Shown: positions 1-64,000 of the stretch, in pieces | Layout of the letters: the number at the start of each line of letters is the position of its first letter | How positions within the stretch are numbered: position 1 is the stretch's first letter | Source of the DNA: Pseudomonadota bacterium | Lineage (GTDB): Bacteria > Pseudomonadota > Gammaproteobacteria > Burkholderiales > Burkholderiaceae_C | Assembly: GCA_031119395.1 (NCBI GenBank) | Contig: JAVHYA010000010.1 | Coordinates: 1-64,000 of the forward strand | Length of the DNA stretch: 64,000 nt | Reading direction: 5' to 3' | Notes under the pieces: model-generated | Told to the model about the DNA's origin: nothing | The model's database searches: none | Seen by the model: the letters and a program-made list of their open reading frames with translations, nothing else | Translations under genes and position numbers: made by a program

Positions 1-1367
1 GCGTGGCCAACGCCATCGCCGTGCCGCTCACCGGCTTCATGACGCAGCGCTTCGGGCAGGTGCGCCTGTTCATGGCCAGCGTCATCCTCTTCATCATCAG
101 CTCGTGGCTGTGCGGCCTGGCGCCCAACATGACCACGCTGATCGCATTCCGTGCGCTGCAGGGCTTCGTCGCCGGCCCGATGATCCCGCTGTCGCAGACG
201 CTGCTGCTGTCGAGCTACCCGCGCGCCAAGGCGGGGCTGGCCATGGCCATGTGGTCGATGACCACCCTGGTCGCGCCGGTGATGGGGCCGCTGCTGGGCG
301 GCTGGATCACCGACAACATCTCCTGGCCCTGGATCTTCTACATCAACATCCCCGTGGGCCTGATGGCCGCAGGCATCACCTGGGCCATCTACAAGGACCG
401 CGAGAGCGTCACCCGCAAGGTGCCCATCGACGCCATCGGCCTGGCGCTGCTGGTGCTGTGGGTCGGCGCGCTGCAGCTCATGCTCGACAAGGGCAAGGAG
501 CTCGACTGGTTCCACTCCACGCAGATCGTGGTGCTGGCCGTGCTGGCGGTGGTGGGCTTTGCCTTCTTCCTCGTCTGGGAGCTGACCGAGAAGCACCCGG
601 TGGTCGACCTGTCGCTCTTCAAGCGGCGCAACTTCTGGTCGGGCGCGCTGGCCACCGCGGTGGGCTACGGCCTGTTCTTCGGCAACGTGGTGATCCTGCC
701 GCTGTGGCTGCAGCAGTACATGGGCTACACCGCCACGCAGGCCGGCATGGTGCTGGCGCCGGTGGGGCTGCTGGCCATCGTGCTGTCGCCGATGGTGGGG
801 CTCACCGTGGGCAAGGTCGATCCGCGGCGCTATGCCACGGTCTCCTTCCTGGTGTTCGCGCTCATCCTATGGATGCGCTCGCGCTTCAACACGCAGGCCG
901 ACTTCGCCACCATCATGATCCCGACCCTGATCCAGGGCATCGCGATGGCGTTCTTCTTCATCCCGCTGGTGACCATCACGCTGTCAGGCCTCACGCCGGA
1001 CCGGATCCCGGCGGCCTCGGGGCTGTCGAACTTCGCGCGCATCACCGCCGGCGCCATGGGCACGTCGATCGCCACGACCTTGTGGGAGAACCGCGCCACG
1101 CTGCACCACGCGCAACTCACCGAGGCCGTCAACCAGGGCAGCACGGCCGCCACGGGCGCCATCGGTGCGCTGGGCAGCGCGGGCTTGGGCCCGGAGCAGG
1201 TGCTGGCGCAGATCAACCGGCTGGTCGACCAGCAGGCCTTCATGCTCGCGACCTCCGACCTGTTCTACGGTTCTGCGGTGCTCTTCCTGTTGCTGATCCC
1301 CGTGATCTGGCTGTCGAAGCCCGCGCGCGGCGGTGGGTCGTCGGACGCGGCGGCCGGCGCGCACTGA
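1..1367 (+). CDS. DHA2-family MFS drug exporter, 3' part
   Basis: Carboxy-terminal about 454 residues of a major facilitator exporter of the DHA2 (EmrB/QacA, 14-helix) group; the 5' end lies before the window, and the GTG near base 3 is an internal valine, not a start. Visible are many hydrophobic helices, the motif FRALQGFVAGPMIPLSQ early on, and the GPLLGGWITD segment typical of EmrB antiporter motif C. The family exports hydrophobic drugs by proton antiport, usually with an EmrA-type adaptor, which would lie upstream. The gene ends just before a strong terminator, so it is the last gene of its operon. Substrate cannot be told. Confidence 0.9.
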   Translation, partial: VANAIAVPLTGFMTQRFGQVRLFMASVILFIISSWLCGLAPNMTTLIAFRALQGFVAGPMIPLSQTLLLSSYPRAKAGLAMAMWSMTTLVAPVMGPLLGGWITDNISWPWIFYINIPVGLMAAGITWAIYKDRESVTRKVPIDAIGLALLVLWVGALQLMLDKGKELDWFHSTQIVVLAVLAVVGFAFFLVWELTEKHPVVDLSLFKRRNFWSGALATAVGYGLFFGNVVILPLWLQQYMGYTATQAGMVLAPVGLLAIVLSPMVGLTVGKVDPRRYATVSFLVFALILWMRSRFNTQADFATIMIPTLIQGIAMAFFFIPLVTITLSGLTPDRIPAASGLSNFARITAGAMGTSIATTLWENRATLHHAQLTEAVNQGSTAATGAIGALGSAGLGPEQVLAQINRLVDQQAFMLATSDLFYGSAVLFLLLIPVIWLSKPARGGGSSDAAAGAH

Positions 1368-1385
1368 GTCAGCTGCCATTCATGT

Positions 1386-1419
1386 GGAAAAGGGGACCGG
1401 CCGGTCCCCTTTTCCTTTT
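1386..1419 (+). terminator. Perfect 30-bp palindrome followed by T run
   Basis: Bases 1386-1415 are a perfect palindrome (15+15, centred on CCGGCCGG), followed by TTTT. It lies 18 bases after the stop of the MFS gene, so it is read as its rho-independent terminator. It isolates the following liv operon from the exporter. Confidence 0.85.
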
Positions 1420-1595
1420 GTGCGGGCGCCGGGCGCGCATTGCACCGCAGCATCCGCATTTGCCCCAGTACGCATTTGCAGGACGCCCGCCAACAATCGT
1501 CCCCGCTTCGCCACCCGGCCGGCCCAAACGCAACGCACCTCTCTTCGCACCTGCATGACCGAAATCTCCTTCCAGCCACGAGGTGGCGTCGGGCA

Positions 1596-2366
1596 ATGAG
1601 CGACATCATTCTCGAGACGCGCCAGCTCACCAAGGAATTCAAGGGATTCACCGCGGTCAGCAAGGTCGACCTGAAAGTGGCGCGCGGGTCCATCCATGCG
1701 CTGATCGGCCCCAACGGCGCGGGCAAGACCACCTGCTTCAACCTGCTCACGAAGTTCCTGGAGCCCACGTCGGGCCAGATCCTCTTCAACGGGCACGACA
1801 TCACCGGCGAGCGCCCGGCGCAGATCGCACGGCGCGGCATCATCCGCTCGTTCCAGATCTCGGCCGTGTTCCCGCACCTGACGGTGCTCGAGAACGTGCG
1901 CCTGGGCCTGCAGCGCGCGCTGGGCACGAGCTACCACTTCTGGAAGAGCGAGAAATCGCTGCTGCCGCTGAACGCCCGCGCGCGCGAACTCCTCGCGCAG
2001 GTGGGTCTGGAAGACCTCGCCGACGAAGAGACGGTGAACCTGCCGTACGGCCGCAAGCGCGCGCTGGAGATCGCCACCACCCTGGCGATGGAGCCCGAAC
2101 TGATGCTCCTGGACGAACCGACGCAGGGCATGGGCCACGAGGACGTGCACCGCGTGGCCGAGCTCATCAAGCGCGTATCGGCCGGTCGCACCATCCTGAT
2201 GGTGGAGCACAACATGAGCGTGGTCTCGACCATCGCCGACACCATCACGGTGCTGCAGCGCGGTGCCGTGCTCGCCGAGGGGCCCTACAGCGTCGTGTCG
2301 AAGAATCCCCAGGTCATGGAGGCCTACATGGGCACGACCGACGGCCAGCTGCAGGGGGCGCATTGA
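1596..2366 (+). CDS. livG: Branched-chain amino acid-type ABC transporter ATPase LivG
   Basis: A 256-residue ABC ATPase of the LivG (HAAT) group that powers uptake of branched-chain amino acids or related amides/urea. Walker A GPNGAGKTT is at 38-46, a LivG-like signature LPYGRKR at 149-155, Walker B LMLLDE near 169-174, and the switch histidine is in VEHNMS near 200. The start ATG at 1596 is preferred over upstream in-frame codons because homology begins there and a GAGGTGG sequence lies upstream. A 14-codon frame (1555-1599, MTEISFQPRGGVGQ) overlaps this start by ATGA and might couple translation, but it has no clear ribosome site. First gene of the liv operon. Confidence 0.95.
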   Translation: MSDIILETRQLTKEFKGFTAVSKVDLKVARGSIHALIGPNGAGKTTCFNLLTKFLEPTSGQILFNGHDITGERPAQIARRGIIRSFQISAVFPHLTVLENVRLGLQRALGTSYHFWKSEKSLLPLNARARELLAQVGLEDLADEETVNLPYGRKRALEIATTLAMEPELMLLDEPTQGMGHEDVHRVAELIKRVSAGRTILMVEHNMSVVSTIADTITVLQRGAVLAEGPYSVVSKNPQVMEAYMGTTDGQLQGAH

Positions 2367-2386
2367 TGACGATCCCCTCGCTTCTC

Positions 2387-2442
2387 ACTTCGTGTGCGTC
2401 GGCATTCCCCGAGGGGGCGGATGCCTCCCTTGGGTCGGCCCC
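2387..2442 (+). repeat. GC-rich dispersed repeat (second family), copy A
   Basis: The livG-livF spacer holds a sequence with CCCCGAGGGGG at its centre and GGGTCGGCCC at its end. It aligns by eye over about 55 bases with 10659-10713 and, less well, with 47384-47444 (reverse). The two spacer genes remain co-directional, so it seems to be carried as an operon spacer. Confidence 0.5.
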
Positions 2443-2451
2443 GCGGGAGGC

Positions 2452-3168
2452 ATGATGTCATCGGCACCCGCACTCGAAATCAAGGGCCTGCAGGCCTGGT
2501 ACGGCGAATCGCATGTGCTGCATGGCGTCGACATGGTCGTGCAGCCGGGCGAGGTGGTCACGCTGCTGGGCCGCAACGGCGCCGGGCGAACCACCACGCT
2601 GCGCGCCGTCATGGGCCTGACCGGCACGCGCAAGGGCAGCATCCGCGTCAACGGCCAGGAAACCATCGGCCTGCCCACGCACCGCATCGCGCACTTCGGC
2701 ATCGGCTACTGCCCCGAGGAGCGCGGCATCTTCGCCAGCCTGTCGGCCGAGGAGAACCTGCTGCTGCCGCCGCCGCTCAAGGGCAGCGAGGCAGGCATGT
2801 CGGTCGACGAGATCTACGCCATGTTCCCCAACCTGGCCGAGCGGCGCCACAGCCAGGGCACGCGGCTGTCGGGCGGCGAGCAGCAGATGCTGGCCGTGGC
2901 GCGCATCCTGCGCACCGGCGCGCGGCTGCTGCTGCTCGACGAGATTTCCGAAGGCCTGGCGCCGGTCATCGTGCAGGCCCTGGCCCGCATGATCACCATG
3001 CTGCGCGCCAAGGGCTACACGGTGGTGATGGTGGAGCAGAACTTCCGCTTCGCCGCGCCGCTGGCCGACCGCTTCTACGTGATGGAGCACGGGCGCATCG
3101 TCGAGAGCTTCGGCGCGCCCGAACTGCAGGCCAAGATGCCGGTGCTCAACGAATTGCTCGGCGTTTGA
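2452..3168 (+). CDS. livF: LivF-type ABC ATPase with arginine in Walker A
   Basis: A 238-residue ATPase of the LivF group, partner of LivG in the same transporter. The signature LSGGEQQ is at 139-145 and Walker B LLLLDE at 159-164. The Walker A motif at 40-48 reads GRNGAGRTT: the phosphate-binding lysine is replaced by arginine (codon CGA, 2587-2589). Walker B is followed by ISEGL where PSEGL is usual. The protein is otherwise full length, so this is not obviously decay; I have an unverified memory of the same substitution in other betaproteobacterial LivF proteins. Start ATG 2452 (a second ATG follows at 2455) is preceded by GGGAGG. Confidence 0.93.
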   Translation: MMSSAPALEIKGLQAWYGESHVLHGVDMVVQPGEVVTLLGRNGAGRTTTLRAVMGLTGTRKGSIRVNGQETIGLPTHRIAHFGIGYCPEERGIFASLSAEENLLLPPPLKGSEAGMSVDEIYAMFPNLAERRHSQGTRLSGGEQQMLAVARILRTGARLLLLDEISEGLAPVIVQALARMITMLRAKGYTVVMVEQNFRFAAPLADRFYVMEHGRIVESFGAPELQAKMPVLNELLGV

Positions 3169-3199
3169 ATCTTTCCAATTCTTCCTAGGAGACTCCGTG

Positions 3200-4396
3200 A
3201 TGACAACCAAGCATTTCACTGCGATCGCACTGGCCATTGGCGCGCTGGCGATCGCCACGGGCGCACAGGCACAGGAGAAGGTCAAGATCGGCCTGATCAC
3301 CGACATGTCCAGCCTGTATTCGGACGTGGAAGGCAAGAACGGCGCGCTCGCGATCCAGATGGCGATCGACGATTTCGGCGGCAAGGTGCTGGGCCAGCCC
3401 ATCGAGCTGATGTCGGCCGACCACCAGAACAAGGCCGACATCGCCGCGTCGAAGGCGCGCGAATGGGTGGACACCCAGGGCCTGACGATGATCTTCGGCG
3501 GCACCAACTCCGGCACCGCCCTGGCGATGGCGAAAGTCGCCGAAGAGAAGAAGCGTGTCTACTTCAACAACGGCGCCGGTACCTCGGCACTGACCAACGA
3601 GGCCTGCACGCCCTACACCGTGCACTACGCGTACGACACGGTGGCGCTGGCCAAGGGGACCGGCGGTGCAGTGGTGGACCGCGGCGGCAAGAGCTGGTTC
3701 TTCCTCACGGCCGACTATGCGTTCGGCCAGGCACTGGAGACCGACACCACCGCCGTGATCAAGGCCAAGGGCGGCACGGTCGTCGGCAGCGTCAAGCACC
3801 CGCTGAACGCCTCGGACTTCTCGTCCTTCCTGCTGCAGGCGCAGAACTCCAAGGCGCAGATCCTCGGGCTGGCCAATGCGGGTGGCGACACCATCAACGC
3901 GATCAAGGCGGCCAAGGAGTTCGGCATCGACAAGACGATGAAGACCGCCGGCCTGCTGGTCTTCCTGTCGGACATCCACAGCCTGGGCCTGAAGAACACT
4001 GCCGGCCTGCTGCACACCACGAGCTGGTACTGGGACATGAACGACAACACGCGCAAGTTCGCCAACCGCTTCTTCGAGAAGACCAAGCGCATGCCGACCG
4101 ATGTGCAGGCCGCCGACTACTCGGCCACCATGACCTACCTCAAGGCCGTGCAGGCCGCCAAGACCACCGATGCCGACAAGGTCATGGCGCAGCTCAAGAG
4201 CATGAAGATCGACGACTTCTACGGCAAGGGCACCATCCGCGCCGACGGCAGCTTCATCCACGACATGTACCTGGTCGAGGCCAAGGACCCCAAGGAATCG
4301 AAGAAGCCCTGGGACTACCTCAAGGTGCTGAAGACCATGCCCGGCGAGGAAGTCTTCACGGCGAAGGCCGACACCAAGTGCAAGCTCTGGAAGTGA
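3200..4396 (+). CDS. ABC transporter periplasmic substrate-binding protein 1
   Basis: A 398-residue type I periplasmic binding protein (Peripla_BP_6/LivJ-like) delivering substrate to the LivFGHM-type permease encoded around it. A Sec signal peptide ends at AQA (residues 22-24); mature sequence starts QEKVKIGLITDMSS. AGGAG at 3187-3191 sets the ATG at 3200; the adjacent GTG at 3197 is too close. A conserved pair of cysteines (NEACTP and DTKCKLW) may form a disulfide. It is followed after 49 bases by a close paralogue, so the operon encodes two receptors. The ligand cannot be read from the sequence; the HAAT family takes amino acids, amides, urea or aromatic acids. Confidence 0.92.
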   Translation: MTTKHFTAIALAIGALAIATGAQAQEKVKIGLITDMSSLYSDVEGKNGALAIQMAIDDFGGKVLGQPIELMSADHQNKADIAASKAREWVDTQGLTMIFGGTNSGTALAMAKVAEEKKRVYFNNGAGTSALTNEACTPYTVHYAYDTVALAKGTGGAVVDRGGKSWFFLTADYAFGQALETDTTAVIKAKGGTVVGSVKHPLNASDFSSFLLQAQNSKAQILGLANAGGDTINAIKAAKEFGIDKTMKTAGLLVFLSDIHSLGLKNTAGLLHTTSWYWDMNDNTRKFANRFFEKTKRMPTDVQAADYSATMTYLKAVQAAKTTDADKVMAQLKSMKIDDFYGKGTIRADGSFIHDMYLVEAKDPKESKKPWDYLKVLKTMPGEEVFTAKADTKCKLWK

Positions 4397-4445
4397 CCCG
4401 GTCCGCGCCGCTGTCTTGCCTTCAACCCCTGCGTCGAGGTCGTCC

Positions 4446-5645
4446 ATGAATCCGTCTTCCGTCCTGTCCGCGCTGTCGCTCACCCTCGTGCTGGCGTCCG
4501 CTCCCCTCCATGCGCAGACGCCCGACAAGGTGCGGATCGGCTTCGTCACCGACATGTCGAGCCTGTACTCCGACGTGGACGGCAAGGGCGGCCTCACGGC
4601 CATCCAGATGGCCATCGACGACTTCGGCGGCAAGGTCAACGGCCTGCCGATCGAGCTGCTGAGCGCCGACCACCAGAACAAGGCCGACATCGCCGCCTCG
4701 AAGGCACGCGAATGGATGGACACGCAGGGCCTGTCCCTGCTCGTGGGCGGCACCAACTCCGGCACGGCGCTGGCGATGGCGAAGGTGGCTCAGGAGAAGA
4801 AGCGCGTCTTCATCGCCATCGGTGCGGGCACCTCGGCGCTCACCAACGAGCAGTGCAGCCCCTACACCATCCACTACGCCTACGACACCGTGGCCCTGGC
4901 CAAGGGCACCGGCGGCGCCGTGGTGGGGCAGGGCGGCAAGAGCTGGTTCTTCCTGACGGCCGACTACGCCTTCGGGGCCGCGCTCGAAGCCGACACCTCG
5001 CGCGTGGTGAAGGAGAAGGGCGGCACCGTGCTGGGCGGGGTGAAGCACCCGCTCAACGCCTCGGACTTCTCGTCCTTCCTGCTGCAGGCGCAGAACTCCA
5101 AGGCGCAGATCCTGGGCCTGGCCAACGCGGGCGGCGACACCATCAACGCCATCAAGGCCGCCAAGGAATTCGGCATCACCAAGACCATGAAGATGGCGGG
5201 CCTGCTGGTCTTCGTGAGCGACGTGCACAGCCTGGGCCTGAAGAACACCGAAGGCCTGCTGCTGACCACCAGCTGGGACTGGAACCTGGACGACGAATCC
5301 CGCAAGTTCGGCAAGCGCTACTTCGACAAGATGAAGCGCATGCCGACCGACATCCAGGCGGCCGACTACTCGGCCACGATGAACTACCTCAAGGCCGTGC
5401 AGGCCACCAAGACCACCGATTCGGACAAGGTCATGGCCTACCTGAAGAGCACGCCGCTCAAGGACTTCTACGCGCAGGGCACCGTCCGCCCCGATGGCCG
5501 CTACGTGCACGACATGTACCTGATGCAGGTGAAGAGTCCGGCGGAATCCAAGCAGCCGTGGGACTACTACAAGGTCGTGTCCAAGCTGCCCGGCGACCAG
5601 GTCTACACGACCAAGGCCGAGAGCAAGTGCGCCCTCTGGAAATAA
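4446..5645 (+). CDS. ABC transporter periplasmic substrate-binding protein 2 (tandem paralogue)
   Basis: A 399-residue LivJ-like receptor, very similar to the preceding protein along its whole length (shared blocks such as MSSLYSDV, HPLNASDFSSFLLQAQNSKA, KRMPTD.QAADYSATM), with the same two conserved cysteines near TNEQCSP and ESKCALW. A signal peptide ends at LHA (21-23). Differences cluster in the region after EEKKRV (FNNGAGTS against IAIGAGTS), a plausible ligand-contact segment, which suggests divergence of specificity after a tandem duplication. It shares the livH/livM permeases just downstream. Confidence 0.92.
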   Translation: MNPSSVLSALSLTLVLASAPLHAQTPDKVRIGFVTDMSSLYSDVDGKGGLTAIQMAIDDFGGKVNGLPIELLSADHQNKADIAASKAREWMDTQGLSLLVGGTNSGTALAMAKVAQEKKRVFIAIGAGTSALTNEQCSPYTIHYAYDTVALAKGTGGAVVGQGGKSWFFLTADYAFGAALEADTSRVVKEKGGTVLGGVKHPLNASDFSSFLLQAQNSKAQILGLANAGGDTINAIKAAKEFGITKTMKMAGLLVFVSDVHSLGLKNTEGLLLTTSWDWNLDDESRKFGKRYFDKMKRMPTDIQAADYSATMNYLKAVQATKTTDSDKVMAYLKSTPLKDFYAQGTVRPDGRYVHDMYLMQVKSPAESKQPWDYYKVVSKLPGDQVYTTKAESKCALWK

Positions 5646-5711
5646 CGACGCCCCGGCCGGACGCCGCTGCCGCGCGCGTCCCGGCTTCCCGCTTCTGATC
5701 GCCGCCTTCCC

Positions 5712-6587
5712 ATGAACATTTCAATGCCCGCGCTGCTGAGCCAGCTGCTGCTGGGGCTGGTCAACGGATCGTTCTACGCGATCCTCAGCCTTGGCCTCGC
5801 GGTCATCTTCGGCCTGCTCAACGTCATCAACTTCGCGCATGGCGCCCTCTTCATGATGGGCGCGGTGCTGACGTGGATGGCCATGAACTACTTCGACGTC
5901 AACTACTGGGTCATGCTGGTCGCGGCGCCGGTCATCGTCGGCCTGTTCGGCGTGCTCATCGAGCGGCTGCTGCTGCGCTGGATCTACAAGCTCGACCACC
6001 TCTACGGCCTGCTGCTCACGCTCGGGCTGACGCTGCTGATCGAGGGCGCGTTCCGCTCGGTCTACGGGGTGTCCGGGCTGTCCTACGACGCGCCCGACCA
6101 GCTGTCGGGGGCGACCAACCTGGGCTTCATGATCCTGCCCAACTACCGGGCCTGGGTCGTGGTGGCCTCGCTGGTCGTGTGCTTCGCGACCTGGTTCGTG
6201 ATCGAGAAGACGCGCATCGGCGCCTACCTGCGCGCGGGCACCGAGAACCCGCGCCTGGTCGAGGCCTTCGGCGTCAACGTGCCGCTGATGATCACGCTGA
6301 CCTACGGGTTCGGCGTGGCGCTCGCGGCCTTCGCCGGCGTGCTCGCCGCGCCGGTCATCCAGGTGTCGCCGCTGATGGGGCAGAACCTCATCATCGTCGT
6401 CTTCGCGGTGGTGGTGATCGGCGGCATGGGTTCGATCATGGGCGCCATCCTCACCGGCCTGGGCCTGGGGGTGATCGAAGGCTTCACCAAGGTTTTCTAC
6501 CCCGAGGCCTCGTCCACCGTCGTGTTCGTGATCATGGTGATCGTGCTGCTGATCCGTCCTGCCGGCCTCTTCGGCAAAGAGAAGTGA
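5712..6587 (+). CDS. livH: LivH-type ABC transporter permease
   Basis: A 291-residue inner-membrane permease of the LivH group with about eight hydrophobic helices. The start shows the typical LLLGLVNGSFYAILSLGLAVIFG and NVINFAHGALFMMGA segments, and the C-terminal half has the cytoplasmic loop EAFGVN and the GGMGSIMGAI segment that contacts the ATPases. It pairs with LivM, encoded 19 bases downstream, to form the channel. Its start ATG 5712 lies 66 bases after the second receptor gene, so the operon is continuous. Confidence 0.95.
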   Translation: MNISMPALLSQLLLGLVNGSFYAILSLGLAVIFGLLNVINFAHGALFMMGAVLTWMAMNYFDVNYWVMLVAAPVIVGLFGVLIERLLLRWIYKLDHLYGLLLTLGLTLLIEGAFRSVYGVSGLSYDAPDQLSGATNLGFMILPNYRAWVVVASLVVCFATWFVIEKTRIGAYLRAGTENPRLVEAFGVNVPLMITLTYGFGVALAAFAGVLAAPVIQVSPLMGQNLIIVVFAVVVIGGMGSIMGAILTGLGLGVIEGFTKVFYPEASSTVVFVIMVIVLLIRPAGLFGKEK

Positions 6588-6606
6588 GAAGAAGGGCGGC
6601 ACCTCG

Positions 6607-7590
6607 ATGAACAACAGATCCCTCCTCGGCTACGGCCTCCTGCTCGTCGCGCTGATCGCGGCGCCCTTCGTGGGCGCGTACCCGGTCTTCGTGATGAAGC
6701 TCATGTGCTTCGCGCTCTTCGCGTCGGCCTTCAACCTGCTGCTCGGTTTCACGGGGCTGCTGTCCTTCGGGCACGCCGCGTTCCTGGGCTTCTCCGCCTA
6801 CATCGCCGGCTACTGCCTGCGCGACCTGGGCCTCACGCCCGAACTCGGCCTGATCGCCGGAACGCTGACGGGCGCCTTGCTGGGCTGGGTCTTCGGCCTG
6901 CTGGCGATCCGCCGCCAGGGCATCTACTTCGCGATGATCACGCTGGCGCTGGCGCAGATGGTGTTCTTCTTCTGCCTGCAGGCCAAGTTCACCGGCGGCG
7001 AGGACGGCCTGCAGGGCGTGCCGCGCGGCAAGCTCTTCGGCGTGCTCGACCTGTCCAGCGACATGACCATGTACTACGTCACGCTGGTGGTCGTGGTGGC
7101 GGCCTTCCTGCTCATCGTGCGCACCATCCACTCGCCCTTCGGCCAGGTGCTCAAGGGCATCAAGGAGAACGAGCCGCGCGCGCTTTCGCTGGGCTACGAC
7201 GTGGCGCGCTTCAAGCTGCTGGCCTTCGTGATCTCGGCCGCGCTCTCGGGCCTGGCCGGTTCGCTCAAGACGCTGGTGCTGGGCTTCGCCACGCTGACCG
7301 ACGTGCACTGGTCGTCCTCGGGCTCGGTCATCCTCATGACGCTGCTGGGCGGGCTGGGCACGCTGTCGGGCCCGATCGTCGGCGCGGCGGTGGTGGTCGC
7401 GCTGGAAAACAAGATCGGCGACATGGGCACGGCGCTGGCGCACCTGACGGGCGTCGACTGGTTCAACACCCTGGGCGAGTCGGTCACCATGGTCACGGGC
7501 CTGATCTTCGTGGTCTGCGTGCTGGCCTTCCGGCGCGGCATCATGGGCGAGGTGATCGCGCTGCTGGGGCGTCGTCGAAAGGGCGGCTGA
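6607..7590 (+). CDS. livM: LivM-type ABC transporter permease
   Basis: A 327-residue permease, partner of LivH. It shows the LivM features NLLLGFTGLLSFGHAAFLG near 40-60, the coupling loop region IKENEPRALSLGYDV, and GGLGTLSGPIVGA near 255. It is the last gene of the livGF-receptor-receptor-livHM operon and is convergent with the next gene; a dispersed repeat lies in the intervening gap and no clear T-rich terminator was seen. Confidence 0.95.
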   Translation: MNNRSLLGYGLLLVALIAAPFVGAYPVFVMKLMCFALFASAFNLLLGFTGLLSFGHAAFLGFSAYIAGYCLRDLGLTPELGLIAGTLTGALLGWVFGLLAIRRQGIYFAMITLALAQMVFFFCLQAKFTGGEDGLQGVPRGKLFGVLDLSSDMTMYYVTLVVVVAAFLLIVRTIHSPFGQVLKGIKENEPRALSLGYDVARFKLLAFVISAALSGLAGSLKTLVLGFATLTDVHWSSSGSVILMTLLGGLGTLSGPIVGAAVVVALENKIGDMGTALAHLTGVDWFNTLGESVTMVTGLIFVVCVLAFRRGIMGEVIALLGRRRKGG

Positions 7591-7623
7591 CGGGCCGGCC
7601 GGAGGCGCGGCGAGGGTGTCCAG

Positions 7624-7688
7624 CCCTTCGAGCCAAACCGGGCTGCAGCGCCCGCCCGGCTTGCGCCAGTAGCTATCAATTTCGTAGC
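7624..7688 (-). repeat. Palindrome-cored dispersed repeat, copy 1
   Basis: Read on the minus strand, the core GCTACGAAATTGATAGC (7688-7672) is followed by a GC-rich tail with CGGGCGGGCGCTG and ends near GGTTTGGCTCGAA. The core is identical to that of copy 4 inside mutL and the tail also aligns. This copy lies between the convergent livM and AttH-like genes and is the only one wholly outside coding sequence. Confidence 0.8.
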
Positions 7689-7714
7689 ACGGCGCCCGGC
7701 GGCCGGGCGGTGTC

Positions 7715-8791
7715 TCAAAGCCGCAGCGCCGCCGCGTATCCCGTCATCTCCAGGTAGCCGTGCCCCACGGTGCGGCCCTGCGCGTCGCGCAGCGCACTCA
7801 GGCCCTCCCAGTAGATCGCGCCGGTCGAGCCGCGGCTGTCCAGCTCCTGGTCGTCGAGCAGCGAGGCGACCTCGAAGCGGCCTGCCGGCGTTTCGATCGT
7901 CCACTGCACCGGATAGCGCCCGCCCGAGCGCGGACTGGCCCACACGCGCCCGGGCGTGAAGCGCACGTCCTGCGGGCCGAAGGCCTGGACCGCGCCGCCC
8001 GGCGCGCGCCAGGATCCGCCGACCCACAGCGCCGAGCCGTCGCGTCGCCGCAGGCGGAAGGCGGTGAGCGCGCTGCCGTCGTCGAGGTTCATGCCGGTCC
8101 AGTCCCAGCCCACGGCCTCGGGATGCATCAGCGCCTCGCTCCATTCGTGGTCCAGCCAGGCCCGGCCGGTCACGTCGAGCGGGGCCTGCCCCCGCAGCGC
8201 GATGCGGCCCTGCACGGCCAGTTGCGGCTCGCTGTAGTAGTAGCTGGCCTGCGACGCGTCCGGCCCCTTGCGCGACAGGCCGGCACTGCCCTGCAGCAGC
8301 AGCGGCTGCGTGGGCGCGAAGCGCAGCGACAGGCCGAAGCCCTCGGCGCCCGCATCCGCCGCCACCTCGGCCTGGTAGCGGCCGCTGGCGGCATCGCGCG
8401 CCAGCGACCAGTCCTGAAGCCGCACGTCGGTGTCGGCCTCGGAGGCGCTCGCGATGCCGAAGCCGGCGCGCGCGATGCGCTGCTCGTGGCGCAGCTGGCG
8501 GCCCTGCAGGTCCGTCACCGCCGCGTGCGCGAACAGCAGCTGCTTCGCCGCGAAGGCCGAGCGCATCGGTTGCGTGGCATCCACGCGCGAGCGGAAGAAG
8601 GTGACCTGGAAGCCCAAGCGCCGTCCACCGGCCGCCTCGGCATGGCCGGTGATGTACCACCACTCGGTGCGCAGCTCGGGATGGCTGCCGAAGTCGCGCG
8701 GGAACTGCAGGGTGCGTGGCGGCAAGGCCTTCGCCGACATGGCCCAGGCCAGTGCGGGCAGCAGCGCCAGGGTGTGTCGACGGGTCGGCAT
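7715..8791 (-). CDS. AttH/CrtC-like lipocalin-domain secreted protein
   Basis: A 358-residue protein of the AttH family (lipocalin-like, related to carotenoid 1,2-hydratase CrtC). The hallmark motifs are TEWWYITGH near 41-49, a VTFFRSR segment, AWLDHEWSE mid-protein and GWDWTGMNLDDG. The N-terminus (PTRRHTLALLPALAWAMSAKA) is an export signal, possibly twin-arginine. The family is usually encoded beside a LolD-like ATPase and an FtsX-type permease, as here, and is thought to act in the cell envelope; its reaction is unknown in most bacteria, and no carotenoid genes are present. Start 8791 lies 23 bases after the cysteine-synthase-like gene. Confidence 0.85.
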   Translation of the reverse strand: MPTRRHTLALLPALAWAMSAKALPPRTLQFPRDFGSHPELRTEWWYITGHAEAAGGRRLGFQVTFFRSRVDATQPMRSAFAAKQLLFAHAAVTDLQGRQLRHEQRIARAGFGIASASEADTDVRLQDWSLARDAASGRYQAEVAADAGAEGFGLSLRFAPTQPLLLQGSAGLSRKGPDASQASYYYSEPQLAVQGRIALRGQAPLDVTGRAWLDHEWSEALMHPEAVGWDWTGMNLDDGSALTAFRLRRRDGSALWVGGSWRAPGGAVQAFGPQDVRFTPGRVWASPRSGGRYPVQWTIETPAGRFEVASLLDDQELDSRGSTGAIYWEGLSALRDAQGRTVGHGYLEMTGYAAALRL

Positions 8792-8814
8792 GGCGGAAAA
8801 AGGGCGCGCCGCGA

Positions 8815-9882
8815 TCAGGCCAGCGCCGCTTCGATGCGCTGCTGCGCCGCGGCGCAATCGCCGAACTGCGCCTGGACCCATGCCGCGTCGTGGTACGTCG
8901 GCAGGTAGCGCTCGCCCGCATCGCACAGCAGCGACAGGACCGAGCCCGGCCGGCCGGCCGTTTTCATCTCCTGCGCCAGCGCCAGCATGCCGACGAAGTT
9001 GGTGCCGGTGGAGGGCCCGACCTTGCGGCCCAGCAGCGCCGACAGCACGCGCATCGCGGCGACCGAGTCGAGGTTCGGCACCTCGAACATGCGGTCGACC
9101 AGGGTGCGCACGAAGCTGGGCTCCACGCGCGGCCGGCCGATGCCCTCGATGCGCGAGCCCGGCGCCTTCAGGGCCGCATCGCCGGTGCGGAAGTACGCGC
9201 CGAACACCGAGCCCTCGGGGTCGGCCACCGCCACCTGCGTGTCGTGGCAGCGGTAGCGCACGTAGCGCCCGATCGTCGCGCTGGTGCCGCCGGTGCCCGC
9301 GCCCACCACGATCCATGCCGGCACCGGATGCCGCTCGCGCGCCATCTGCTGGAACATGGCGTCGGCGATGTTGTTGTTGCCGCGCCAGTCGGTCGCGCGC
9401 TCGGCGTGGGTGAACTGGTCCATGTAGTGCCCGCCGCCCGGGCCGGGCGCCTGCGCGGCGAGTGTGCGCGCCGCCTCGTAGACCTCGCTCGCATGGTCGA
9501 CGAAGTGGCAGCGCCCGCCGTAGAAGGCGATCTGCGCGATCTTCTCGGGCGAGGTGCTGCGCGGCATCACCGCCACGAAGGGCAGGCCCAGCAGCCGCGC
9601 GAAATACGCCTCGCTCACGGCCGTCGAGCCGCTGGACGCTTCCACGATCGTCGTGCCCTCGCGCACGAAGCCGTTCACCAGGGCGTACAGGAAGAGCGAG
9701 CGTGCGAGGCGGTGCTTGAGGCTGCCTGTCGGGTGCGTGGACTCGTCCTTCAGGTACAGGTCGATGCCCGCCGCGGCGAAGGCCGGCAGTGGCAGCGGGA
9801 TGAGGTGCGTGTCGGCGCTGCGCTGGTAGTCGGCTTCGATGCGGCGGATGGCGGCGGGGAGCCAGGAGGACGTGACGCTCAT
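8815..9882 (-). CDS. PLP-dependent cysteine synthase family protein
   Basis: A 355-residue fold-type II PLP enzyme related to CysK/CysM. The PLP lysine is K56 in [10 protein letters not shown], the substrate loop is SSGSTAVSE near 83-91, and the phosphate-binding loop is [12 protein letters not shown] near 195-205. It resembles a distinct group of cysteine-synthase-like proteins rather than CysK itself (GNNNIAD replaces the usual NPANP region). It lies between the FtsX permease (47 bases upstream) and the AttH-like gene, so it is likely co-transcribed with them; whether it makes cysteine or another beta-substituted amino acid is not known. Confidence 0.85.
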
Positions 9883-9928
9883 CGGAATGGTTGCTGTGGA
9901 TGGAAACGGGGGCGGTCCAGCATAGCGC

Positions 9929-12601
9929 TCACCAATCCTCCTTCACCGCCAGCACCGCCTCCCGCGACGCCGCCGCGCGCCCTGCCAGCCAGGCCGTGAC
10001 CGTGCCGGCCACGACCACCGCCCCGCACAGCAGCGACAGCCGGCCCCAGGGCACCAGCAGGTCCATGCTCCAGTGGAAGCTCTGCGGGTTGACGACCTTC
10101 ACCAGCACGACGGATACGGCCAGTCCCAGCGCCAGCCCGGCGACGGCGCCGATGGCGGTCCACGCCGCGCCTTCCCCGGCCACCACGGCCAGCACCTGGC
10201 GCCGCGTGAGGCCCAGGTGCGCCAGCAGGCCGAACTCCTTGCGGCGCGCCAGCACCTGGGCGCTGAAGCTGGCCGCCACACCGAACAGGCCGATGGCGAT
10301 GGCCACGGCCTGCAGCCAGTAGGTGACCGCGAAGCTGCGGTCGAAGATGCGCAGCGAGTTGGCGCGGATCTGCGCGACGGACGAGAACTCGATGGCGTTG
10401 GCGTCGCCGCCGAAGGCCCTGGCCGCGACGGCGCGCGCGGCCTGCTGCACGTCGGCCTCGCGCGCGCCGGGGGCGAGCCACAGCGCGATGTCGCTCACGC
10501 GCCGGTCGTCCGTGAGGCGGATGAAGTCGGCGCTGTCCATCGTCACGGCGCCGAACTGGCGAACGTAGTCGCGCCACACGCCTGCGATGAAGAAAGTCCC
10601 GCGCTGCTGCGCAGGCGGGCCGGGCGCTGCAGCCGGAGGTGTGGCCCCCGTGCGCGGCACGTCGTGTCCTTGCTGCGCCCCGCGGGGACGTTCGCTTGCC
10701 GGGGACGGCCCGGCGCTGCGCTCGAAGGCCCTGGAAAGCTCGGGCCAGTCCTGCCCCGGCCGCAAGCCATACAGCGCCACCATCGGCTCGCTCACGTACA
10801 GGCCGATGCGCCCGGCGGGCACGGGCAGGGCCGGCCCGACCAGCGGCAGCGAGCGCGCGGCGTCGTCGGCATCGATGGCGCGCGCGATCAGCGTGACGGG
10901 CGGCCGCGCGGCATCGAGCAGCAGGCTGCGCGTGCGCAAGGTGCTGGCCCGCGCCACGCCGGGGAGCTGCGCCACCTGCTGGACCAGCGCGGCGTCGAAG
11001 GGCGCGGCGTCGGTCGACGCGCCGCCGGTGCCGGCCGCGCGCAGGTACAGGTCGGCCGGCAGCACCACGTCGAGCCACTGCGTCACCGAGTCGCGAAAGC
11101 TCGCCACCATCACCGTCAGCGCGACCGAGAGCGCCAGGCTCGCGACCACGCCGCTCACCGCCACCGCCGCGGTGCCCCGCATGCGCCGCGCGCGTTCGAT
11201 GGCCAGCATGGGCAGCAGGCGCTGCCCCAGCCGCGGTGCGAGCCGGTCGTACACCGCCTCGATCAGCCAGGGCAGGCCGGCGATGCCGCCGACCAGCAGC
11301 AGCCCGACCGAGACGTATGCCCCCAGAGGAATGCCGAAAACCGCGGGAACGCCCGCCAGCACTGCGCCACCCGCTATCAAAATAAGAGCGATCCACGGCC
11401 TGCGCGCGGTGGCATTGCCCGCGCCCAGGCCCTTGAGCGTCTGCGCCTCGGGCAGGCGCTGCGCCGCGCGCGCCGGCCACCAGCCGCCCACGCCCGCCGC
11501 CGCCAGTCCCAGCGCGCCGTAGAGCAGGGCGGCCGGCGTGCTCCACTGCAGGCGCGGCGACACGCCCGCGAAGTAGCCGCCGCCCAGGTCGCCGCCCAGC
11601 AGGCGCAGCGCGGCCCAGGCGAGCGTGCCGCCGAGCAGCAGCCCGGCGACGCTGCCCACGGCCCCCAGCAGCAGCGACTCCGCCAGCACCAGCCGCAGGC
11701 GCTGGCGCGGCGTGAGGCCCAGCACGCCGAGCAGCGCGAACTGCTGCGCACGCTTGGTCACGCTCAGCGCCAGCACCGAGAACACCAGGAAGGCGCCGGT
11801 GAACAGCGCCACCAGCGCCAGCACGGTGAGGTTGACGCGGTAGGCGCGCGACAGGTTGCTCGCACGCTCGGCCGCGTCGCCGGGCTCCGCCACGCGCACG
11901 TTGGCGGGCCAGCCGGGCAGGCTCGGCAGCGCGGCCACGAAAGCCGCACGGTCGGTGCCCGGCGCGAGCCGCAGGTCGATGCGCGTGAGTTCGCCGCCCC
12001 GGCCCAGCAGGTCCTGCGCGGCACCGATGTCCATCACCGCCAGCGCGCTGCCGCCGGCGGCCACCGTGCCGGCGATGCGCAGCGGCGACTGCCCGGGCGC
12101 CGCGCTGTCCAGCTGCAGCGTGGACGACGTGCCCGCGGCCTGTTGCGCGGCCGGGTTGAGGAACGCGCGGCCCGGCGAGAGCATGGCGAAACGCGTGTCC
12201 TCGTCCGTACCCTGCGCGGGCACCGGCATCAGCGACGGCGCGATGCCCGGCACCACCAGCGCGTCGATCCCCACCACCCGCAGGCCGAAGCGCCGGCCGT
12301 CGGGCGTGCGGGCAATGGCCTGCACCTCCAGCACCGGGCTCGCCAGCCGCACCTGCGGCAGCCGCGCCACCTGCGCATACACCCGCTCGTCGAAGCCGCC
12401 CTGCACGGCGCGCAGTTCCAGGTCGGGCTGGCCATTGACCGAGCGCACCGCGCCCTGGAACTCGTCGAGCGCCGAGGCATTGATCAGGTGCACCGAGAAG
12501 GCGAGCGCCACGCCCAGCATGACGGCCACCACCGCCGCCAGGTTGCGCCACGGGTGGTGCCGCAGCTCTTGCCAGGAAAAGGTGCGCAGCAGGGCCAGCA
12601 T
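9929..12601 (-). CDS. FtsX-family ABC transporter permease (double domain)
   Basis: An 890-residue permease with two FtsX domains and large periplasmic parts, the AttFG/YbbP-like architecture. One helix is at the N-terminus, three form a cluster around residues 260-360, further ones around 400-490, and the last three after about 760. It should use a LolD-like ATPase to move or extract lipids or lipoproteins; a candidate is at 21376-22059 on the same strand. Two different dispersed repeats are read through in frame: one gives ALILIAGG near residues 404-424, the other a Pro/Gly/Gln-rich linker near 627-650. Start ATG 12601. Confidence 0.88.
10659..10713 (+). repeat. GC-rich dispersed repeat (second family), copy C, inside the permease gene
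   Basis: Sequence with CGTCGTGTCCTTGCTGCGCC and CCCCGCGGGG, ending CGGGGACGGCCC, aligns by eye with the livG-livF spacer repeat at 2387-2442. It is on the opposite strand to the permease gene and codes a low-complexity segment (roughly residues 627-650) rich in Pro, Gly, Arg and Gln, consistent with a tolerated in-frame insertion in a periplasmic loop. Confidence 0.45.
11330..11389 (-). repeat. Palindrome-cored dispersed repeat, copy 2
   Basis: On the minus strand the core GCTCTTATTTTGATAGC (11389-11373, one half degenerate) is followed by GGTGGCGC, GCTGGCGGGCG and a GCGGTTTTCGGC end. It lies in frame and in the sense direction in the FtsX-permease gene, encoding a hydrophobic piece of a membrane helix. 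Confidence 0.7.
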
Positions 12602-12669
12602 GGGGGCATTGTGGCCCCGTGCATGGCGTACACCGGCGGCCCGCGGGCAGGGACGCCGTCAGCGCCAGG

Positions 12670-13527
12670 TCATCCCGCGCGAGCGACCAGTTCGCCCAGC
12701 ACCGTGGCCAGCGACACCGTGCCGCGCCGTGCCGTGCCCTCGAAGCGCAGCCATCCTTCGTTGAAGCCGTCGAGCATGCGCGCGCGGGGCCCGGGATGCT
12801 GCGCGCCCTGCTGCCTGAAGCGGGCCTCCCATTCGGCGCGCGGAACCGGCTGCGCCCGCACCGGGCGGCCGAGCAGGGCGCCCAGGCCTGCGGCGATGTC
12901 GGCCGGCGACACGGGGGCCGGTCCTTCGAGCTCGACCACGCGCGGGCCGTCGCCGGGCGACAGCAGCATCTGCGCGGCGGTGCGACCCACGTCCTCCGTG
13001 GCCACCATGGGGATGGGGCGCTCCACCGGCTGCAGGCAGGTGTCGATCACGCCCGTGTCGCGTGCAGGCGCCACATCCCACAGGGCGTTCTCCATGAACC
13101 AGGCCGGCCGGATGAAGCGCAGGTCCAGGGGCAGCGCGCCCAGCGCGTCTTCCAGCAGGCCGAGCTGGGTCAGCAGGTTCTCCGGCGCGGCCTGCGCACC
13201 GATCGTGGACAGTGCCACCACGCGGGGCGGGCGCGCCTGCACGAGCGCCTGCGCGATGGCGCCGATCAGGCCGCGTGCCTCCGGGAAGCCCGGTGCCGGA
13301 TCGAAGTTGGCGGGCAGCATGACGAACACGCCCTGCGTGCCCGCGAATGCGCTCGCCAGTGCGGGGGCATCGTCGAGCCCGGCGACGGCCACGTCGGCAC
13401 CCCGGTCCGCCCAGGGCGCGGCGCGCGCGGCATCGCGCACCACGGCGCGCACGGGTTGATGGCAGGCCAGCAGGGCGCGCGCCACGGCGCCTCCCACCTG
13501 GCCGGTGATTCCGGTGACGGCATACAT
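12670..13527 (-). CDS. NmrA-like NAD(P)-binding protein
   Basis: A 285-residue atypical short-chain dehydrogenase of the NmrA/HSCARG type. The glycine-rich nucleotide motif GITGQVGG is at the N-terminus and the sequence RFIRPAWFMEN mid-protein is typical of the family. Such proteins are NAD(P)H:quinone oxidoreductase-like (QdoR/YtfG) or redox sensors. The start ATG 13527 is chosen because AAGGAG lies just upstream and the Rossmann strand starts at residue 2. It is divergent from a LysR regulator with a dyad symmetric site between them, the usual arrangement for a LysR target. Confidence 0.85.
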   Translation of the reverse strand: MYAVTGITGQVGGAVARALLACHQPVRAVVRDAARAAPWADRGADVAVAGLDDAPALASAFAGTQGVFVMLPANFDPAPGFPEARGLIGAIAQALVQARPPRVVALSTIGAQAAPENLLTQLGLLEDALGALPLDLRFIRPAWFMENALWDVAPARDTGVIDTCLQPVERPIPMVATEDVGRTAAQMLLSPGDGPRVVELEGPAPVSPADIAAGLGALLGRPVRAQPVPRAEWEARFRQQGAQHPGPRARMLDGFNEGWLRFEGTARRGTVSLATVLGELVARAG

Positions 13528-13597
13528 CGTCGAAGCTCCTTGCACCCGCACATTGCGGGCGATGGACGTCATTCTGGGAAGCCGCTCGTCATTTCTC

Positions 13598-13615
13598 AAT
13601 GACATGCGAGTCATT
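13598..13615. promoter_or_regulatory. Dyad operator between NmrA-like gene and LysR gene
   Basis: AATGAC-ATGCGA-GTCATT is a perfect 6-6-6 inverted repeat, followed by TCATTCAATGA-type sequence near 13611-13621 that repeats the half site. Position in a divergent 111-base gap beside a LysR gene and an interrupted dyad fit a LysR recognition site; binding is inferred. Confidence 0.6.
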
Positions 13616-13638
13616 CAATGAATGCCAGAATGGCATGC

Positions 13639-14559
13639 ATGGAACGCTTCGACGAACGCATGCTCAACGGCATGGGCGTGTTTGCCGCCATCGTGCGCAG
13701 CGGCAGCTTCGCCGCGGCCGCGGCGCAGCTCGAGATGTCGCAGCCCGGCGTGAGCCGGTCGATCGCGCGGCTGGAAGCGCGGCTGGGCATCCGGCTCTTC
13801 GAGCGCAGCGCCCGTGCAGTGCGGCTGACCGACGAGGGCTGGCGCTTCCATACGCAGACGGCACCGCTGCTCGCCGGGCTGGAGGAGGCCGCGGCCACGG
13901 CGGCGGGCGCGGCGACCACCGTGCGCGGGCATCTGCGCGTCAATGTCGACCCCTACTTCTCGCGCCTGATCCTCGGGCCGCAGCTGGAGTCCTTCATGAC
14001 CCGGCATCCCGACCTGCAGCTCGAACTCGCCACACGGCCCCAGCTGGGCGACATGCTGTCCGAAGGCATGGACCTCGCGCTGCGCTTCGGCGAACCGCCG
14101 ACGTCGAGCCTGGTGGCGCGCAAGCTGCTCGACACGCGCATCCTCACCGTGGCCGCGCCCGCCTACCTCGAGCGCCACGGCCAGCCGGCGCGGCCGCAGG
14201 AACTGGCCGACGGCCGCCATGTGTGCATCGAGTTCCGCGATCCGCAGACCGGGCGGCCCTTCCCGTGGGAGTTCCACCGGCGCGGGCGCCGCATCGTCGT
14301 GCCCACCGGCGGGCGGCTGGTGCTCAACGACGCGGGCACCCTGCACAGCGTGTGCATCGCCGGCTACGGCATCGCGCAGATGATGGACCTCGGCGCCGGG
14401 GAGCTGCTGGCCAGCGGCGCCCTGGTGGCGCTCTTCCCGGACTGGGCCGAGGAGCGCTTTCCTCTCTATGCGCTGTACCCGTCGCGCCAGCACCTGCCAT
14501 CGAAGACGCGCGCCTTCCTGGACTTCGTGGTCGAGCTGACCCGGGGGCATCGCGGCTGA
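13639..14559 (+). CDS. LysR-family transcriptional regulator
   Basis: A 306-residue LysR-type regulator: winged helix-turn-helix at about 10-70 (FAAAAAQLEMSQPGVSRSIARLEARLG), then a periplasmic-binding-like effector domain. It likely controls the divergent NmrA-like gene and itself through the dyad at 13598-13615. Three in-frame ATG codons (13618, 13630, 13639) compete; 13639 is chosen because the two earlier ones overlap the operator region and add residues not typical of the family. The effector cannot be predicted, but the neighbour suggests quinone or electrophile sensing. Confidence 0.9.
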   Translation: MERFDERMLNGMGVFAAIVRSGSFAAAAAQLEMSQPGVSRSIARLEARLGIRLFERSARAVRLTDEGWRFHTQTAPLLAGLEEAAATAAGAATTVRGHLRVNVDPYFSRLILGPQLESFMTRHPDLQLELATRPQLGDMLSEGMDLALRFGEPPTSSLVARKLLDTRILTVAAPAYLERHGQPARPQELADGRHVCIEFRDPQTGRPFPWEFHRRGRRIVVPTGGRLVLNDAGTLHSVCIAGYGIAQMMDLGAGELLASGALVALFPDWAEERFPLYALYPSRQHLPSKTRAFLDFVVELTRGHRG

Positions 14560-14623
14560 GGGCGCGAAGCGCTCGCCTGGCCTGCCCGGGCTGTATAACG
14601 CAACGATCGAACCGAGCCTGCCC

Positions 14624-15382
14624 TTGTCCGCATCGAACGCACCGCGCCCCGCCGCCCGCGCCCCGAACTTCCCACGCCCCCTCGCCTCCGTCGACGTGGT
14701 GCTCTTCACCGTGCAGGCCGATGCGTTGCAGGTGCTGCTGGTGCGCCGGCCCGACGGCGCGGCCGAGCCCTTCGCGGGCCGGTGGGCGCTGCCGGGCGGC
14801 TTCGTGGACGTGGAGGCCGACGCCAGCCTGCTCGACTGCGCGCTGCGCAAGCTGCGCGAGAAGACGGGCGCGATCACGCCGTACCTGGAGCAGCTGGGCA
14901 GCTGGGGCAATGCGACGCGCGACCCGCGCGGCTGGTCGGCCACCCACTGCTTCTATGCGCTGGTGCCGGCGCCATCCGTCGCGCTGCAGAAGGGCGCCAA
15001 CGCCACCGAGGTGCGCTGGTTCGACGCGGATGCCGCGCTGCGCAAGCGCCTGGCCTTCGACCACGTCGAACTGCTGGCCGCGGCGCTGGCGCGCCTGCGC
15101 GGCAAGGTCGAGTACACCTCGCTGCCCGCGTTCCTGATCGAGGAGCCATTCACGCTGCCCGCGCTGCAGCACGTCTACGAGGTCGTGCTGGGCCGACCGG
15201 TGGACAAGAGCGCGTTCCGCAAGCGCATGCAGGGCGGCGGCTTCATGGAAGAGGCCGGCATGCGTGCCGCCGAGGCCGGGCAACTGGGCCGGCCCGCCAT
15301 GACCTACCGCCTGCGCGACCGCTCGCAGGCGGCGCTGTTCCCGCGCACCTTCAACGCGCGCGGCACCGACGACCTGGCCTGA
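14624..15382 (+). CDS. NrtR-type Nudix-domain transcriptional regulator
   Basis: A 252-residue protein with an N-terminal Nudix fold (about 20-155) and a C-terminal winged helix (about 165-245), the layout of NrtR, which represses NAD salvage or synthesis genes and binds ADP-ribose. The Nudix box (GGFVDVEADASLLDCALRKL and following REKTGA) keeps the loop but has lost the canonical REXXEE acidic pair, consistent with a sensor rather than a hydrolase. The start is TTG 14624, the best fit to the family length; no ATG is available upstream near the gene. A pnuC-nadR pair at 45578-46896 is a plausible target. Regulon is inferred. Confidence 0.8.
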   Translation: MSASNAPRPAARAPNFPRPLASVDVVLFTVQADALQVLLVRRPDGAAEPFAGRWALPGGFVDVEADASLLDCALRKLREKTGAITPYLEQLGSWGNATRDPRGWSATHCFYALVPAPSVALQKGANATEVRWFDADAALRKRLAFDHVELLAAALARLRGKVEYTSLPAFLIEEPFTLPALQHVYEVVLGRPVDKSAFRKRMQGGGFMEEAGMRAAEAGQLGRPAMTYRLRDRSQAALFPRTFNARGTDDLA

Positions 15383-15467
15383 ACCGGCCGGCGCTACCAC
15401 CTCTGCCATATTGCCGCCGCATGCGGCCCTCGCGGATGCTGCGAGCTTCCACCGGAGGCAGCCGCGC

Positions 15468-15992
15468 ATGGCCCAGTTCACCGTCAATCCCCACCGCCTG
15501 GACCCCTACAAGGCCTTCAAATTCCGCGTGAAGTGGGACGGCCGCTACGTCGCCGGCGTGAGCCGCATCTCGGCCCTGCGCCGCAGCACCGAGGTGATCG
15601 AGTACCGCGAGGGCGGCGACCCGTCGTCGGTGCGCAAGTCGCCGGGGCGCACGAAGTTCGACGCCATCACGCTGCAGCGCGGCGTCACGCACGACGTGGA
15701 GTTCGAGCGCTGGGCACAGAAGGTCTGGAACCTCGGCGGGGGCCTGGGCGCGGAGGTGTCGCTCAAGGACTTCCGCAAGGACCTGATGATCGAGCTCTAC
15801 AACGAGGCCGGCCAGCTCGTGCTGGCCTACAAGGTGTACCGCGCCTGGGTGTCGGAGTTCGTCGCGCTGCCCGAGCTCGACGCGAACGCGCACGCCGTCG
15901 CGATCCAGCGCATCCGGCTCGAGAACGAGGGCTGGGAGCGCGACACCGAGGTGGTGGAGCCGGCCGAGCCGTCCCTCGGTGGGCCGGCCTGA
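15468..15992 (+). CDS. Contractile injection system tube protein (gp19/Afp1-like)
   Basis: A 174-residue T4 gp19-like tail tube protein of the eCIS type. Diagnostic segments are DPYKAFKFRVKWDG near 12-25, STEVIEYREGGDPSSVRKSPG at 40-60, LQRGVTHDVEFERWA near 69-83 and NAHAVAIQRIRLENEGWERD at 140-159. In eCIS particles this protein forms the inner tube. Only one other injection-system gene follows, 15 bases downstream; sheath, baseplate, spike and AAA ATPase genes are absent here. ATG 15468 is preceded by GGAGG. Confident on family, not on function in isolation. Confidence 0.88.
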   Translation: MAQFTVNPHRLDPYKAFKFRVKWDGRYVAGVSRISALRRSTEVIEYREGGDPSSVRKSPGRTKFDAITLQRGVTHDVEFERWAQKVWNLGGGLGAEVSLKDFRKDLMIELYNEAGQLVLAYKVYRAWVSEFVALPELDANAHAVAIQRIRLENEGWERDTEVVEPAEPSLGGPA

Positions 15993-16007
15993 GCGGCGGG
16001 CCGGGCG

Positions 16008-16568
16008 ATGAAGGAGGCCGCATTGCTCAAGGCCGGCCTGCTCGTGCTGGCGCCCGACGGCGCCGCGGTGCGGCAGGCGCTCGTCTTCCAGTTCAACCCC
16101 GACACGCTCACGCGCCAGATCGGGCCTGCGCCCGGCGCTGCGCCCGGCGAGGCGGCCGCGGTGGTCGAGACGATCCGCGTCGAAGCGCATTTCGATGCCC
16201 TGGCCGAGCCGGCCGCGAGCCCGGCACTGCCGGGCATCGCGCCGGTGCTGGCTGCACTCGAAGCGCTGGTGCTGCCCGAGGCCCACGCGCCGGCGCAGCG
16301 GCCGCTGGTGCTCTTCGCCTGGGGACGGCAGCGCGTGCAGCCGGTGCGCGTGCTCGCGCTGGACATCGTCGAACAGGCCTTCGACCGTGCACTGAACCCG
16401 CTGCGGGCGCAGGTGACGCTGCACCTGCGTGCCCAGGCGGCGCACGAGCTCGGCGCCGGCGGCCGCGGCGCGAAGCTGCTGGCCGCCCATGCGCGCACGC
16501 GCGCCGCGCTGGCGGCGCAGGTCGGGCCGCAGGGGCTGGAGGCGCTGGGGCTGGCCGCACCGCCTTGA
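16008..16568 (+). CDS. eCIS-associated protein, CIS-tube/Afp7-like
   Basis: A 186-residue protein sharing the segment VFQFNPDTLTR (26-36) and a later LVLFAWGRQRVQPVRVLALDI-type block with VEQAFDRALNPLRAQV (about 101-137) with proteins found next to tube genes in extracellular contractile injection clusters. The FNP motif is the mark of the CIS_tube/LysM-type tube-initiator family; here there is no LysM domain. Being 15 bases after the tube gene on the same strand it must be co-transcribed. The C-terminus is an Ala-rich helical tail. Assignment is from memory of family motifs. Confidence 0.7.
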   Translation: MKEAALLKAGLLVLAPDGAAVRQALVFQFNPDTLTRQIGPAPGAAPGEAAAVVETIRVEAHFDALAEPAASPALPGIAPVLAALEALVLPEAHAPAQRPLVLFAWGRQRVQPVRVLALDIVEQAFDRALNPLRAQVTLHLRAQAAHELGAGGRGAKLLAAHARTRAALAAQVGPQGLEALGLAAPP

Positions 16569-16638
16569 CCGAATGCCCGCCGCGCCGGGCAGGGAAAGCC
16601 GGCACTGCGGTGTCACGCGCCGCGCCGACAATGGCGGC

Positions 16639-17406
16639 ATGTCCTTTTCCGTCGAAGCCATCGAACGCGCCACGCTGGCGGCCGTGCCGCCGGACACCCT
16701 CGAAGAGCAGCCCGGCTGGCTGGTCGCGCTCGACGCCGGCACGGTGGGGCGCGCGCACAGCGCCGTGCCGCTGCACCACGGCGTGCCCGATCTGTCGCTG
16801 CTGCCGCCGATCGAGGCGCGCTACCGCGCGGCCGGACTGCCGCCGGTGTTCCGCCTCCCGGTGGAGACGCCGGCTTTCGCCGACTTCCATGCGGCGCTGC
16901 GCGAGCGCGGGTACGTCCCCTCCCGGCCCACGCTGGTGATGACCGGCAGCGCGGCCGCCATGGTTGCGGGCGGGCGCCCCGACGCCGTGCAGCTCGACAC
17001 CCAGCCCGGCGAGGCGTGGTCACGCGTGTACCTGGGCGAGGGCTTCGACCCCGTCGACGGTGCGCACCGCGTGCGGCTGCTGCGCCGGGCGCAGGACGCG
17101 GTGTATGCCGGCGTGCACCTGGCGTTGGAGCCCGACGCGCCCGAGCAGCTCGGCGCCGTCGGCTGCGCCTGCTTCAGCCACGGCCTGGTCGGCGTGCACG
17201 GCATGCGCACGCGCCCGCGCTTTCGCGGCCGCGGCCTGGCGCGCCAGCTCATGGCCGCCATGGGCGTCGAAGCCCAGCGCCGCGGCATCGTGGACGCGTT
17301 CCTCCAGGTGGAGGTGGAAAACCACCTGGCGCGATCGCTGTACGCGCGCATCGGCTTCGAGCCGGCGTGGACCTACGTGTACTGGCAGCAGCCGTCGGCG
17401 GGCTGA
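16639..17406 (+). CDS. GNAT-family N-acetyltransferase
   Basis: A 255-residue protein with a C-terminal GNAT domain (about 150-250): VHGMRTRPRFRGRGLARQLM is the acetyl-CoA-binding motif A (R/Q-X-X-G-X-A form RGRGLA), then EVENHLARSLYARIGFE is the motif B region. The N-terminal half is a second, degenerate GNAT-like domain. Start ATG 16639 follows a 70-base gap after the eCIS pair. The substrate is unknown; the family often acetylates amines or protein N-termini. Confidence 0.85.
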   Translation: MSFSVEAIERATLAAVPPDTLEEQPGWLVALDAGTVGRAHSAVPLHHGVPDLSLLPPIEARYRAAGLPPVFRLPVETPAFADFHAALRERGYVPSRPTLVMTGSAAAMVAGGRPDAVQLDTQPGEAWSRVYLGEGFDPVDGAHRVRLLRRAQDAVYAGVHLALEPDAPEQLGAVGCACFSHGLVGVHGMRTRPRFRGRGLARQLMAAMGVEAQRRGIVDAFLQVEVENHLARSLYARIGFEPAWTYVYWQQPSAG

Positions 17407-17640
17407 CGCGTCGATGGGCGGCTGATTCGTCGCCGGTCGCGCGGGCGAGAGCGTGCCCGCGAGCCGGCGACCACCCGGCTGCACGGCCCACGGCAAGCGC
17501 AGCCCGTGGCAGACGTGGCGGACAAGGCGGACCTTGATGGAGGAAGGGCCGTTCGCGACACGGGCGCTCGAAAGGCGCAGACTGCCGTGCTCGATGCGAC
17601 CAAGACCGGCTGCGCGTCGTTCAACGAAAGGAAGCATGTC

Positions 17641-17943
17641 ATGGTCACCGTCGCATTGTTCGTTCGGCTGGAAGCCAAACCCGGGAAGGAGAAGGAGGTC
17701 CAAGATTTCCTCGAGGGTGGGCTTCCTCTCGTCATGGAGGAACCCGCCACCACCGCCTGGTTCGGTCTTCGGCTCGGGCCGACCACCTTCGGCATCTTCG
17801 ATGCCTTTCCGGATGAGGCCGGGCGGCAGGCCCATCTGTCCGGCAAGGTCGCCGCGGCGCTGATGGCGCAGGCGGGTGAGCTGTTCTCCGAGCCGCCGTC
17901 CATCCAGAAGGTGGACGTGCTCGCCGCCAAGCTGCCCGGCTGA
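17641..17943 (+). CDS. Antibiotic biosynthesis monooxygenase-type small protein
   Basis: A 100-residue dimeric alpha/beta-barrel protein of the ABM family: VTVALFVRLEAKPGKEKEVQDFL at the N-terminus and the FGIFDAFPDEAGRQAHLSGKVAAAL helix are typical of putative quinol monooxygenases. ATG 17641 is chosen because AAAGGA lies 8 bases upstream and the first beta strand begins at residue 2. It is monocistronic; the 234 bases before it hold no other gene. Function is a family-level guess; many members are of unknown substrate. Confidence 0.8.
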   Translation: MVTVALFVRLEAKPGKEKEVQDFLEGGLPLVMEEPATTAWFGLRLGPTTFGIFDAFPDEAGRQAHLSGKVAAALMAQAGELFSEPPSIQKVDVLAAKLPG

Positions 17944-18012
17944 ACGGCATGCGCGCGCTGGCGTCGAGCCGGCCGCGGCCGCGCAAGCGCCGGCCCGTCC
18001 GCACGCGGGCCG

Positions 18013-18312
18013 TCAGTCGACACCGGTCAGCAGCAGCCCGGCTGCGTAGGCGCCGTGCGCGGCCGACTTGATGTCGTCCAGCAGCGCCGTCAAACGCTCT
18101 TCTGCCTCCTGCGGATGCGATGCGCCGAGCGGGCACATGAGTTGATGCACGACGCCCATCAGCATCCTTGACGACGCCAGGCACTTGCGTGCGGCCATGC
18201 GCTCGCGCCACGTGACCTTCGGCTCGAACGCGTCGTCGCTCTCGAATCGTGCAAGCATGGTGTCGATCGTCCGCTGCGCGGCGGCCATGTCAGGCACTTC
18301 AGGTGTGCTCAT
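18013..18312 (-). CDS. Hypothetical helical protein, 99 residues
   Basis: I do not recognise this protein. It is predicted to be soluble and mostly helical, with WRERMAARKCLASSRMLMG in the middle and a hydrophobic C-terminus (HGAYAAGLLLTGVD); two cysteines (CLASS, LMCPLG) are present. ATG 18312 has GGAG upstream and a typical spacing. It stands alone on the minus strand between the monooxygenase gene and the divergent EAL-HDOD gene. Codon use and composition look less GC-extreme than in flanking genes. Confidence 0.65.
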   Translation of the reverse strand: MSTPEVPDMAAAQRTIDTMLARFESDDAFEPKVTWRERMAARKCLASSRMLMGVVHQLMCPLGASHPQEAEERLTALLDDIKSAAHGAYAAGLLLTGVD

Positions 18313-18520
18313 CGAATCTCCATTGACAAGCCGGTCCCCCGGCCAACGAACTGTGGGAGCCAGGAGTCTTGCTCGTCGGGCGTTCGCCGAAAAGGGCCAG
18401 TTGTGGCGCATTGGGGCGGGCCAGTGTCTGCCCACCACGCGACGCCTTCGGCGGTGGACCTGTCGAATCTGCTCGAACTGAACCTGTTCAGCAGCGCGGT
18501 CGCCAAAAACAATCGGATGA

Positions 18521-18540
18521 GGAGCAGAGCAAATTGCTCC
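18521..18540. promoter_or_regulatory. Inverted repeat just before the EAL-HDOD gene
   Basis: GGAGCA-GAGCAAAT-TGCTCC is a perfect 6-bp dyad with 8 bases between arms, ending 7 bases before ATG 18548. It contains the purine-rich GAGGAG ribosome-binding region (18519-18524), so folding could hide the start. It could also be a protein-binding site. Confidence 0.45.
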
Positions 18541-18547
18541 GCACCCG

Positions 18548-19843
18548 ATGGCCCCACGAACCGAAGCTGATACCGCGCGACACGAGCATGCAAGCGAGGG
18601 TGACCAGAGCGTCACGGTCGATGGACCCGCCGATCCGGAAGACTTCCTGACCTACGCCCTGCTGCTGGACCCTCGCCAATGCATCAAGGGCTGCAAGCTC
18701 TCGTGGGCCTCCGGGCCGCGCGACGACGCGCCCATCGCCTCGCATCGCCTGCGGGCGCTGCTGTCGTGTGCGGCGGCGCAGCTCAATCCTGCGCGCCTGG
18801 GTTGGCGGCTGGGACGGCTTTTCCTCCTCTTCGACATGAACTCGGAAGGCCTGTGGTTCGAGGAACTCCATGCCTTGCCGCCCGCCAACGTCGTTCTTTG
18901 CATGGGGCGGGGTGACCTGATGGATGCCCGCAGCCGCTCGATGCTAATGCTGCTGCATCAGCGAGGAATCGGCTTCATGCTGCGGGGATCGGCGCAGTTG
19001 CCCGACGATCCGGAGCTGTGCGGCATCCTCAGCTACGTCGACGTGGGCAACGGTCACCCGGACAGCGTCGCCGGGCTGCTGCGGGGCGCGTCGCTGGTCC
19101 TGCCGACCGCGCGGCCCGTCGCCACGGACATCCTGTCGGCGCAAGCGCTCGATGCGTGTGCAGCCCGGCAGCTTGACGTGCTGGTCGAGAACGCCGTCGA
19201 CCTGCCCGCTGCGCGTTCGGCGAGGAACGTCCTTCTGCCGGAGACGATGGTGATCGTCCGAACGATGCAGTTGATCCGCCGCAACGACGATCTCCGCAGC
19301 ATCGAAGCCACCCTGATGCAGGACGGCAGACTCAGCGAGCGGTTGCTGCGTCACATCAACTCGCCCGGCGTGGGCGTCGGTGCGCCGATCCGGTCGCTGC
19401 GCCAGGCGTTGGCGATCTTTGGCTATGCACCGCTTTTCCGGTGGATGTCCGTGCATTTGGCTGCGAGCAACCAGGCCGCGGCGGATTTCATGGTCAAGAA
19501 GGCGATCGTCCGCGGCCGGTTCGTCGAGCTGATGGGCCAGGGAATCGCGCCGCCGCACGAAGCGGACCATCTCTTCCTGGCGGGCGTGTTCTCGCTGATG
19601 GATCGTCTTCTCGGCGTGTCAGTCGACGAGGTCCTGGACCATGTCGAGCTGCCCGAGCCGGTGAGGATCGCGGTCCTGTGCCGCAAGGGCTTGCACGGCA
19701 GGCTCGTCGCGTTGGCAGAAAGCTGCGAAACCGGCCGGCAGGATGCGGCTGCCTTGTCCGATTCGGTGTCGATGAGCGCGAAGAAGGTGAACGCGGCGCA
19801 TCTTGCAGCGCTGGCCTGGGCGCAGGACGTGGCGTTCGCGTGA
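18548..19843 (+). CDS. EAL-like and HDOD domain signalling protein
   Basis: A 431-residue protein of the YuxH type. The N-terminal part (about 30-200) begins LTYALLLDPRQCIKGCKLSW and is a degenerate EAL fold without the EAL/ExLxR catalytic signature, so phosphodiesterase activity is unlikely. The HDOD domain occupies about 240-400 (LMQDGRLSERLLRHINSP, SLRQALAIFGY, LFLAGVFSLMDRLLG). Such proteins act in c-di-GMP-linked or stress signalling through protein contacts. The gene has a 235-base upstream gap and a hairpin at its ribosome site. Local GC content is lower than average (about 62 percent in one 60-base sample at 18841-18900). Confidence 0.85.
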   Translation: MAPRTEADTARHEHASEGDQSVTVDGPADPEDFLTYALLLDPRQCIKGCKLSWASGPRDDAPIASHRLRALLSCAAAQLNPARLGWRLGRLFLLFDMNSEGLWFEELHALPPANVVLCMGRGDLMDARSRSMLMLLHQRGIGFMLRGSAQLPDDPELCGILSYVDVGNGHPDSVAGLLRGASLVLPTARPVATDILSAQALDACAARQLDVLVENAVDLPAARSARNVLLPETMVIVRTMQLIRRNDDLRSIEATLMQDGRLSERLLRHINSPGVGVGAPIRSLRQALAIFGYAPLFRWMSVHLAASNQAAADFMVKKAIVRGRFVELMGQGIAPPHEADHLFLAGVFSLMDRLLGVSVDEVLDHVELPEPVRIAVLCRKGLHGRLVALAESCETGRQDAAALSDSVSMSAKKVNAAHLAALAWAQDVAFA

Positions 19844-19943
19844 CCAGCCCGCGTTGATGGCGCCTCGGTGGAATTCGCCGATGGCCTTGCCCGCGTGCAG
19901 GTGAGACAATCGCAGCGGCCCCTCAGGCTTCTTGAGCGGAGTC

Positions 19944-21365
19944 ATGACCCTCTACGAACGTTGCGCGGACGACATTGCGGAGTTGATCCACAGTGGCATC
20001 CTGCGGCCCGGCGACAAGCTGCCATCCGTACGCGATGCGAGCCTGGCACGCGGTCTGAGCCGCTCGACGATCTTCCAAGCCTACTACCGCCTCGAAGCCA
20101 TGGGGCTGATCGAAGCGCGCGCACGGTCCGGCTACTACGTCAAATCAGGCGGCCTGCCCGTCACGTGTCCGGAGCCGGGCGATTCGAGCCCCGACGGCAT
20201 CGCCAGGGACGTGGACGTCGGCCAGACGGTCTTCCAGCTGCTCGGCGCCATGAACCGACGCGATTTCGTACCGCTCGGCTCGGCGTTCCTGAGCCCGTCG
20301 CTGTGTCCGATCACGCGCCTGGCGCGGCACCTCGGAAGCGCGATGCGCGACTTCGATCCCTGGCGCCTGATCGAGGACCTCGCCCCGGGCAACGAGTCGC
20401 TGCGCCGCCACATCGTCCTGCGCTACGGCATGGACGGCATGGTCCTCGCGCCCACCGAACTCGTGTTGACCAATGGTGCGATGGAGGGGCTGAACCTGAG
20501 CCTGCAGGCGGTCACCCGGCCAGGGGAGGTGGTGCTCGTCGAATCGCCGACCTTCTACGCCGCGCTGCAGGCGCTCGACCGGCTGAAGTTGCGCGCGCTG
20601 GAGGTTGCGACCTCGCCCGCCTCGGGCATCGACATCGACGCCGTGGCCGAGGCCATCAAGCGCCAGCGCGTCGCCGCCTGCTGGGTCATGCCGAATTTCC
20701 AGAACCCCCTGGGCAGTTCGATGCCCGATGAGCGCAAGCAGGCCTTGGTGGCGCTGCTTGCCGAGCAGGAGATTCCGCTGATCGAGGATGACGTCTATGC
20801 CGAGCTCTACTTCGGCGCCAGGAAGCCGCTGCCGGCCAAGGCCTGGGACACGCGGGGCCTCGTGATCCACTGCGGCTCCTTTTCCAAGTGTCTGGCACCC
20901 GGCTACCGCGTCGGCTGGGTTGCGGGCGGACGCTTCGCCGCGCGGATCGAGCAGATGCGGCTCATGTACACGCTCTCGCCGTCCATTCCGTCCGAGGCGG
21001 CCATCGCCGCCTACCTCGACCGCGGTGGCTACGACCGGCATCTGCGTCGGCTGCGCGCAGCGCTCGAGCGCTATCGAGCGATGGCCATGGACGCGGTCCG
21101 GGCCCACTTTCCGGTCGGGACGCGCATGGCGGCGCCGCAGGGCGGCTATTTCCTGTGGCTCGAAATGCCCGAAAGCGTGGACGCATCCAGGCTGCACGCA
21201 CTGGCGCGCGAGCGCGGCATCAGCTTGGCTCCGGGGGCGTTGTTCTCGAGCACCCCGCGCTCCGCGCATTGCCTGCGCCTGAACTACGGCCATGCCTGCG
21301 ATCCGCGCTTTGCGCGCGCCATGCAGACCGTCGGACAACTCGCCGTGGGCATGACGCAAGGATGA
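19944..21365 (+). CDS. MocR-type regulator (GntR HTH plus aminotransferase domain)
   Basis: A 473-residue MocR/PdxR-like protein: GntR winged helix at 1-75 ([39 protein letters not shown]), a linker, then a fold-type I aminotransferase domain with the PLP lysine in [15 protein letters not shown] near 320. The family uses PLP as a ligand to control transport or amino acid/vitamin B6 genes. ATG 19944 is preferred to an in-frame TTG at 19932; GAGCGGAG lies just upstream. It is convergent with the ABC ATPase gene 10 bases away, so its target is probably elsewhere or the gene itself. Confidence 0.9.
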
Positions 21366-21375
21366 GCCTGCAGGC

Positions 21376-22059
21376 TCAACGCGCGCCGAGCGCCGTCAAG
21401 TGCACCACCCGGTCCGCCCGCCCCGCCGCCGCTTCCGAATGCGTCACCAGCACCAGCGCCGCGCCCTGGCCGCGCGCCTCGGCGGCCAGCACGTCCATCA
21501 CGCGGGCGGCGGTGCTGGGGTCGAGGTTGCCGGTGGGCTCGTCGGCCAGCAGCAGGGTGGGGCGGTGGACCAGGGCGCGCGCGATCGCCACGCGCTGCAG
21601 CTGGCCGCCGCTGAGCTGCTGCGGCAGGCGTGCACCCAGGCCGTCGAGGCCGACGACGCGCAGCATGTCCTGCACGCGCGTGTGCCGTTCGGCGGCATCG
21701 GCTTCGCCCAGCAGCATCAGGGGCAGCGCGACGTTCTGCGCCACGTCCAGGTGCGGCAGCACGTGGAAGGCCTGGAACACGAAGCCGACCTGGCGCCGCC
21801 GCCACAGTGCGCGCGCGTCGGCGTCGAGCGTGCCGAGGTCGGTGCCGTCGACCACGATGCGTCCGGCGTCCCAGTGGTCGAGGCCGGCCACGCAGTTCAG
21901 CAGGGTGGACTTGCCCACGCCCGACTCGCCCACGATGGCGACGAACTCGCCGGGCGCGACGTCGAAGCTCACGTCGCGGAACACCGCCACGCGCTCGGGC
22001 GGCTCGCCGTAGTGCTTGGCGAGCGATTCGATCCTCAGGCGGGGTGCGGCAGTGGTCAT
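21376..22059 (-). CDS. LolD/MacB-type ABC transporter ATPase
   Basis: A 227-residue ABC ATPase of the LolD/MacB group: Walker [10 protein letters not shown] near 42-50, signature [15 protein letters not shown] mid-protein, Walker [13 protein letters not shown], and the switch H in VTHSEA. This group energises FtsX-fold permeases. No permease is adjacent; the only candidate in the window is the 890-residue one at 9929-12601 on the same strand, from which it is separated by about 8.8 kb. Its ATG overlaps the miaA stop by 4 bases (ATGA), so it is translated as part of the bcr-miaA operon. Confidence 0.92.
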
Positions 22060-23063
22060 GGGGTGCAGGCCGCCATGTGTTGCACGGCCTGCGCGGTTGC
22101 ATGGGGCGCATCGCAGGCGATGACGGTGCGCGCCGGCATGCTGCGCAGCCAGGTGATCTGCCGCTTGGCCAGCTGGCGCGTGGCGGCGATGCCCTTGTCG
22201 CGGAAGGCGGCGATGGCCGCGGCGTCGGGCCGCTCGCCCGCCGTGTCGAACAGCTCCCACGCCTGCCGGTAGCCCACGCAGCGGATCGAAGGCAGGTCGG
22301 CGTGCAGGTCGCCGCGTCGGCGCAAGGCGCGCACCTCGTCGAGGAAGCCCGCCTCCAGCATGGCGTCGAAGCGGTCGGCGATGCGTGCGTGCAGCCAGGC
22401 GCGGTCCTGCGGCTCCAGGGAAAAAAGGGCGCCGGCGCCCGCCCCGCCTGCGTGGGCAGCCATGGTTTTCGTAGCGCCCGCCGTCGCGGCGTCGCGCTGG
22501 TGGAAGTCGGAGATCGGCCGCCCCGTGCTGTGCCACACCTCCAGCGCGCGCTGGATGCGCTGGCTGTCGTGCGGGGCCAGGCGCGCGGCGGTGCGCGGGT
22601 CGACCTCGGCCAGGCGCGCATGCAGCGCGGGCCAGCCATGGGCGGCGGCCTCGGCGTCCAGCATCGCGCGCACGGCCGGGTCGGCGGCGGGCATGGCGTC
22701 GATGCCGTCGATCAACGCCTTGAAGTACAGCATCGTGCCGCCCACCAGCAGCGGCAGCGCACCGCGCGCACGAATGGCGTCGACGAGCCGCGACGCGTCG
22801 GCCACGAAGGCCGCAGCGCTGTAGCTTTCGGCCGGGTCGCGGATGTCGATCAGGTGATGCGGCACCTGCGCGCGCTCGGCAGCGCTGGGCTTGGCGGTGC
22901 CGATGTCCATGCCGCGGTAGACCAGCGCGGAGTCGACGCTGACGATCTCCACCGCACGCCGCGGGGCCAGGTGCGCGGCCAGCGCCAGGGCGGCCGCGGT
23001 CTTGCCGCTGGCGGTGGGGCCGGCCAGGCCGATCCAGCGCGGCACGCTCGCGTCAGCGGGCAT
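22056..23063 (-). CDS. miaA: tRNA dimethylallyltransferase MiaA
   Basis: A 335-residue enzyme that puts a dimethylallyl group on A37 of tRNAs reading UNN codons. The P-loop GPTASGKT is at 15-22, [16 protein letters not shown] follows, and HHLID and [12 protein letters not shown] are present. A stretch of about 20 residues (around 197-217, rich in Ala and Gly, [15 protein letters not shown]) is encoded by a dispersed repeat and is absent from the E. coli protein as I remember it; it lies between conserved strands, so the protein is expected to be active. It overlaps bcr by 11 bases at its start and the ATPase gene by 4 bases at its end. Confidence 0.96.
22413..22475 (-). repeat. Palindrome-cored dispersed repeat, copy 3
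   Basis: Minus-strand core GCTACGAAAACCATGGC (22475-22459), then a tail with GGCGGGGCGGGCG and CCCTTTTTTCCCTGGA. It lies in miaA in the sense direction and stays open, adding roughly 21 residues. Confidence 0.75.
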
Positions 23064-24330
23064 GGCGGTCTCCGCCGAAGCGCGGCACCACGGTCCACGC
23101 GAGCAGGGCGATGCAGCCGCTCCAGAACCAGATGCCCAGCGCCAGCGGGCGCGTGCTGCCGTCCATGTGCGTGCCCAGCCAGCCGCCGATGGCGAAGGCG
23201 GCGAGCATCATGATGAAGCCGTTGAGGGCCGAGGCCGCGCCCGCCGCCTGCGGGAAGGGGCCTACGGCACCGGTCTGGCCGCAGGGCTGGTGCACGCCGT
23301 GGCCCAGCATCACCAGCGTGAGGGGCGCGGCGATGGCCCACACCGTCTGCACGCCGGCCAGCGCCAGGGCGCCCATGAGCGTGCCGCCGGCCAGGCTCAG
23401 CACGGCGCCGCGCGCGACGCTGCCGCGCACGCCGTGCCGCGCCAGCCAGTGCCGGCACAGGAACGTGCCCGCGATGTAGGCCAGCGAGTTCCACAACATC
23501 ACCAGCCCGTAGCCGGTGCGCGACAGGCCCAGCACCTGCAGGAACACGAAGGACGACGACGCGAGGAAAGTGAACAGCAGCCCGTAGGCAGCCGTGGTGA
23601 GCGCCGAGAAGGCGAGGAAGGTCGGGTGCCGCAGCACGGTGCCCCAGGTGCGTACGATGGCCGACGGGCGCAGCGCGTTCGCGTCGGGCCGCGGCAGCGA
23701 TTCGCGAAAGCGCAGTGCCACCAGGGCCAGCGTGGCGACGCCGAACAGGGCCGGCACCGCCAGCGCGAAGCGCCAGCCCAGCCCGTCGGTGACCACGCTG
23801 CCCACCGGGGCGCACAGGCAGGCGATGACGCCCAGCCCGGTGAGCGCGCGCGACATCACGCGCGCACCCTGCGCGGGTTGGTACAGGTCGCGCACGATGG
23901 CGCGCGCGGCCATCACCGCCGCGCCCATGGCCGCGCCCTGCAGTGCGCGCAGCGCGATCAGTCCTTCGATCGACGGCGCGAGCGCGGTGCCGGCGGCGGC
24001 CAGCACGTACGCCGACAACCCGGCCAGCAGCACGGGGCGGCGACCGAAGCGGTCCGACAGCGGCCCGAGCACCAGCTGCGAGGCGCCGAAGGCCAGCAGC
24101 AGCGCCGTGAGCGTGAGCTGCGCATGCGCGATGCGCGCGCCGAAGCCGGACGTGAGCGCGGGCAGCGCCGGCAGGTACAGATCGGTGGTCACGGGCTGGA
24201 TGCCCAGCAGCAGCGCCAGCATGAGCACCAGCACGCCCGGCGTGGTGCCGCGGCGGGTGGTGGGGGTGGAAGGTTCGGGGGCAGCCACGCCCGCGGCACC
24301 GGGGCGGGCCGGCGCGTGGGGCGGGGCCAT
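23053..24330 (-). CDS. Bcr/CflA-family MFS drug exporter
   Basis: A 425-residue, 12-helix proton antiporter of the DHA1 Bcr/CflA group. Marks are [15 protein letters not shown] in helix 1, the motif [17 protein letters not shown] near 95-110 and [21 protein letters not shown]. Members export bicyclomycin, chloramphenicol and similar compounds. ATG 24330 was chosen as the start with the shortest N-tail; the tail is Pro-rich. Its stop lies inside the miaA start region (11-base overlap), so it is the first gene of a bcr-miaA-ATPase operon. It is divergent from the lrp gene with 60 bases between. Confidence 0.9.
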
Positions 24331-24390
24331 CGGCCCGAGGGTAGCAAATGGCCGCGCCGCCAGGGCGGGCACGCGTGTACCCTCGTCGCC

Positions 24391-24810
24391 ATGGACGACA
24401 CCGACCGTGCGCTCATCGCTCTGCTGCGCCAGGACGCGCGCATGCCCATCGCGGCCCTGGCGGCGCGGCTGCGCGTCTCGCGCGGCACGGTGAGCAATCG
24501 CCTGCGCAAGCTGGAGGACGCGCAGGTGATCGTCGGTTATGCGGTGCGCCTGCGGCCCGATGCCGAGCCCGCCGCCATCCGGGCGTGGATGAGCGTGCAG
24601 GTCGAGGGCAACCAGACCCGCGCCGTGATCGCCGCGCTGCTGGGCGACCCCGCCGTCGAATCGCTGCACGACACCAACGGCCGCTGGGACCTGCTGGCGG
24701 CCCTGCGTGCCGGCTCGATGGCCGAGCTGTCGGCGGTGCTGGAGCGCATCCGGCTGGTCAAGGGCATCGCGACCTCGGAGACCAGCATCCTGCTGGCCAC
24801 TTACCGGTAG
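24391..24810 (+). CDS. Lrp/AsnC-family regulator
   Basis: A 139-residue feast/famine regulator: winged HTH at about 1-60 (LIALLRQDARMPIAALAARLRVSRGTVSNRLRKLE) and a RAM ligand-binding domain at about 65-139 with the GRWDLLAALRAGSM segment. It should sense an amino acid. It is convergent with a lysE-type exporter and divergent from bcr; Lrp proteins next to LysE exporters often activate them, but here the exporter is reached from the 3' side, so control would act at the promoter upstream of the ornithine cyclodeaminase-like gene. Confidence 0.9.
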   Translation: MDDTDRALIALLRQDARMPIAALAARLRVSRGTVSNRLRKLEDAQVIVGYAVRLRPDAEPAAIRAWMSVQVEGNQTRAVIAALLGDPAVESLHDTNGRWDLLAALRAGSMAELSAVLERIRLVKGIATSETSILLATYR

Positions 24811-24833
24811 AGCGGGCCTCCACGGGGCCGGCT

Positions 24834-25463
24834 TCAGCGCCGGTTGCCCAGCGCGAGGATCGACACCCCCGAGGCCACGAAGGCCAGCCCGGCCCCGACG
24901 TTCAGTCCGGTGGTCACGCGGGGGCGTCGTGCCAGCCAGCGCGACAGGCGGGCGGCCGAGCTGCCGAGCCACGAGAAGATGAGGGCCGTGGCCACCGCGA
25001 AGATCGCGCCGTAGACCAGCATCTGCACCGCCACCGGGCCGCGCGAGGCGCTGACGAACTGCGGGATGAAGGCCAGCACGAAGAGGCCCGGCTTGGGGTT
25101 GAGCACGTTGGACAGCAGCCCGGTGAGGAAGACGCGCCCCGGCGGCTGTTGCGCCGTGGGCTCGAAGGCAACGAGGTTGCGCGCCGTGATCGCCTTCACG
25201 CCCAGCCACAGCAGGTAGGCCGCGCCGGCGAGCTTGACCGCCCAGAAGGCGGCGGGCGAGGCCTGGATGACCAGCGTGAGCCCGAGCGTGGCGGCCACCG
25301 TGTGGCACATGATGCCGAGGCCGGCGCCGATCGACGACAGCACGGCCGCCGCGCGGCCCTGGCTCAGGCCGCGGCCGATGGCCAGGATGTTGTCGGGGCC
25401 CGGCGCGATCACGACGAGCAGGACGGCGGCGCAATAGGCGAGCAGGGTCTCGGCAGGGAACAT
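24834..25463 (-). CDS. LysE/RhtB-family amino acid exporter
   Basis: A 209-residue inner-membrane exporter with about six helices. The family motif is APGPDNILAIGRGLSQGR near 19-36; LSNVLNPKPGLFVLAFIPQF at mid-protein is the second family signature. It probably exports an amino acid such as lysine, homoserine, threonine or leucine. It lies 60 bases downstream of the ornithine cyclodeaminase-like gene and shares its direction, so the pair may detoxify an amino acid by two routes under the Lrp-type regulator. Confidence 0.92.
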   Translation of the reverse strand: MFPAETLLAYCAAVLLVVIAPGPDNILAIGRGLSQGRAAAVLSSIGAGLGIMCHTVAATLGLTLVIQASPAAFWAVKLAGAAYLLWLGVKAITARNLVAFEPTAQQPPGRVFLTGLLSNVLNPKPGLFVLAFIPQFVSASRGPVAVQMLVYGAIFAVATALIFSWLGSSAARLSRWLARRPRVTTGLNVGAGLAFVASGVSILALGNRR

Positions 25464-25523
25464 GGGCGGCAGCGGATGCGAAGGAGGCCGCGATTCTCGC
25501 CCCGGTGCCGTCCCGCGGCACTT

Positions 25524-26591
25524 TCAGGCGGCTTCGGTGGCCGCCTGCACGCCCGCCTGCGCCGGCACCGACAGCAGGCCGAAGAGATCCTTCGGGTCCG
25601 CCGGCGAAGCCACCAGGGCGATCGGCCGTCCGATGCCCAGCCGCTGCGCCACCTCGGCCGCATGGGCCAGGGCGGCGAGGTCCTCCAGCGCGAAGCCGAC
25701 CGAATCGAACACCGTGACCTGCGCCGCGTCGCGCCGGCCCGGGTGCATGCCTGCGAGCACGCGCCAGAACTCGGTGACCGGGAAATCGGCGGGCATCTGC
25801 TGGATCTCGCCCTCGACGCGCGTCTGCGGCGCGTACTCGACGAACACGGCCGCGTCTGCGAGCAGGGCCGGGTCCAGCTCGGTCTTGCCCGGCGAATCGC
25901 CGCCGATCGCATTGACGTGCGTGCCGGGTGCGACCATGCCCGCGCGCAGCACCGCCGCGTGCCGCGGATCGGCGGTGGCGGTCGTCACGATGTCGGCGCC
26001 CGCGCAGGCCGCTTCGGCCGTGGCGGCGCGGTGCAGCGCCAGGCCCTGGTGCCGCAGGTTCGCCACCAGCTTGTCGGTGGCCGCGGGGTCGGTGTCATGC
26101 AGCCGCAGCGTGCGGATGCCCACCAGGTCGCGAAACGCCAGGGCCTGGAATTCGCTCTGCGCGCCGTTGCCGATCAGCGCCATCGTCCGGCTGCCCGGCC
26201 GCGCGAGGCGGCGGGCCGCGAGGGCGGACATCGCGGCCGTGCGGATGGCGGTGAGCAGGCTCAGCTCCGCCAGCAGCCGCGGCGTGCCGGTCGCCATGTC
26301 GGCCAGCACACCGAAGGCCATCACCGTGGGCAGCCCGCGGCGGGTGTTGCCGGGGTGGCCGTTGACGTACTTGAAGGCGAACTGCGTGCGGTCGGCGACC
26401 GGCATGAGCTCGATCACGCCCTCGGGCCCGTAGGCGGCCGTGCGTGCGCGCTTGTCGAAGTCCTCCCAGCGCAGGAACTCGCGCTCGATGCGCGCGGCCA
26501 CGGCGGCGGTGAAGGCGGCGAGGCCTTCGTGGCGCACCAGCCGGCGCATGTCGCCCGCATCGAGGAAGGTGGAGGTGGTGGGGGGTGCCAT
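25524..26591 (-). CDS. Ornithine cyclodeaminase / mu-crystallin family protein
   Basis: A 355-residue NAD-dependent enzyme of the ornithine cyclodeaminase family. Seen are the substrate segment FAFKYVNGHPGN, the core AELSLLTAIRTAAMSALAARRLARP, the Rossmann loop ALIGNGAQSEFQALAF near 150-165, and NAIGGDSPGKTELDPALL near 240 with its catalytic aspartate. The enzyme turns L-ornithine into proline and ammonia; relatives are alanine dehydrogenase or ketimine reductases, and the choice cannot be made here. Start ATG 26591. The next 177 bases up to the hydrolase gene show no gene. Confidence 0.9.
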   Translation of the reverse strand: MAPPTTSTFLDAGDMRRLVRHEGLAAFTAAVAARIEREFLRWEDFDKRARTAAYGPEGVIELMPVADRTQFAFKYVNGHPGNTRRGLPTVMAFGVLADMATGTPRLLAELSLLTAIRTAAMSALAARRLARPGSRTMALIGNGAQSEFQALAFRDLVGIRTLRLHDTDPAATDKLVANLRHQGLALHRAATAEAACAGADIVTTATADPRHAAVLRAGMVAPGTHVNAIGGDSPGKTELDPALLADAAVFVEYAPQTRVEGEIQQMPADFPVTEFWRVLAGMHPGRRDAAQVTVFDSVGFALEDLAALAHAAEVAQRLGIGRPIALVASPADPKDLFGLLSVPAQAGVQAATEAA

Positions 26592-26768
26592 GGCCTGGTC
26601 CTCTGGGCTTTCACAAGGCCCAGTGTTGCGGCATGGCGTGCCAGGCGGAAGGCCGCAGGGCGGCAGAAATGCGAAGGAAATTGCCGCAATGGCAGCGCCG
26701 GCTGGCGAAATGGCAGTCCGTGCCGGCCGTGGAAGCGTGACGGCCGCGCCGGGCGCCAGGAAAGACGC

Positions 26769-27749
26769 TCAGATGGCCTGGGTGCCGCCCGGGTTGGCCT
26801 TGGCCGCCGCACGGCCGCGCACTTCGCGCGGAGAGACGCTGCGAGGCGCCATCGCCGGCGCAGCGGAAGGCGCCGCCTCGTCGCTGGCCATGACCGGCGT
26901 CGGCTCCTTCATCTGGAAGAGCTGGCTCAGCGCGGCCTTGTACTGCACCTCGCCGATCGAGTTGGTGTTGTGGTGCGAGCCGCCCTCGACCAGCACGAAC
27001 ATCTTGGGTCCCGTGGCGGCGTCGTAGAGCTTGCGGCCCAGCGTGGGGTTGATCAGCGTGTCGTTCGAGCCGTGCACCACCAGCAGCGGCGCCCCGATGG
27101 TCTTGACCTTGTTGATCGCCTCGAAGCGCTGCGTGACGAGCGCGCTGAAGGGCAGCCAGCCCCACTTGAAGCTGCTCACCACATCGGTGATCGAGGTGAA
27201 GGTGCTCTCGACGATCACGCCGCTCTCGTCCTTGACGTTGGACGCCAGGTCGATGCCGATGGCGCCGCCCAGCGAGTGGCCGAAGATGTAGCGGTGCTGC
27301 TGGGGGTACTTGCGGGCCAGCCAGTCCCAGGCGGCGCGGGCGTCCTCGCGGGCCGAATCCTCCGAGGGCAGCGCCTTGGTGCTCTTGCCGAAGCCGCGGT
27401 AGTCGATGGCCAGCACCGAGAAGCCCAGCTCGTGCATGCGCTGGATGCGCGGCGCCGAACCCGCCACGTTGTAGCGCGCACCATGCAGGTACAGCATCAC
27501 GGGGCGGTCAGGCGTGGTGGGTGCGTCGCCCAGCCACAGGCCGTGCAGCCGGGCGGGCTGCCCGGTGACCGAGGACTGGAAGTCGATCCAGACGTCCTGC
27601 ATGCCGGCCGTCATGGCGGCGGTGTTGCCCCAGCTGCGGTCGCTGGGCTGGAAGATCCATTCGCGCTGCCGCTCGTCGAGGGTCGAGCAGCCAGCGGCGA
27701 GAAGGGCGCAGAGCGAGATGGCCGATGCGAACAGGGACCAGCGTTTCAT
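26769..27749 (-). CDS. Alpha/beta-hydrolase lipoprotein
   Basis: A 326-residue alpha/beta hydrolase anchored as a lipoprotein: signal peptide with lipobox LAAGC (C21). The fold markers are the oxyanion-hole region MLYLHGARYN, the nucleophile elbow GHSLGG (serine), an aspartate in VVHGSNDTLI and a histidine in GGSHHN. The C-terminal about 50 residues after FQMKEPTP are low-complexity Ala/Pro-rich. It resembles the YfhR/BEM46 serine hydrolases; substrate unknown. Monocistronic, with a 302-base upstream gap before mutL. Confidence 0.9.
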   Translation of the reverse strand: MKRWSLFASAISLCALLAAGCSTLDERQREWIFQPSDRSWGNTAAMTAGMQDVWIDFQSSVTGQPARLHGLWLGDAPTTPDRPVMLYLHGARYNVAGSAPRIQRMHELGFSVLAIDYRGFGKSTKALPSEDSAREDARAAWDWLARKYPQQHRYIFGHSLGGAIGIDLASNVKDESGVIVESTFTSITDVVSSFKWGWLPFSALVTQRFEAINKVKTIGAPLLVVHGSNDTLINPTLGRKLYDAATGPKMFVLVEGGSHHNTNSIGEVQYKAALSQLFQMKEPTPVMASDEAAPSAAPAMAPRSVSPREVRGRAAAKANPGGTQAI

Positions 27750-28051
27750 TGGGCAGAAAGAGAGCGATAGCCGGTCGAAAGTTCAAACCGTTTGGCCGGG
27801 GATGGACCGACACCACATCCCGGTAACTCCCCGAAACAACGCTCTGCGACGTCTGCAACGGACCATGCAACGGGCGTGCCCGCGCGTCGGATGACACTGG
27901 AAAACCCTTGGGTATCTCCGCTGGTAACCGCTTTCAGGCACGGAAATTAACGCCAAAGGCCGCGCAAAGCCACAGGGTGTGCCCCCATGGCGGGCGCCGC
28001 GGTCCGCCTCGATCCGCCCGTTGCGGCGCAGAACGTTACGGATTCCGTGGC
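27750..28051. other. Non-coding gap of 302 bases between the hydrolase gene and mutL
   Basis: No gene is seen. An imperfect hairpin (CCGGGGATG at 27796-27804 with CATCCCGG at 27816-27823) lies close to the hydrolase start and may be part of its leader. The region is more A/T-rich than the flanks around 27895-27955 and probably holds the hydrolase promoter; no convincing -35/-10 pair was found. Confidence 0.5.
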
Positions 28052-29929
<1,878 letters not shown>

Positions 29930-29939
29930 CGGGGAGATT

Positions 29940-30467
29940 CTAGGAGCCGGTGTCCACCAGGGTCTTGAACATCACGTGAGCGTCGACGTACCCGCGCACC
30001 GGGTGCCGGAAGGCGCCGGGCAGCGTCCCCACGATGGCGAACCCCAGGCGCTGCCACAGCCGCACCGCGCCCGCGTTGGTGGACACGACGAAGTTGAACT
30101 GCATGGCGCGAAAGCCCATGTGGCGCGCCTGGCCCTGCGAGTGCTCGCACATCGCCGCCGCCACGCCGCGCCCGCGCGCCGCATCGGCCGTGACGTAGCC
30201 GCAATTGCAGACATGGGCGCCCTGGCCGGGCTGGTTGGGCTTGATGAAATACGTGCCCAGGACCGTGCCGTCCGCGTCGCAGGCCACGAAGGTGGCGGCA
30301 GGCGTCTCGACCCAGGCCGCATGCGCGGCGGCCTCGGACAGGTCGGGCGGGTAGCTGTAGGTGTCGGCGCGCGCGAAGGTGGGCGCCAGCAGCGCCCACA
30401 CGGCGGGCCAGTCGGCGGCTTCGAGGGGCCGGATCAGGAACGGGGAATTCAGGGAGGCGGCGGTCAT
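29940..30467 (-). CDS. GNAT-family N-acetyltransferase
   Basis: A 175-residue GNAT protein: FLIRPLEAADWPAVWALL at the N-terminus, then the acetyl-CoA motif VTADAARGRGVAAAMCEHSQ near 95-115 and QFNFVVSTNAGAVRLWQRLGF near 125-145. GTYFIKPNQPGQGAHVCNCGYVT is typical of a clade annotated as L-amino acid or aminoglycoside-like acetyltransferases of unknown substrate. Its stop is 10 bases before the mutL start on the same strand, so the two may be co-transcribed. It is divergent from dedA with only 23 bases between starts. Confidence 0.88.
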   Translation of the reverse strand: MTAASLNSPFLIRPLEAADWPAVWALLAPTFARADTYSYPPDLSEAAAHAAWVETPAATFVACDADGTVLGTYFIKPNQPGQGAHVCNCGYVTADAARGRGVAAAMCEHSQGQARHMGFRAMQFNFVVSTNAGAVRLWQRLGFAIVGTLPGAFRHPVRGYVDAHVMFKTLVDTGS

Positions 30468-30490
30468 GGCACCGGGATAATGCCAGCCCC

Positions 30491-31147
30491 ATGGACATCG
30501 TCGCCTTCCTCATCGATTTCATCCTGCACGTCGACAAGCACCTGGAGGCCTTCGTCGTCGCCTATGGCATGTGGGTGTATGCGCTGCTCTTCCTGATCGT
30601 GTTCGTCGAGACGGGCGTGGTGGTGATGCCCTTCCTGCCCGGCGACTCCCTGCTCTTCATCGTCGGCGCGCTGTGCGGCGCGGGGCTGATGAGCTACGGC
30701 TTGGCCGTGCCGATCCTCGTCGTGGCGGCGGTGCTGGGCGACCAGTGCAATTTCAGCATCGGCCGCTATTTCGGGCCCAAGGTCTTCCAGTGGGAGAACT
30801 CGCGCTTCTTCAACAAGAAGGCCTTCGACCAGGCGCATGCGTTCTACGAGCGCTACGGCGGCATCACCATCGTGCTGGCGCGCTTCATGCCCTTCATCCG
30901 AACCTTCGCGCCCTTCGTCGCGGGCGTGGCGGCCATGGGACGTGCCAAGTTCACGGCCTACAACGTGGGCGGTGCGCTGCTCTGGGTGATCGGCATCTGC
31001 ACCGCGGGCTACTTCTTCGGCAACCTGCCCTTCGTGAAGGAGCACCTGGACAAGATCATCTGGGCGCTGATCATCGTGCCGGGGCTGATCGCGATCTTCG
31101 GTGCCTGGCGCGGCTCGCGCGCCGGCAAGGCGGCGCCGACGGCCTGA
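30491..31147 (+). CDS. DedA-family membrane protein
   Basis: A 218-residue inner-membrane protein of the DedA (SNARE-associated/VTT) family, thought to flip polyprenyl or other phospholipids and to support proton-motive force and envelope stress resistance. Motifs: ETGVVVMPFLPGDSLLFIVGAL near 37-58, GDQCNFSIGRYFGPK and the conserved arginine segment ARFMPFIRTFAPFVAGVAAM near 135-155. A GATAAT sequence (30476-30481) just before the start could be its -10, giving a very short leader. A bidirectional terminator follows. Confidence 0.93.
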   Translation: MDIVAFLIDFILHVDKHLEAFVVAYGMWVYALLFLIVFVETGVVVMPFLPGDSLLFIVGALCGAGLMSYGLAVPILVVAAVLGDQCNFSIGRYFGPKVFQWENSRFFNKKAFDQAHAFYERYGGITIVLARFMPFIRTFAPFVAGVAAMGRAKFTAYNVGGALLWVIGICTAGYFFGNLPFVKEHLDKIIWALIIVPGLIAIFGAWRGSRAGKAAPTA

Positions 31148-31166
31148 GCAGGAAAAAAGGAAACGA

Positions 31167-31200
31167 AAAAGGCGCGCCCGATGGACGCGCCTTTTCTTTG
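31167..31200. terminator. Bidirectional rho-independent terminator
   Basis: AAAAGGCGCG (31167-31176) pairs with CGCGCCTTTT (31186-31195) around a 9-base loop, with T-rich continuation. It serves dedA on the plus strand and the convergent glycine-zipper gene on the minus strand. Confidence 0.85.
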
Positions 31201-31211
31201 TCGACGGCCGC

Positions 31212-31505
31212 TCAGTAACGCGGACCGTTGTTCGGGTAGTAGCCCGAACCCGGCGGGTAGTACTGCTGCTGGTTGTAGTAATTGCGCTCGTCGACGCTGC
31301 GGCCCACCTGGTTGCCGATGACGCCGCCGATGGCTGCGCCGCCCAGCGTCGCGCCGGTGTTGCCGCCGATGGCGTGGCCCACGGCAGCACCGCCGAGTGC
31401 GCCGATACCGGTACCCAGGTTCTGATTGGGGCCGCTCGCGCAGCCCGCCAATGCCATGACCGACGAGGCGGCCGCTGCAGCAATCCAATAACGCGACTTG
31501 ATCAT
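31212..31505 (-). CDS. Glycine-zipper outer-membrane lipoprotein
   Basis: A 97-residue lipoprotein: lipobox LAGC (C22), then a glycine-zipper (GTGIGALGGAAVGHAIGG..GATLGGAAIGGVIGNQVG, about 31-68) that would insert in or pack on a membrane, and a Tyr/Pro/Asn-rich C-terminus (YYNQQQYYPP). Similar small proteins are annotated as YMGG-like or OmpA-family glycine-zipper proteins and are linked to envelope stress. ATG 31505 follows AAAGGTGG. A 154-base gap precedes it. Confidence 0.88.
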   Translation of the reverse strand: MIKSRYWIAAAAASSVMALAGCASGPNQNLGTGIGALGGAAVGHAIGGNTGATLGGAAIGGVIGNQVGRSVDERNYYNQQQYYPPGSGYYPNNGPRY

Positions 31506-31659
31506 GTGGTCCACCTTTCTGTTTGAGGATGGACACATCTTGCGCAACGAGGCTTCGGCCGGGGTGTAGGAACCCGCCGATGGCCCCTGTGCGACGGCAA
31601 GGGCCGCGGGCTGTGCGGCAGCACCTAGGCGCCCTGCGCGCCAAAGGCGCATCGGACTT

Positions 31660-33177
31660 TCACAGCTGCCGGCTGCGCGCCAGCGGCGGGTTCTGTGCGA
31701 AATAGCGCTGGATGCCGCGCATCAGCGCGTCGGCCAGGTCTTCCTGGTAGGCGACGGTGCGCAGCTTGGCCTCTTCCTCGGGGTTGCTGATGAAGGCGGT
31801 TTCGACCAGCACGCTCGGGATGTCGGGCGCCTTGAGCACCGCGAAGCCGGCCTGCTCGACGCTGCCCTTGTGCAGCCGCGCGCCGATGCCCTTGATCTCG
31901 CCGAGCATGGCGGTGCCCAGCTTGAGGCTGTCGTTGATCTGCGCCGTGGTGCTCATGTCGAACAGCGCGCGCTGCACCTGCGCCTCGTGCTCGCCCACGT
32001 TGACGCCGCCCACGCGGTCCGCCTGGTTTTCCTTGTTGGCCAGCCAGCGCGCGGCGCTGCTCGAAGCACCGCTCTGGCTCAGCGCGAACACGCTGGCCCC
32101 GCGTGCGGCGGGCGTGGTGAACGCATCGGCATGGATGCTCACGAACAGGTCGGCCTGCACGCGCCGCGCCTTCTGTACGCGCACTTGCAGCGGCACGAAG
32201 AAGTCGGCATCGCGCGTGAGGAAGGCGCGCATCGGGTTGCCGTTGACGCTGGATGCGTTGATGCGGTCGCGCAGGCGGTGCGCGACCTGCAGCACGATGT
32301 CCTTCTCGCGCGTGCCGGCGGGGCCCATGGCGCCGGGGTCCTCCCCGCCATGGCCGGGATCGAGCGCGACGATGATGATGCGGTCGGTGCGGCTGGCGGT
32401 GGCCGTGTTGGGCACCGGCCGCGAGGGCGCGGGCGCCGGGGCGGGGCGCACGGGCGCGGTACCGACGACGGGCGGCAGCGGCGCGGGCGCCACGAGGTTC
32501 GGCGTCTCGCGCGTGGCGGGCCCCGACGGTGGCGACGGCTTCATCGACTGCTGCGCCATCAGGTCGCCCAGCGGATCGGCCGCCGGGGCGGCCGGGCGCA
32601 CCGGCGGCGGCGCTTCGCCGGGGCGTGCGAGCTCGCGCGGCGCCACGCCGGCCACGGTGGTGTCGCTGCCGCCGCCGCGCGTGTCGCGCAGGCGTTCGGC
32701 GATCAGCGATTCGAGCGGATCGACCGCCTGCGCGGGGTACAGGTCCAGCACCAGCCGGTCGCGGTAGGCGGCGATCGGCGCGAGCGAGAAGACCTGCGGC
32801 AGCACGGCCTGCTTGAGATCGAACACGATGCGCACGACCGAGGGGGCGTTCTGCCCCACGCGCAGGCCGGCGATGTACGGGTCGTCGGGCCGCACCTTGC
32901 CCACCAGGTCGCGCAGGGCGGGGTTGAGGTCGATGCCCTTGATGTCCACGGCCAGCCGCGGCGGGCTGCCGACGACCAGTTGCTGCGTCTGCAGCCGGCC
33001 GTCGGATTCGATGGTGATGCGCGTGTAGTCGTTGGCGGGCCACACGCGCACGGCGACGATGGTGGCGCCGCGTGCGATCTGCTGCGCGCCCAGCAGCAGG
33101 ACCAGCGTGCCGGCCTTGAGCAGCTGGCGGCGCGCGGCGTTGTCGGCCCCAGGGGGAAGGTCGTCGGTTCGGCTCAT
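31660..33177 (-). CDS. amiC: N-acetylmuramoyl-L-alanine amidase AmiC
   Basis: A 505-residue periplasmic amidase that cuts septal peptidoglycan during cell separation. The N-terminus carries a twin-arginine-type signal (ARRQLLKAGTLVLLLG), then an AMIN localisation domain (about 40-150), a Pro/Ala-rich linker (about 175-265) and the Amidase_3 domain (about 270-495) with zinc ligands in DPGHGGEDPGA, SIHADAF and a catalytic glutamate in SVLVETAFISN. EnvC- or NlpD-type activators control this family. Its start overlaps the tsaE stop by 4 bases. Confidence 0.95.
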   Translation of the reverse strand: MSRTDDLPPGADNAARRQLLKAGTLVLLLGAQQIARGATIVAVRVWPANDYTRITIESDGRLQTQQLVVGSPPRLAVDIKGIDLNPALRDLVGKVRPDDPYIAGLRVGQNAPSVVRIVFDLKQAVLPQVFSLAPIAAYRDRLVLDLYPAQAVDPLESLIAERLRDTRGGGSDTTVAGVAPRELARPGEAPPPVRPAAPAADPLGDLMAQQSMKPSPPSGPATRETPNLVAPAPLPPVVGTAPVRPAPAPAPSRPVPNTATASRTDRIIIVALDPGHGGEDPGAMGPAGTREKDIVLQVAHRLRDRINASSVNGNPMRAFLTRDADFFVPLQVRVQKARRVQADLFVSIHADAFTTPAARGASVFALSQSGASSSAARWLANKENQADRVGGVNVGEHEAQVQRALFDMSTTAQINDSLKLGTAMLGEIKGIGARLHKGSVEQAGFAVLKAPDIPSVLVETAFISNPEEEAKLRTVAYQEDLADALMRGIQRYFAQNPPLARSRQL

Positions 33178-33635
33178 GCAGCGGTGGCGGCAGCCAGCAG
33201 TTCGCGTCCGCGCGCAGTGTGGGCGTGCAACGTGACAGTGCGGAGATCGTCGTCGCTCATTGCTTCTATTTTAATAGCAAGGTCCGCAACCGGGATGCGC
33301 CCCGCGGCATTGTTCGGCCATTCGGCGAGCTTGAGGCCCGGGGCCGCGAAGATGTCGCGGAATCCCGCATCGTCCCACTCGCGCGGGTCGCCGAAGCGGT
33401 AGAAGTCGAAGTGGTGGATGGCCAGGCCGTCGGGCGCCGCGTGCGGTTCCACCACCGCGTAGGTGGGGCTCTTGATGCGACCGGTGATGCCGAGCGCGCG
33501 CAGCAGGTGGCGCACGAAGGTGGTCTTGCCCGCGCCCAGTTCGCCGTGCAGGGTGATGAAGGCGTCGCGCAGCGCGGGCACGGCGGCCAGGTGCTGCGCG
33601 AAGCGGTCGGTGTCGTCCTCGTCCTGCCACTGCAC
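33174..33635 (-). CDS. tsaE: tRNA threonylcarbamoyladenosine biosynthesis ATPase TsaE
   Basis: A 153-residue P-loop ATPase that works with TsaB and TsaD to make t6A37 in tRNAs. Walker A GELGAGKTT is at 31-39, SPTYAVVEP follows, and HHFDFYRFGDPREWDD is the family signature. No ATG is available; the GTG at 33635 gives the best length. Upstream in-frame codons to about 33665 are possible. The segment DLAIKIEAMSDDD is encoded over the core of a dispersed repeat. It is divergent from queG (39 bases) and leads the tsaE-amiC operon. Confidence 0.92.
   Translation of the reverse strand: MQWQDEDDTDRFAQHLAAVPALRDAFITLHGELGAGKTTFVRHLLRALGITGRIKSPTYAVVEPHAAPDGLAIHHFDFYRFGDPREWDDAGFRDIFAAPGLKLAEWPNNAAGRIPVADLAIKIEAMSDDDLRTVTLHAHTARGRELLAAATAA
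33262..33278. repeat. Core-only copy of the dispersed repeat (copy 5)
   Basis: GCTTCTATTTTAATAGC (reverse GCTATTAAAATAGAAGC) matches the 17-base core, but neither flank matches the tail. It is in tsaE, coding for AIKIEA. Could be a decayed copy or a chance match; the A/T-rich run is striking in this high-GC gene. Confidence 0.5.
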
Positions 33636-33674
33636 GGTCGCGGTGGCGGGGGGAGGCGTTCCTACAATCGATGG

Positions 33675-34772
33675 GTGGTCGTCGGCACTCAACTCGTCAC
33701 TCGGAAACTCGTGGCCCACATCAATGCGTGGGCGCGGGAACTGGGATTCTCCCAAATCGGCGTGGCGGGCATCGACCTCTCGAGCGCCGAGCCCGGCCTG
33801 CGCCAATGGCTGGACAACGGCTTCCACGGCGAAATGGACTACATGGCCGCGCATGGCATGCGCCGCGCGCGGCCGGCCGAGCTGGTGCCAGGCACGGTGA
33901 GCGTGATCACCGCGCGCATGAACTACCTGCCGCGCGAAACGCCGACCGACTGGCAGGCCGTGGAATGGGCGCGGCTGAAGCGGCCCGGCGAGGGCGTCGT
34001 CTCGACCTATGCCCGCGGGCGGGACTACCACAAGGTGATGCGCGCGCGACTGGAGCGGCTGGCCGACCGCATCGCGCAGGAACTGGGGCCCTTCGGTCAC
34101 CGCGTCTTCACCGACTCGGCCCCGGTGCTCGAGGCCGAGCTCGCCGCACGCAGCGGCCAGGGCTGGCGCGGCAAGCACACGCTGGTGCTGGACCGCGAGG
34201 CCGGCTCGATGTTCTTCCTCGGCGAGATCTACGTCGACCTGGCGTTGCCGCACAGCGAGCCGGTCAGCGCGCATTGCGGCAGCTGCCGCGCCTGCATGGA
34301 CGTGTGCCCCACGCAGGCCATCCTCGCGCCCGGCCGGCTCGATGCGCGGCGCTGCATCTCCTACCTCACGATCGAGCATGCGGGCGCCATCCCGCTCGAG
34401 CTGCGGCCGCGCATGGGCAACCGCATCTACGGCTGCGACGACTGCCAGCTGGCGTGCCCCTGGAACAAGTTCGCCCAGCGCGGCACGCTGGCCGATTTCG
34501 ACGTGCGTCCGGGCCTGGCGGGCGAGTCGCTGGCCACGCTGTTCGCCTGGGACGAGCCGACCTTCCTGCATCGCACCGAAGGCGGGCCGATCCGCCGCAT
34601 CGGCCACCTGCGCTGGCTGCGCAACATCGCCGTCGCGCTGGGCAATGCGCTGCGCGGCGGCGACGCCTCGGCCGCGCAGGCCCTGGCCACCCGCCGCGAG
34701 CATCCCGATGCGCTGGTGCGCGAGCATGTGCACTGGGGCCTGGCGCAGGCGAAGCTGCTATCGAAACCATAG
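33675..34772 (+). CDS. queG: Epoxyqueuosine reductase QueG
   Basis: A 365-residue cobalamin- and Fe-S-dependent enzyme for the last step of queuosine synthesis in tRNA. Two 4Fe-4S clusters are marked by CGSCRACMDVC (C201, C204, C207, C211) and GCDDCQLAC (C254, C257, C261) plus C227; the N-terminal half is the B12-binding part with the active-site aspartate in FTDSAP. The start is GTG 33675 (no ATG fits), 7 bases after TACAAT (33663-33668), a possible -10, which would make the leader very short. The stop TAG lies inside a dispersed repeat: the last residues LSKP are repeat-encoded. Confidence 0.93.
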   Translation: MVVGTQLVTRKLVAHINAWARELGFSQIGVAGIDLSSAEPGLRQWLDNGFHGEMDYMAAHGMRRARPAELVPGTVSVITARMNYLPRETPTDWQAVEWARLKRPGEGVVSTYARGRDYHKVMRARLERLADRIAQELGPFGHRVFTDSAPVLEAELAARSGQGWRGKHTLVLDREAGSMFFLGEIYVDLALPHSEPVSAHCGSCRACMDVCPTQAILAPGRLDARRCISYLTIEHAGAIPLELRPRMGNRIYGCDDCQLACPWNKFAQRGTLADFDVRPGLAGESLATLFAWDEPTFLHRTEGGPIRRIGHLRWLRNIAVALGNALRGGDASAAQALATRREHPDALVREHVHWGLAQAKLLSKP

Positions 34773-34817
34773 CTGATCGCGCCCGTGCGGCGGGCGCTGC
34801 GGGCACTTTTCGTTCAA
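34757..34817 (+). repeat. Palindrome-cored dispersed repeat, copy 6, containing the queG stop codon
   Basis: Core GCTATCGAAACCATAGC (34757-34773), tail with GCGCCCGTGCGGCGGGCGCT and the end CACTTTTCGTTCAA. The queG stop TAG (34770-34772) is in the core, so the element truncated or re-set the gene end; the tail occupies most of the gap before the AEC transporter gene. Confidence 0.8.
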
Positions 34818-34827
34818 GGAAAAGGAA

Positions 34828-35733
34828 TCAGCGCGGCAGGCTGAGCGCGAAGGGCAGGCTGAGCATGCCCAGCAGCGTCGACAGCGTGACGAGCCCCGCG
34901 ACGAAGGGCCCGTTGTAGCCCATGCGCGCGGCCAGCACGTAGGCGCTCGAGGCGGTCGGCACGGCCGAAAAGGCCATCAGCACCGCGCCCTGCGCCGGCG
35001 GCAGCCGCAGCGCGAGCGCCAGGCCCCAGGCGATCAGCGGCAGGACGAGGTGGCGGATCGCCAGCACCGACACGGCCAGCAGCTTGCCGCGCGCCAGGCT
35101 GGCGAACTGCATGCCCGCGCCGGCCGCCAGCAGCCCCAGCGCCAGCGAGGCAGCGCCGATGCGCGAGACCGCGGGCTCGAGCCAGCCCGGGATGCGCAGG
35201 CCCAGCAGGTTCGCGACGAGGCCGGTGGCGGTGGCGATGATCAGCGGGTTGCGCACCAGCTGCCGCACGAAGCCCGACTGGCCGTGGCGTGCCATCGGCC
35301 ACACGGCCGCCACGTTCATCAGCGGCACGCACACGCCGATCAGCACGGCGATCATCAGCAGCCCCTCGGCGCCGGCCAGGCGCTCGGCCATCGTCAGGCA
35401 GATGAAGGAGTTGAAGCGGAACGCGATCTGCGCACTGGCCGCGTGGTCGCGCCGGTCGATGCGGCGCCCGATGGCGGGCAGGAAGGGCAGGGCATAGGCC
35501 AGCGCGATGCCCGCCAGGCCGATGCCGACGCCCGCCGCGAGCAGGTGCGAGGTGGTGCCGAAGTCGATCGGGCTGCGCACGATCGAGTGGAACAGCAGCA
35601 CCGGGAAGAGGAAGTAGTAGACGAGGCTCTCGACCTGGTCCCACACGCGGCGGTCGAGCGCGGTGTAGCGGCACAGGAGCCAGCCGCAGGCGATGAGGGA
35701 GAAGTCGGGGACGAGCAGCTGCGCATGATTCAC
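34828..35733 (-). CDS. AEC (auxin efflux carrier) family transporter
   Basis: A 301-residue membrane protein with ten predicted helices of the AEC family, which in bacteria move malate, malonate or other organic acids. It starts LLVPDFSLIACGWLLCR, has the VYYFLFPVLLFHSI segment of helix 2 and ends with AVPTASSAYVLAARMGYN, the crossover segment near the C-terminus. The start is GTG 35733, since ATG codons do not fit the frame and homology begins there. It is divergent from a Bug receptor gene with a 201-base gap; the pair may share organic acid substrates. Confidence 0.88.
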   Translation of the reverse strand: MNHAQLLVPDFSLIACGWLLCRYTALDRRVWDQVESLVYYFLFPVLLFHSIVRSPIDFGTTSHLLAAGVGIGLAGIALAYALPFLPAIGRRIDRRDHAASAQIAFRFNSFICLTMAERLAGAEGLLMIAVLIGVCVPLMNVAAVWPMARHGQSGFVRQLVRNPLIIATATGLVANLLGLRIPGWLEPAVSRIGAASLALGLLAAGAGMQFASLARGKLLAVSVLAIRHLVLPLIAWGLALALRLPPAQGAVLMAFSAVPTASSAYVLAARMGYNGPFVAGLVTLSTLLGMLSLPFALSLPR

Positions 35734-35934
35734 CGGCCGAGCATATCGGAGCACCTGGCCGTGGGCGGCACGCACTGAATCCGCGCGGCGGGGCGTAGGC
35801 CGGCGCCGCATTTCCGACGGATTTGTGGGTAATCCAGGGGAGGCGGGCTGCGGTGCAGCATTTAGCATGCGCGGTCCTGTGCATTTGGTTTCAAGTGCGC
35901 TTCTCCCATTCCCAAGACACAAGGAGTTCTGTCG

Positions 35935-36915
35935 ATGCAACGTCGCCAATGGAAGGCCCTCGCCGGCAGCGCCATGCTCGCCGCGCTGGTTGCGGCGCCC
36001 GCCGCCTTTGCCCAGGGCTATCCGGACAAGCCGGTCGAATTGCAGGTGCCCTTCGCGCCCGGCGGCACCACCGACATCGTGGCCCGCGTGGTGGCCGATC
36101 CGCTCGGCAAGGTGCTGGGCCAGCCGGTCGTGGTGGTCAACAAGGCCGGCGGCGGCGGCGCCGTGGGCGCGCTCGAGACCTCGCGCGCGGCGCCCGACGG
36201 CTACAAGCTCGGCGTGGCGACGGTGTCGAGCACGGCGGCCAACCCGGCCATCAACCCCAAGACGCCGTACAACCCCATCACCGACTTCACGCCCATCATC
36301 AACATCGCGGCCACGCCCAACGTGATCGCGGTGAACCCGAACTTCCCCGCCAAGGACTACGCCGCCTTCATCGCCGAGCTGAAGAAGAGCCCGGGCAAGT
36401 ACTCGTACGGCTCGTCGGGCACGGGCGGCATCGGCCACCTGCTCATGGAGCTGTACAAGAGCATGACGGGCACCTTCGTCACGCACATCCCCTACCGCGG
36501 CGCGGGCCCGGCCCTGAACGACGTGGTGGCCGGCCAGGTGCCGATCATCTTCGACAACCTGCCCTCGGCGCTGCCCTTCATCAAGGCCGGCAAGCTGGTG
36601 CCGATCGTGGTGGCCGCACCGCAGCGGCTGAAGGACCTGCCCAACGTGCCGACCTTCAAGGAAGTGGGCCTGGAGCCGGTGAACCGCATGGCCTACTACG
36701 GCATCCTGGGCCCGAAGAACCTGCCCAAGGACGTGGTCGACAAGATCAGCGCCGGCACCAAGAAGGCGCTGGAGGACCCGGCCGTCAAGAAGCGCATCGA
36801 GGACACCGGCTCGATCATCGTGGCCAACACGCCGCAGCAGTTCGCCGACCAGATCAAGGCGGAGTACGACGTGTACAAGCAGGTCGTGCAGAAGCAGAAG
36901 CTCACGCTGGACTGA
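35935..36915 (+). CDS. Tripartite tricarboxylate transporter receptor (Bug) 1
   Basis: A 326-residue periplasmic receptor of the TctC/Bug family. A signal peptide ends around AFA-QG (24-27); the mature start [23 protein letters not shown] is the family beta1-alpha1 motif, and [20 protein letters not shown] is the ligand-loop motif. Such proteins bind carboxylates or nicotinate-like acids. No TctA/TctB membrane genes are nearby, the usual orphan state in Burkholderiales. AAGGAG (35922-35927) lies just upstream, and a terminator follows. Confidence 0.93.
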
Positions 36916-36936
36916 GCCGCACGCCTTCCATGCAGC

Positions 36937-36964
36937 GGGCCGCCTTCGGGCGGCCCTTTCTTTT
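36937..36964 (+). terminator. Rho-independent terminator with UUCG loop
   Basis: GGGCCGCC pairs with GGCGGCCC around a TTCG loop (36937-36956), followed by TTTCTTTT. It ends the Bug 1 transcript, 21 bases after its stop and just before xerD. Confidence 0.92.
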
Positions 36965-36978
36965 GCTATCTTCGTGCG

Positions 36979-37887
36979 ATGACTTCCGCGGCCGCCGCCC
37001 CGCCCACCCCCGAGATCGACGAGTTCATCGACGCGCTCTGGCTGGAGCACGGCCTCGCCAGGAACACCCTGGCGGCCTACCGGCGCGACCTCGCGCTCTT
37101 CGGCCAGTGGCTGGCCGGTCGCGGGCTGGCGATGGATGCCGCGCGCGAGCATGACCTGCAGGCCTACATGGGCGCGCGCATGGCCGACAAGGGCAAGGCG
37201 ACCTCGGCCAACCGGCGGCTCACGGTGTTCAAGCGCTACTACCGATGGGCGCTGCGCGAGCGGCGCATCGCGGCCGACCCCACGCTTCGCCTCGTGCCCG
37301 CGCGCCAGGCGCTGCGCGTGCCCAAGACGCTGAGCGAGGCACAGGTCGACGCACTGCTGGCCGCGCCCGACCTCGGCACGCCGCTGGGCCTGCGCGACCG
37401 CGCGATGCTGGAACTGATGTACGCCAGCGGCCTGCGCGTGAGCGAGCTGGTGGCGATGAAGACCTTCGACCTGAGCCTGAACGACGGCGTGCTGCGCGTC
37501 CTGGGCAAGGGCAACAAGGAACGGCTGGTGCCCTTCGGCCAGGAGGCGCGGCGCTGGATCGAGCGCTACATCGCCGATGCGCGCCCGGCGATCCTCGGCG
37601 GGCAGCAGACGGCGGATTTCTTCGTCACCTCGCGCGGCGCCGGCATGACGCGTGCGATGTTCTGGGTCATCGTCAAGAAGCAGGCGGCGGCCGCGGGCAT
37701 TCATGTGCCGCTGTCGCCCCACACGCTGCGCCATGCCTTCGCCACGCACCTGCTCAACCATGGGGCCGACCTGCGCGCCGTGCAGTTGCTCCTGGGGCAT
37801 GCGGACATCTCGACCACGACCATCTACACGCATGTGGCGCGCGAACGCCTGAAACAGCTGCATGCGCAGCACCACCCGCGTGGCTGA
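36979..37887 (+). CDS. xerD: Tyrosine recombinase XerD
   Basis: A 302-residue chromosome-dimer resolution recombinase that acts with XerC at dif under FtsK control. All catalytic residues are present: R153 (SGLRVSEL), K177 (GKGNKERLVPF), H248 and R251 (HTLRHAFATHLL), H274 (LLGHADIS) and Y283 (TIYTHV). The N-terminal SAM-like domain is at 10-105. Its neighbourhood (no att sites, no phage genes) and sequence are those of core XerD, not of a mobile integrase. The 3' end overlaps the DUF72 gene by 26 bases. Confidence 0.95.
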   Translation: MTSAAAAPPTPEIDEFIDALWLEHGLARNTLAAYRRDLALFGQWLAGRGLAMDAAREHDLQAYMGARMADKGKATSANRRLTVFKRYYRWALRERRIAADPTLRLVPARQALRVPKTLSEAQVDALLAAPDLGTPLGLRDRAMLELMYASGLRVSELVAMKTFDLSLNDGVLRVLGKGNKERLVPFGQEARRWIERYIADARPAILGGQQTADFFVTSRGAGMTRAMFWVIVKKQAAAAGIHVPLSPHTLRHAFATHLLNHGADLRAVQLLLGHADISTTTIYTHVARERLKQLHAQHHPRG

Positions 37888-38638
37888 AGGGCCCGGCATC
37901 CGCGTGGGCTGCGCGGGATGGAGCCTGCCGCGCGCGCAGTGGCCGCGCTTCCCGGCCGAAGGCAGCCACCTCGAACGCTATGCGGCCTGCTTCGATGCGG
38001 CGGAGATCGACACCAGCTTCTACCGCCCGCATCGCCCGGAGACCTACGCACGGTGGGCCGCGTCGACGCCGGCGCACTTCCGGTTCGCCGTCAAGCTGCC
38101 GAAGTCCATCACGCACGAGGCGCGCCTCCAGGGGGCGCGTGATGCGCTCGACGCCTTTCTCGGCGAGGTCGCCGGCCTCGGTGCGAAGCTGGGCTGCCTG
38201 CTGATCCAGCTCGCGCCGAGCCATGCGTTCGATGCCGTCGTGGCGCGGCGCTTCCTCGCCGATCTGCGACGGCGACACGCGGGCCCGGTCGCGATCGAGC
38301 CGCGCCATGCCTCATGGTTCACGCCCGAGGTCGATGCGCAGCTGGCAGCGCAGCGCGTCTCGCGCGTGCTGGCCGACCCGGTGCTGCAGGCCGGTGGCGA
38401 ATGGCCGGGCGGCTGGCCGCAACTGGTGTACCTTCGGCTGCACGGGCGCCCGCGCGTGTACTGGTCGGCCTACGACGAGGCGCTGCTGGACCGGCTGGCG
38501 CTGCGCCTGCAGCAGGCGCGCGACGACGGCGTGGCCTGCTGGTGCATCCTCGACAACACGGCCGGCGGCGAAGCCGTCGGCAACGCGCTGGCGCTCAAGG
38601 CGCGGCTCTCGCATCGATTCAACCAGGAGACGACATGA
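37862..38638 (+). CDS. DUF72 (YecE-like) protein
   Basis: A TIM-barrel-like protein of the DUF72/YecE family, 258 residues from ATG 37862. Typical segments are IRVGCAGWSLPRAQWPRFP near 13-31, EIDTSFYRPHRPETYARWA, RFAVKLPKSITHE and CWCILDNTAGGEAVGNAL near the C-terminus. Function is unknown in most species; some relatives are linked to nucleic acid handling. Start is uncertain: GTG 37880 would avoid most of the 26-base overlap with xerD. Its stop overlaps the next start by ATGA. Confidence 0.88.
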   Translation: MRSTTRVAEGPGIRVGCAGWSLPRAQWPRFPAEGSHLERYAACFDAAEIDTSFYRPHRPETYARWAASTPAHFRFAVKLPKSITHEARLQGARDALDAFLGEVAGLGAKLGCLLIQLAPSHAFDAVVARRFLADLRRRHAGPVAIEPRHASWFTPEVDAQLAAQRVSRVLADPVLQAGGEWPGGWPQLVYLRLHGRPRVYWSAYDEALLDRLALRLQQARDDGVACWCILDNTAGGEAVGNALALKARLSHRFNQETT

Positions 38639-39630
38639 GGACACAGACACGCCGCTGGACGCGGCCTCTCGCGCTGGGCGCACTGACCGTGGCTGCCGCG
38701 CTGGGCAGCGGCCTGGCGGCGGCCCAGGCCTATCCCGCGGCCAAGCCCATCCGCCTCGTCGTGGGCTACCCGCCGGGCGGGGGCATCGACTTCGCGGCGC
38801 GCACGGTGCAGGTGCCGATGCAGGAGGCGCTCAAGCAGCAGATCGTGGTCGACTACAAGCCCGGTGCGAGCGGCATGATCGCCGCCACCGAGCTCGCGCG
38901 CCAGCCTGCCGACGGCTACACGCTGCTGCTGGCCAACACGGGCCCCTTCGCGATCGCGCCGTACCTGCAGTCCAAGCCGCCCTACGACCCGATCAAGCAG
39001 TTCACGTACATCGGCCAGATCAGCCAGGGCAGCTACATCGCGGTGACGCGGCCCGACCATCCGGCGAAGAACCTGAAGGAGTTCGTGGCCTGGGCGAAGC
39101 AGCAGGGTGGCAAGGTGAACTTCGCCTCGGGCGGCAACGGTACCTCGACGCACCTCAACGGCGAGCTGATGAACCAGGTCGCAGGGCTGGACATGACCCA
39201 CGTTCCGTACAAGGGCAGCGCGCCCGCGGTGCAGGACCTGATCGGCGGCCAGACGCAGATCCTCATCGACGCGGGCAGCGTGCTGCTGCCGCAGGTCAAG
39301 GGCGGCAAGCTCAAGGCGCTGGCCGTCACGGGACCGAAGCGCGATCCGCAGCTGCCCGATGTGCCGACGGTCAAGGAACTGGGGCTGGGCGGCATGGAGT
39401 CGGTGGGCTTCCAGGGGCTCGTCGGCCCGGCCGGCATGCCGAAGGACGTGGTGGAGCGCCTGTCGGCCGAGCTGGCCAAGGCGCTTGCACAGCCCGACGT
39501 CCAGGCGAAGTTCGCCACGGCGGGGGCCGAGGTGCATTCGCTCGGGCCGGCAGAGTTCGCGGCCTTCGTGAAGGCCGACAACGAGAAATGGGCGAAGCTC
39601 ATTCGTGAACGCAAGCTGCAACTCGATTGA
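38635..39630 (+). CDS. Tripartite tricarboxylate transporter receptor (Bug) 2
   Basis: A 331-residue TctC/Bug receptor: signal peptide ending near AAA-QA (29-32), mature start YPAAKPIRLVVGYPPGGGID, and the loop THVPYKGSAPAVQDLIGGQ. It is translationally coupled to the DUF72 gene (ATGA overlap), an unusual partner for a receptor, and followed 7 bases later by Bug 3, so the xerD-DUF72-Bug2-Bug3 genes probably form one transcript. The ligand is unknown; no TctAB genes are present. Confidence 0.92.
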   Translation: MRTQTRRWTRPLALGALTVAAALGSGLAAAQAYPAAKPIRLVVGYPPGGGIDFAARTVQVPMQEALKQQIVVDYKPGASGMIAATELARQPADGYTLLLANTGPFAIAPYLQSKPPYDPIKQFTYIGQISQGSYIAVTRPDHPAKNLKEFVAWAKQQGGKVNFASGGNGTSTHLNGELMNQVAGLDMTHVPYKGSAPAVQDLIGGQTQILIDAGSVLLPQVKGGKLKALAVTGPKRDPQLPDVPTVKELGLGGMESVGFQGLVGPAGMPKDVVERLSAELAKALAQPDVQAKFATAGAEVHSLGPAEFAAFVKADNEKWAKLIRERKLQLD

Positions 39631-39637
39631 CGAACGC

Positions 39638-40636
39638 ATGAACACGCAGACCGGCACGGGGCGCCGCCCCTTTCTTCGGGCCGCGCTCGGCCTCGCTGCC
39701 ATGGGCGCTGCGGGCCTGATGCGCCCGGCGCTGGCGCAGGAGCTGCCGAGGACCCTCCGCCTGGTCGTGGCCTACCCGGCGGGCGGCGTGAGCGACGTGG
39801 TGGCCCGCGCCCTGGCCGACCGCCTGGCCGCACAGATGGGCAACACGGTGATCGTCGACAACCGCGCCGGTGCCAGCGGCGCGATCGGCATGGACGTGGT
39901 GGCCAAGGCCGCCCCCGACGGCGCGACGCTGGGCTTCTCGGCCATCAGCCCGCTGGTGCTGAGCCCGCACCTGGGCAAGCTGCCCTACGACCCCTTGCGC
40001 GACGTGGCGCCGGTGGCCAGCGTGATGTACTCGCCCGTGCTGCTGCTCGCCACACCGGCCAGCACCAGCACGGACTTCGCGGCGCTGATGGATGTCGCGC
40101 GCGCGCAGCCCGGGGCGGTGCGCTGGGCCACCTCGGGACCGGCGTCGCTGGGCCACATCATGCTGGAGCAGCTGCGTGCGGCAGCGCGGGTGGACATCAC
40201 CCACATTCCGTACAAGGGCGGCGGCCAGCAGATGAACGACGCGCTGTCGGGCCAGTTCGAGGTGCTGTCCACCAATGCCGGGCCGGCCGTCGCGGCGCAG
40301 ATCCAGGCCGGCAAGCTGCGCCCGCTGGCGGTCGGCGCGCCCGCGCGGCTCGAGACGCTGCCGCAGGTGCCGACGCTGGCCGAGCTGGGCTACCGCGCGG
40401 CCAACCTGTCGTCGCAGTTCGGCGTCTTCGCGCCCGCCGCGCTGCCGGCAGCGCTGGTGGCGCGCTACAACGCCGAGATCAACAAGGCCCTGGCCAGTCC
40501 CGAACTGCGTGCCAAGCTCACGGCCACCGACAACGTGCCCACCGGCGGCAGTCCCGGCGACTTCGCCCGCGAGATCCTCGGCGAGTACGAGAGCAACGGC
40601 CGCATCATCCGGGCCGCCGGGATCAAGGCCGACTAG
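39638..40636 (+). CDS. Tripartite tricarboxylate transporter receptor (Bug) 3
   Basis: A 332-residue TctC/Bug receptor with an N-terminal signal of twin-arginine look (GRRPFLRAALGLAAMGAAG), cleaved near LAQ-EL. The family motifs are LRLVVAYPAGGVSDVVAR, the GASGAIGMDVVAKAAPDG segment and THIPYKGGGQQMNDALSGQ. ATG 39638 is preferred to the in-frame ATG at 39605, which lies in Bug 2. It ends 58 bases before a TetR gene. Likely binds a carboxylate, perhaps related to the acyl-CoA genes downstream. Confidence 0.92.
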   Translation: MNTQTGTGRRPFLRAALGLAAMGAAGLMRPALAQELPRTLRLVVAYPAGGVSDVVARALADRLAAQMGNTVIVDNRAGASGAIGMDVVAKAAPDGATLGFSAISPLVLSPHLGKLPYDPLRDVAPVASVMYSPVLLLATPASTSTDFAALMDVARAQPGAVRWATSGPASLGHIMLEQLRAAARVDITHIPYKGGGQQMNDALSGQFEVLSTNAGPAVAAQIQAGKLRPLAVGAPARLETLPQVPTLAELGYRAANLSSQFGVFAPAALPAALVARYNAEINKALASPELRAKLTATDNVPTGGSPGDFAREILGEYESNGRIIRAAGIKAD

Positions 40637-40674
40637 CCGGAGCGCGCGGACACCCGGGGTTGCGGGCAGGTCCA

Positions 40675-40692
40675 GCCTACCTTATAGTAGGC
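40675..40692. promoter_or_regulatory. TetR operator candidate at the tetR start
   Basis: GCCTAC-CTTATA-GTAGGC is a perfect 6-6-6 dyad ending 2 bases before the regulator's ATG; it contains TATAGT, a possible -10. Its core CTAC-N6-GTAGG recurs at 41311 upstream of the thiolase gene, supporting a shared site for this regulator. Confidence 0.7.
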
Positions 40693-40694
40693 CA

Positions 40695-41258
40695 ATGGCC
40701 GCCGGCAATCCCTCCGCCTTCCGCACGCGCGACGAGATCCTGCGCGTCGGGCGCGAGCTGGTCCAGACGCGCTCGTACCTGGGCTTCAGCTTCCAGGATG
40801 TGGCCGACGCCGTCGGCGTGCGCAAGGCCAGCCTCTACCACCACTTCCCGACCAAGGAGGCGCTGGGCATCGAGGTGCTGAAGGAGGCGGCGCAGGCCTT
40901 CGACGCCTGGGCCGCACGCCGCGCCGGCGCGCCGGCCGAGCGGCTCGACGCGTACTTCCGCATGTACCGCAACGGCCTGCAGGCCGGCTCGGCCGTGTGC
41001 CCCGCGGGCGCGCTGGTGCCGGGCTGGGCCTGCATCAACGAGGACCTGCAGGCGGCCGTGCAGGGCCTGCGCCAGGCGCAGGTGCGCTGGCTGGCCGGCG
41101 TGCTGGGCGAACTGGGACGCGATGCGCCGGCGGCGCAGCGGCAGGCGGCCTGGATCTACGCGACCTGCCAGGGCGCGCTCATCACCGCCCGCATGAGCGG
41201 GCGCGTGCGCGATTTCGACGAGGTGACGACCCAGCTGCGCGCGGTGCTGCTGGACTGA
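40695..41258 (+). CDS. TetR-family regulator
   Basis: A 187-residue TetR repressor: N-terminal HTH at about 10-55 (LGFSFQDVADAVGVRKASLYHHFPTKEALG) and a C-terminal ligand domain with one cysteine segment (SAVCPAGALVPGWACINED). It is flanked by two sites sharing CTAC-N6-GTAG, one at its own start and one before the downstream thiolase, so it probably represses itself and the thiolase-MaoC genes, responding to an acyl-CoA or aromatic compound. Ligand is inferred from the neighbours only. Confidence 0.9.
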   Translation: MAAGNPSAFRTRDEILRVGRELVQTRSYLGFSFQDVADAVGVRKASLYHHFPTKEALGIEVLKEAAQAFDAWAARRAGAPAERLDAYFRMYRNGLQAGSAVCPAGALVPGWACINEDLQAAVQGLRQAQVRWLAGVLGELGRDAPAAQRQAAWIYATCQGALITARMSGRVRDFDEVTTQLRAVLLD

Positions 41259-41310
41259 AGCGCCGTTCCGTGGGGCATGCATCGCATGCCCTTTTCTTTG
41301 ACCAGAAAAA

Positions 41311-41325
41311 CTACCGATCGGTAGG
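41311..41325. promoter_or_regulatory. TetR operator candidate upstream of the thiolase gene
   Basis: CTACCGATCGGTAG (41311-41324) is a perfect 14-bp palindrome followed by GTAG repeats, 25 bases before ATG 41350. It shares CTAC-N6-GTAGG with the site at 40675-40692. Confidence 0.7.
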
Positions 41326-41349
41326 TAGTCAATGCAAGGAGATCGATCC

Positions 41350-42483
41350 ATGAAAGCCCTCATCAGCGCCTATGCGCGTTCGCCGTTCCACTTCGCCCGC
41401 AAGGGCCGGCTCGCCGAGGTGCGGCCCGACACGCTGGCGGCCAAGGTCGTGAAAGGCCTGCTCGCGCGCACCGACCTCGACCCCGCGCTGCTGGAGGACG
41501 TGATCCTCGGCTGCGCCTACCCCGAGGCGGCACAGGGCAACAACCTGGCGCGCATCGTCGGCCTGCTGGCCGGCCTGCCCGAGGCCGTGGGCGGCATGAC
41601 GGTGAACCGCTTCTGCGGCTCGTCGATGCAGGCGGTGCACATCGCCGCGGCGCAGATCGAGGCCGGCATGGGCGAGGCTTTTCTCTGCGTGGGCGTGGAG
41701 TCGATGACGATGGTGCCGCAGGGCGGCTTCAACTTCTCGCCCAACCCCGAGCTGCAGGCCACCACGGCTGCCTACCTGTCCATGGGCGAGACGGCGGAGA
41801 ACGTGGCCGAACGCTGGCGGGTGAGCCGTGCCGACCAGGAACTGCTGGCGCTGCAGTCGCACCAGAAGGCCGCCCGGGCGCGCGAGGAGGGCCGGCTGGC
41901 CGCGGAGATCGTGCCCATCGGCCTGCCCGGTGGCGAGGTCGTCGATGCCGACGGCTGCATCCGCCCCGGCACCACGCTCGAAGCGCTGGCCGGGCTCAAG
42001 CCAGCCTTCCGGCCCGATGGCGTGGTCACGGCGGGCACCTCCTCGCCCCTGACCGACGGCGCGGCGGCGGTGCTGGTGACCAGCGACGACTTCGCGGCGC
42101 GGCACGGCCTCGCGCCGCTGGCGCGCGTGCGCAGCTTCGCCACCGTGGGCGTCGATCCGGCGATCATGGGCATCGGGCCCATCCCGGCCACACGCAAGGC
42201 GCTGGCGCGGGCGGGCCTCGCGGTCGACCAGCTCGACGTGGTGGAGATCAACGAGGCCTTCTCCTCGCAGGCGCTGGCCTGCATCCGCGACCTGGGCCTG
42301 GACCCGGCGACCGTGAACATCGACGGGGGCGGCCTGGCGATCGGCCATCCGCTGGGCGCCACGGGCGCGCGCATCACCGGCAAGGCGGCGGCGTTGCTGG
42401 CGCGCGAGAAGGGGCGCTATGCGCTGTCGACCCAGTGCATCGGCGGCGGCCAGGGCATCGCCACGGTGCTCGAGCGGCCTTGA
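41350..42483 (+). CDS. Acetyl-CoA C-acyltransferase (thiolase)
   Basis: A 377-residue thiolase of the FadA type. The nucleophile is C89 in NRFCGSSMQAVHIAAAQIE; the second half has INEAFSSQAL, GGGLAIGHPLGATGAR (active-site histidine) and CIGGGQG (second cysteine). It cleaves or forms 3-ketoacyl-CoA in beta-oxidation. AAGGAG (41336-41341) supports ATG 41350. It starts a probable operon with the MaoC gene and lies under a TetR-type operator. No FadB partner is adjacent. Confidence 0.95.
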   Translation: MKALISAYARSPFHFARKGRLAEVRPDTLAAKVVKGLLARTDLDPALLEDVILGCAYPEAAQGNNLARIVGLLAGLPEAVGGMTVNRFCGSSMQAVHIAAAQIEAGMGEAFLCVGVESMTMVPQGGFNFSPNPELQATTAAYLSMGETAENVAERWRVSRADQELLALQSHQKAARAREEGRLAAEIVPIGLPGGEVVDADGCIRPGTTLEALAGLKPAFRPDGVVTAGTSSPLTDGAAAVLVTSDDFAARHGLAPLARVRSFATVGVDPAIMGIGPIPATRKALARAGLAVDQLDVVEINEAFSSQALACIRDLGLDPATVNIDGGGLAIGHPLGATGARITGKAAALLAREKGRYALSTQCIGGGQGIATVLERP

Positions 42484-42550
42484 TGGACTGCGTGGCCCGA
42501 CACCTCACAATCGCGCGGCCGCCGTCGGCGGATTCACACGGAGCCCAGCC

Positions 42551-43015
42551 ATGAGCGATTCCAGCCCGCCCCGCCTGTACCTCGAAGACCTCCACGTCGG
42601 CGACCGCTTCACCAGCGGCGAGCACGCGCTCGACGCCGCGCAGATCATCGCCTTCGCGCGCGAATTCGATCCGCAGCCCTTCCACACCGACCCGGAGAAG
42701 GCGGAGCACACCTTCTTCCGCGGCCTGGCGGCGAGCGGCTGGCACACCGCGGCGCTGACGATGAAGCTGCTGGTCGAGAGCGGCATTCCGCTGGCCGACG
42801 GCATCATCGGCTCCGGTGGCGAGGTCGCCTGGCCGCAACCCACGCGGCCGGACGACGTGCTGCACGTCGAGAGCGAGGTGATGGAGATCATCCCTTCGCG
42901 CTCCAAGCCCGAGCGCGGCATGGTCGTGATGCGCTGCGAGACGCGCAACCAGCGCGGCGAAGTGCTGCAGCGCTTCTCGCCGAAGATGGTGGTGTCGCGC
43001 CGGCCGAAGGCCTGA
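42551..43015 (+). CDS. MaoC-like (R)-specific enoyl-CoA hydratase
   Basis: A 154-residue hot-dog-fold dehydratase. The hydratase motif is IIAFAREFDPQPFHTDPEKA (about 32-51), with the catalytic aspartate and histidine in DPQPFH, then GLAASGWHTAAL. It hydrates enoyl-CoA or related acyl thioesters and would act with the thiolase 67 bases upstream. The C-terminus (MVVSRRPKA) is typical of the short MaoC proteins of Burkholderiales. Confidence 0.92.
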   Translation: MSDSSPPRLYLEDLHVGDRFTSGEHALDAAQIIAFAREFDPQPFHTDPEKAEHTFFRGLAASGWHTAALTMKLLVESGIPLADGIIGSGGEVAWPQPTRPDDVLHVESEVMEIIPSRSKPERGMVVMRCETRNQRGEVLQRFSPKMVVSRRPKA

Positions 43016-43021
43016 GACGGC

Positions 43022-43840
43022 TCAGGCTGGTTGCTGCATTGCTTGCAGTTCGGCGTCGCTGAAGCCGGCCCGGGCCCGCGCCTCGAGGTTGAAGGGCGGC
43101 TTGAGCCGCGGCGCCTCGTGGCGGCGGTACAGCACGCGGTAGTGCGCCAGCGCATCGAGCCCCTCGCGATCGCACAGCCAGGCGTACCAGCGGTTGCCGA
43201 TGGCCACGTGGCCGATCTCGTCGCGCAGGATGATGTCGAGGATGTCCACCGCGCGCAGCGCATCGGGCGTGTTCACCCGGCGCAGCTTGGCCTGGATCAG
43301 CGGCGTGGCGTCGAGCCCGCGGGCCTCCAGCGTGCGCGGCACCAGCGCCATGCGGGCGACCACGTCGTCCTTCGTCTTCTCGCACATGGTCCACAGGCCG
43401 TCGTGACCGGGGAAGTCGCCGTAGCGCCAGCCCATCGCCTGCAGGTGGGCATGGATCAGCGAGAAGTGGTACGCCTCCTCGTCGGCCACGCGCAGCCAGT
43501 CCCGGTAGTAGGCCGCGGGCATGCCGTCGTAGCGCCACATCGCGTCGAGGGCGAGGTTGATGGCGTTGAACTCGATGTGGCAGATCGAATGGACCAGCGC
43601 GGCGCGGCCTTCGTCGGTGAAGGGCGAGCGCGTCGGCACCTCGGTCGCCGACACGCGCACCGGCCGGGCCGGCCGGCCCGGCACGCCGGGCTCGTCGGCG
43701 GCGTCGCGCACGGGCTCGCACCAGGTCTCGTCCGCCAGGGATTCCTTCGCTGCCTGCGCCGCCAGGGCGCGCGTTGCGGCCACTTTCTCTTCGGGATCGG
43801 CGAGGCGGAGCGCATGCAGGGCACGCAGGCGGGGGTGCAT
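43022..43840 (-). CDS. DUF455 ferritin-like protein
   Basis: A 272-residue protein of the DUF455 family with a ferritin-like di-iron helical bundle. Metal ligands are likely in HIEFNAINLALD, DEEAYHFSLIHAHL and ILRDEIGHVAIGN (E-x-x-H type motifs). It resembles MiaE-like or ferritin-type oxygenases but its reaction is unknown. It is convergent with the MaoC gene (6 bases between stops) and divergent from the gamma-carbonic anhydrase gene. Confidence 0.88.
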   Translation of the reverse strand: MHPRLRALHALRLADPEEKVAATRALAAQAAKESLADETWCEPVRDAADEPGVPGRPARPVRVSATEVPTRSPFTDEGRAALVHSICHIEFNAINLALDAMWRYDGMPAAYYRDWLRVADEEAYHFSLIHAHLQAMGWRYGDFPGHDGLWTMCEKTKDDVVARMALVPRTLEARGLDATPLIQAKLRRVNTPDALRAVDILDIILRDEIGHVAIGNRWYAWLCDREGLDALAHYRVLYRRHEAPRLKPPFNLEARARAGFSDAELQAMQQPA

Positions 43841-43843
43841 CCC

Positions 43844-43849
43844 TACAAT
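43844..43849 (+). promoter_or_regulatory. Possible -10 box of the gamma-carbonic anhydrase gene
   Basis: TACAAT sits within CCCTACAATTCTAGGG (43841-43856), an imperfect palindrome right after the start of the divergent DUF455 gene. It gives a leader of about 80 bases. No convincing -35 was identified. Confidence 0.4.
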
Positions 43850-43934
43850 TCTAGGGATCGCACCGCCGACGGCCCTGCGCCCGTGCGGCGAGCGCCTTCA
43901 TCCCCCCACATCCGAACACGCTGGAGACTTCCCG

Positions 43935-44459
43935 ATGGCCCTGTATGAACTCGACGGCGTCGCGCCGCAACTCGCCGCCGGCGCCTGGGTGGCCGACAGC
44001 GCCCAGGTGATCGGCAACGTGAAGATGGACGTGGACAGCAGCGTGTGGTTCGGCGCCGTGCTGCGCGGCGACACCGAGACGCTCACGATCGGCCGCAACA
44101 GCAACATCCAGGACCTGTCGGTGCTGCACGCGGACGTCGGCTGCCCGCTGACCATCGGCGAGAACGTGACCGTGGGCCACCAGGTCATGCTGCACGGCTG
44201 CACGATCGGCGACAACTCGCTCATCGGCATCCAGGCCGTGGTCTTGAACAACGCGAGGATCGGCCGCAACTGCATCGTCGGCGCCGGCAGCGTGGTGACG
44301 GAGGGCAAGGAGTTTCCGGACAACTCCCTCATCATCGGCGCGCCCGCCAAGGTGGTGCGCACGCTCGACGACGCGGCCGCCGCCAGGCTGCGCCAGAGCG
44401 CGGAGCACTATGTGGACAACGCCCGGCGCTTCGCCTCGGGCCTGAAGAAGATCGCCTGA
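43935..44459 (+). CDS. Gamma-carbonic anhydrase-like left-handed beta-helix protein
   Basis: A 174-residue hexapeptide-repeat protein of the gamma-carbonic anhydrase/YrdA group. Zinc histidines are likely in LSVLHADVG, VTVGHQVMLHGCTIG; the loop LRGDTETLTIGRNSNIQD is conserved. It forms a trimer; relatives hydrate CO2 (or are inactive, as PaaY is a thioesterase). ATG 43935 has GGAGA upstream. Single gene, separated from hslO by 124 bases that carry only repeat-like GC-rich sequence. Confidence 0.9.
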   Translation: MALYELDGVAPQLAAGAWVADSAQVIGNVKMDVDSSVWFGAVLRGDTETLTIGRNSNIQDLSVLHADVGCPLTIGENVTVGHQVMLHGCTIGDNSLIGIQAVVLNNARIGRNCIVGAGSVVTEGKEFPDNSLIIGAPAKVVRTLDDAAAARLRQSAEHYVDNARRFASGLKKIA

Positions 44460-44583
44460 ATGAAGTTCCCTCGCAGCTCCTGCCCCGTTTCCTCCATCAA
44501 GGCGCCCGCGCAACCGGCCGGGCCGGGCCGCCGGGTGCGCCCCGTCGAGGGGGAGCGTCGAACAGGCACGGGGGTCTAAGGCC

Positions 44584-45570
44584 ATGTCCGAACTGCATAC
44601 CTTTCTTTTCGACGGCCTTCCCGTGCGCGGCATGGTGGTGAGGCTCGACCAGGCCTGGCAGGAGGTGCTGGCGCGCCGCGCCTCCAACACCCACACGGGC
44701 GCCTACCCCGCCCCCGTGGCCGAACTCCTGGGCGAGATGACCGCGGCCGCCACGCTCATGCAGGCCAACATCAAGTTCAAGGGCTCGCTGATCCTGCAGA
44801 TCTTCGGCGACGGGCCGGTCAAGGTCGCGGTGGCCGAGGCGCAGCCCGACCTGGGCGTTCGCACCACGGCCAGCGTGGTCGGTGACATCGCGGCCGATGC
44901 CAGCCTGCCGGACCTGGTCAACGTGAACAACAAGGGCCGCTGCGCCATCACGCTCGACCCCAAGGACCGCCTGCCCGGCCAGCAGCCCTACCAGGGCGTG
45001 GTGCCGCTCTTCGGCGACCGTGGCGAGAAGCTCGGCAAGCTCAGCGACGTGCTGCAGCACTACATGCTGCAGAGCGAGCAGCTCGACACCACCCTGGTGC
45101 TGGCGGCCGACGACAAGGTGGCGGCGGGCCTGCTGATCCAGCGCCTGCCGGTGACGGGCGAAGGCAACCTGGCCGGCGGCGCCGCGCGCGCGAACGAGGA
45201 CGACATCGGCCTGAACGAGGACTACAACCGCATCGCCACGCTGGCCGCCAGCCTGACGCGGGAGGAATTGCTCACGCTGGACGTCGAGACCATCCTGCGG
45301 CGCCTCTTCTGGGAAGAGAAGCTGCTGCGCTTCGAGCCGCGCAGCGGCATGCTCGGCCCGCATTTCGCCTGCACCTGCAGCCGCGAGCGCGTGACCAACA
45401 TGCTGCGCGGGCTGGGCCAGGAGGAGGCCGAGAGCATCCTGGCCGAACGCGGCAACATCGAGGTGGGCTGCGACTTCTGCGGCAAGCAGTACCGCTTCGA
45501 TCCAGTCGACGCGGCGCAGATCTTCACCTCGCCCGGCGACCAGATGCCGGGCAGCAGCGTCGTGCAGTAG
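44584..45570 (+). CDS. hslO: Redox-regulated chaperone Hsp33
   Basis: A 328-residue Hsp33, a holdase that is activated when its zinc-bound cysteines are oxidised. The zinc motif is CTCSR and CDFCG near the C-terminus (CxC and CxxC). The N-terminal domain (1-about 200) shows HTFLFDGLPVRGMVVRL and GSLILQIFGDGPVKVAVAE, and a RTTASV turn. It is slightly longer than E. coli Hsp33 and ends with an extra tail (PGDQMPGSSVVQ). Convergent with the nadR-like gene (7 bases between). Confidence 0.93.
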   Translation: MSELHTFLFDGLPVRGMVVRLDQAWQEVLARRASNTHTGAYPAPVAELLGEMTAAATLMQANIKFKGSLILQIFGDGPVKVAVAEAQPDLGVRTTASVVGDIAADASLPDLVNVNNKGRCAITLDPKDRLPGQQPYQGVVPLFGDRGEKLGKLSDVLQHYMLQSEQLDTTLVLAADDKVAAGLLIQRLPVTGEGNLAGGAARANEDDIGLNEDYNRIATLAASLTREELLTLDVETILRRLFWEEKLLRFEPRSGMLGPHFACTCSRERVTNMLRGLGQEEAESILAERGNIEVGCDFCGKQYRFDPVDAAQIFTSPGDQMPGSSVVQ

Positions 45571-45577
45571 GGCGGGT

Positions 45578-46255
45578 TCAGCCCTGGCGGCCTGCCAGCA
45601 GGTCGGTGAAGAGGCGGTGCTCGCAGTCCGGGTCGGAGCACTTCTCGCAGGGCCAGTTCCACGCCTGCGATTCAGTGCCATTTCGGCTTTCAGCGCCCGT
45701 CCGCTCTGCGCGTTCAGCTATGGAATTGATAGCATTCCAGGCGTTGGCGAGCCGGTCCGGGCCGCTGCCGTGCACCACCGTGTAGGGCACGCCGCCGCGC
45801 GCCAGCGCCGCGCGGACCAGCGCATCCACCGGCTCGCGCACATGGGGGCCGTCGCGCTGCAGGCCGTCGGCCACCCAGGGCAGGTCGAGGGCGGTGAGCA
45901 GCGTGATCGTGCAGCGCCGCTGGGCCGCGAGCGCCGCGTCGTAGAGCGAGCCGTCGCCGAAGAGCAGCTCGCTGTAGACGGCGGTCATGAGGGCCGTGGT
46001 GTCGGCCACGGCCACGCCGCCTGCTGCGGCCACGGCGATGCGGCGCGTCTGCTCGTCGGCAATGGCCGCCTGCTCGTCGGGCCGCGGGGTACGGGCTTCG
46101 CGGTCGCACCACTCGCGCAGGTACTCGCCCACGAAGGTCGCGGCGGTGCCGCGCGACTGCAGGCGTGCCGCGACGGCGCGGGCCAGTTCGGTCTTGCCGG
46201 TGCTCTCGGCGCCGATCACGGCGATCACGCAGCCGGGGGGCAGGCGGGGCGTCAT
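45578..46255 (-). CDS. NadR-like AAA family ATPase (nicotinamide riboside kinase type)
   Basis: A 225-residue P-loop kinase homologous to the C-terminal kinase domain of NadR. Walker A GAESTGKT is at 15-22; FVGEYLREWCD and VADTTALMTAVYSELLFG follow. It probably phosphorylates nicotinamide riboside brought in by PnuC, whose gene it overlaps by 4 bases. After residue about 174 a dispersed repeat adds 20 residues (SIAERAERTGAESRNG), then a 30-residue tail has CEKCSDPDCEHRLF, a possible zinc site (C-x2-C-x4-C-x-H). NadR's NMN adenylyltransferase and HTH domains are absent. Confidence 0.82.
   Translation of the reverse strand: MTPRLPPGCVIAVIGAESTGKTELARAVAARLQSRGTAATFVGEYLREWCDREARTPRPDEQAAIADEQTRRIAVAAAGGVAVADTTALMTAVYSELLFGDGSLYDAALAAQRRCTITLLTALDLPWVADGLQRDGPHVREPVDALVRAALARGGVPYTVVHGSGPDRLANAWNAINSIAERAERTGAESRNGTESQAWNWPCEKCSDPDCEHRLFTDLLAGRQG
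45675..45733 (-). repeat. Palindrome-cored dispersed repeat, copy 7
   Basis: Minus-strand core GCTATCAATTCCATAGC (45733-45717), then GAACGCGCAGAGCGGACGGG and the CTGAAAGCCGAAATGG end. It is sense with respect to the nadR-like gene and open in frame. Confidence 0.8.
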
Positions 46256-46896
46256 GCCGTTCGTGCGGCGCGCGCCGCCACCGTGGGCAGGCGCCGGCGC
46301 CAGGCGAGGTAGCCCGCGACGCTGAGCGCGGCGAACACGGCGTACAGGCCCACCGTGAGCCACAGTCCCTTGTGCACGAACAGGCCCACGCTCACCAGGT
46401 TGACGGCCAGCCACACGCCCCAGTTCTCGATGAACTTGCGCGCCAGCAGCACCTGCCCGACCACGCTCAGCCCGGTGACGAAGCCGTCGGACCAGGGCAC
46501 GTCGGTGTCGGTGAAGCGGCGCAGGAACAGGGCCAGGGCCGGCCACAGCAGCGCCGCCGCACCTGCGGTGGCCAGCCAGCCGCGCGCCGACAGCCGCGCC
46601 ACCTGCAGGCTGCTGCCGTCGGCCCGGTGCCCGCGCAGCCACTGGAACCAGCCCCAGGCGGCCATCACGGCGAAGAAGACCTGCAGGCTGGCGTCGCCGT
46701 AGATGCGGTGCGCGGCGAACACGCCCACGTAGAGCAGCGAACTGAGCATCGCCAGCGGCCAGCCCCAGTGGATTTCGCGCATGTTGCAGGCGACCATGGC
46801 CAGCGCCAGCACGGCGGCGATGAGCTCGAGCCAGGAGGCGGGCGCGCCGCCGATGTGGAAGGCCGGGGCGGCCAGGAGGTCGAGCAACTCGGGCAC
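46252..46896 (-). CDS. pnuC: Nicotinamide riboside transporter PnuC
   Basis: A 214-residue membrane protein with seven predicted helices of the PnuC family. The segments PASWLELIAAVLALAMVACN, QVFFAVMAAWGWFQWLRG (the WGWxxW motif, about 73-90) and TDVPWSDGFVTGLSVVGQ are typical, with KFIENWGVWLAVN later. It takes up nicotinamide riboside by facilitated diffusion, trapped by the kinase encoded just downstream. Start is GTG 46896; no clear ribosome site is seen. Likely NrtR-type control is possible (see 14624) but no operator was identified. Confidence 0.9.
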   Translation of the reverse strand: MPELLDLLAAPAFHIGGAPASWLELIAAVLALAMVACNMREIHWGWPLAMLSSLLYVGVFAAHRIYGDASLQVFFAVMAAWGWFQWLRGHRADGSSLQVARLSARGWLATAGAAALLWPALALFLRRFTDTDVPWSDGFVTGLSVVGQVLLARKFIENWGVWLAVNLVSVGLFVHKGLWLTVGLYAVFAALSVAGYLAWRRRLPTVAARAARTA

Positions 46897-47073
46897 GAGG
46901 TGAACTTCAGCGACAGGCCATCGACGGCAGCGGCGAACGATCGACTGTGCTGGAGGCCGCGGAGCAGGCCATGCGGGAGCCTCCGCAAAACCGGCTTCGC
47001 CGGGCCGCAGGATGTGCCCCCTGCGCGGGGTATCGGGCGGCTACGCGCAGTGAGCCGCCCAAAGGAGGGGAGC

Positions 47074-47352
47074 TCATTTTGCGATCTGGACCAGGATCTC
47101 GTTGGGCTTGACCATGCCCAGTTCCTGCCGCGCGCGCTCCTCGACCATCTCGATGCCTTCCTTGAGATCGTTCACCTCGGATTCGAGCCGCTCGTTGGCG
47201 ACCTGCGCCTTGGCGTTCGCGTCCTTCTGGTCGTTGAGCTTCTTCTGCAGCTGGGCCACTTCGGGCACGCTCCCGCGCCCGGTCCACAGCTGGAACTGCA
47301 ACAGCACCAGCAGGAGGACCAGGACGATCGGAACGACGAAACGGGAGCGCAT
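47074..47352 (-). CDS. ftsB: Cell division protein FtsB
   Basis: A 92-residue septum protein: an N-terminal transmembrane helix (about 4-24) and a periplasmic coiled coil (about 28-72, VAQLQKKLNDQKDANAKAQV) that pairs with FtsL. The end EERARQELGMVKPNEILVQIAK is the conserved FtsB tail with the GMVKPNE motif. It is part of the divisome regulating FtsW/I. Encoded 108 bases after eno on the same strand, as in many proteobacteria; a repeat lies in the gap. Confidence 0.95.
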   Translation of the reverse strand: MRSRFVVPIVLVLLLVLLQFQLWTGRGSVPEVAQLQKKLNDQKDANAKAQVANERLESEVNDLKEGIEMVEERARQELGMVKPNEILVQIAK

Positions 47353-47383
47353 GGCCCGTCAGGGGGCGATGCGGGCGCCGGCG

Positions 47384-47444
47384 GGCCGCCCCACGGCGCG
47401 CCGCGCCTGACCCTCGGGGGGTGGCGCGGCATGCGAAGCGACAA
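47384..47444 (-). repeat. GC-rich dispersed repeat (second family), copy B
   Basis: Between eno and ftsB; on the minus strand CTTGTCGCTTCGCATGCC is followed by ACCCCCCGAGGG and GGGGCGGCCC. It aligns by eye with the copy at 2387-2442. Related GC-rich CCCCGAGGGGG-type traces occur near 44540 and 51750. Confidence 0.45.
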
Positions 47445-47459
47445 GCCGGGGGGCTGGCA

Positions 47460-48746
<1,287 letters not shown>

Positions 48747-48795
48747 TCAGTGGCTCTCCAGTTTTTTGAAATCGGTATGCAGCAGGGCGGGAAGC

Positions 48796-49086
48796 TCAGA
48801 GCCCCTCGACGGCGATCATGTTCATGATGGCCGCGCCGGCACGCGCGTCGCGCGCCTTGCGGTATTCCTCGGTCTCGTAGAAGGCCTTGGCTTTCTCGAA
48901 GCTGGCGAACTTCAGCACGATCACGCGCTTGGGCTGCCAGTCGCCCTCGAGTGGCTGCACCTCGCCGCCGCGCACGCACACCTCGGCGCCATGCGCCTGC
49001 ATGGCGGCTGAGGACCATTTCTTGTATTCCTCGTACTGCGTGGGGTTGGTGACGTCGACGTAGGCGATGACGTAGCCGCTGGCCAT
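48796..49086 (-). CDS. DUF1330 protein
   Basis: A 96-residue ferredoxin-like dimeric protein: GYVIAYVDVTNPTQYEEYKKW at the N-terminus, KRVIVLKFASFEKAKAFYETEEYRKA later. Its function is unknown; it may bind small molecules like the ABM family. It sits between kdsA and eno, separated by 28 and 49 bases, so it is likely transcribed with them. Confidence 0.93.
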   Translation of the reverse strand: MASGYVIAYVDVTNPTQYEEYKKWSSAAMQAHGAEVCVRGGEVQPLEGDWQPKRVIVLKFASFEKAKAFYETEEYRKARDARAGAAIMNMIAVEGL

Positions 49087-49114
49087 GGAATGTGTCTCCG
49101 AGAGGGATGGGGAA

Positions 49115-49972
49115 TCAGGCGTCGAAGGCGTTCTCGAGGAAGCCGTTCTTCTTGGTGATGCGATCGAGCGCGACGAGCGTCTCGAGCAGTGCCTTCATGT
49201 GCTTGAGCGGCACGGCGTTGGGGCCGTCCGACAGGGCCTTGTTCGGGTCGGGATGCGTCTCCATGAAGAGGCCCGACACCCCCACGGCCACGGCTGCGCG
49301 CGAGAGCACGGGCACGAACTCGCGCTGGCCGCCCGAGCTGGTGCCCTGGCCGCCGGGCAGCTGCACCGAATGGGTGGCGTCGAACACCACCGGCGCGCCG
49401 GTCTCGCGCATGATCGCCAGGCCCCGCATGTCCGAGACGAGGTTGTTGTAGCCGAAGCTCGCGCCCCGCTCGCAGGCCATGAAGCTGTCTTCGGGCAGCC
49501 CTTTCTCCCTGGCGGCCGCGCGCGCCTTGTCGATCACGTTCTTCATGTCGTGCGGCGCGAGGAACTGGCCCTTCTTGATGTTCACCGGCTTGCCCGACTG
49601 CGCCGCGGCGCGGATGAAGTCGGTCTGGCGGCACAGGAAGGCGGGGGTCTGCAGCACGTCGACCACCTTGGCGGCCTCGGTGATGTCGTCCTCGGAGTGC
49701 ACGTCGGTCAGCACCGGCAGGGCCAGCTCGCGCTTGACCTTGGCCAGGATTTCCAGCCCCTTCTCGCGGCCCGGGCCGCGAAAGCTCGTGCCCGACGAGC
49801 GGTTGGCCTTGTCGAAGCTGCTCTTGAAGATGAAGGGGATGCCCAGGGAGCCGGTGATCTCCTTCAGCGTCCCGGCGGTGTCGAGCTGGAGCTGCTCCGA
49901 CTCCACCACGCAGGGGCCGGCGATGAGGAAGAAGGGCTGGTCGAGGCCGACGTCGAAGCCGCAGAGTTTCAT
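49115..49972 (-). CDS. kdsA: 2-dehydro-3-deoxyphosphooctonate aldolase KdsA
   Basis: A 285-residue enzyme that joins phosphoenolpyruvate and arabinose 5-phosphate to give KDO-8-phosphate for lipopolysaccharide. Motifs: IAGPCVVES near 17-25, [24 protein letters not shown], and [16 protein letters not shown] near the C-terminus. N-terminal cysteine and acidic metal residues needed to judge metal dependence were not resolved. Starts 17 bases after the pyrG stop. Confidence 0.96.
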
Positions 49973-49989
49973 GTGCGCTCCCTGCCGGA

Positions 49990-51807
<1,818 letters not shown>

Positions 51808-51821
51808 CTACATTCCGCGCC

Positions 51822-53051
51822 ATGCAAGACCTCGCCGGCAAACACATCGTCCTGGGGCTCACCGGTGGGGTGGCCTGCTACAAGTCGGCCGAGCTGTGTC
51901 GGCTGCTGGTGAAGGCCGGCGCGCAGGTCCAGGTCGTGATGACCGAGGCAGCGGCGCAGTTCATCACGCCGGTGACGATGCAGGCGCTGTCCGGCCGGCC
52001 GGTCTACCAGTCGCAGTGGGATGCGCGCGAGCCCAACAACATGCCGCACATCAACCTGAGCCGCGAGGCCGATGCGATCGTGCTCGCGCCCGCCAGCGCC
52101 GACTTCATCGCGCGGCTGGTGCAGGGCCGTTCGGACGAGCTGCTGAGCCTGATGTGCCTGGCGCGGCCGATCGACCGCGTGCCCCTGCTGGTCGCGCCTG
52201 CCATGAACCGCGAGATGTGGGCCCACCCGGCCACGCAGCGCAACCTGCGCCAGCTCGACACCGATGGCGCGCGGGTGCTGGGCGTGGGCAGCGGTTGGCA
52301 GGCCTGCGGCGAGACCGGTGACGGCCGCATGCTGGAGCCGGCGCAACTGCTCGAGGAGATCGTCGCCCAGTTCCAGCCCAAGGTGCTGGCCGGGCAGCAT
52401 GTGGTGGTCACGGCCGGCCCGACCTTCGAGGCGCTCGACCCGATCCGCGGCATCACCAACCACTCGTCCGGCAAGATGGGATTCGCCATCGCTCGCGCCG
52501 CGCGCGAGGCCGGCGCGCAGGTCACGCTGATCGCCGGCCCGGTGCACCTGGAGACGCCGCGCGGGGTCCAGCGCACCGACGTGCTTTCAGCAGAAAAAAT
52601 GCTTGCAGCGGCCGTGGATGCTGCGCAGGCAGCTACTGTTTTCATAGCAACCGCCGCCGTGGCCGACTGGCGCCCCGCCGAGCAGGCGACCCAGAAGATC
52701 AAGAAGAACGGCGACGGCCAGACGCCTGTGCTGCACTTCGTCGAGAACCCCGACATCCTGGCCCAGATCGCCCGCAGCGAGCGGGCCCGCCAGGGCGCGC
52801 TCTTTTGCGTCGGCTTCGCGGCCGAGAGCGAGAACCTCGTCGAGCACGCCAAGGCCAAGCGCGAGCGCAAGGGCATCCCGCTGCTGGTGGGCAACATCGG
52901 CCCGCTGACCTTCGGCCAGGACGACAACAGCCTGCTGCTGGTGGACGCCCAGGGCGTGCGTGAACTGCCCCGGGCGCCCAAGCTGCAGCTCGCGCGCGAG
53001 CTGGTGGCCGAGATCGCGGCCCGGCTGCCCGGGAACCGGTCCCTGCCATGA
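51822..53051 (+). CDS. coaBC: Coenzyme A biosynthesis bifunctional protein CoaBC
   Basis: A 409-residue fusion: phosphopantothenoylcysteine decarboxylase (about 1-190, [46 protein letters not shown]) and phosphopantothenate-cysteine ligase (about 200-409, [29 protein letters not shown]). Residues about 255-276 ([20 protein letters not shown]) lie over a dispersed repeat that fits the gene without visible insertion, unlike those in miaA or mutL. It overlaps the next gene by ATGA. Confidence 0.95.
52584..52648 (-). repeat. Palindrome-cored dispersed repeat, copy 8
   Basis: Minus-strand core GCTATGAAAACAGTAGC (52648-52632), then TGCGCAGCATCCACGG and an end GCATTTTTTCTGCTGAAAG. It is antisense to coaBC and open in frame, replacing a conserved stretch of normal length. 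Confidence 0.7.
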
Positions 53052-53503
53052 ACCCCGACTGGAACACCCCGCCCGGCGGCGATTTCGCCCGCTACGTGGA
53101 GCAGCTCACCGCCCGCTCGCTGCGGCAGGTGAGCGCGCCGCAGTCGCACGAGCACCAGATGGATGTCGGCATGGGCGAGAGCGTCCCGGCTTCGCCGGCG
53201 CGCGCCCCCGCCTTGCCGGCAGCGACTGCCGGATCGACGGCCGCCCGGCCGGCCGGCAACGAGGGCGCCATGCGGGGCCTCGCGCGTTCGCTGGCCATCG
53301 GCTGGGCCGGCCTGCTGTTGGTGCTGCTCAGCAGCGGCGCCACCGTCGCCGCGCTCGGTGTGCTGGTCGCCGGGCTCTGGGCCGGGTTCCAGTTGCGGCG
53401 CTGGCTGCTGCCCCCGGGCGGCGCGGCCGGCCTCAAGGCGGCCCTCGAAGACATGGCGCGCCAGCAGGCCGCGCAGAACCGACAAGGAAAGAAGAAGCGA
53501 TGA
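53048..53503 (+). CDS. Hypothetical inner-membrane protein
   Basis: A 151-residue protein with an N-terminal soluble part (about 1-70, low-complexity Pro/Ala at 45-70), one or two hydrophobic helices at about 78-112 ([34 protein letters not shown]) and a basic C-terminus (NRQGKKKR). I do not recognise a family. It is locked between coaBC and dut by 4-base overlaps at both ends (ATGA), so it is translated with them in fixed ratio. Possibly a membrane anchor or holin-like protein; no function assigned. Confidence 0.8.
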
Positions 53504-53946
53504 AGATCGACGTGCGCGTGCTCGATGCCCGCATGAAGGACGAACTGCCGCGCTACGCCACCCCTGGCAGCGCCGGCCTGGACCTGCGCGCCTGCCTGGC
53601 CGAGCCACTGACCCTGGCGCCCGGCGCCTGCGAACTGGTGGGCACCGGCCTGGCGATTCACCTGGCCGACCCCGGCTTCGCGGCGCTGATCCTGCCGCGC
53701 TCGGGGCTGGGCCACAAGCACGGCATCGTGCTGGGCAACCTGGTGGGCCTGATCGACAGCGACTACCAGGGCGAGCTCAAGATCAGCGCCTGGAACCGCA
53801 GCCAGACCGCCTTCGTCATCCAGCCCATGGAGCGCCTGGCCCAACTGGTGGTCGTGCCGGTCGTTCAGGCGCAGTTCAACCGGGTCGACGCCTTCGCGCC
53901 CACCGAGCGCGGCGAGGGCGGCTACGGCTCCACCGGCACGCGCTGA
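53500..53946 (+). CDS. dut: dUTP diphosphatase
   Basis: A 148-residue trimeric dUTPase that hydrolyses dUTP to dUMP and keeps uracil out of DNA. The five motifs are seen: SAGLDLRAC (motif 1), [11 protein letters not shown] (2), [10 protein letters not shown] (3), [11 protein letters not shown] (4) and GEGGYGSTG (5). Its start overlaps the upstream gene by ATGA, which places it in the coaBC operon, a common betaproteobacterial arrangement. A weak hairpin follows its stop. Confidence 0.97.
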
Positions 53947-53971
53947 AAGCGGTTCGTTGCAACTGTGAGGG

Positions 53972-53993
53972 CCGGGTAAAGGTTTGAACCCGG
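53972..53993 (+). terminator. Weak hairpin after dut
   Basis: CCGGGT (53972-53977) can pair with ACCCGG (53988-53993) around a 10-base loop. There is no T run, so it may be an attenuating or processing hairpin rather than a strong terminator. TTGAAC (53984-53989) with TATCGA 17 bases later is a weak promoter candidate for the following lipoprotein gene. Confidence 0.35.
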
Positions 53994-54108
53994 TCAAGTG
54001 CGCGCGTATCGAAGATCTCAGAATGTTGAACCTGTCATCGCCCGGCGTGGTCGGGCGTTGAGGGAGCAGCAGTCGGCGGGCGCATCGCTCGCCTCGAGGA
54101 GCCTTCAC

Positions 54109-54618
54109 ATGCAACGCCTGACCCGCATCCTGTCGATCACCGCCGCCGCCGTGGCGGTTTCCCTGCTCACCGCCTGCGTGGCGCCCGCGCCGGTCTACTA
54201 CCAGCAGTCGAGCTATCCCTACCAGCCGGCGCAGCCGGTCTATCCGGCCGGCTACGGCGCCAATCCGTATGTCGAGCTGGGCCATGTGGCCAACATCGAG
54301 GTCATCCAGTCGCAGACGCCGGGCTACGGCACCTCGGGCGGCGGCGCGGTGGCCGGCGGCGTCCTCGGCGGGGTGGTGGGCAACCAGTTCGGGCGTGGCA
54401 ACGGCCGCGCTGCGGCCACGGCCCTGGGCGTGATCGGCGGCGCCCTCCTGGGCAACACGATCGAGGCGCAGAACAACGCGCCGCGGGTGTACCAGAGCTA
54501 CCGTGTCTCGGTGCAGACCGACAACGGCGCCTACCGCGCCTTCGACGTGCCCAGCCCGGGCGACCTGCGCATCGGCGACCGCGTGCGCATCGACAACGGG
54601 CAGATCTCGAGGTATTGA
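54109..54618 (+). CDS. Glycine-zipper lipoprotein (SlyB-like)
   Basis: A 169-residue lipoprotein: signal with lipobox LTAC (C23), a Tyr/Pro-rich segment (YYQQSSYPYQP), a conserved HVANIEVIQSQTPGYG strand, then a glycine zipper (GGGAVAGGVLGGVVGNQFGR..AAATALGVIGGALLGN, about 80-120) and a small C-terminal domain with VSVQTDNGAYRAF and DRVRIDNGQI. This is the SlyB/PcP outer-membrane family, connected with envelope stability and PhoP-type stress in enterics. GAGGAGCC lies before ATG 54109. Confidence 0.9.
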   Translation: MQRLTRILSITAAAVAVSLLTACVAPAPVYYQQSSYPYQPAQPVYPAGYGANPYVELGHVANIEVIQSQTPGYGTSGGGAVAGGVLGGVVGNQFGRGNGRAAATALGVIGGALLGNTIEAQNNAPRVYQSYRVSVQTDNGAYRAFDVPSPGDLRIGDRVRIDNGQISRY

Positions 54619-54629
54619 GCGCTCCACGA

Positions 54630-54657
54630 AAAAGCCGGGCTCGACCCGGCTTTTTTT
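54630..54657. terminator. Bidirectional rho-independent terminator
   Basis: AAAAGCCGGG (54630-54639) pairs with CCCGGCTTTT (54645-54654) around CTCGA, with T runs on both strands. It separates the convergent lipoprotein and SlyD-like genes. Confidence 0.93.
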
Positions 54658-54675
54658 CGGCCCCGTGCGATGGCC

Positions 54676-55200
54676 TCAGTGCAGGCGGTCGTTGCCCGGC
54701 GCCATCGGCTCGAAACGGAAGAAGCCCGTGCCCGCCGTGCCCTTGCCGATTTCGTCCTCCGTCGCCTCGCGCACCGAGCGCACGGTGACCGACAGGCGCA
54801 GCGCGATGCCGGCCAGCGGGTGGTTGCCGTCGAGCACGAGGTGGTCCGGGTAGATCTCGGCGACCGTGTAGAGCGCGTTCTTGGGGATGTTGTCGCTCAC
54901 GCCCTGGGGCAGGGCGGCGCCGTCGAAGGTCATGCCTTCCTCGACCTCGGCCGGGAAGAGCGAGCGGGGCTCCAGGAAGAGCAACTGGTCGTCGAAATCG
55001 CCGAAGGCCTGCTCGGGCTCCAGGTGCAACGACACGACGTCGCCGACCTCGTGGCCCTGCAGGGCGGCCTCCACGGTGTCGAACAGATCGTCGCCGCCGA
55101 CGAGGAACTCCACCGGTTCGTCCAGCACATCGAGCGTGTCGCCCAGGGTGTCCTTGAGCGTCCAGGTCAGGCCGACCACGCATTGGGGGGTGATTTCCAT
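54676..55200 (-). CDS. FKBP-type peptidyl-prolyl isomerase (SlyD-like)
   Basis: A 174-residue PPIase of the SlyD/FkpB group: FKBP half with GDTLDVLDEPVEFLVGG, flap domain VSLHLEPEQAFGDFDDQLLFLEPRSLF and VEEGMTF near 70-100, and LDGNHPLAGIALRLSVTV near 125-142, the family end. It lacks the histidine-rich nickel tail of E. coli SlyD. The family helps protein folding and metal insertion. Its start is 16 bases from that of the divergent roxA-like gene, with the palindrome at 55203 between. Confidence 0.92.
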   Translation of the reverse strand: MEITPQCVVGLTWTLKDTLGDTLDVLDEPVEFLVGGDDLFDTVEAALQGHEVGDVVSLHLEPEQAFGDFDDQLLFLEPRSLFPAEVEEGMTFDGAALPQGVSDNIPKNALYTVAEIYPDHLVLDGNHPLAGIALRLSVTVRSVREATEDEIGKGTAGTGFFRFEPMAPGNDRLH

Positions 55201-55202
55201 GG

Positions 55203-55216
55203 GGGAGAATTCTCCC
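55203..55216. promoter_or_regulatory. Palindrome giving ribosome sites to two divergent genes
   Basis: GGGAGAATTCTCCC is a perfect 14-bp palindrome filling the 16 bases between the divergent start codons at 55200 and 55217. Each strand reads GGGAGA as the ribosome-binding site for its own gene. Promoters must therefore lie inside the opposite genes or upstream of them. Confidence 0.75.
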
Positions 55217-56353
55217 ATGGACATCTCCCGACCGCTGCCCCTGCTGGGCGGCCTCACGCCCGACCGATTCATGCGCCGGCACTGGCAGAAGAAGCCGCTG
55301 CTGGTGCGCCAGGCCATGCCGGGCATCGTGCCGCCAGTGGCGCGCCACCGGCTCTTCGAGCTGGCGGGCGAGGAGGGCGTCGAATCGCGCCTGGTCGAGC
55401 ACGACGCGCGCCGCGGATGGCGCCTGCGCCACGGCCCCCTGGCGCGCCGCACGCTGCCGCCGCTGGCCCGGCGCGCGTGGACCCTGCTGGTGCAGGGCGT
55501 CGACCTGCACGACGAGGCCGCGCATGCGCTGCTGCAGGCCTTCCGCTTCGTGCCCGATGCCCGGCTGGACGACCTCATGATCAGCTACGCCAGCGACGGC
55601 GGCGGCGTCGGGCCGCATTTCGACAGCTATGACGTGTTCCTGCTGCAGGTCAGCGGCCGGCGCGAATGGGCGATCGGACGCCAGCGCGACCTGTCGCTGA
55701 AGCCCGACCTGCCGTTGAAGATCCTCGCGAACTTCGAGCCCGAGCAGCGCTTCGTGCTGGAGCCCGGCGACATGCTCTACCTGCCGCCGCGCTATGCGCA
55801 CGACGGCGTGGCCGTCGGCGGCGACTGCATGACCTACTCGATCGGCCTGCGTGCGGCCACCGATGCCGAACTGGGCGCCGACCTGCTGGTGCGCATCGCC
55901 GATGCCGCCAACGACGAACTGGCCGAAGGGGTTTCGGGCCGGCGCTATGGCGACGCGTCGCAGCCGGCCGCGGACCGACCGGGCGCCATTCCGGCGGCCT
56001 TGCAGGCTTTCGCGCGCGAGGCGGTGCGCCGCGCCGTGGCCGGCGACGAGGCCATCGACCGCGCCCTGGGCGAGTCGCTGACCGAGCCCAAGCCCAATGT
56101 GTGGTTCGACCCGTCGGAAACGCAGGACCTGATGCAGGGCGTGCGGCTGGACCGCCGCACGCGCATGCTCTACGACGCGCGCCATGTGTTCATCAACGGC
56201 GAGAGCTTCCGTGCCGGCGGCCGCGACGCGGCGCTGATGCGCCGGCTCAGCGACGAGCGCGTGCTGACGCCCCGAGACCTGCGGCATGCCAGCGCCCAGG
56301 CCCTCGATCTGCTGGAGGACTGGCGTGAAGCGGGGTGGCTGCATGGCCGGTGA
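55217..56353 (+). CDS. roxA: Ribosomal protein uL16 3-hydroxylase-like cupin oxygenase
   Basis: A 378-residue JmjC/cupin Fe(II)- and 2-oxoglutarate-dependent oxygenase, the YcfD/RoxA family, which hydroxylates an arginine of ribosomal protein uL16. Metal ligands are H134, D136 (GPHFDSYDVF) and H195 (PRYAHDGVA). The N-terminal motif GGLTPDRFMRRHWQKKPLLVR and the C-terminal winged region with VFINGESFRAGG are typical. It overlaps a downstream gene by 11 bases. Confidence 0.9.
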   Translation: MDISRPLPLLGGLTPDRFMRRHWQKKPLLVRQAMPGIVPPVARHRLFELAGEEGVESRLVEHDARRGWRLRHGPLARRTLPPLARRAWTLLVQGVDLHDEAAHALLQAFRFVPDARLDDLMISYASDGGGVGPHFDSYDVFLLQVSGRREWAIGRQRDLSLKPDLPLKILANFEPEQRFVLEPGDMLYLPPRYAHDGVAVGGDCMTYSIGLRAATDAELGADLLVRIADAANDELAEGVSGRRYGDASQPAADRPGAIPAALQAFAREAVRRAVAGDEAIDRALGESLTEPKPNVWFDPSETQDLMQGVRLDRRTRMLYDARHVFINGESFRAGGRDAALMRRLSDERVLTPRDLRHASAQALDLLEDWREAGWLHGR

Positions 56354-56831
56354 ACTGCCCGAAGGCGCCTTCGACGGGCGCCATGCCTTCGTCGCCCATC
56401 TGCGTACGGCCTTTGCCACCGCCGCGCAGCAGGGCTGGAAGGAGATGGTGCTGAGCGATGCCGACTTCCTGGACTGGCCGCTGGGCGAGCGCGAGGTGGT
56501 CGACGCGTTGCAGGCCTGGGCGGCCTCGGGCCGCAGCCTGCGCCTGCTGGCGCGGCGCTTCGACGGCGTCGAGCGGCAGCATGCGCGCTTCGTCCAGTGG
56601 CGGCGCATGTGGGACCACATCGTGCAGGCGCGTGCGCTGCCGGGCGAGGGCGGCAGCGAGGTGCCCAGTGCCTTCTGGACACCGGGCTGGTTCCTGCACC
56701 GCATCGACCCCGAGCGCTGCCGCGGCGTCTGCGGGCTCGAGGCCGAGGCGCGCGTGGGGTTGCGCCAGGCACTCGACGAGCGATTCCAGCAGGGCCGGCC
56801 GGCCTTCCCGGCCTCGGTGCTGGGGCTCTAG
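56343..56831 (+). CDS. Hypothetical protein coupled to the uL16 oxygenase
   Basis: A 162-residue soluble protein starting inside the roxA 3' end (11-base overlap). It holds WKEMVLSDADFLDWPLGEREVVDALQ in the first half and RRMWDHIVQARALP later; the segment RLLARRFDGVERQHARFVQWRR resembles the DUF7931/degenerate HKD-type proteins of Burkholderiales, a tentative memory. No catalytic motif is visible. The overlap suggests functional linkage with the oxygenase. Confidence 0.75.
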   Translation: MAGELPEGAFDGRHAFVAHLRTAFATAAQQGWKEMVLSDADFLDWPLGEREVVDALQAWAASGRSLRLLARRFDGVERQHARFVQWRRMWDHIVQARALPGEGGSEVPSAFWTPGWFLHRIDPERCRGVCGLEAEARVGLRQALDERFQQGRPAFPASVLGL

Positions 56832-56884
56832 GGCCTGTTCACGCGATGCAAGGCGTTGCCCGCGCTTGCATCCAGGCCCTGGCC

Positions 56885-57661
56885 TCAGGCGTCGAGCCAG
56901 CAGCTGCCCTCGGCCGCGTTGGCGGTCAGCACGTCATCGGGCTGCGCGCCCAGCGCCTCGGCGAGCAGGGCCTGCGCCAGTTCCGGCCGGTTGTTCTGCT
57001 CGCTCAGGTGCGCCGCCAGCACGTGCCGCAGGCCTGCATGGTGCACGGCACGCGCGATCTGCGCCGCCGCCTGGTTGGACAGGTGCCCGTAGTTGCCGCC
57101 GACGCGGCGCTTGAGGAAGGGCGGGTAGGACGATTGCGCCAGCAGATCGGGGTCGTGGTTCGACTCCAGCACCAGGGCCTGCAGCCCCTGCAGCCGCGCC
57201 ATCACGTGCGCGCTGGCGTGCCCCAGGTCGGTCAGCACGCCCAGCGTGCGGGCGCCGTCGGTGCAGCGCAGCTGCAGCGGCTCGCGCGCATCGTGCGGCA
57301 CGGTGAAGGGCGTGAGCATCAGGTCGCCCACCACGATGTCCTGGCCGTCGCGCGCGAACTGCAGGCGGCCCGCGTAGTCGGGTGCGCCCGTGGCCAGCCA
57401 GGTGCCCTCGCTCATCCAGACGGCCGCCCCGTGCTTGCGCGAGAACGCGTGCGCGCAGCCGATGTGGTCGCTGTGCTCGTGCGTGATGAAGACCGCGTCG
57501 ATGTCGGAGGGCGCCACGCCGGCGCGCACGAGTCGCGCGTCGAGCTGCCGGATCCCGAAGCCGCAATCGACCAGCAGCCGCGACACCCGGCCGGCGCTGT
57601 GGACCTCCACCAGCGTCGCGTTGCCGGTGCTGCCACTGCCCAGGCTGCGAAAACGAAGCAT
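56885..57661 (-). CDS. MBL-fold metallo-hydrolase (YycJ-like)
   Basis: A 258-residue metallo-beta-lactamase-fold protein: the zinc motif HEHSDHIGC (H61, H63, D65, H66), a later VPHDAREPLQ histidine and LAAHLSEQNNRPE near the C-terminus. Members of the YycJ group are possible nucleases or esterases, and one is coupled to DNA repair in Firmicutes; function here is open. It is downstream of bamC on the same strand. Confidence 0.88.
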   Translation of the reverse strand: MLRFRSLGSGSTGNATLVEVHSAGRVSRLLVDCGFGIRQLDARLVRAGVAPSDIDAVFITHEHSDHIGCAHAFSRKHGAAVWMSEGTWLATGAPDYAGRLQFARDGQDIVVGDLMLTPFTVPHDAREPLQLRCTDGARTLGVLTDLGHASAHVMARLQGLQALVLESNHDPDLLAQSSYPPFLKRRVGGNYGHLSNQAAAQIARAVHHAGLRHVLAAHLSEQNNRPELAQALLAEALGAQPDDVLTANAAEGSCWLDA

Positions 57662-57682
57662 CCCTAATCCCTAGAAACGCGA

Positions 57683-57702
57683 ATGCCGGCGGCAGCCGGC
57701 AT
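57683..57702 (-). terminator. Hairpin between bamC and the metallo-hydrolase gene
   Basis: ATGCCGGC-GGCA-GCCGGCAT is a perfect 8-bp stem with a 4-base loop. On the minus strand it follows bamC; the sequence after it is only mildly T-rich, so termination may be partial. Confidence 0.6.
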
Positions 57703-57747
57703 CGCAATCGGGCCGCGCGGGCAGGGGGCCTGCCCGGCGGACATTCA

Positions 57748-58830
57748 TCACTTCAGGTCGTCGGCGATGACCTGGACGATGCGCTGCGCATTGGCCGAGG
57801 TCTCGGGGCCGCCGGCTTCGTTGAGCACCGACACCGTGGTTGATTCGCCCTGGCTCTTGACCTGGACGCGGTACTTCGCGGGCTTCTCGGCGTCCCTGGA
57901 GCGGTTGAAGAGCTTGCCGAAGAAGCCCTGCTCCTTGCGGTCGGCATCGGGGGTCACGTAGCGCACGAAGTAGATGCCGGCGCTGCGGTCGCGGTCCTCG
58001 ACGGTGAAGCCCGTGCGGTCCAAGGCCAGGCCGACGCGGCGCCAGGCGCGGTCGAAGCCTTCGCTGATCTGCACCACCGGCTGGCCGCCGACCGTGGCGA
58101 CCTGGGCAGCGCGGGCCGACGGCGGTGCCGAGGCCACGGCCGCCTTCGACTGCTCCTGCGTGACGCCGAGCTTGACCATCAGGCGGCGCAGGAATTCGGT
58201 CTCCAGTTCGGGGTCGACCGGGCGCGGCTGCCAGTTGGTGAGTTCCTTGCGCTGGGTGGTGTAGACCTCGACCATGCCGCGGTGGCTGATGTAGATCTCG
58301 GTGCCGTTGGGGCTGCGCTCCATGCGGGTGCGGAAGCGATCGAGTTCACCGGTGGAGTAGGCGCTGTCGATCAGCTTGCCCAGCGAGCTGCGGATGATGT
58401 CCTGCGGGATCTTGGCGCGGTTCTCGGCCCAGTCCGTTTCCATGATGCCGAGGTTGCGCTGCTCCATCGTCAGCAGGAAGCCGTTCTCGAGCCAGAAGTC
58501 GCGCACCGTGTCCCACAGCTGTTCGGGCGGGCGGTTGACCACGATCCAGCGCTCCTGGCCCGCACGTTCCATGCGCACGTCGCCCAGGCTGGCCACGGCC
58601 GTCGGAATGGCGGGCGCGTTGGCGCGGCCCGCCTCGAAGGCGTTGGCCGACACGGCGCCGCCCGGGATGGCGTAGCGGTTCTCGCGCGAGAGCTGGGTCA
58701 GGTCCGGCGGGACCTCCAGCGTCGGGGCCTTGCCCGCGCTCTTGTATTCGATCTTGTCGCTTTCCAGGACAGAGCAGGCGGCCAGGCTGGCCACCAGGGC
58801 CAGCAGAACGAGTCGCGTACAGGTTTTCAA
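57748..58830 (-). CDS. bamC: Outer-membrane assembly lipoprotein BamC
   Basis: A 360-residue lipoprotein subunit of the beta-barrel assembly machine. Lipobox LAAC (C19), then an unstructured segment with YKSAGKAPTLEVPPDLTQLS, which binds BamD, and two helix-grip domains (about 90-200 and 255-360). It is next to dapA, the conserved proteobacterial order (dapA-bamC). Confidence 0.93.
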   Translation of the reverse strand: MKTCTRLVLLALVASLAACSVLESDKIEYKSAGKAPTLEVPPDLTQLSRENRYAIPGGAVSANAFEAGRANAPAIPTAVASLGDVRMERAGQERWIVVNRPPEQLWDTVRDFWLENGFLLTMEQRNLGIMETDWAENRAKIPQDIIRSSLGKLIDSAYSTGELDRFRTRMERSPNGTEIYISHRGMVEVYTTQRKELTNWQPRPVDPELETEFLRRLMVKLGVTQEQSKAAVASAPPSARAAQVATVGGQPVVQISEGFDRAWRRVGLALDRTGFTVEDRDRSAGIYFVRYVTPDADRKEQGFFGKLFNRSRDAEKPAKYRVQVKSQGESTTVSVLNEAGGPETSANAQRIVQVIADDLK

Positions 58831-58938
58831 CGTAGTCTTCCTTCAGCGGAAATGGTGTCGGTCGGTCGGGGGAGCGGGCGCGCCCGCATGTTCAGAGTGC
58901 GCCGGCGGACAAAGGTTGCCGCCCGGACGCGATGGGTT

Positions 58939-59829
58939 TCAATCGCCGATGAGCCCGCAGGCGCGTAGCGCGGCCTCCACGACGGGGCGATTGCCCTCGG
59001 CCAGTTCGGTCAGGGGCAGGCGCAGCGCGCCGCCCATGCGGCCCATGCGTTGCAGGGCCCACTTGACCGGGATGGGGTTGGGCTCGACGAACAGGTGGCG
59101 GTGCAGCGGCATCAGCGCGAACTGGATCTGCATGGCCTTGCGTGCGTCGCCGGCGATGGCCGCCACGCACAGCTCGTGCATCTGGCGCGGCGCCACGTTG
59201 GCGGTGACGCTGATGTTGCCCTGCCCGCCGCACAGCATGAGCGCCACGGCAGTCGGGTCGTCGCCCGAATAGATGGCGAAGCCCTTGGGTGCTTCCTTGA
59301 TGAGCCACTGGGCGCGTTCGATGTTGCCCGTGGCTTCCTTGATGCCGACGATGCCGGGCACCTGCGCCAGGCGCAGCACCGTGTCGTGCGCCATATCGGC
59401 GACCGTCCGGCCGGGCACGTTGTACAGCACCATCGGCAGGTCGCCGGTGGCTTCGGCGATCGCCTTGAAGTGGCGGTACTGGCCTTCCTGCGTGGGCTTG
59501 TTGTAGTAGGGCACGACCTGCAGCTGCGAGTCGGCGCCCACGCCCTTGGCGTAGCGGGCCAGCTCGATGGCTTCCTTCGTGGAGTTGGCGCCGCAGCCGG
59601 CCATCACGGGCACGCGGCCCGCCGCCTGTTCGACCGAGACGCGGATGATCTCGCAATGCTCCTCGACGTCCACCGTCGGCGATTCGCCCGTGGTGCCGAC
59701 GACACCCAGGCAGTCGGTGCCTTCGGCGATGTGCCAGTCGATCAGCCGCCGCAGCGCGGGGTAGTCGACGCTGCCGTCTTCGTGCATCGGCGTGACGAGC
59801 GCGACGATGCTGCCAGTCAGTTGCTCCAA
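58939..59829 (-). CDS. dapA: 4-hydroxy-tetrahydrodipicolinate synthase DapA
   Basis: A 296-residue lysine/diaminopimelate pathway enzyme condensing pyruvate with aspartate semialdehyde. The Schiff-base lysine is K164 (VGIKEATGN); Y136 is in LYNVPGRT and the GTTGES segment is near 45-50. TIM barrel of normal length. It leads the dapA-bamC pair, 36 bases after the methyltransferase gene on the same strand. Confidence 0.97.
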
Positions 59830-59865
59830 GGAGGTCTCTTTGTCGGTAGAAGGTAAACCGGCATT

Positions 59866-60459
59866 CTACTGAGGCGCGGCGGACGGCCCCAGCGGGTACC
59901 TCGGGGGTGTTCCCGTAGGCGCCGGCGCGGGCCGCACGGCGGCGATGCGCTGGACGAAGCGTTCCGGCCCGGTCAGGAAGCCGTCCTCGTAGGCCACGAT
60001 GCGCAGCCCCGCCGCCGCGGCCAGCAGTTCGCCCGGCGCCAGCAGGAAGTCGGGGCGAGAGGGCCGGCCGACGCTCTCGTTGCCCTGGGCGAAGGTTTCG
60101 TACAGCAGCACGCCCCCGGGCGCGACCGCGGCCACGATGTCCGGCAGCCGCGGGCGCCACAGGTAGTGGGTGACGACCACGGCGTCGAATCCCCGGCCCG
60201 CCAGGGGCCACGGCCCGCCCTCGATGTCGGCCTCGAGCGCTTCGGCCACCGCCGCCACGGCGGCAATGGCCGCCGGGTCGCGGTCGAGCGCGGTGACCCG
60301 ATGGCCACGCCCATGCAGGAAGAACGCATGACGCCCGGCACCGCAGGCCACGTCCAGCACGCTGCCGCCAGCCGGGATGAGGGGAGCCCAGCGCACGATC
60401 CAGGCGGACGGGTGGCCTGCTGCGTGGTCCGAGGGGGGCATCGATGCTACGTTATTCAT
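59866..60459 (-). CDS. Class I SAM-dependent methyltransferase
   Basis: A 197-residue methyltransferase: SAM motif I VLDVACGAGRHAFFL near 34-48, D of the strand VTALDRDP, then VVVTHYLWRP and PGGVLLYETFAQGNE. It resembles the tellurite-resistance or thiopurine-type small methyltransferases; substrate unknown. Its first residues (MNNVAS) are encoded in the core of a dispersed repeat that contains the start codon (ATG 60459-60457). No separate ribosome site is seen other than repeat sequence. Confidence 0.85.
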   Translation of the reverse strand: MNNVASMPPSDHAAGHPSAWIVRWAPLIPAGGSVLDVACGAGRHAFFLHGRGHRVTALDRDPAAIAAVAAVAEALEADIEGGPWPLAGRGFDAVVVTHYLWRPRLPDIVAAVAPGGVLLYETFAQGNESVGRPSRPDFLLAPGELLAAAAGLRIVAYEDGFLTGPERFVQRIAAVRPAPAPTGTPPRYPLGPSAAPQ

Positions 60460-60510
60460 AGCGACTCCTGCAGGCTGGGCGGGCGGTGCAGCCTGATTCG
60501 GCTCGAAAAC
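60446..60510 (+). repeat. Palindrome-cored dispersed repeat, copy 9, containing a start codon
   Basis: Core GCTACGTTATTCATAGC (60446-60462), then a tail with GGCTGGGCGGGCGGTGCAGC and the end GATTCGGCTCGAAAA. It fills the gap between the small membrane protein gene and the methyltransferase gene; the methyltransferase ATG (60459-60457) is in the core. Confidence 0.82.
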
Positions 60511-60513
60511 CGG

Positions 60514-60675
60514 TCAGAAGCACGACCACAGCTGGTCCACCAGCATCACCAGGAAGCCCGGCTGCGCGTACAGCATGAACACCCCGCCGAGCACGGCAGC
60601 GGCTGCGGCCCACAGCGCCCAGCGGCTCCGGCGCGGGCGGGCACGTGCCGAGGGAGTGATGGTCGGGGCGCTCAT
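60514..60675 (-). CDS. Small single-helix membrane protein, 53 residues
   Basis: Too short for usual gene callers. The protein has a basic N-terminus (ARARPRRSRW), one strong transmembrane helix (about 19-38, LWAAAAAVLGGVFMLYA) and ends FLVMLVDQLWSCF. It overlaps the MFS stop by 4 bases (ATGA), so it is translated from the MFS transcript. I recall similar short proteins ending in an aromatic-Cys-Phe tail near methyltransferase/MFS genes in Comamonadaceae, but cannot verify. Function unknown; could be a subunit or regulator of the transporter. Confidence 0.75.
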   Translation of the reverse strand: MSAPTITPSARARPRRSRWALWAAAAAVLGGVFMLYAQPGFLVMLVDQLWSCF

Positions 60676-61883
60676 GCCGGCTGCGCCGCCCCGCGCGGGA
60701 TGGCGCCTTCCTTCACCGGCAGGTTCACCAGCGCGGCGAAGACGCCCAGCGCGATCGCGATGTACCAGACGATGTCGTAGCTGCCCGTTCGGTCGTACAG
60801 GTAGCCGCCCAGCCACACGCCGAGGAAGGAGCCCACCTGGTGGCTGAGGAACACGAAGCCGCCCAGCATCGACAGATGGGCCACGCCGAAGATCTGCGCA
60901 ATGATGGCGTTGGTCGGCGGCACGGTGGACAGCCACAGCGCCCCGATGACCGCCGCGAAGACGTACACCGACCACGGCGTCAGCGGCACCAGCAGGAAGA
61001 CGGTGATCGCCACCGCCCGGCCGAAATAGATGAAGGCGAGGATCTTGCGCTTGGCCAGGCGCTGTCCGAGCGACCCCGCGATGTAGGTGCCGACCACGTT
61101 GAACAGGCCGATCAGCGCCAGCGCATAGCCCGCCACCTGCGGCGACAGGCCGTGGTCCTTGAGGTAGCTGGGCATGTGCACGCCGATGAACACCACCTGG
61201 AACCCGCAGACGAAATAGCCGGCCATCAGCAGCACGAAGCTGGGATAGCGGAACGCCTCGGCCACTGCCTGGGCGATGGTCTGCTCGCGCCGTGCCGCGC
61301 CGGCACTGCGCTGCGGCTCGCGCAGGCCGAAGGCCAGGGGCACGATGACCAGCACCAGCACGGCCAGCGCCAGCAGTGCGTTGTGCCAGCCGAGGTGCAG
61401 GATGAGCTGCCCTTCGACCGGCACCATGAAGAACTGGCCGAAGGAGCCGGCCGCGGCCGTGACGCCCATGGCCCAGGAACGGCGCTCGGCGGGCAACTGC
61501 CGGCCGATCACCCCGTAGACCACGGCGTAGGTGGTGCCCGCCTGTGCCATCCCGATCAGCACGCCGGCGGTCAGGGCGAAGAGCGTCGGGGTGGGCGACA
61601 GCGCCATGCCGGCCAGCCCCAGCGCATAGAACGCCGCGCCCATGAGCAGCACGCGGAAGGCGCCCAGCTTGTCGGCCAGCATGCCCGCGAATACGCCGGC
61701 CACGCCCCAGGCCAGGTTCTGGATCGCGATGGCCAGCGAGAAGGTCTGGCGCGTCCAGCCCTGTTCCTGGGTGATGGGCTGCAGCCACAGGCCGAAGCCG
61801 TGCCGGATGCCCATCGACAGGGTCACGACCAGGGCGCCGCACAGGAGGACCTGGCGCATCGACAGGGGGGCGGGAGCGGACAT
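60672..61883 (-). CDS. MFS transporter (OFA/oxalate-formate-like)
   Basis: A 403-residue, 12-helix permease. N-terminal helix LLCGALVVTLSMGIRHGFGLWLQPIT, motif A-like MLADKLGAFRVLLMGA near 70-85, and YAVVYGVIGRQLPAERRSWAMGV. It resembles monocarboxylate/OFA-type transporters of betaproteobacteria. Start ATG 61883 was chosen because helices begin there; longer frames run into repeat-free upstream DNA. It leads an operon MFS - 53-residue protein - methyltransferase - dapA region. 272 bases with no gene separate it from parE. Confidence 0.85.
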   Translation of the reverse strand: MSAPAPLSMRQVLLCGALVVTLSMGIRHGFGLWLQPITQEQGWTRQTFSLAIAIQNLAWGVAGVFAGMLADKLGAFRVLLMGAAFYALGLAGMALSPTPTLFALTAGVLIGMAQAGTTYAVVYGVIGRQLPAERRSWAMGVTAAAGSFGQFFMVPVEGQLILHLGWHNALLALAVLVLVIVPLAFGLREPQRSAGAARREQTIAQAVAEAFRYPSFVLLMAGYFVCGFQVVFIGVHMPSYLKDHGLSPQVAGYALALIGLFNVVGTYIAGSLGQRLAKRKILAFIYFGRAVAITVFLLVPLTPWSVYVFAAVIGALWLSTVPPTNAIIAQIFGVAHLSMLGGFVFLSHQVGSFLGVWLGGYLYDRTGSYDIVWYIAIALGVFAALVNLPVKEGAIPRGAAQPA

Positions 61884-62141
61884 GGGAGTGGCGTGTCTCT
61901 GGGGTGTTCTTTCGTCGCGGAAGCGGCGGCCGCGCGATTGTCCGTGCTTTGGGTTCGCCGCGCAGCGCCGAGGAAAACAGCGCCGAGCGGTGCTGCGGGC
62001 GAAAGCGCAATCGGCCTGCAGCGCACGCCAGCCGTGCGCCGGCGCCAAACTCGTAACGAACGTGACGATTCCGTGCGCCCGCGCGCCGCCGTGGGGCGGG
62101 CATGGCTGGATGGGCATCCAGTATTTGCGCGGCCGGCTGAC

Positions 62142-62147
62142 TACAAT
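62142..62147 (+). promoter_or_regulatory. Possible -10 box of parE
   Basis: TACAAT lies 8 bases before the parE start, suggesting a leader of only a few bases or an in vivo start just before ATG. No good -35 is seen 17 bases upstream. Similar TACAAT elements precede queG and the carbonic anhydrase gene. Confidence 0.35.
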
Positions 62148-62155
62148 CCGCCGCC

Positions 62156-64000
<1,845 letters not shown>

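Follow-up and report, generated by a model that had tools for sequence, protein, structure and literature searches.

The 64-kb window analysed here (the whole stretch of DNA, 64,000 nucleotides) carries a small cassette of two genes that split off from an extracellular contractile injection system (eCIS), is under strong purifying selection and is unlikely to be a decaying relic. The genes encode an inner-tube protein and a shortened tube-starter protein of a contractile injection system (CIS), and the same pair, headed by a conserved leader, was found in related genomes and in a second genus.

Identification of a tube gene and a Cis7-like gene

As the original prediction had it, a tube gene and a CIS-tube partner lie side by side; both are on the (+) strand with 15 bp between them, and both score as coding (Table 1). 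The tube protein scored 145.3 bits against Phage_T4_gp19 (cut-off 28.2) and 146.7 bits against TIGR02241 (cut-off 62.4), and eCIS tubes were the closest solved structures in a PDB sequence search (All3324, E 3e-16); its family and PDB sequence matches are to gp19/eCIS tubes. Its predicted model (pLDDT 77.8) was weaker than that of the partner protein, and its best structural matches were again eCIS tubes, with Hcp structures fitting less well. We conclude that this gene encodes a gp19-type eCIS inner-tube protein, which bears out the predicted identity.

The partner was only partly supported by sequence searches. It scored 20.1 bits against Pfam CIS_tube, under the cut-off of 27, and the best E value in the PDB sequence search was 0.47, with no clear match. 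It could be aligned at 38–47% identity to four Cis7-like genes from eCIS loci, however, and the one aligned at 47% does clear the CIS_tube cut-off (29.8 bits). Its predicted structure (pLDDT 85.9) gave eCIS baseplate chains as the first seven Foldseek matches, led by 6j0n_b (E 7.5e-08) and followed by 9qgl, 7aeb, 6rao, 6rbk, 7b5h and 9gtp; from their length we take these chains to be the Cis7 homologues of their particles. VIA-align gave Z scores of 10.2–11.2 over 134–140 residues for the eCIS baseplate chains, and Z 12 for two phage P1 baseplate chains. The predicted fold retains the tube-like domain, and the protein ends after that domain and helices. Both the tube-like fold and the sequence similarity of the Cis7/Afp7 family are thus present, and the gene encodes a shortened Cis7-like tube-starter protein. 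Its length is 186 aa in Xenophilus and 206 aa or 203–209 aa (start uncertain) in the two carriers from a second genus described below, compared with mostly 216–223 aa (full range 154–246) for Cis7 of eCIS loci.

Table 1. Features of the cassette and its immediate neighbours in the window
Feature	Position	Strand	Description
NrtR-like NUDIX/winged-helix regulator	14624-15382	+	Neighbour, outside cassette; same neighbour in 6/6 carriers
Cassette leader	15394-15467	+	CTACCACCTCTGCCATATTGC block at 15394-15414, then GGAGG ahead of tube ATG; candidate promoter/operator
Inner-tube gene, gp19/Cis1-like, eCIS-type	15468-15992	+	174 aa; family, PDB and structure matches
Cis7-like tube-starter gene, shortened	16008-16568	+	186 aa; alignment to eCIS Cis7-like genes, predicted fold
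Rv0428c-like GNAT acetyltransferase	16639-17406	+	Neighbour, outside cassette

Other machine parts in the window and the genome

Searching the window by tblastn with 17 eCIS-part queries, we found no further CIS gene, in agreement with the predicted lack of a sheath, baseplate, spike or ATPase. Two linked CIS genes are all that occur in the window and at the corresponding loci of congeners: there is no sheath beside the tube, and no VgrG-like Cis8 spike in the window or at the congeners' loci. A LysM/gp53-like gene is likewise absent from the window, whereas it was present in all 75 eCIS loci among the best 80 listed in a genome scan (see below); that this separate gene is of LysM nature is suggested by a gp53 match below cut-off. 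Because the component queries were taken from one relative, a baseplate of unusual type might have escaped them. Among the genes next to the pair we recognised none for an effector or cargo, and PADLOC gave no match for eight proteins (the pair and six flanking genes).

The genome as a whole (5.1 Mb in 167 contigs, 99.87% complete) has one gp19 tube gene, that of the pair, and one sheath gene, which stands alone on another contig. Two gp25 genes were found, in a genome-wide search made for this genome only, and both are inside T6SS loci with TssF and TssG. These loci (L029 on G000:C115, L030 on G000:C60) have gp25/TssE-like, TssF, TssG and Clp-type ATPase genes, and L029 also has a VgrG-type gene. 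Neither the Pvc16_N/DUF4255 cap nor an Afp11-like baseplate protein was found in any of ten genomes of the genus (our own and nine congeners), while the positive control, the eCIS-bearing genome G027, has both. Since the congener G007, assembled in about ten contigs, also lacks the cap and the Afp11-like protein, contig breaks are unlikely to be the cause of their absence. An eCIS ATPase query gave only partial matches to AAA proteins in the genus (29–39%), which we read as generic.

A check of the genome for sheath, baseplate and ATPase genes therefore yielded a lone sheath on another contig, no Afp11-type baseplate protein, gp25 in T6SS loci only, and generic AAA proteins. No complete eCIS was found elsewhere in the genome, as judged by tube, sheath, gp25, cap, Afp11 and ATPase. 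The description of the pair as an orphan holds, and the component searches lend no support to the suggestion that it is used with a system encoded elsewhere, or to the alternative that it duplicates the tube genes of a complete eCIS.

Distribution of the pair

Among 100 genomes including our own, 12 gave a match to the Cis7-like protein and 23 a match to the tube. The pair is present in our genome, which belongs to the GTDB genus of Xenophilus, and in five of 14 congeners (G007, G009, G012, G013 and G014), where the tube is 95–97% identical. The gene order NrtR, tube, Cis7, GNAT is the same in all six carriers, so the pair is conserved together with its neighbours. In G004 the pair is missing, and the NrtR-like and GNAT genes adjoin with 63 bp between them; this reflects either loss of the pair in G004 or its gain after G004. 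The remaining eight congeners have the GNAT gene without an adjoining NrtR-like gene.

We then looked beyond the genus by scanning GTDB genomes with a Cis7 alignment, keeping the best 80 loci, so that the number of carriers is a lower bound. These comprised four Xenophilus pairs, one bare pair (L134) and 75 loci with adjoining eCIS parts, every one of which has both VgrG-like and LysM/gp53-like genes. The bare pair is in G100, a metagenome-assembled genome (MAG) named Variovorax sp., and has no other eCIS part on the 12.6 kb of sequence examined. In the Variovorax-type genus of this MAG, the tube was matched in 34 of 101 genomes, and in 17 of these at 74% identity or above; inspection of these 17 showed a sheath beside the tube in 15 and a bare pair in two, namely G100 and G160 (L270, on a 4.69-Mb contig). 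No sheath was found in the G100 MAG, whose completeness is not given. Across the 78 loci in which both genes were located, the tube adjoins Cis7 solely in orphan cassettes (12 rows including duplicates, versus none of 66 eCIS rows).

The two Variovorax-type loci share one block of DNA (1,237 columns, 82.9% identity), which begins 79–80 bp upstream of the tube gene and ends 2 bp past the Cis7 stop. The block is thus exactly leader, tube and Cis7, and the rest of the two loci gave no alignment at E 1e-5. The cassettes known to us occupy three unrelated chromosomal sites.

On viral contigs we found eight tube relatives and one Cis7 relative, with a sheath match on seven of the eight tube contigs, and no viral contig found has a tube adjoining Cis7. 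The IMG/VR contig L294 has a tube relative at 2521–3027 (67%) and no sheath match on its 5.1 kb. Of 44 plasmid records with a tube match, 11 were inspected, and ten have a sheath beside the tube and one is unannotated; Cis7 gave one partial plasmid match. Tubes of Streptomyces phages are just 33–35% identical to the window tube. A lone tube (67%) at 8276–8761 of L110 (G071:C11), near a contig end and on 9 kb that matched neither Cis7 nor sheath, is possibly a third orphan form.

A conserved leader and common origin of the cassettes

The sequence TCTGCCATATTGC occurs exactly, 65–68 bp upstream of the tube ATG, in all seven cassettes compared (five Xenophilus genomes and two Variovorax-type; G014 was omitted as its locus repeats that of G009). 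It is absent upstream of 67 eCIS tubes, and the longest match between the window leader and those 67 leaders is nine bases. Leaders of the two genera match over 13–21 bases. In 1,000 shuffles of one leader the longest match was 14 bases (mean 6.9); as shuffles reach 14 bases at least once in 1,000, single pairwise matches of 13–15 bases prove little, and the argument from the leader rests on the shared position across the seven cassettes. With up to one mismatch, the motif was found once elsewhere among the loci examined (L111). Scans of the leader for sigma-70-type promoters and terminators found none, and its predicted RNA structure is no more stable than that of shuffles (z 0.39). We consider the leader a candidate promoter or operator.

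The proteins also suggest that the cassettes of the two genera are related. Six derived tube residues (38, 44, 65, 132, 136 and 142) are common to both cassette groups, an overlap with a hypergeometric P of 7.8e-5, and any of 33 eCIS rows shares two at most. For Cis7 there are 11 common changes (P 0.005), a weak overlap because single eCIS rows reach nine. The tube tree grouped the cassettes weakly (72/30). In a Cis7 tree of 106 rows, which carries letter-make-up and long-branch warnings, the two cassette groups were adjacent and not on one side of a branch; in a tree of 41 rows they formed one group (SH-aLRT 96), the 34 eCIS rows of that tree having been picked after seeing the larger one. 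Taken together, these comparisons indicate that the cassettes of both genera likely share a common origin.

Selection on the two genes

The cassette is under strong purifying selection. Over ten pairs from five Xenophilus genomes (again without G014), omega was 0.11–0.18 for the tube and 0.28–0.40 for Cis7, which evolves faster; over the same ten pairs, the four genes that flank either the pair or the lone sheath gave 0.04–0.28. All Fisher tests against the window gene were significant, with p from 1.2e-4 to 6.2e-8 for the tube (four of four comparisons) and from 8.2e-6 to 3.3e-8 for Cis7, and in the Variovorax-type pair non-synonymous changes were also far below synonymous ones (p 7e-20 for the tube, 3e-17 for Cis7); these tests were run on rounded counts of the differences between related genomes, and they lack independence. 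The frames are full-length in all six Xenophilus carriers and of equal length in the five copies compared, so the decay of the frame in relatives that would have argued for a relic was not seen.

The two proteins differ in what they have kept. Conservation of 85% or more across 33 eCIS tubes marks 109 columns, of which the tube retains 97, a pattern that a continued need for ring stacking would produce. In Cis7, of 80 conserved columns, 30 are lost in Xenophilus and 16 in L134, and this loss, together with the missing LysM/gp53-like gene, is expected if baseplate contacts were dropped. The tube is thus tightly held, while Cis7 is altered and its putative baseplate-linking partner is gone.

A proposed product and its alternatives

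In one solved CIS, the tube begins with a layer of Cis5 and a layer of Cis7, and a LysM domain of Cis7 ties the tube to the baseplate proteins Cis9 and Cis12 (PMC8894136). The parts kept in the cassette are those that in such a machine start and make up the tube body, and the anchor, sheath and cap parts are missing from the locus. The simplest functional reading is a sheathless tube or ring stack that Cis7 would start. We infer that the pair still assembles, with Cis7 as nucleator and the tube as functional product. In the explanation we favour, tentatively and at somewhat less than an even chance, the pair is a free-standing cassette whose Cis7-like protein would assemble into a hexameric starter ring, with tube hexamers stacking on top of it. 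The product would be a cytosolic, sheathless and baseplate-free tube or ring stack, unable to contract or inject, and the tube itself would be what functions, as a scaffold, container or chaperone. A fuller version, in which a self-promoted cassette moved between chromosomal sites and uses eCIS parts to build such a non-injecting tube or ring with an intracellular role, is possible but slightly more doubtful. A point against the favoured explanation is that tube growth in related tails normally depends on a baseplate for its start. Of the readings first offered for this pair, that of a minimal tube serving a new purpose holds up best.

The sheath gene on the other contig raises the alternative that the parts are scattered, and that pair and sheath together make a tail trunk, either contractile or stabilised, that has no baseplate. 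This sheath (L028 on G000:C134, 2703–4448, (−) strand) is an intact protein of phage/eCIS type, 581 aa long, with a conserved leader of its own. All five pair-carrying congeners have an intact copy (78–82%), with a GTPase gene and an AspA-like gene as its neighbours in every case, and its omega of 0.22–0.40 indicates purifying selection, all of which would fit a shared trunk. The lone sheath does not, however, group with the sheaths that adjoin this tube type; it groups with those of another eCIS type (G044, G091 and G047; SH-aLRT 99, in a quickly built tree that carries composition and long-branch warnings), which points to other ancestry. The pair's leader motif was not found ahead of it, its leader being different. 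It is syntenic in seven of 15 genomes of the genus, including G004, which has a 57% copy without the pair, and conversely G100 has the pair and no sheath match. Co-occurrence in six related genomes may also be plain inheritance. We consider a scattered trunk unlikely and treat the lone sheaths as findings separate from the pair. A second lone sheath type (502–530 aa, in metabolic surroundings) is present in G005, G006 and G008 (L107 1311–2900, L108 8620–10212 and L109 9264–10772), genomes without a match to the window tube. Further genes with a sheath domain, whose open frames span some 400 aa (G009:C1:155400, G014:C10:40072, G010:C18:312908 and G011:C10:129523) are possibly prophage genes.

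It is improbable that the pair supplies tube and Cis7 in trans, as helper or spare parts, to some incoming eCIS, T6SS or contractile phage, or to one whose genes lie elsewhere. The two T6SS loci of the genome would offer a recipient, and one report describes orphan hcp/vgrG/PAAR islands for T6SS that are often independent of full clusters (PMC13098142). By its sequence families, however, the tube looks eCIS-type and not Hcp, the ten genus genomes have no eCIS cap or Afp11-type baseplate, and the pair was not seen on the viral contigs found, with Cis7 giving only the partial plasmid match.

We also give little credence to the pair acting as a decoy that poisons or senses related contractile tails, be they of a phage, a tailocin or an eCIS, while they assemble. 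A small selected cassette at different sites would suit such a role, and DSR2–tube entries were among the weak fold matches; DSR2 is a defence sirtuin that phage tube proteins bind and trigger. On the other side, PADLOC matched neither the pair nor its six flanking genes, and the closest tubes are host-made eCIS parts, not those of invaders. Least probable is the first suggestion of the original prediction, a slowly decaying and functionless relic of a lost eCIS, since the shortened Cis7 with its lost columns and the absent partner genes are outweighed by intact frames, by selection in both genera, by the conserved leader and by the same pair in a second genus. If the pair does assemble, it shows that a contractile machine's tube can be put to use again without the other parts, and the cassette would be a very small natural parts set for testing how tube polymerisation starts.

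Comparison with known systems

Two published surveys of eCIS bear on the pair. One, of clusters only, reports Cis7 in 638 of 639 and Cis8 in 639 of 639, and its eCIS call requires the baseplate, tube and sheath-initiator classes all to be present (PMC12210884). In the other, Geller et al. set the minimum at four linked genes and ten core genes (PMC8213781). By both sets of criteria a selected tube-plus-starter pair would not appear. We found no description of an orphan eCIS tube/Cis7 pair among the titles and abstract openings searched, preprints and most subscription papers being outside that scope.

The orphan hcp/vgrG/PAAR islands are similar in that tail parts likewise stand away from a main cluster (PMC13098142). 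Those islands carry Hcp, spike and tip, whereas the pair combines an eCIS-type tube with a starter and lacks both spike and tip; the carriers tested yielded no eCIS cluster. Compared with complete eCIS, the window tube is 79% identical to that of G027 (L036) and 73–74% to those of Streptomyces, an example being the plasmid eCIS of Streptomyces europaeiscabiei (NZ_CP109155.1); the Cis7-like proteins of the window and G027 are 47–51% identical. In these complete systems a sheath gene precedes the tube, while in the window the tube has its own leader, and in G027 several genes separate the tube from the Cis7-like gene, which is accompanied by LysM/gp53-like, VgrG-like, gp25, baseplate, cap and ATPase genes. 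The thylakoid-anchored CIS of Anabaena (7b5h) matches the pair in its tube by sequence and in its Cis7-like starter by predicted fold, but it is a full anchored machine, in which binding to the baseplate is through a LysM domain of Cis7 (PMC8894136).
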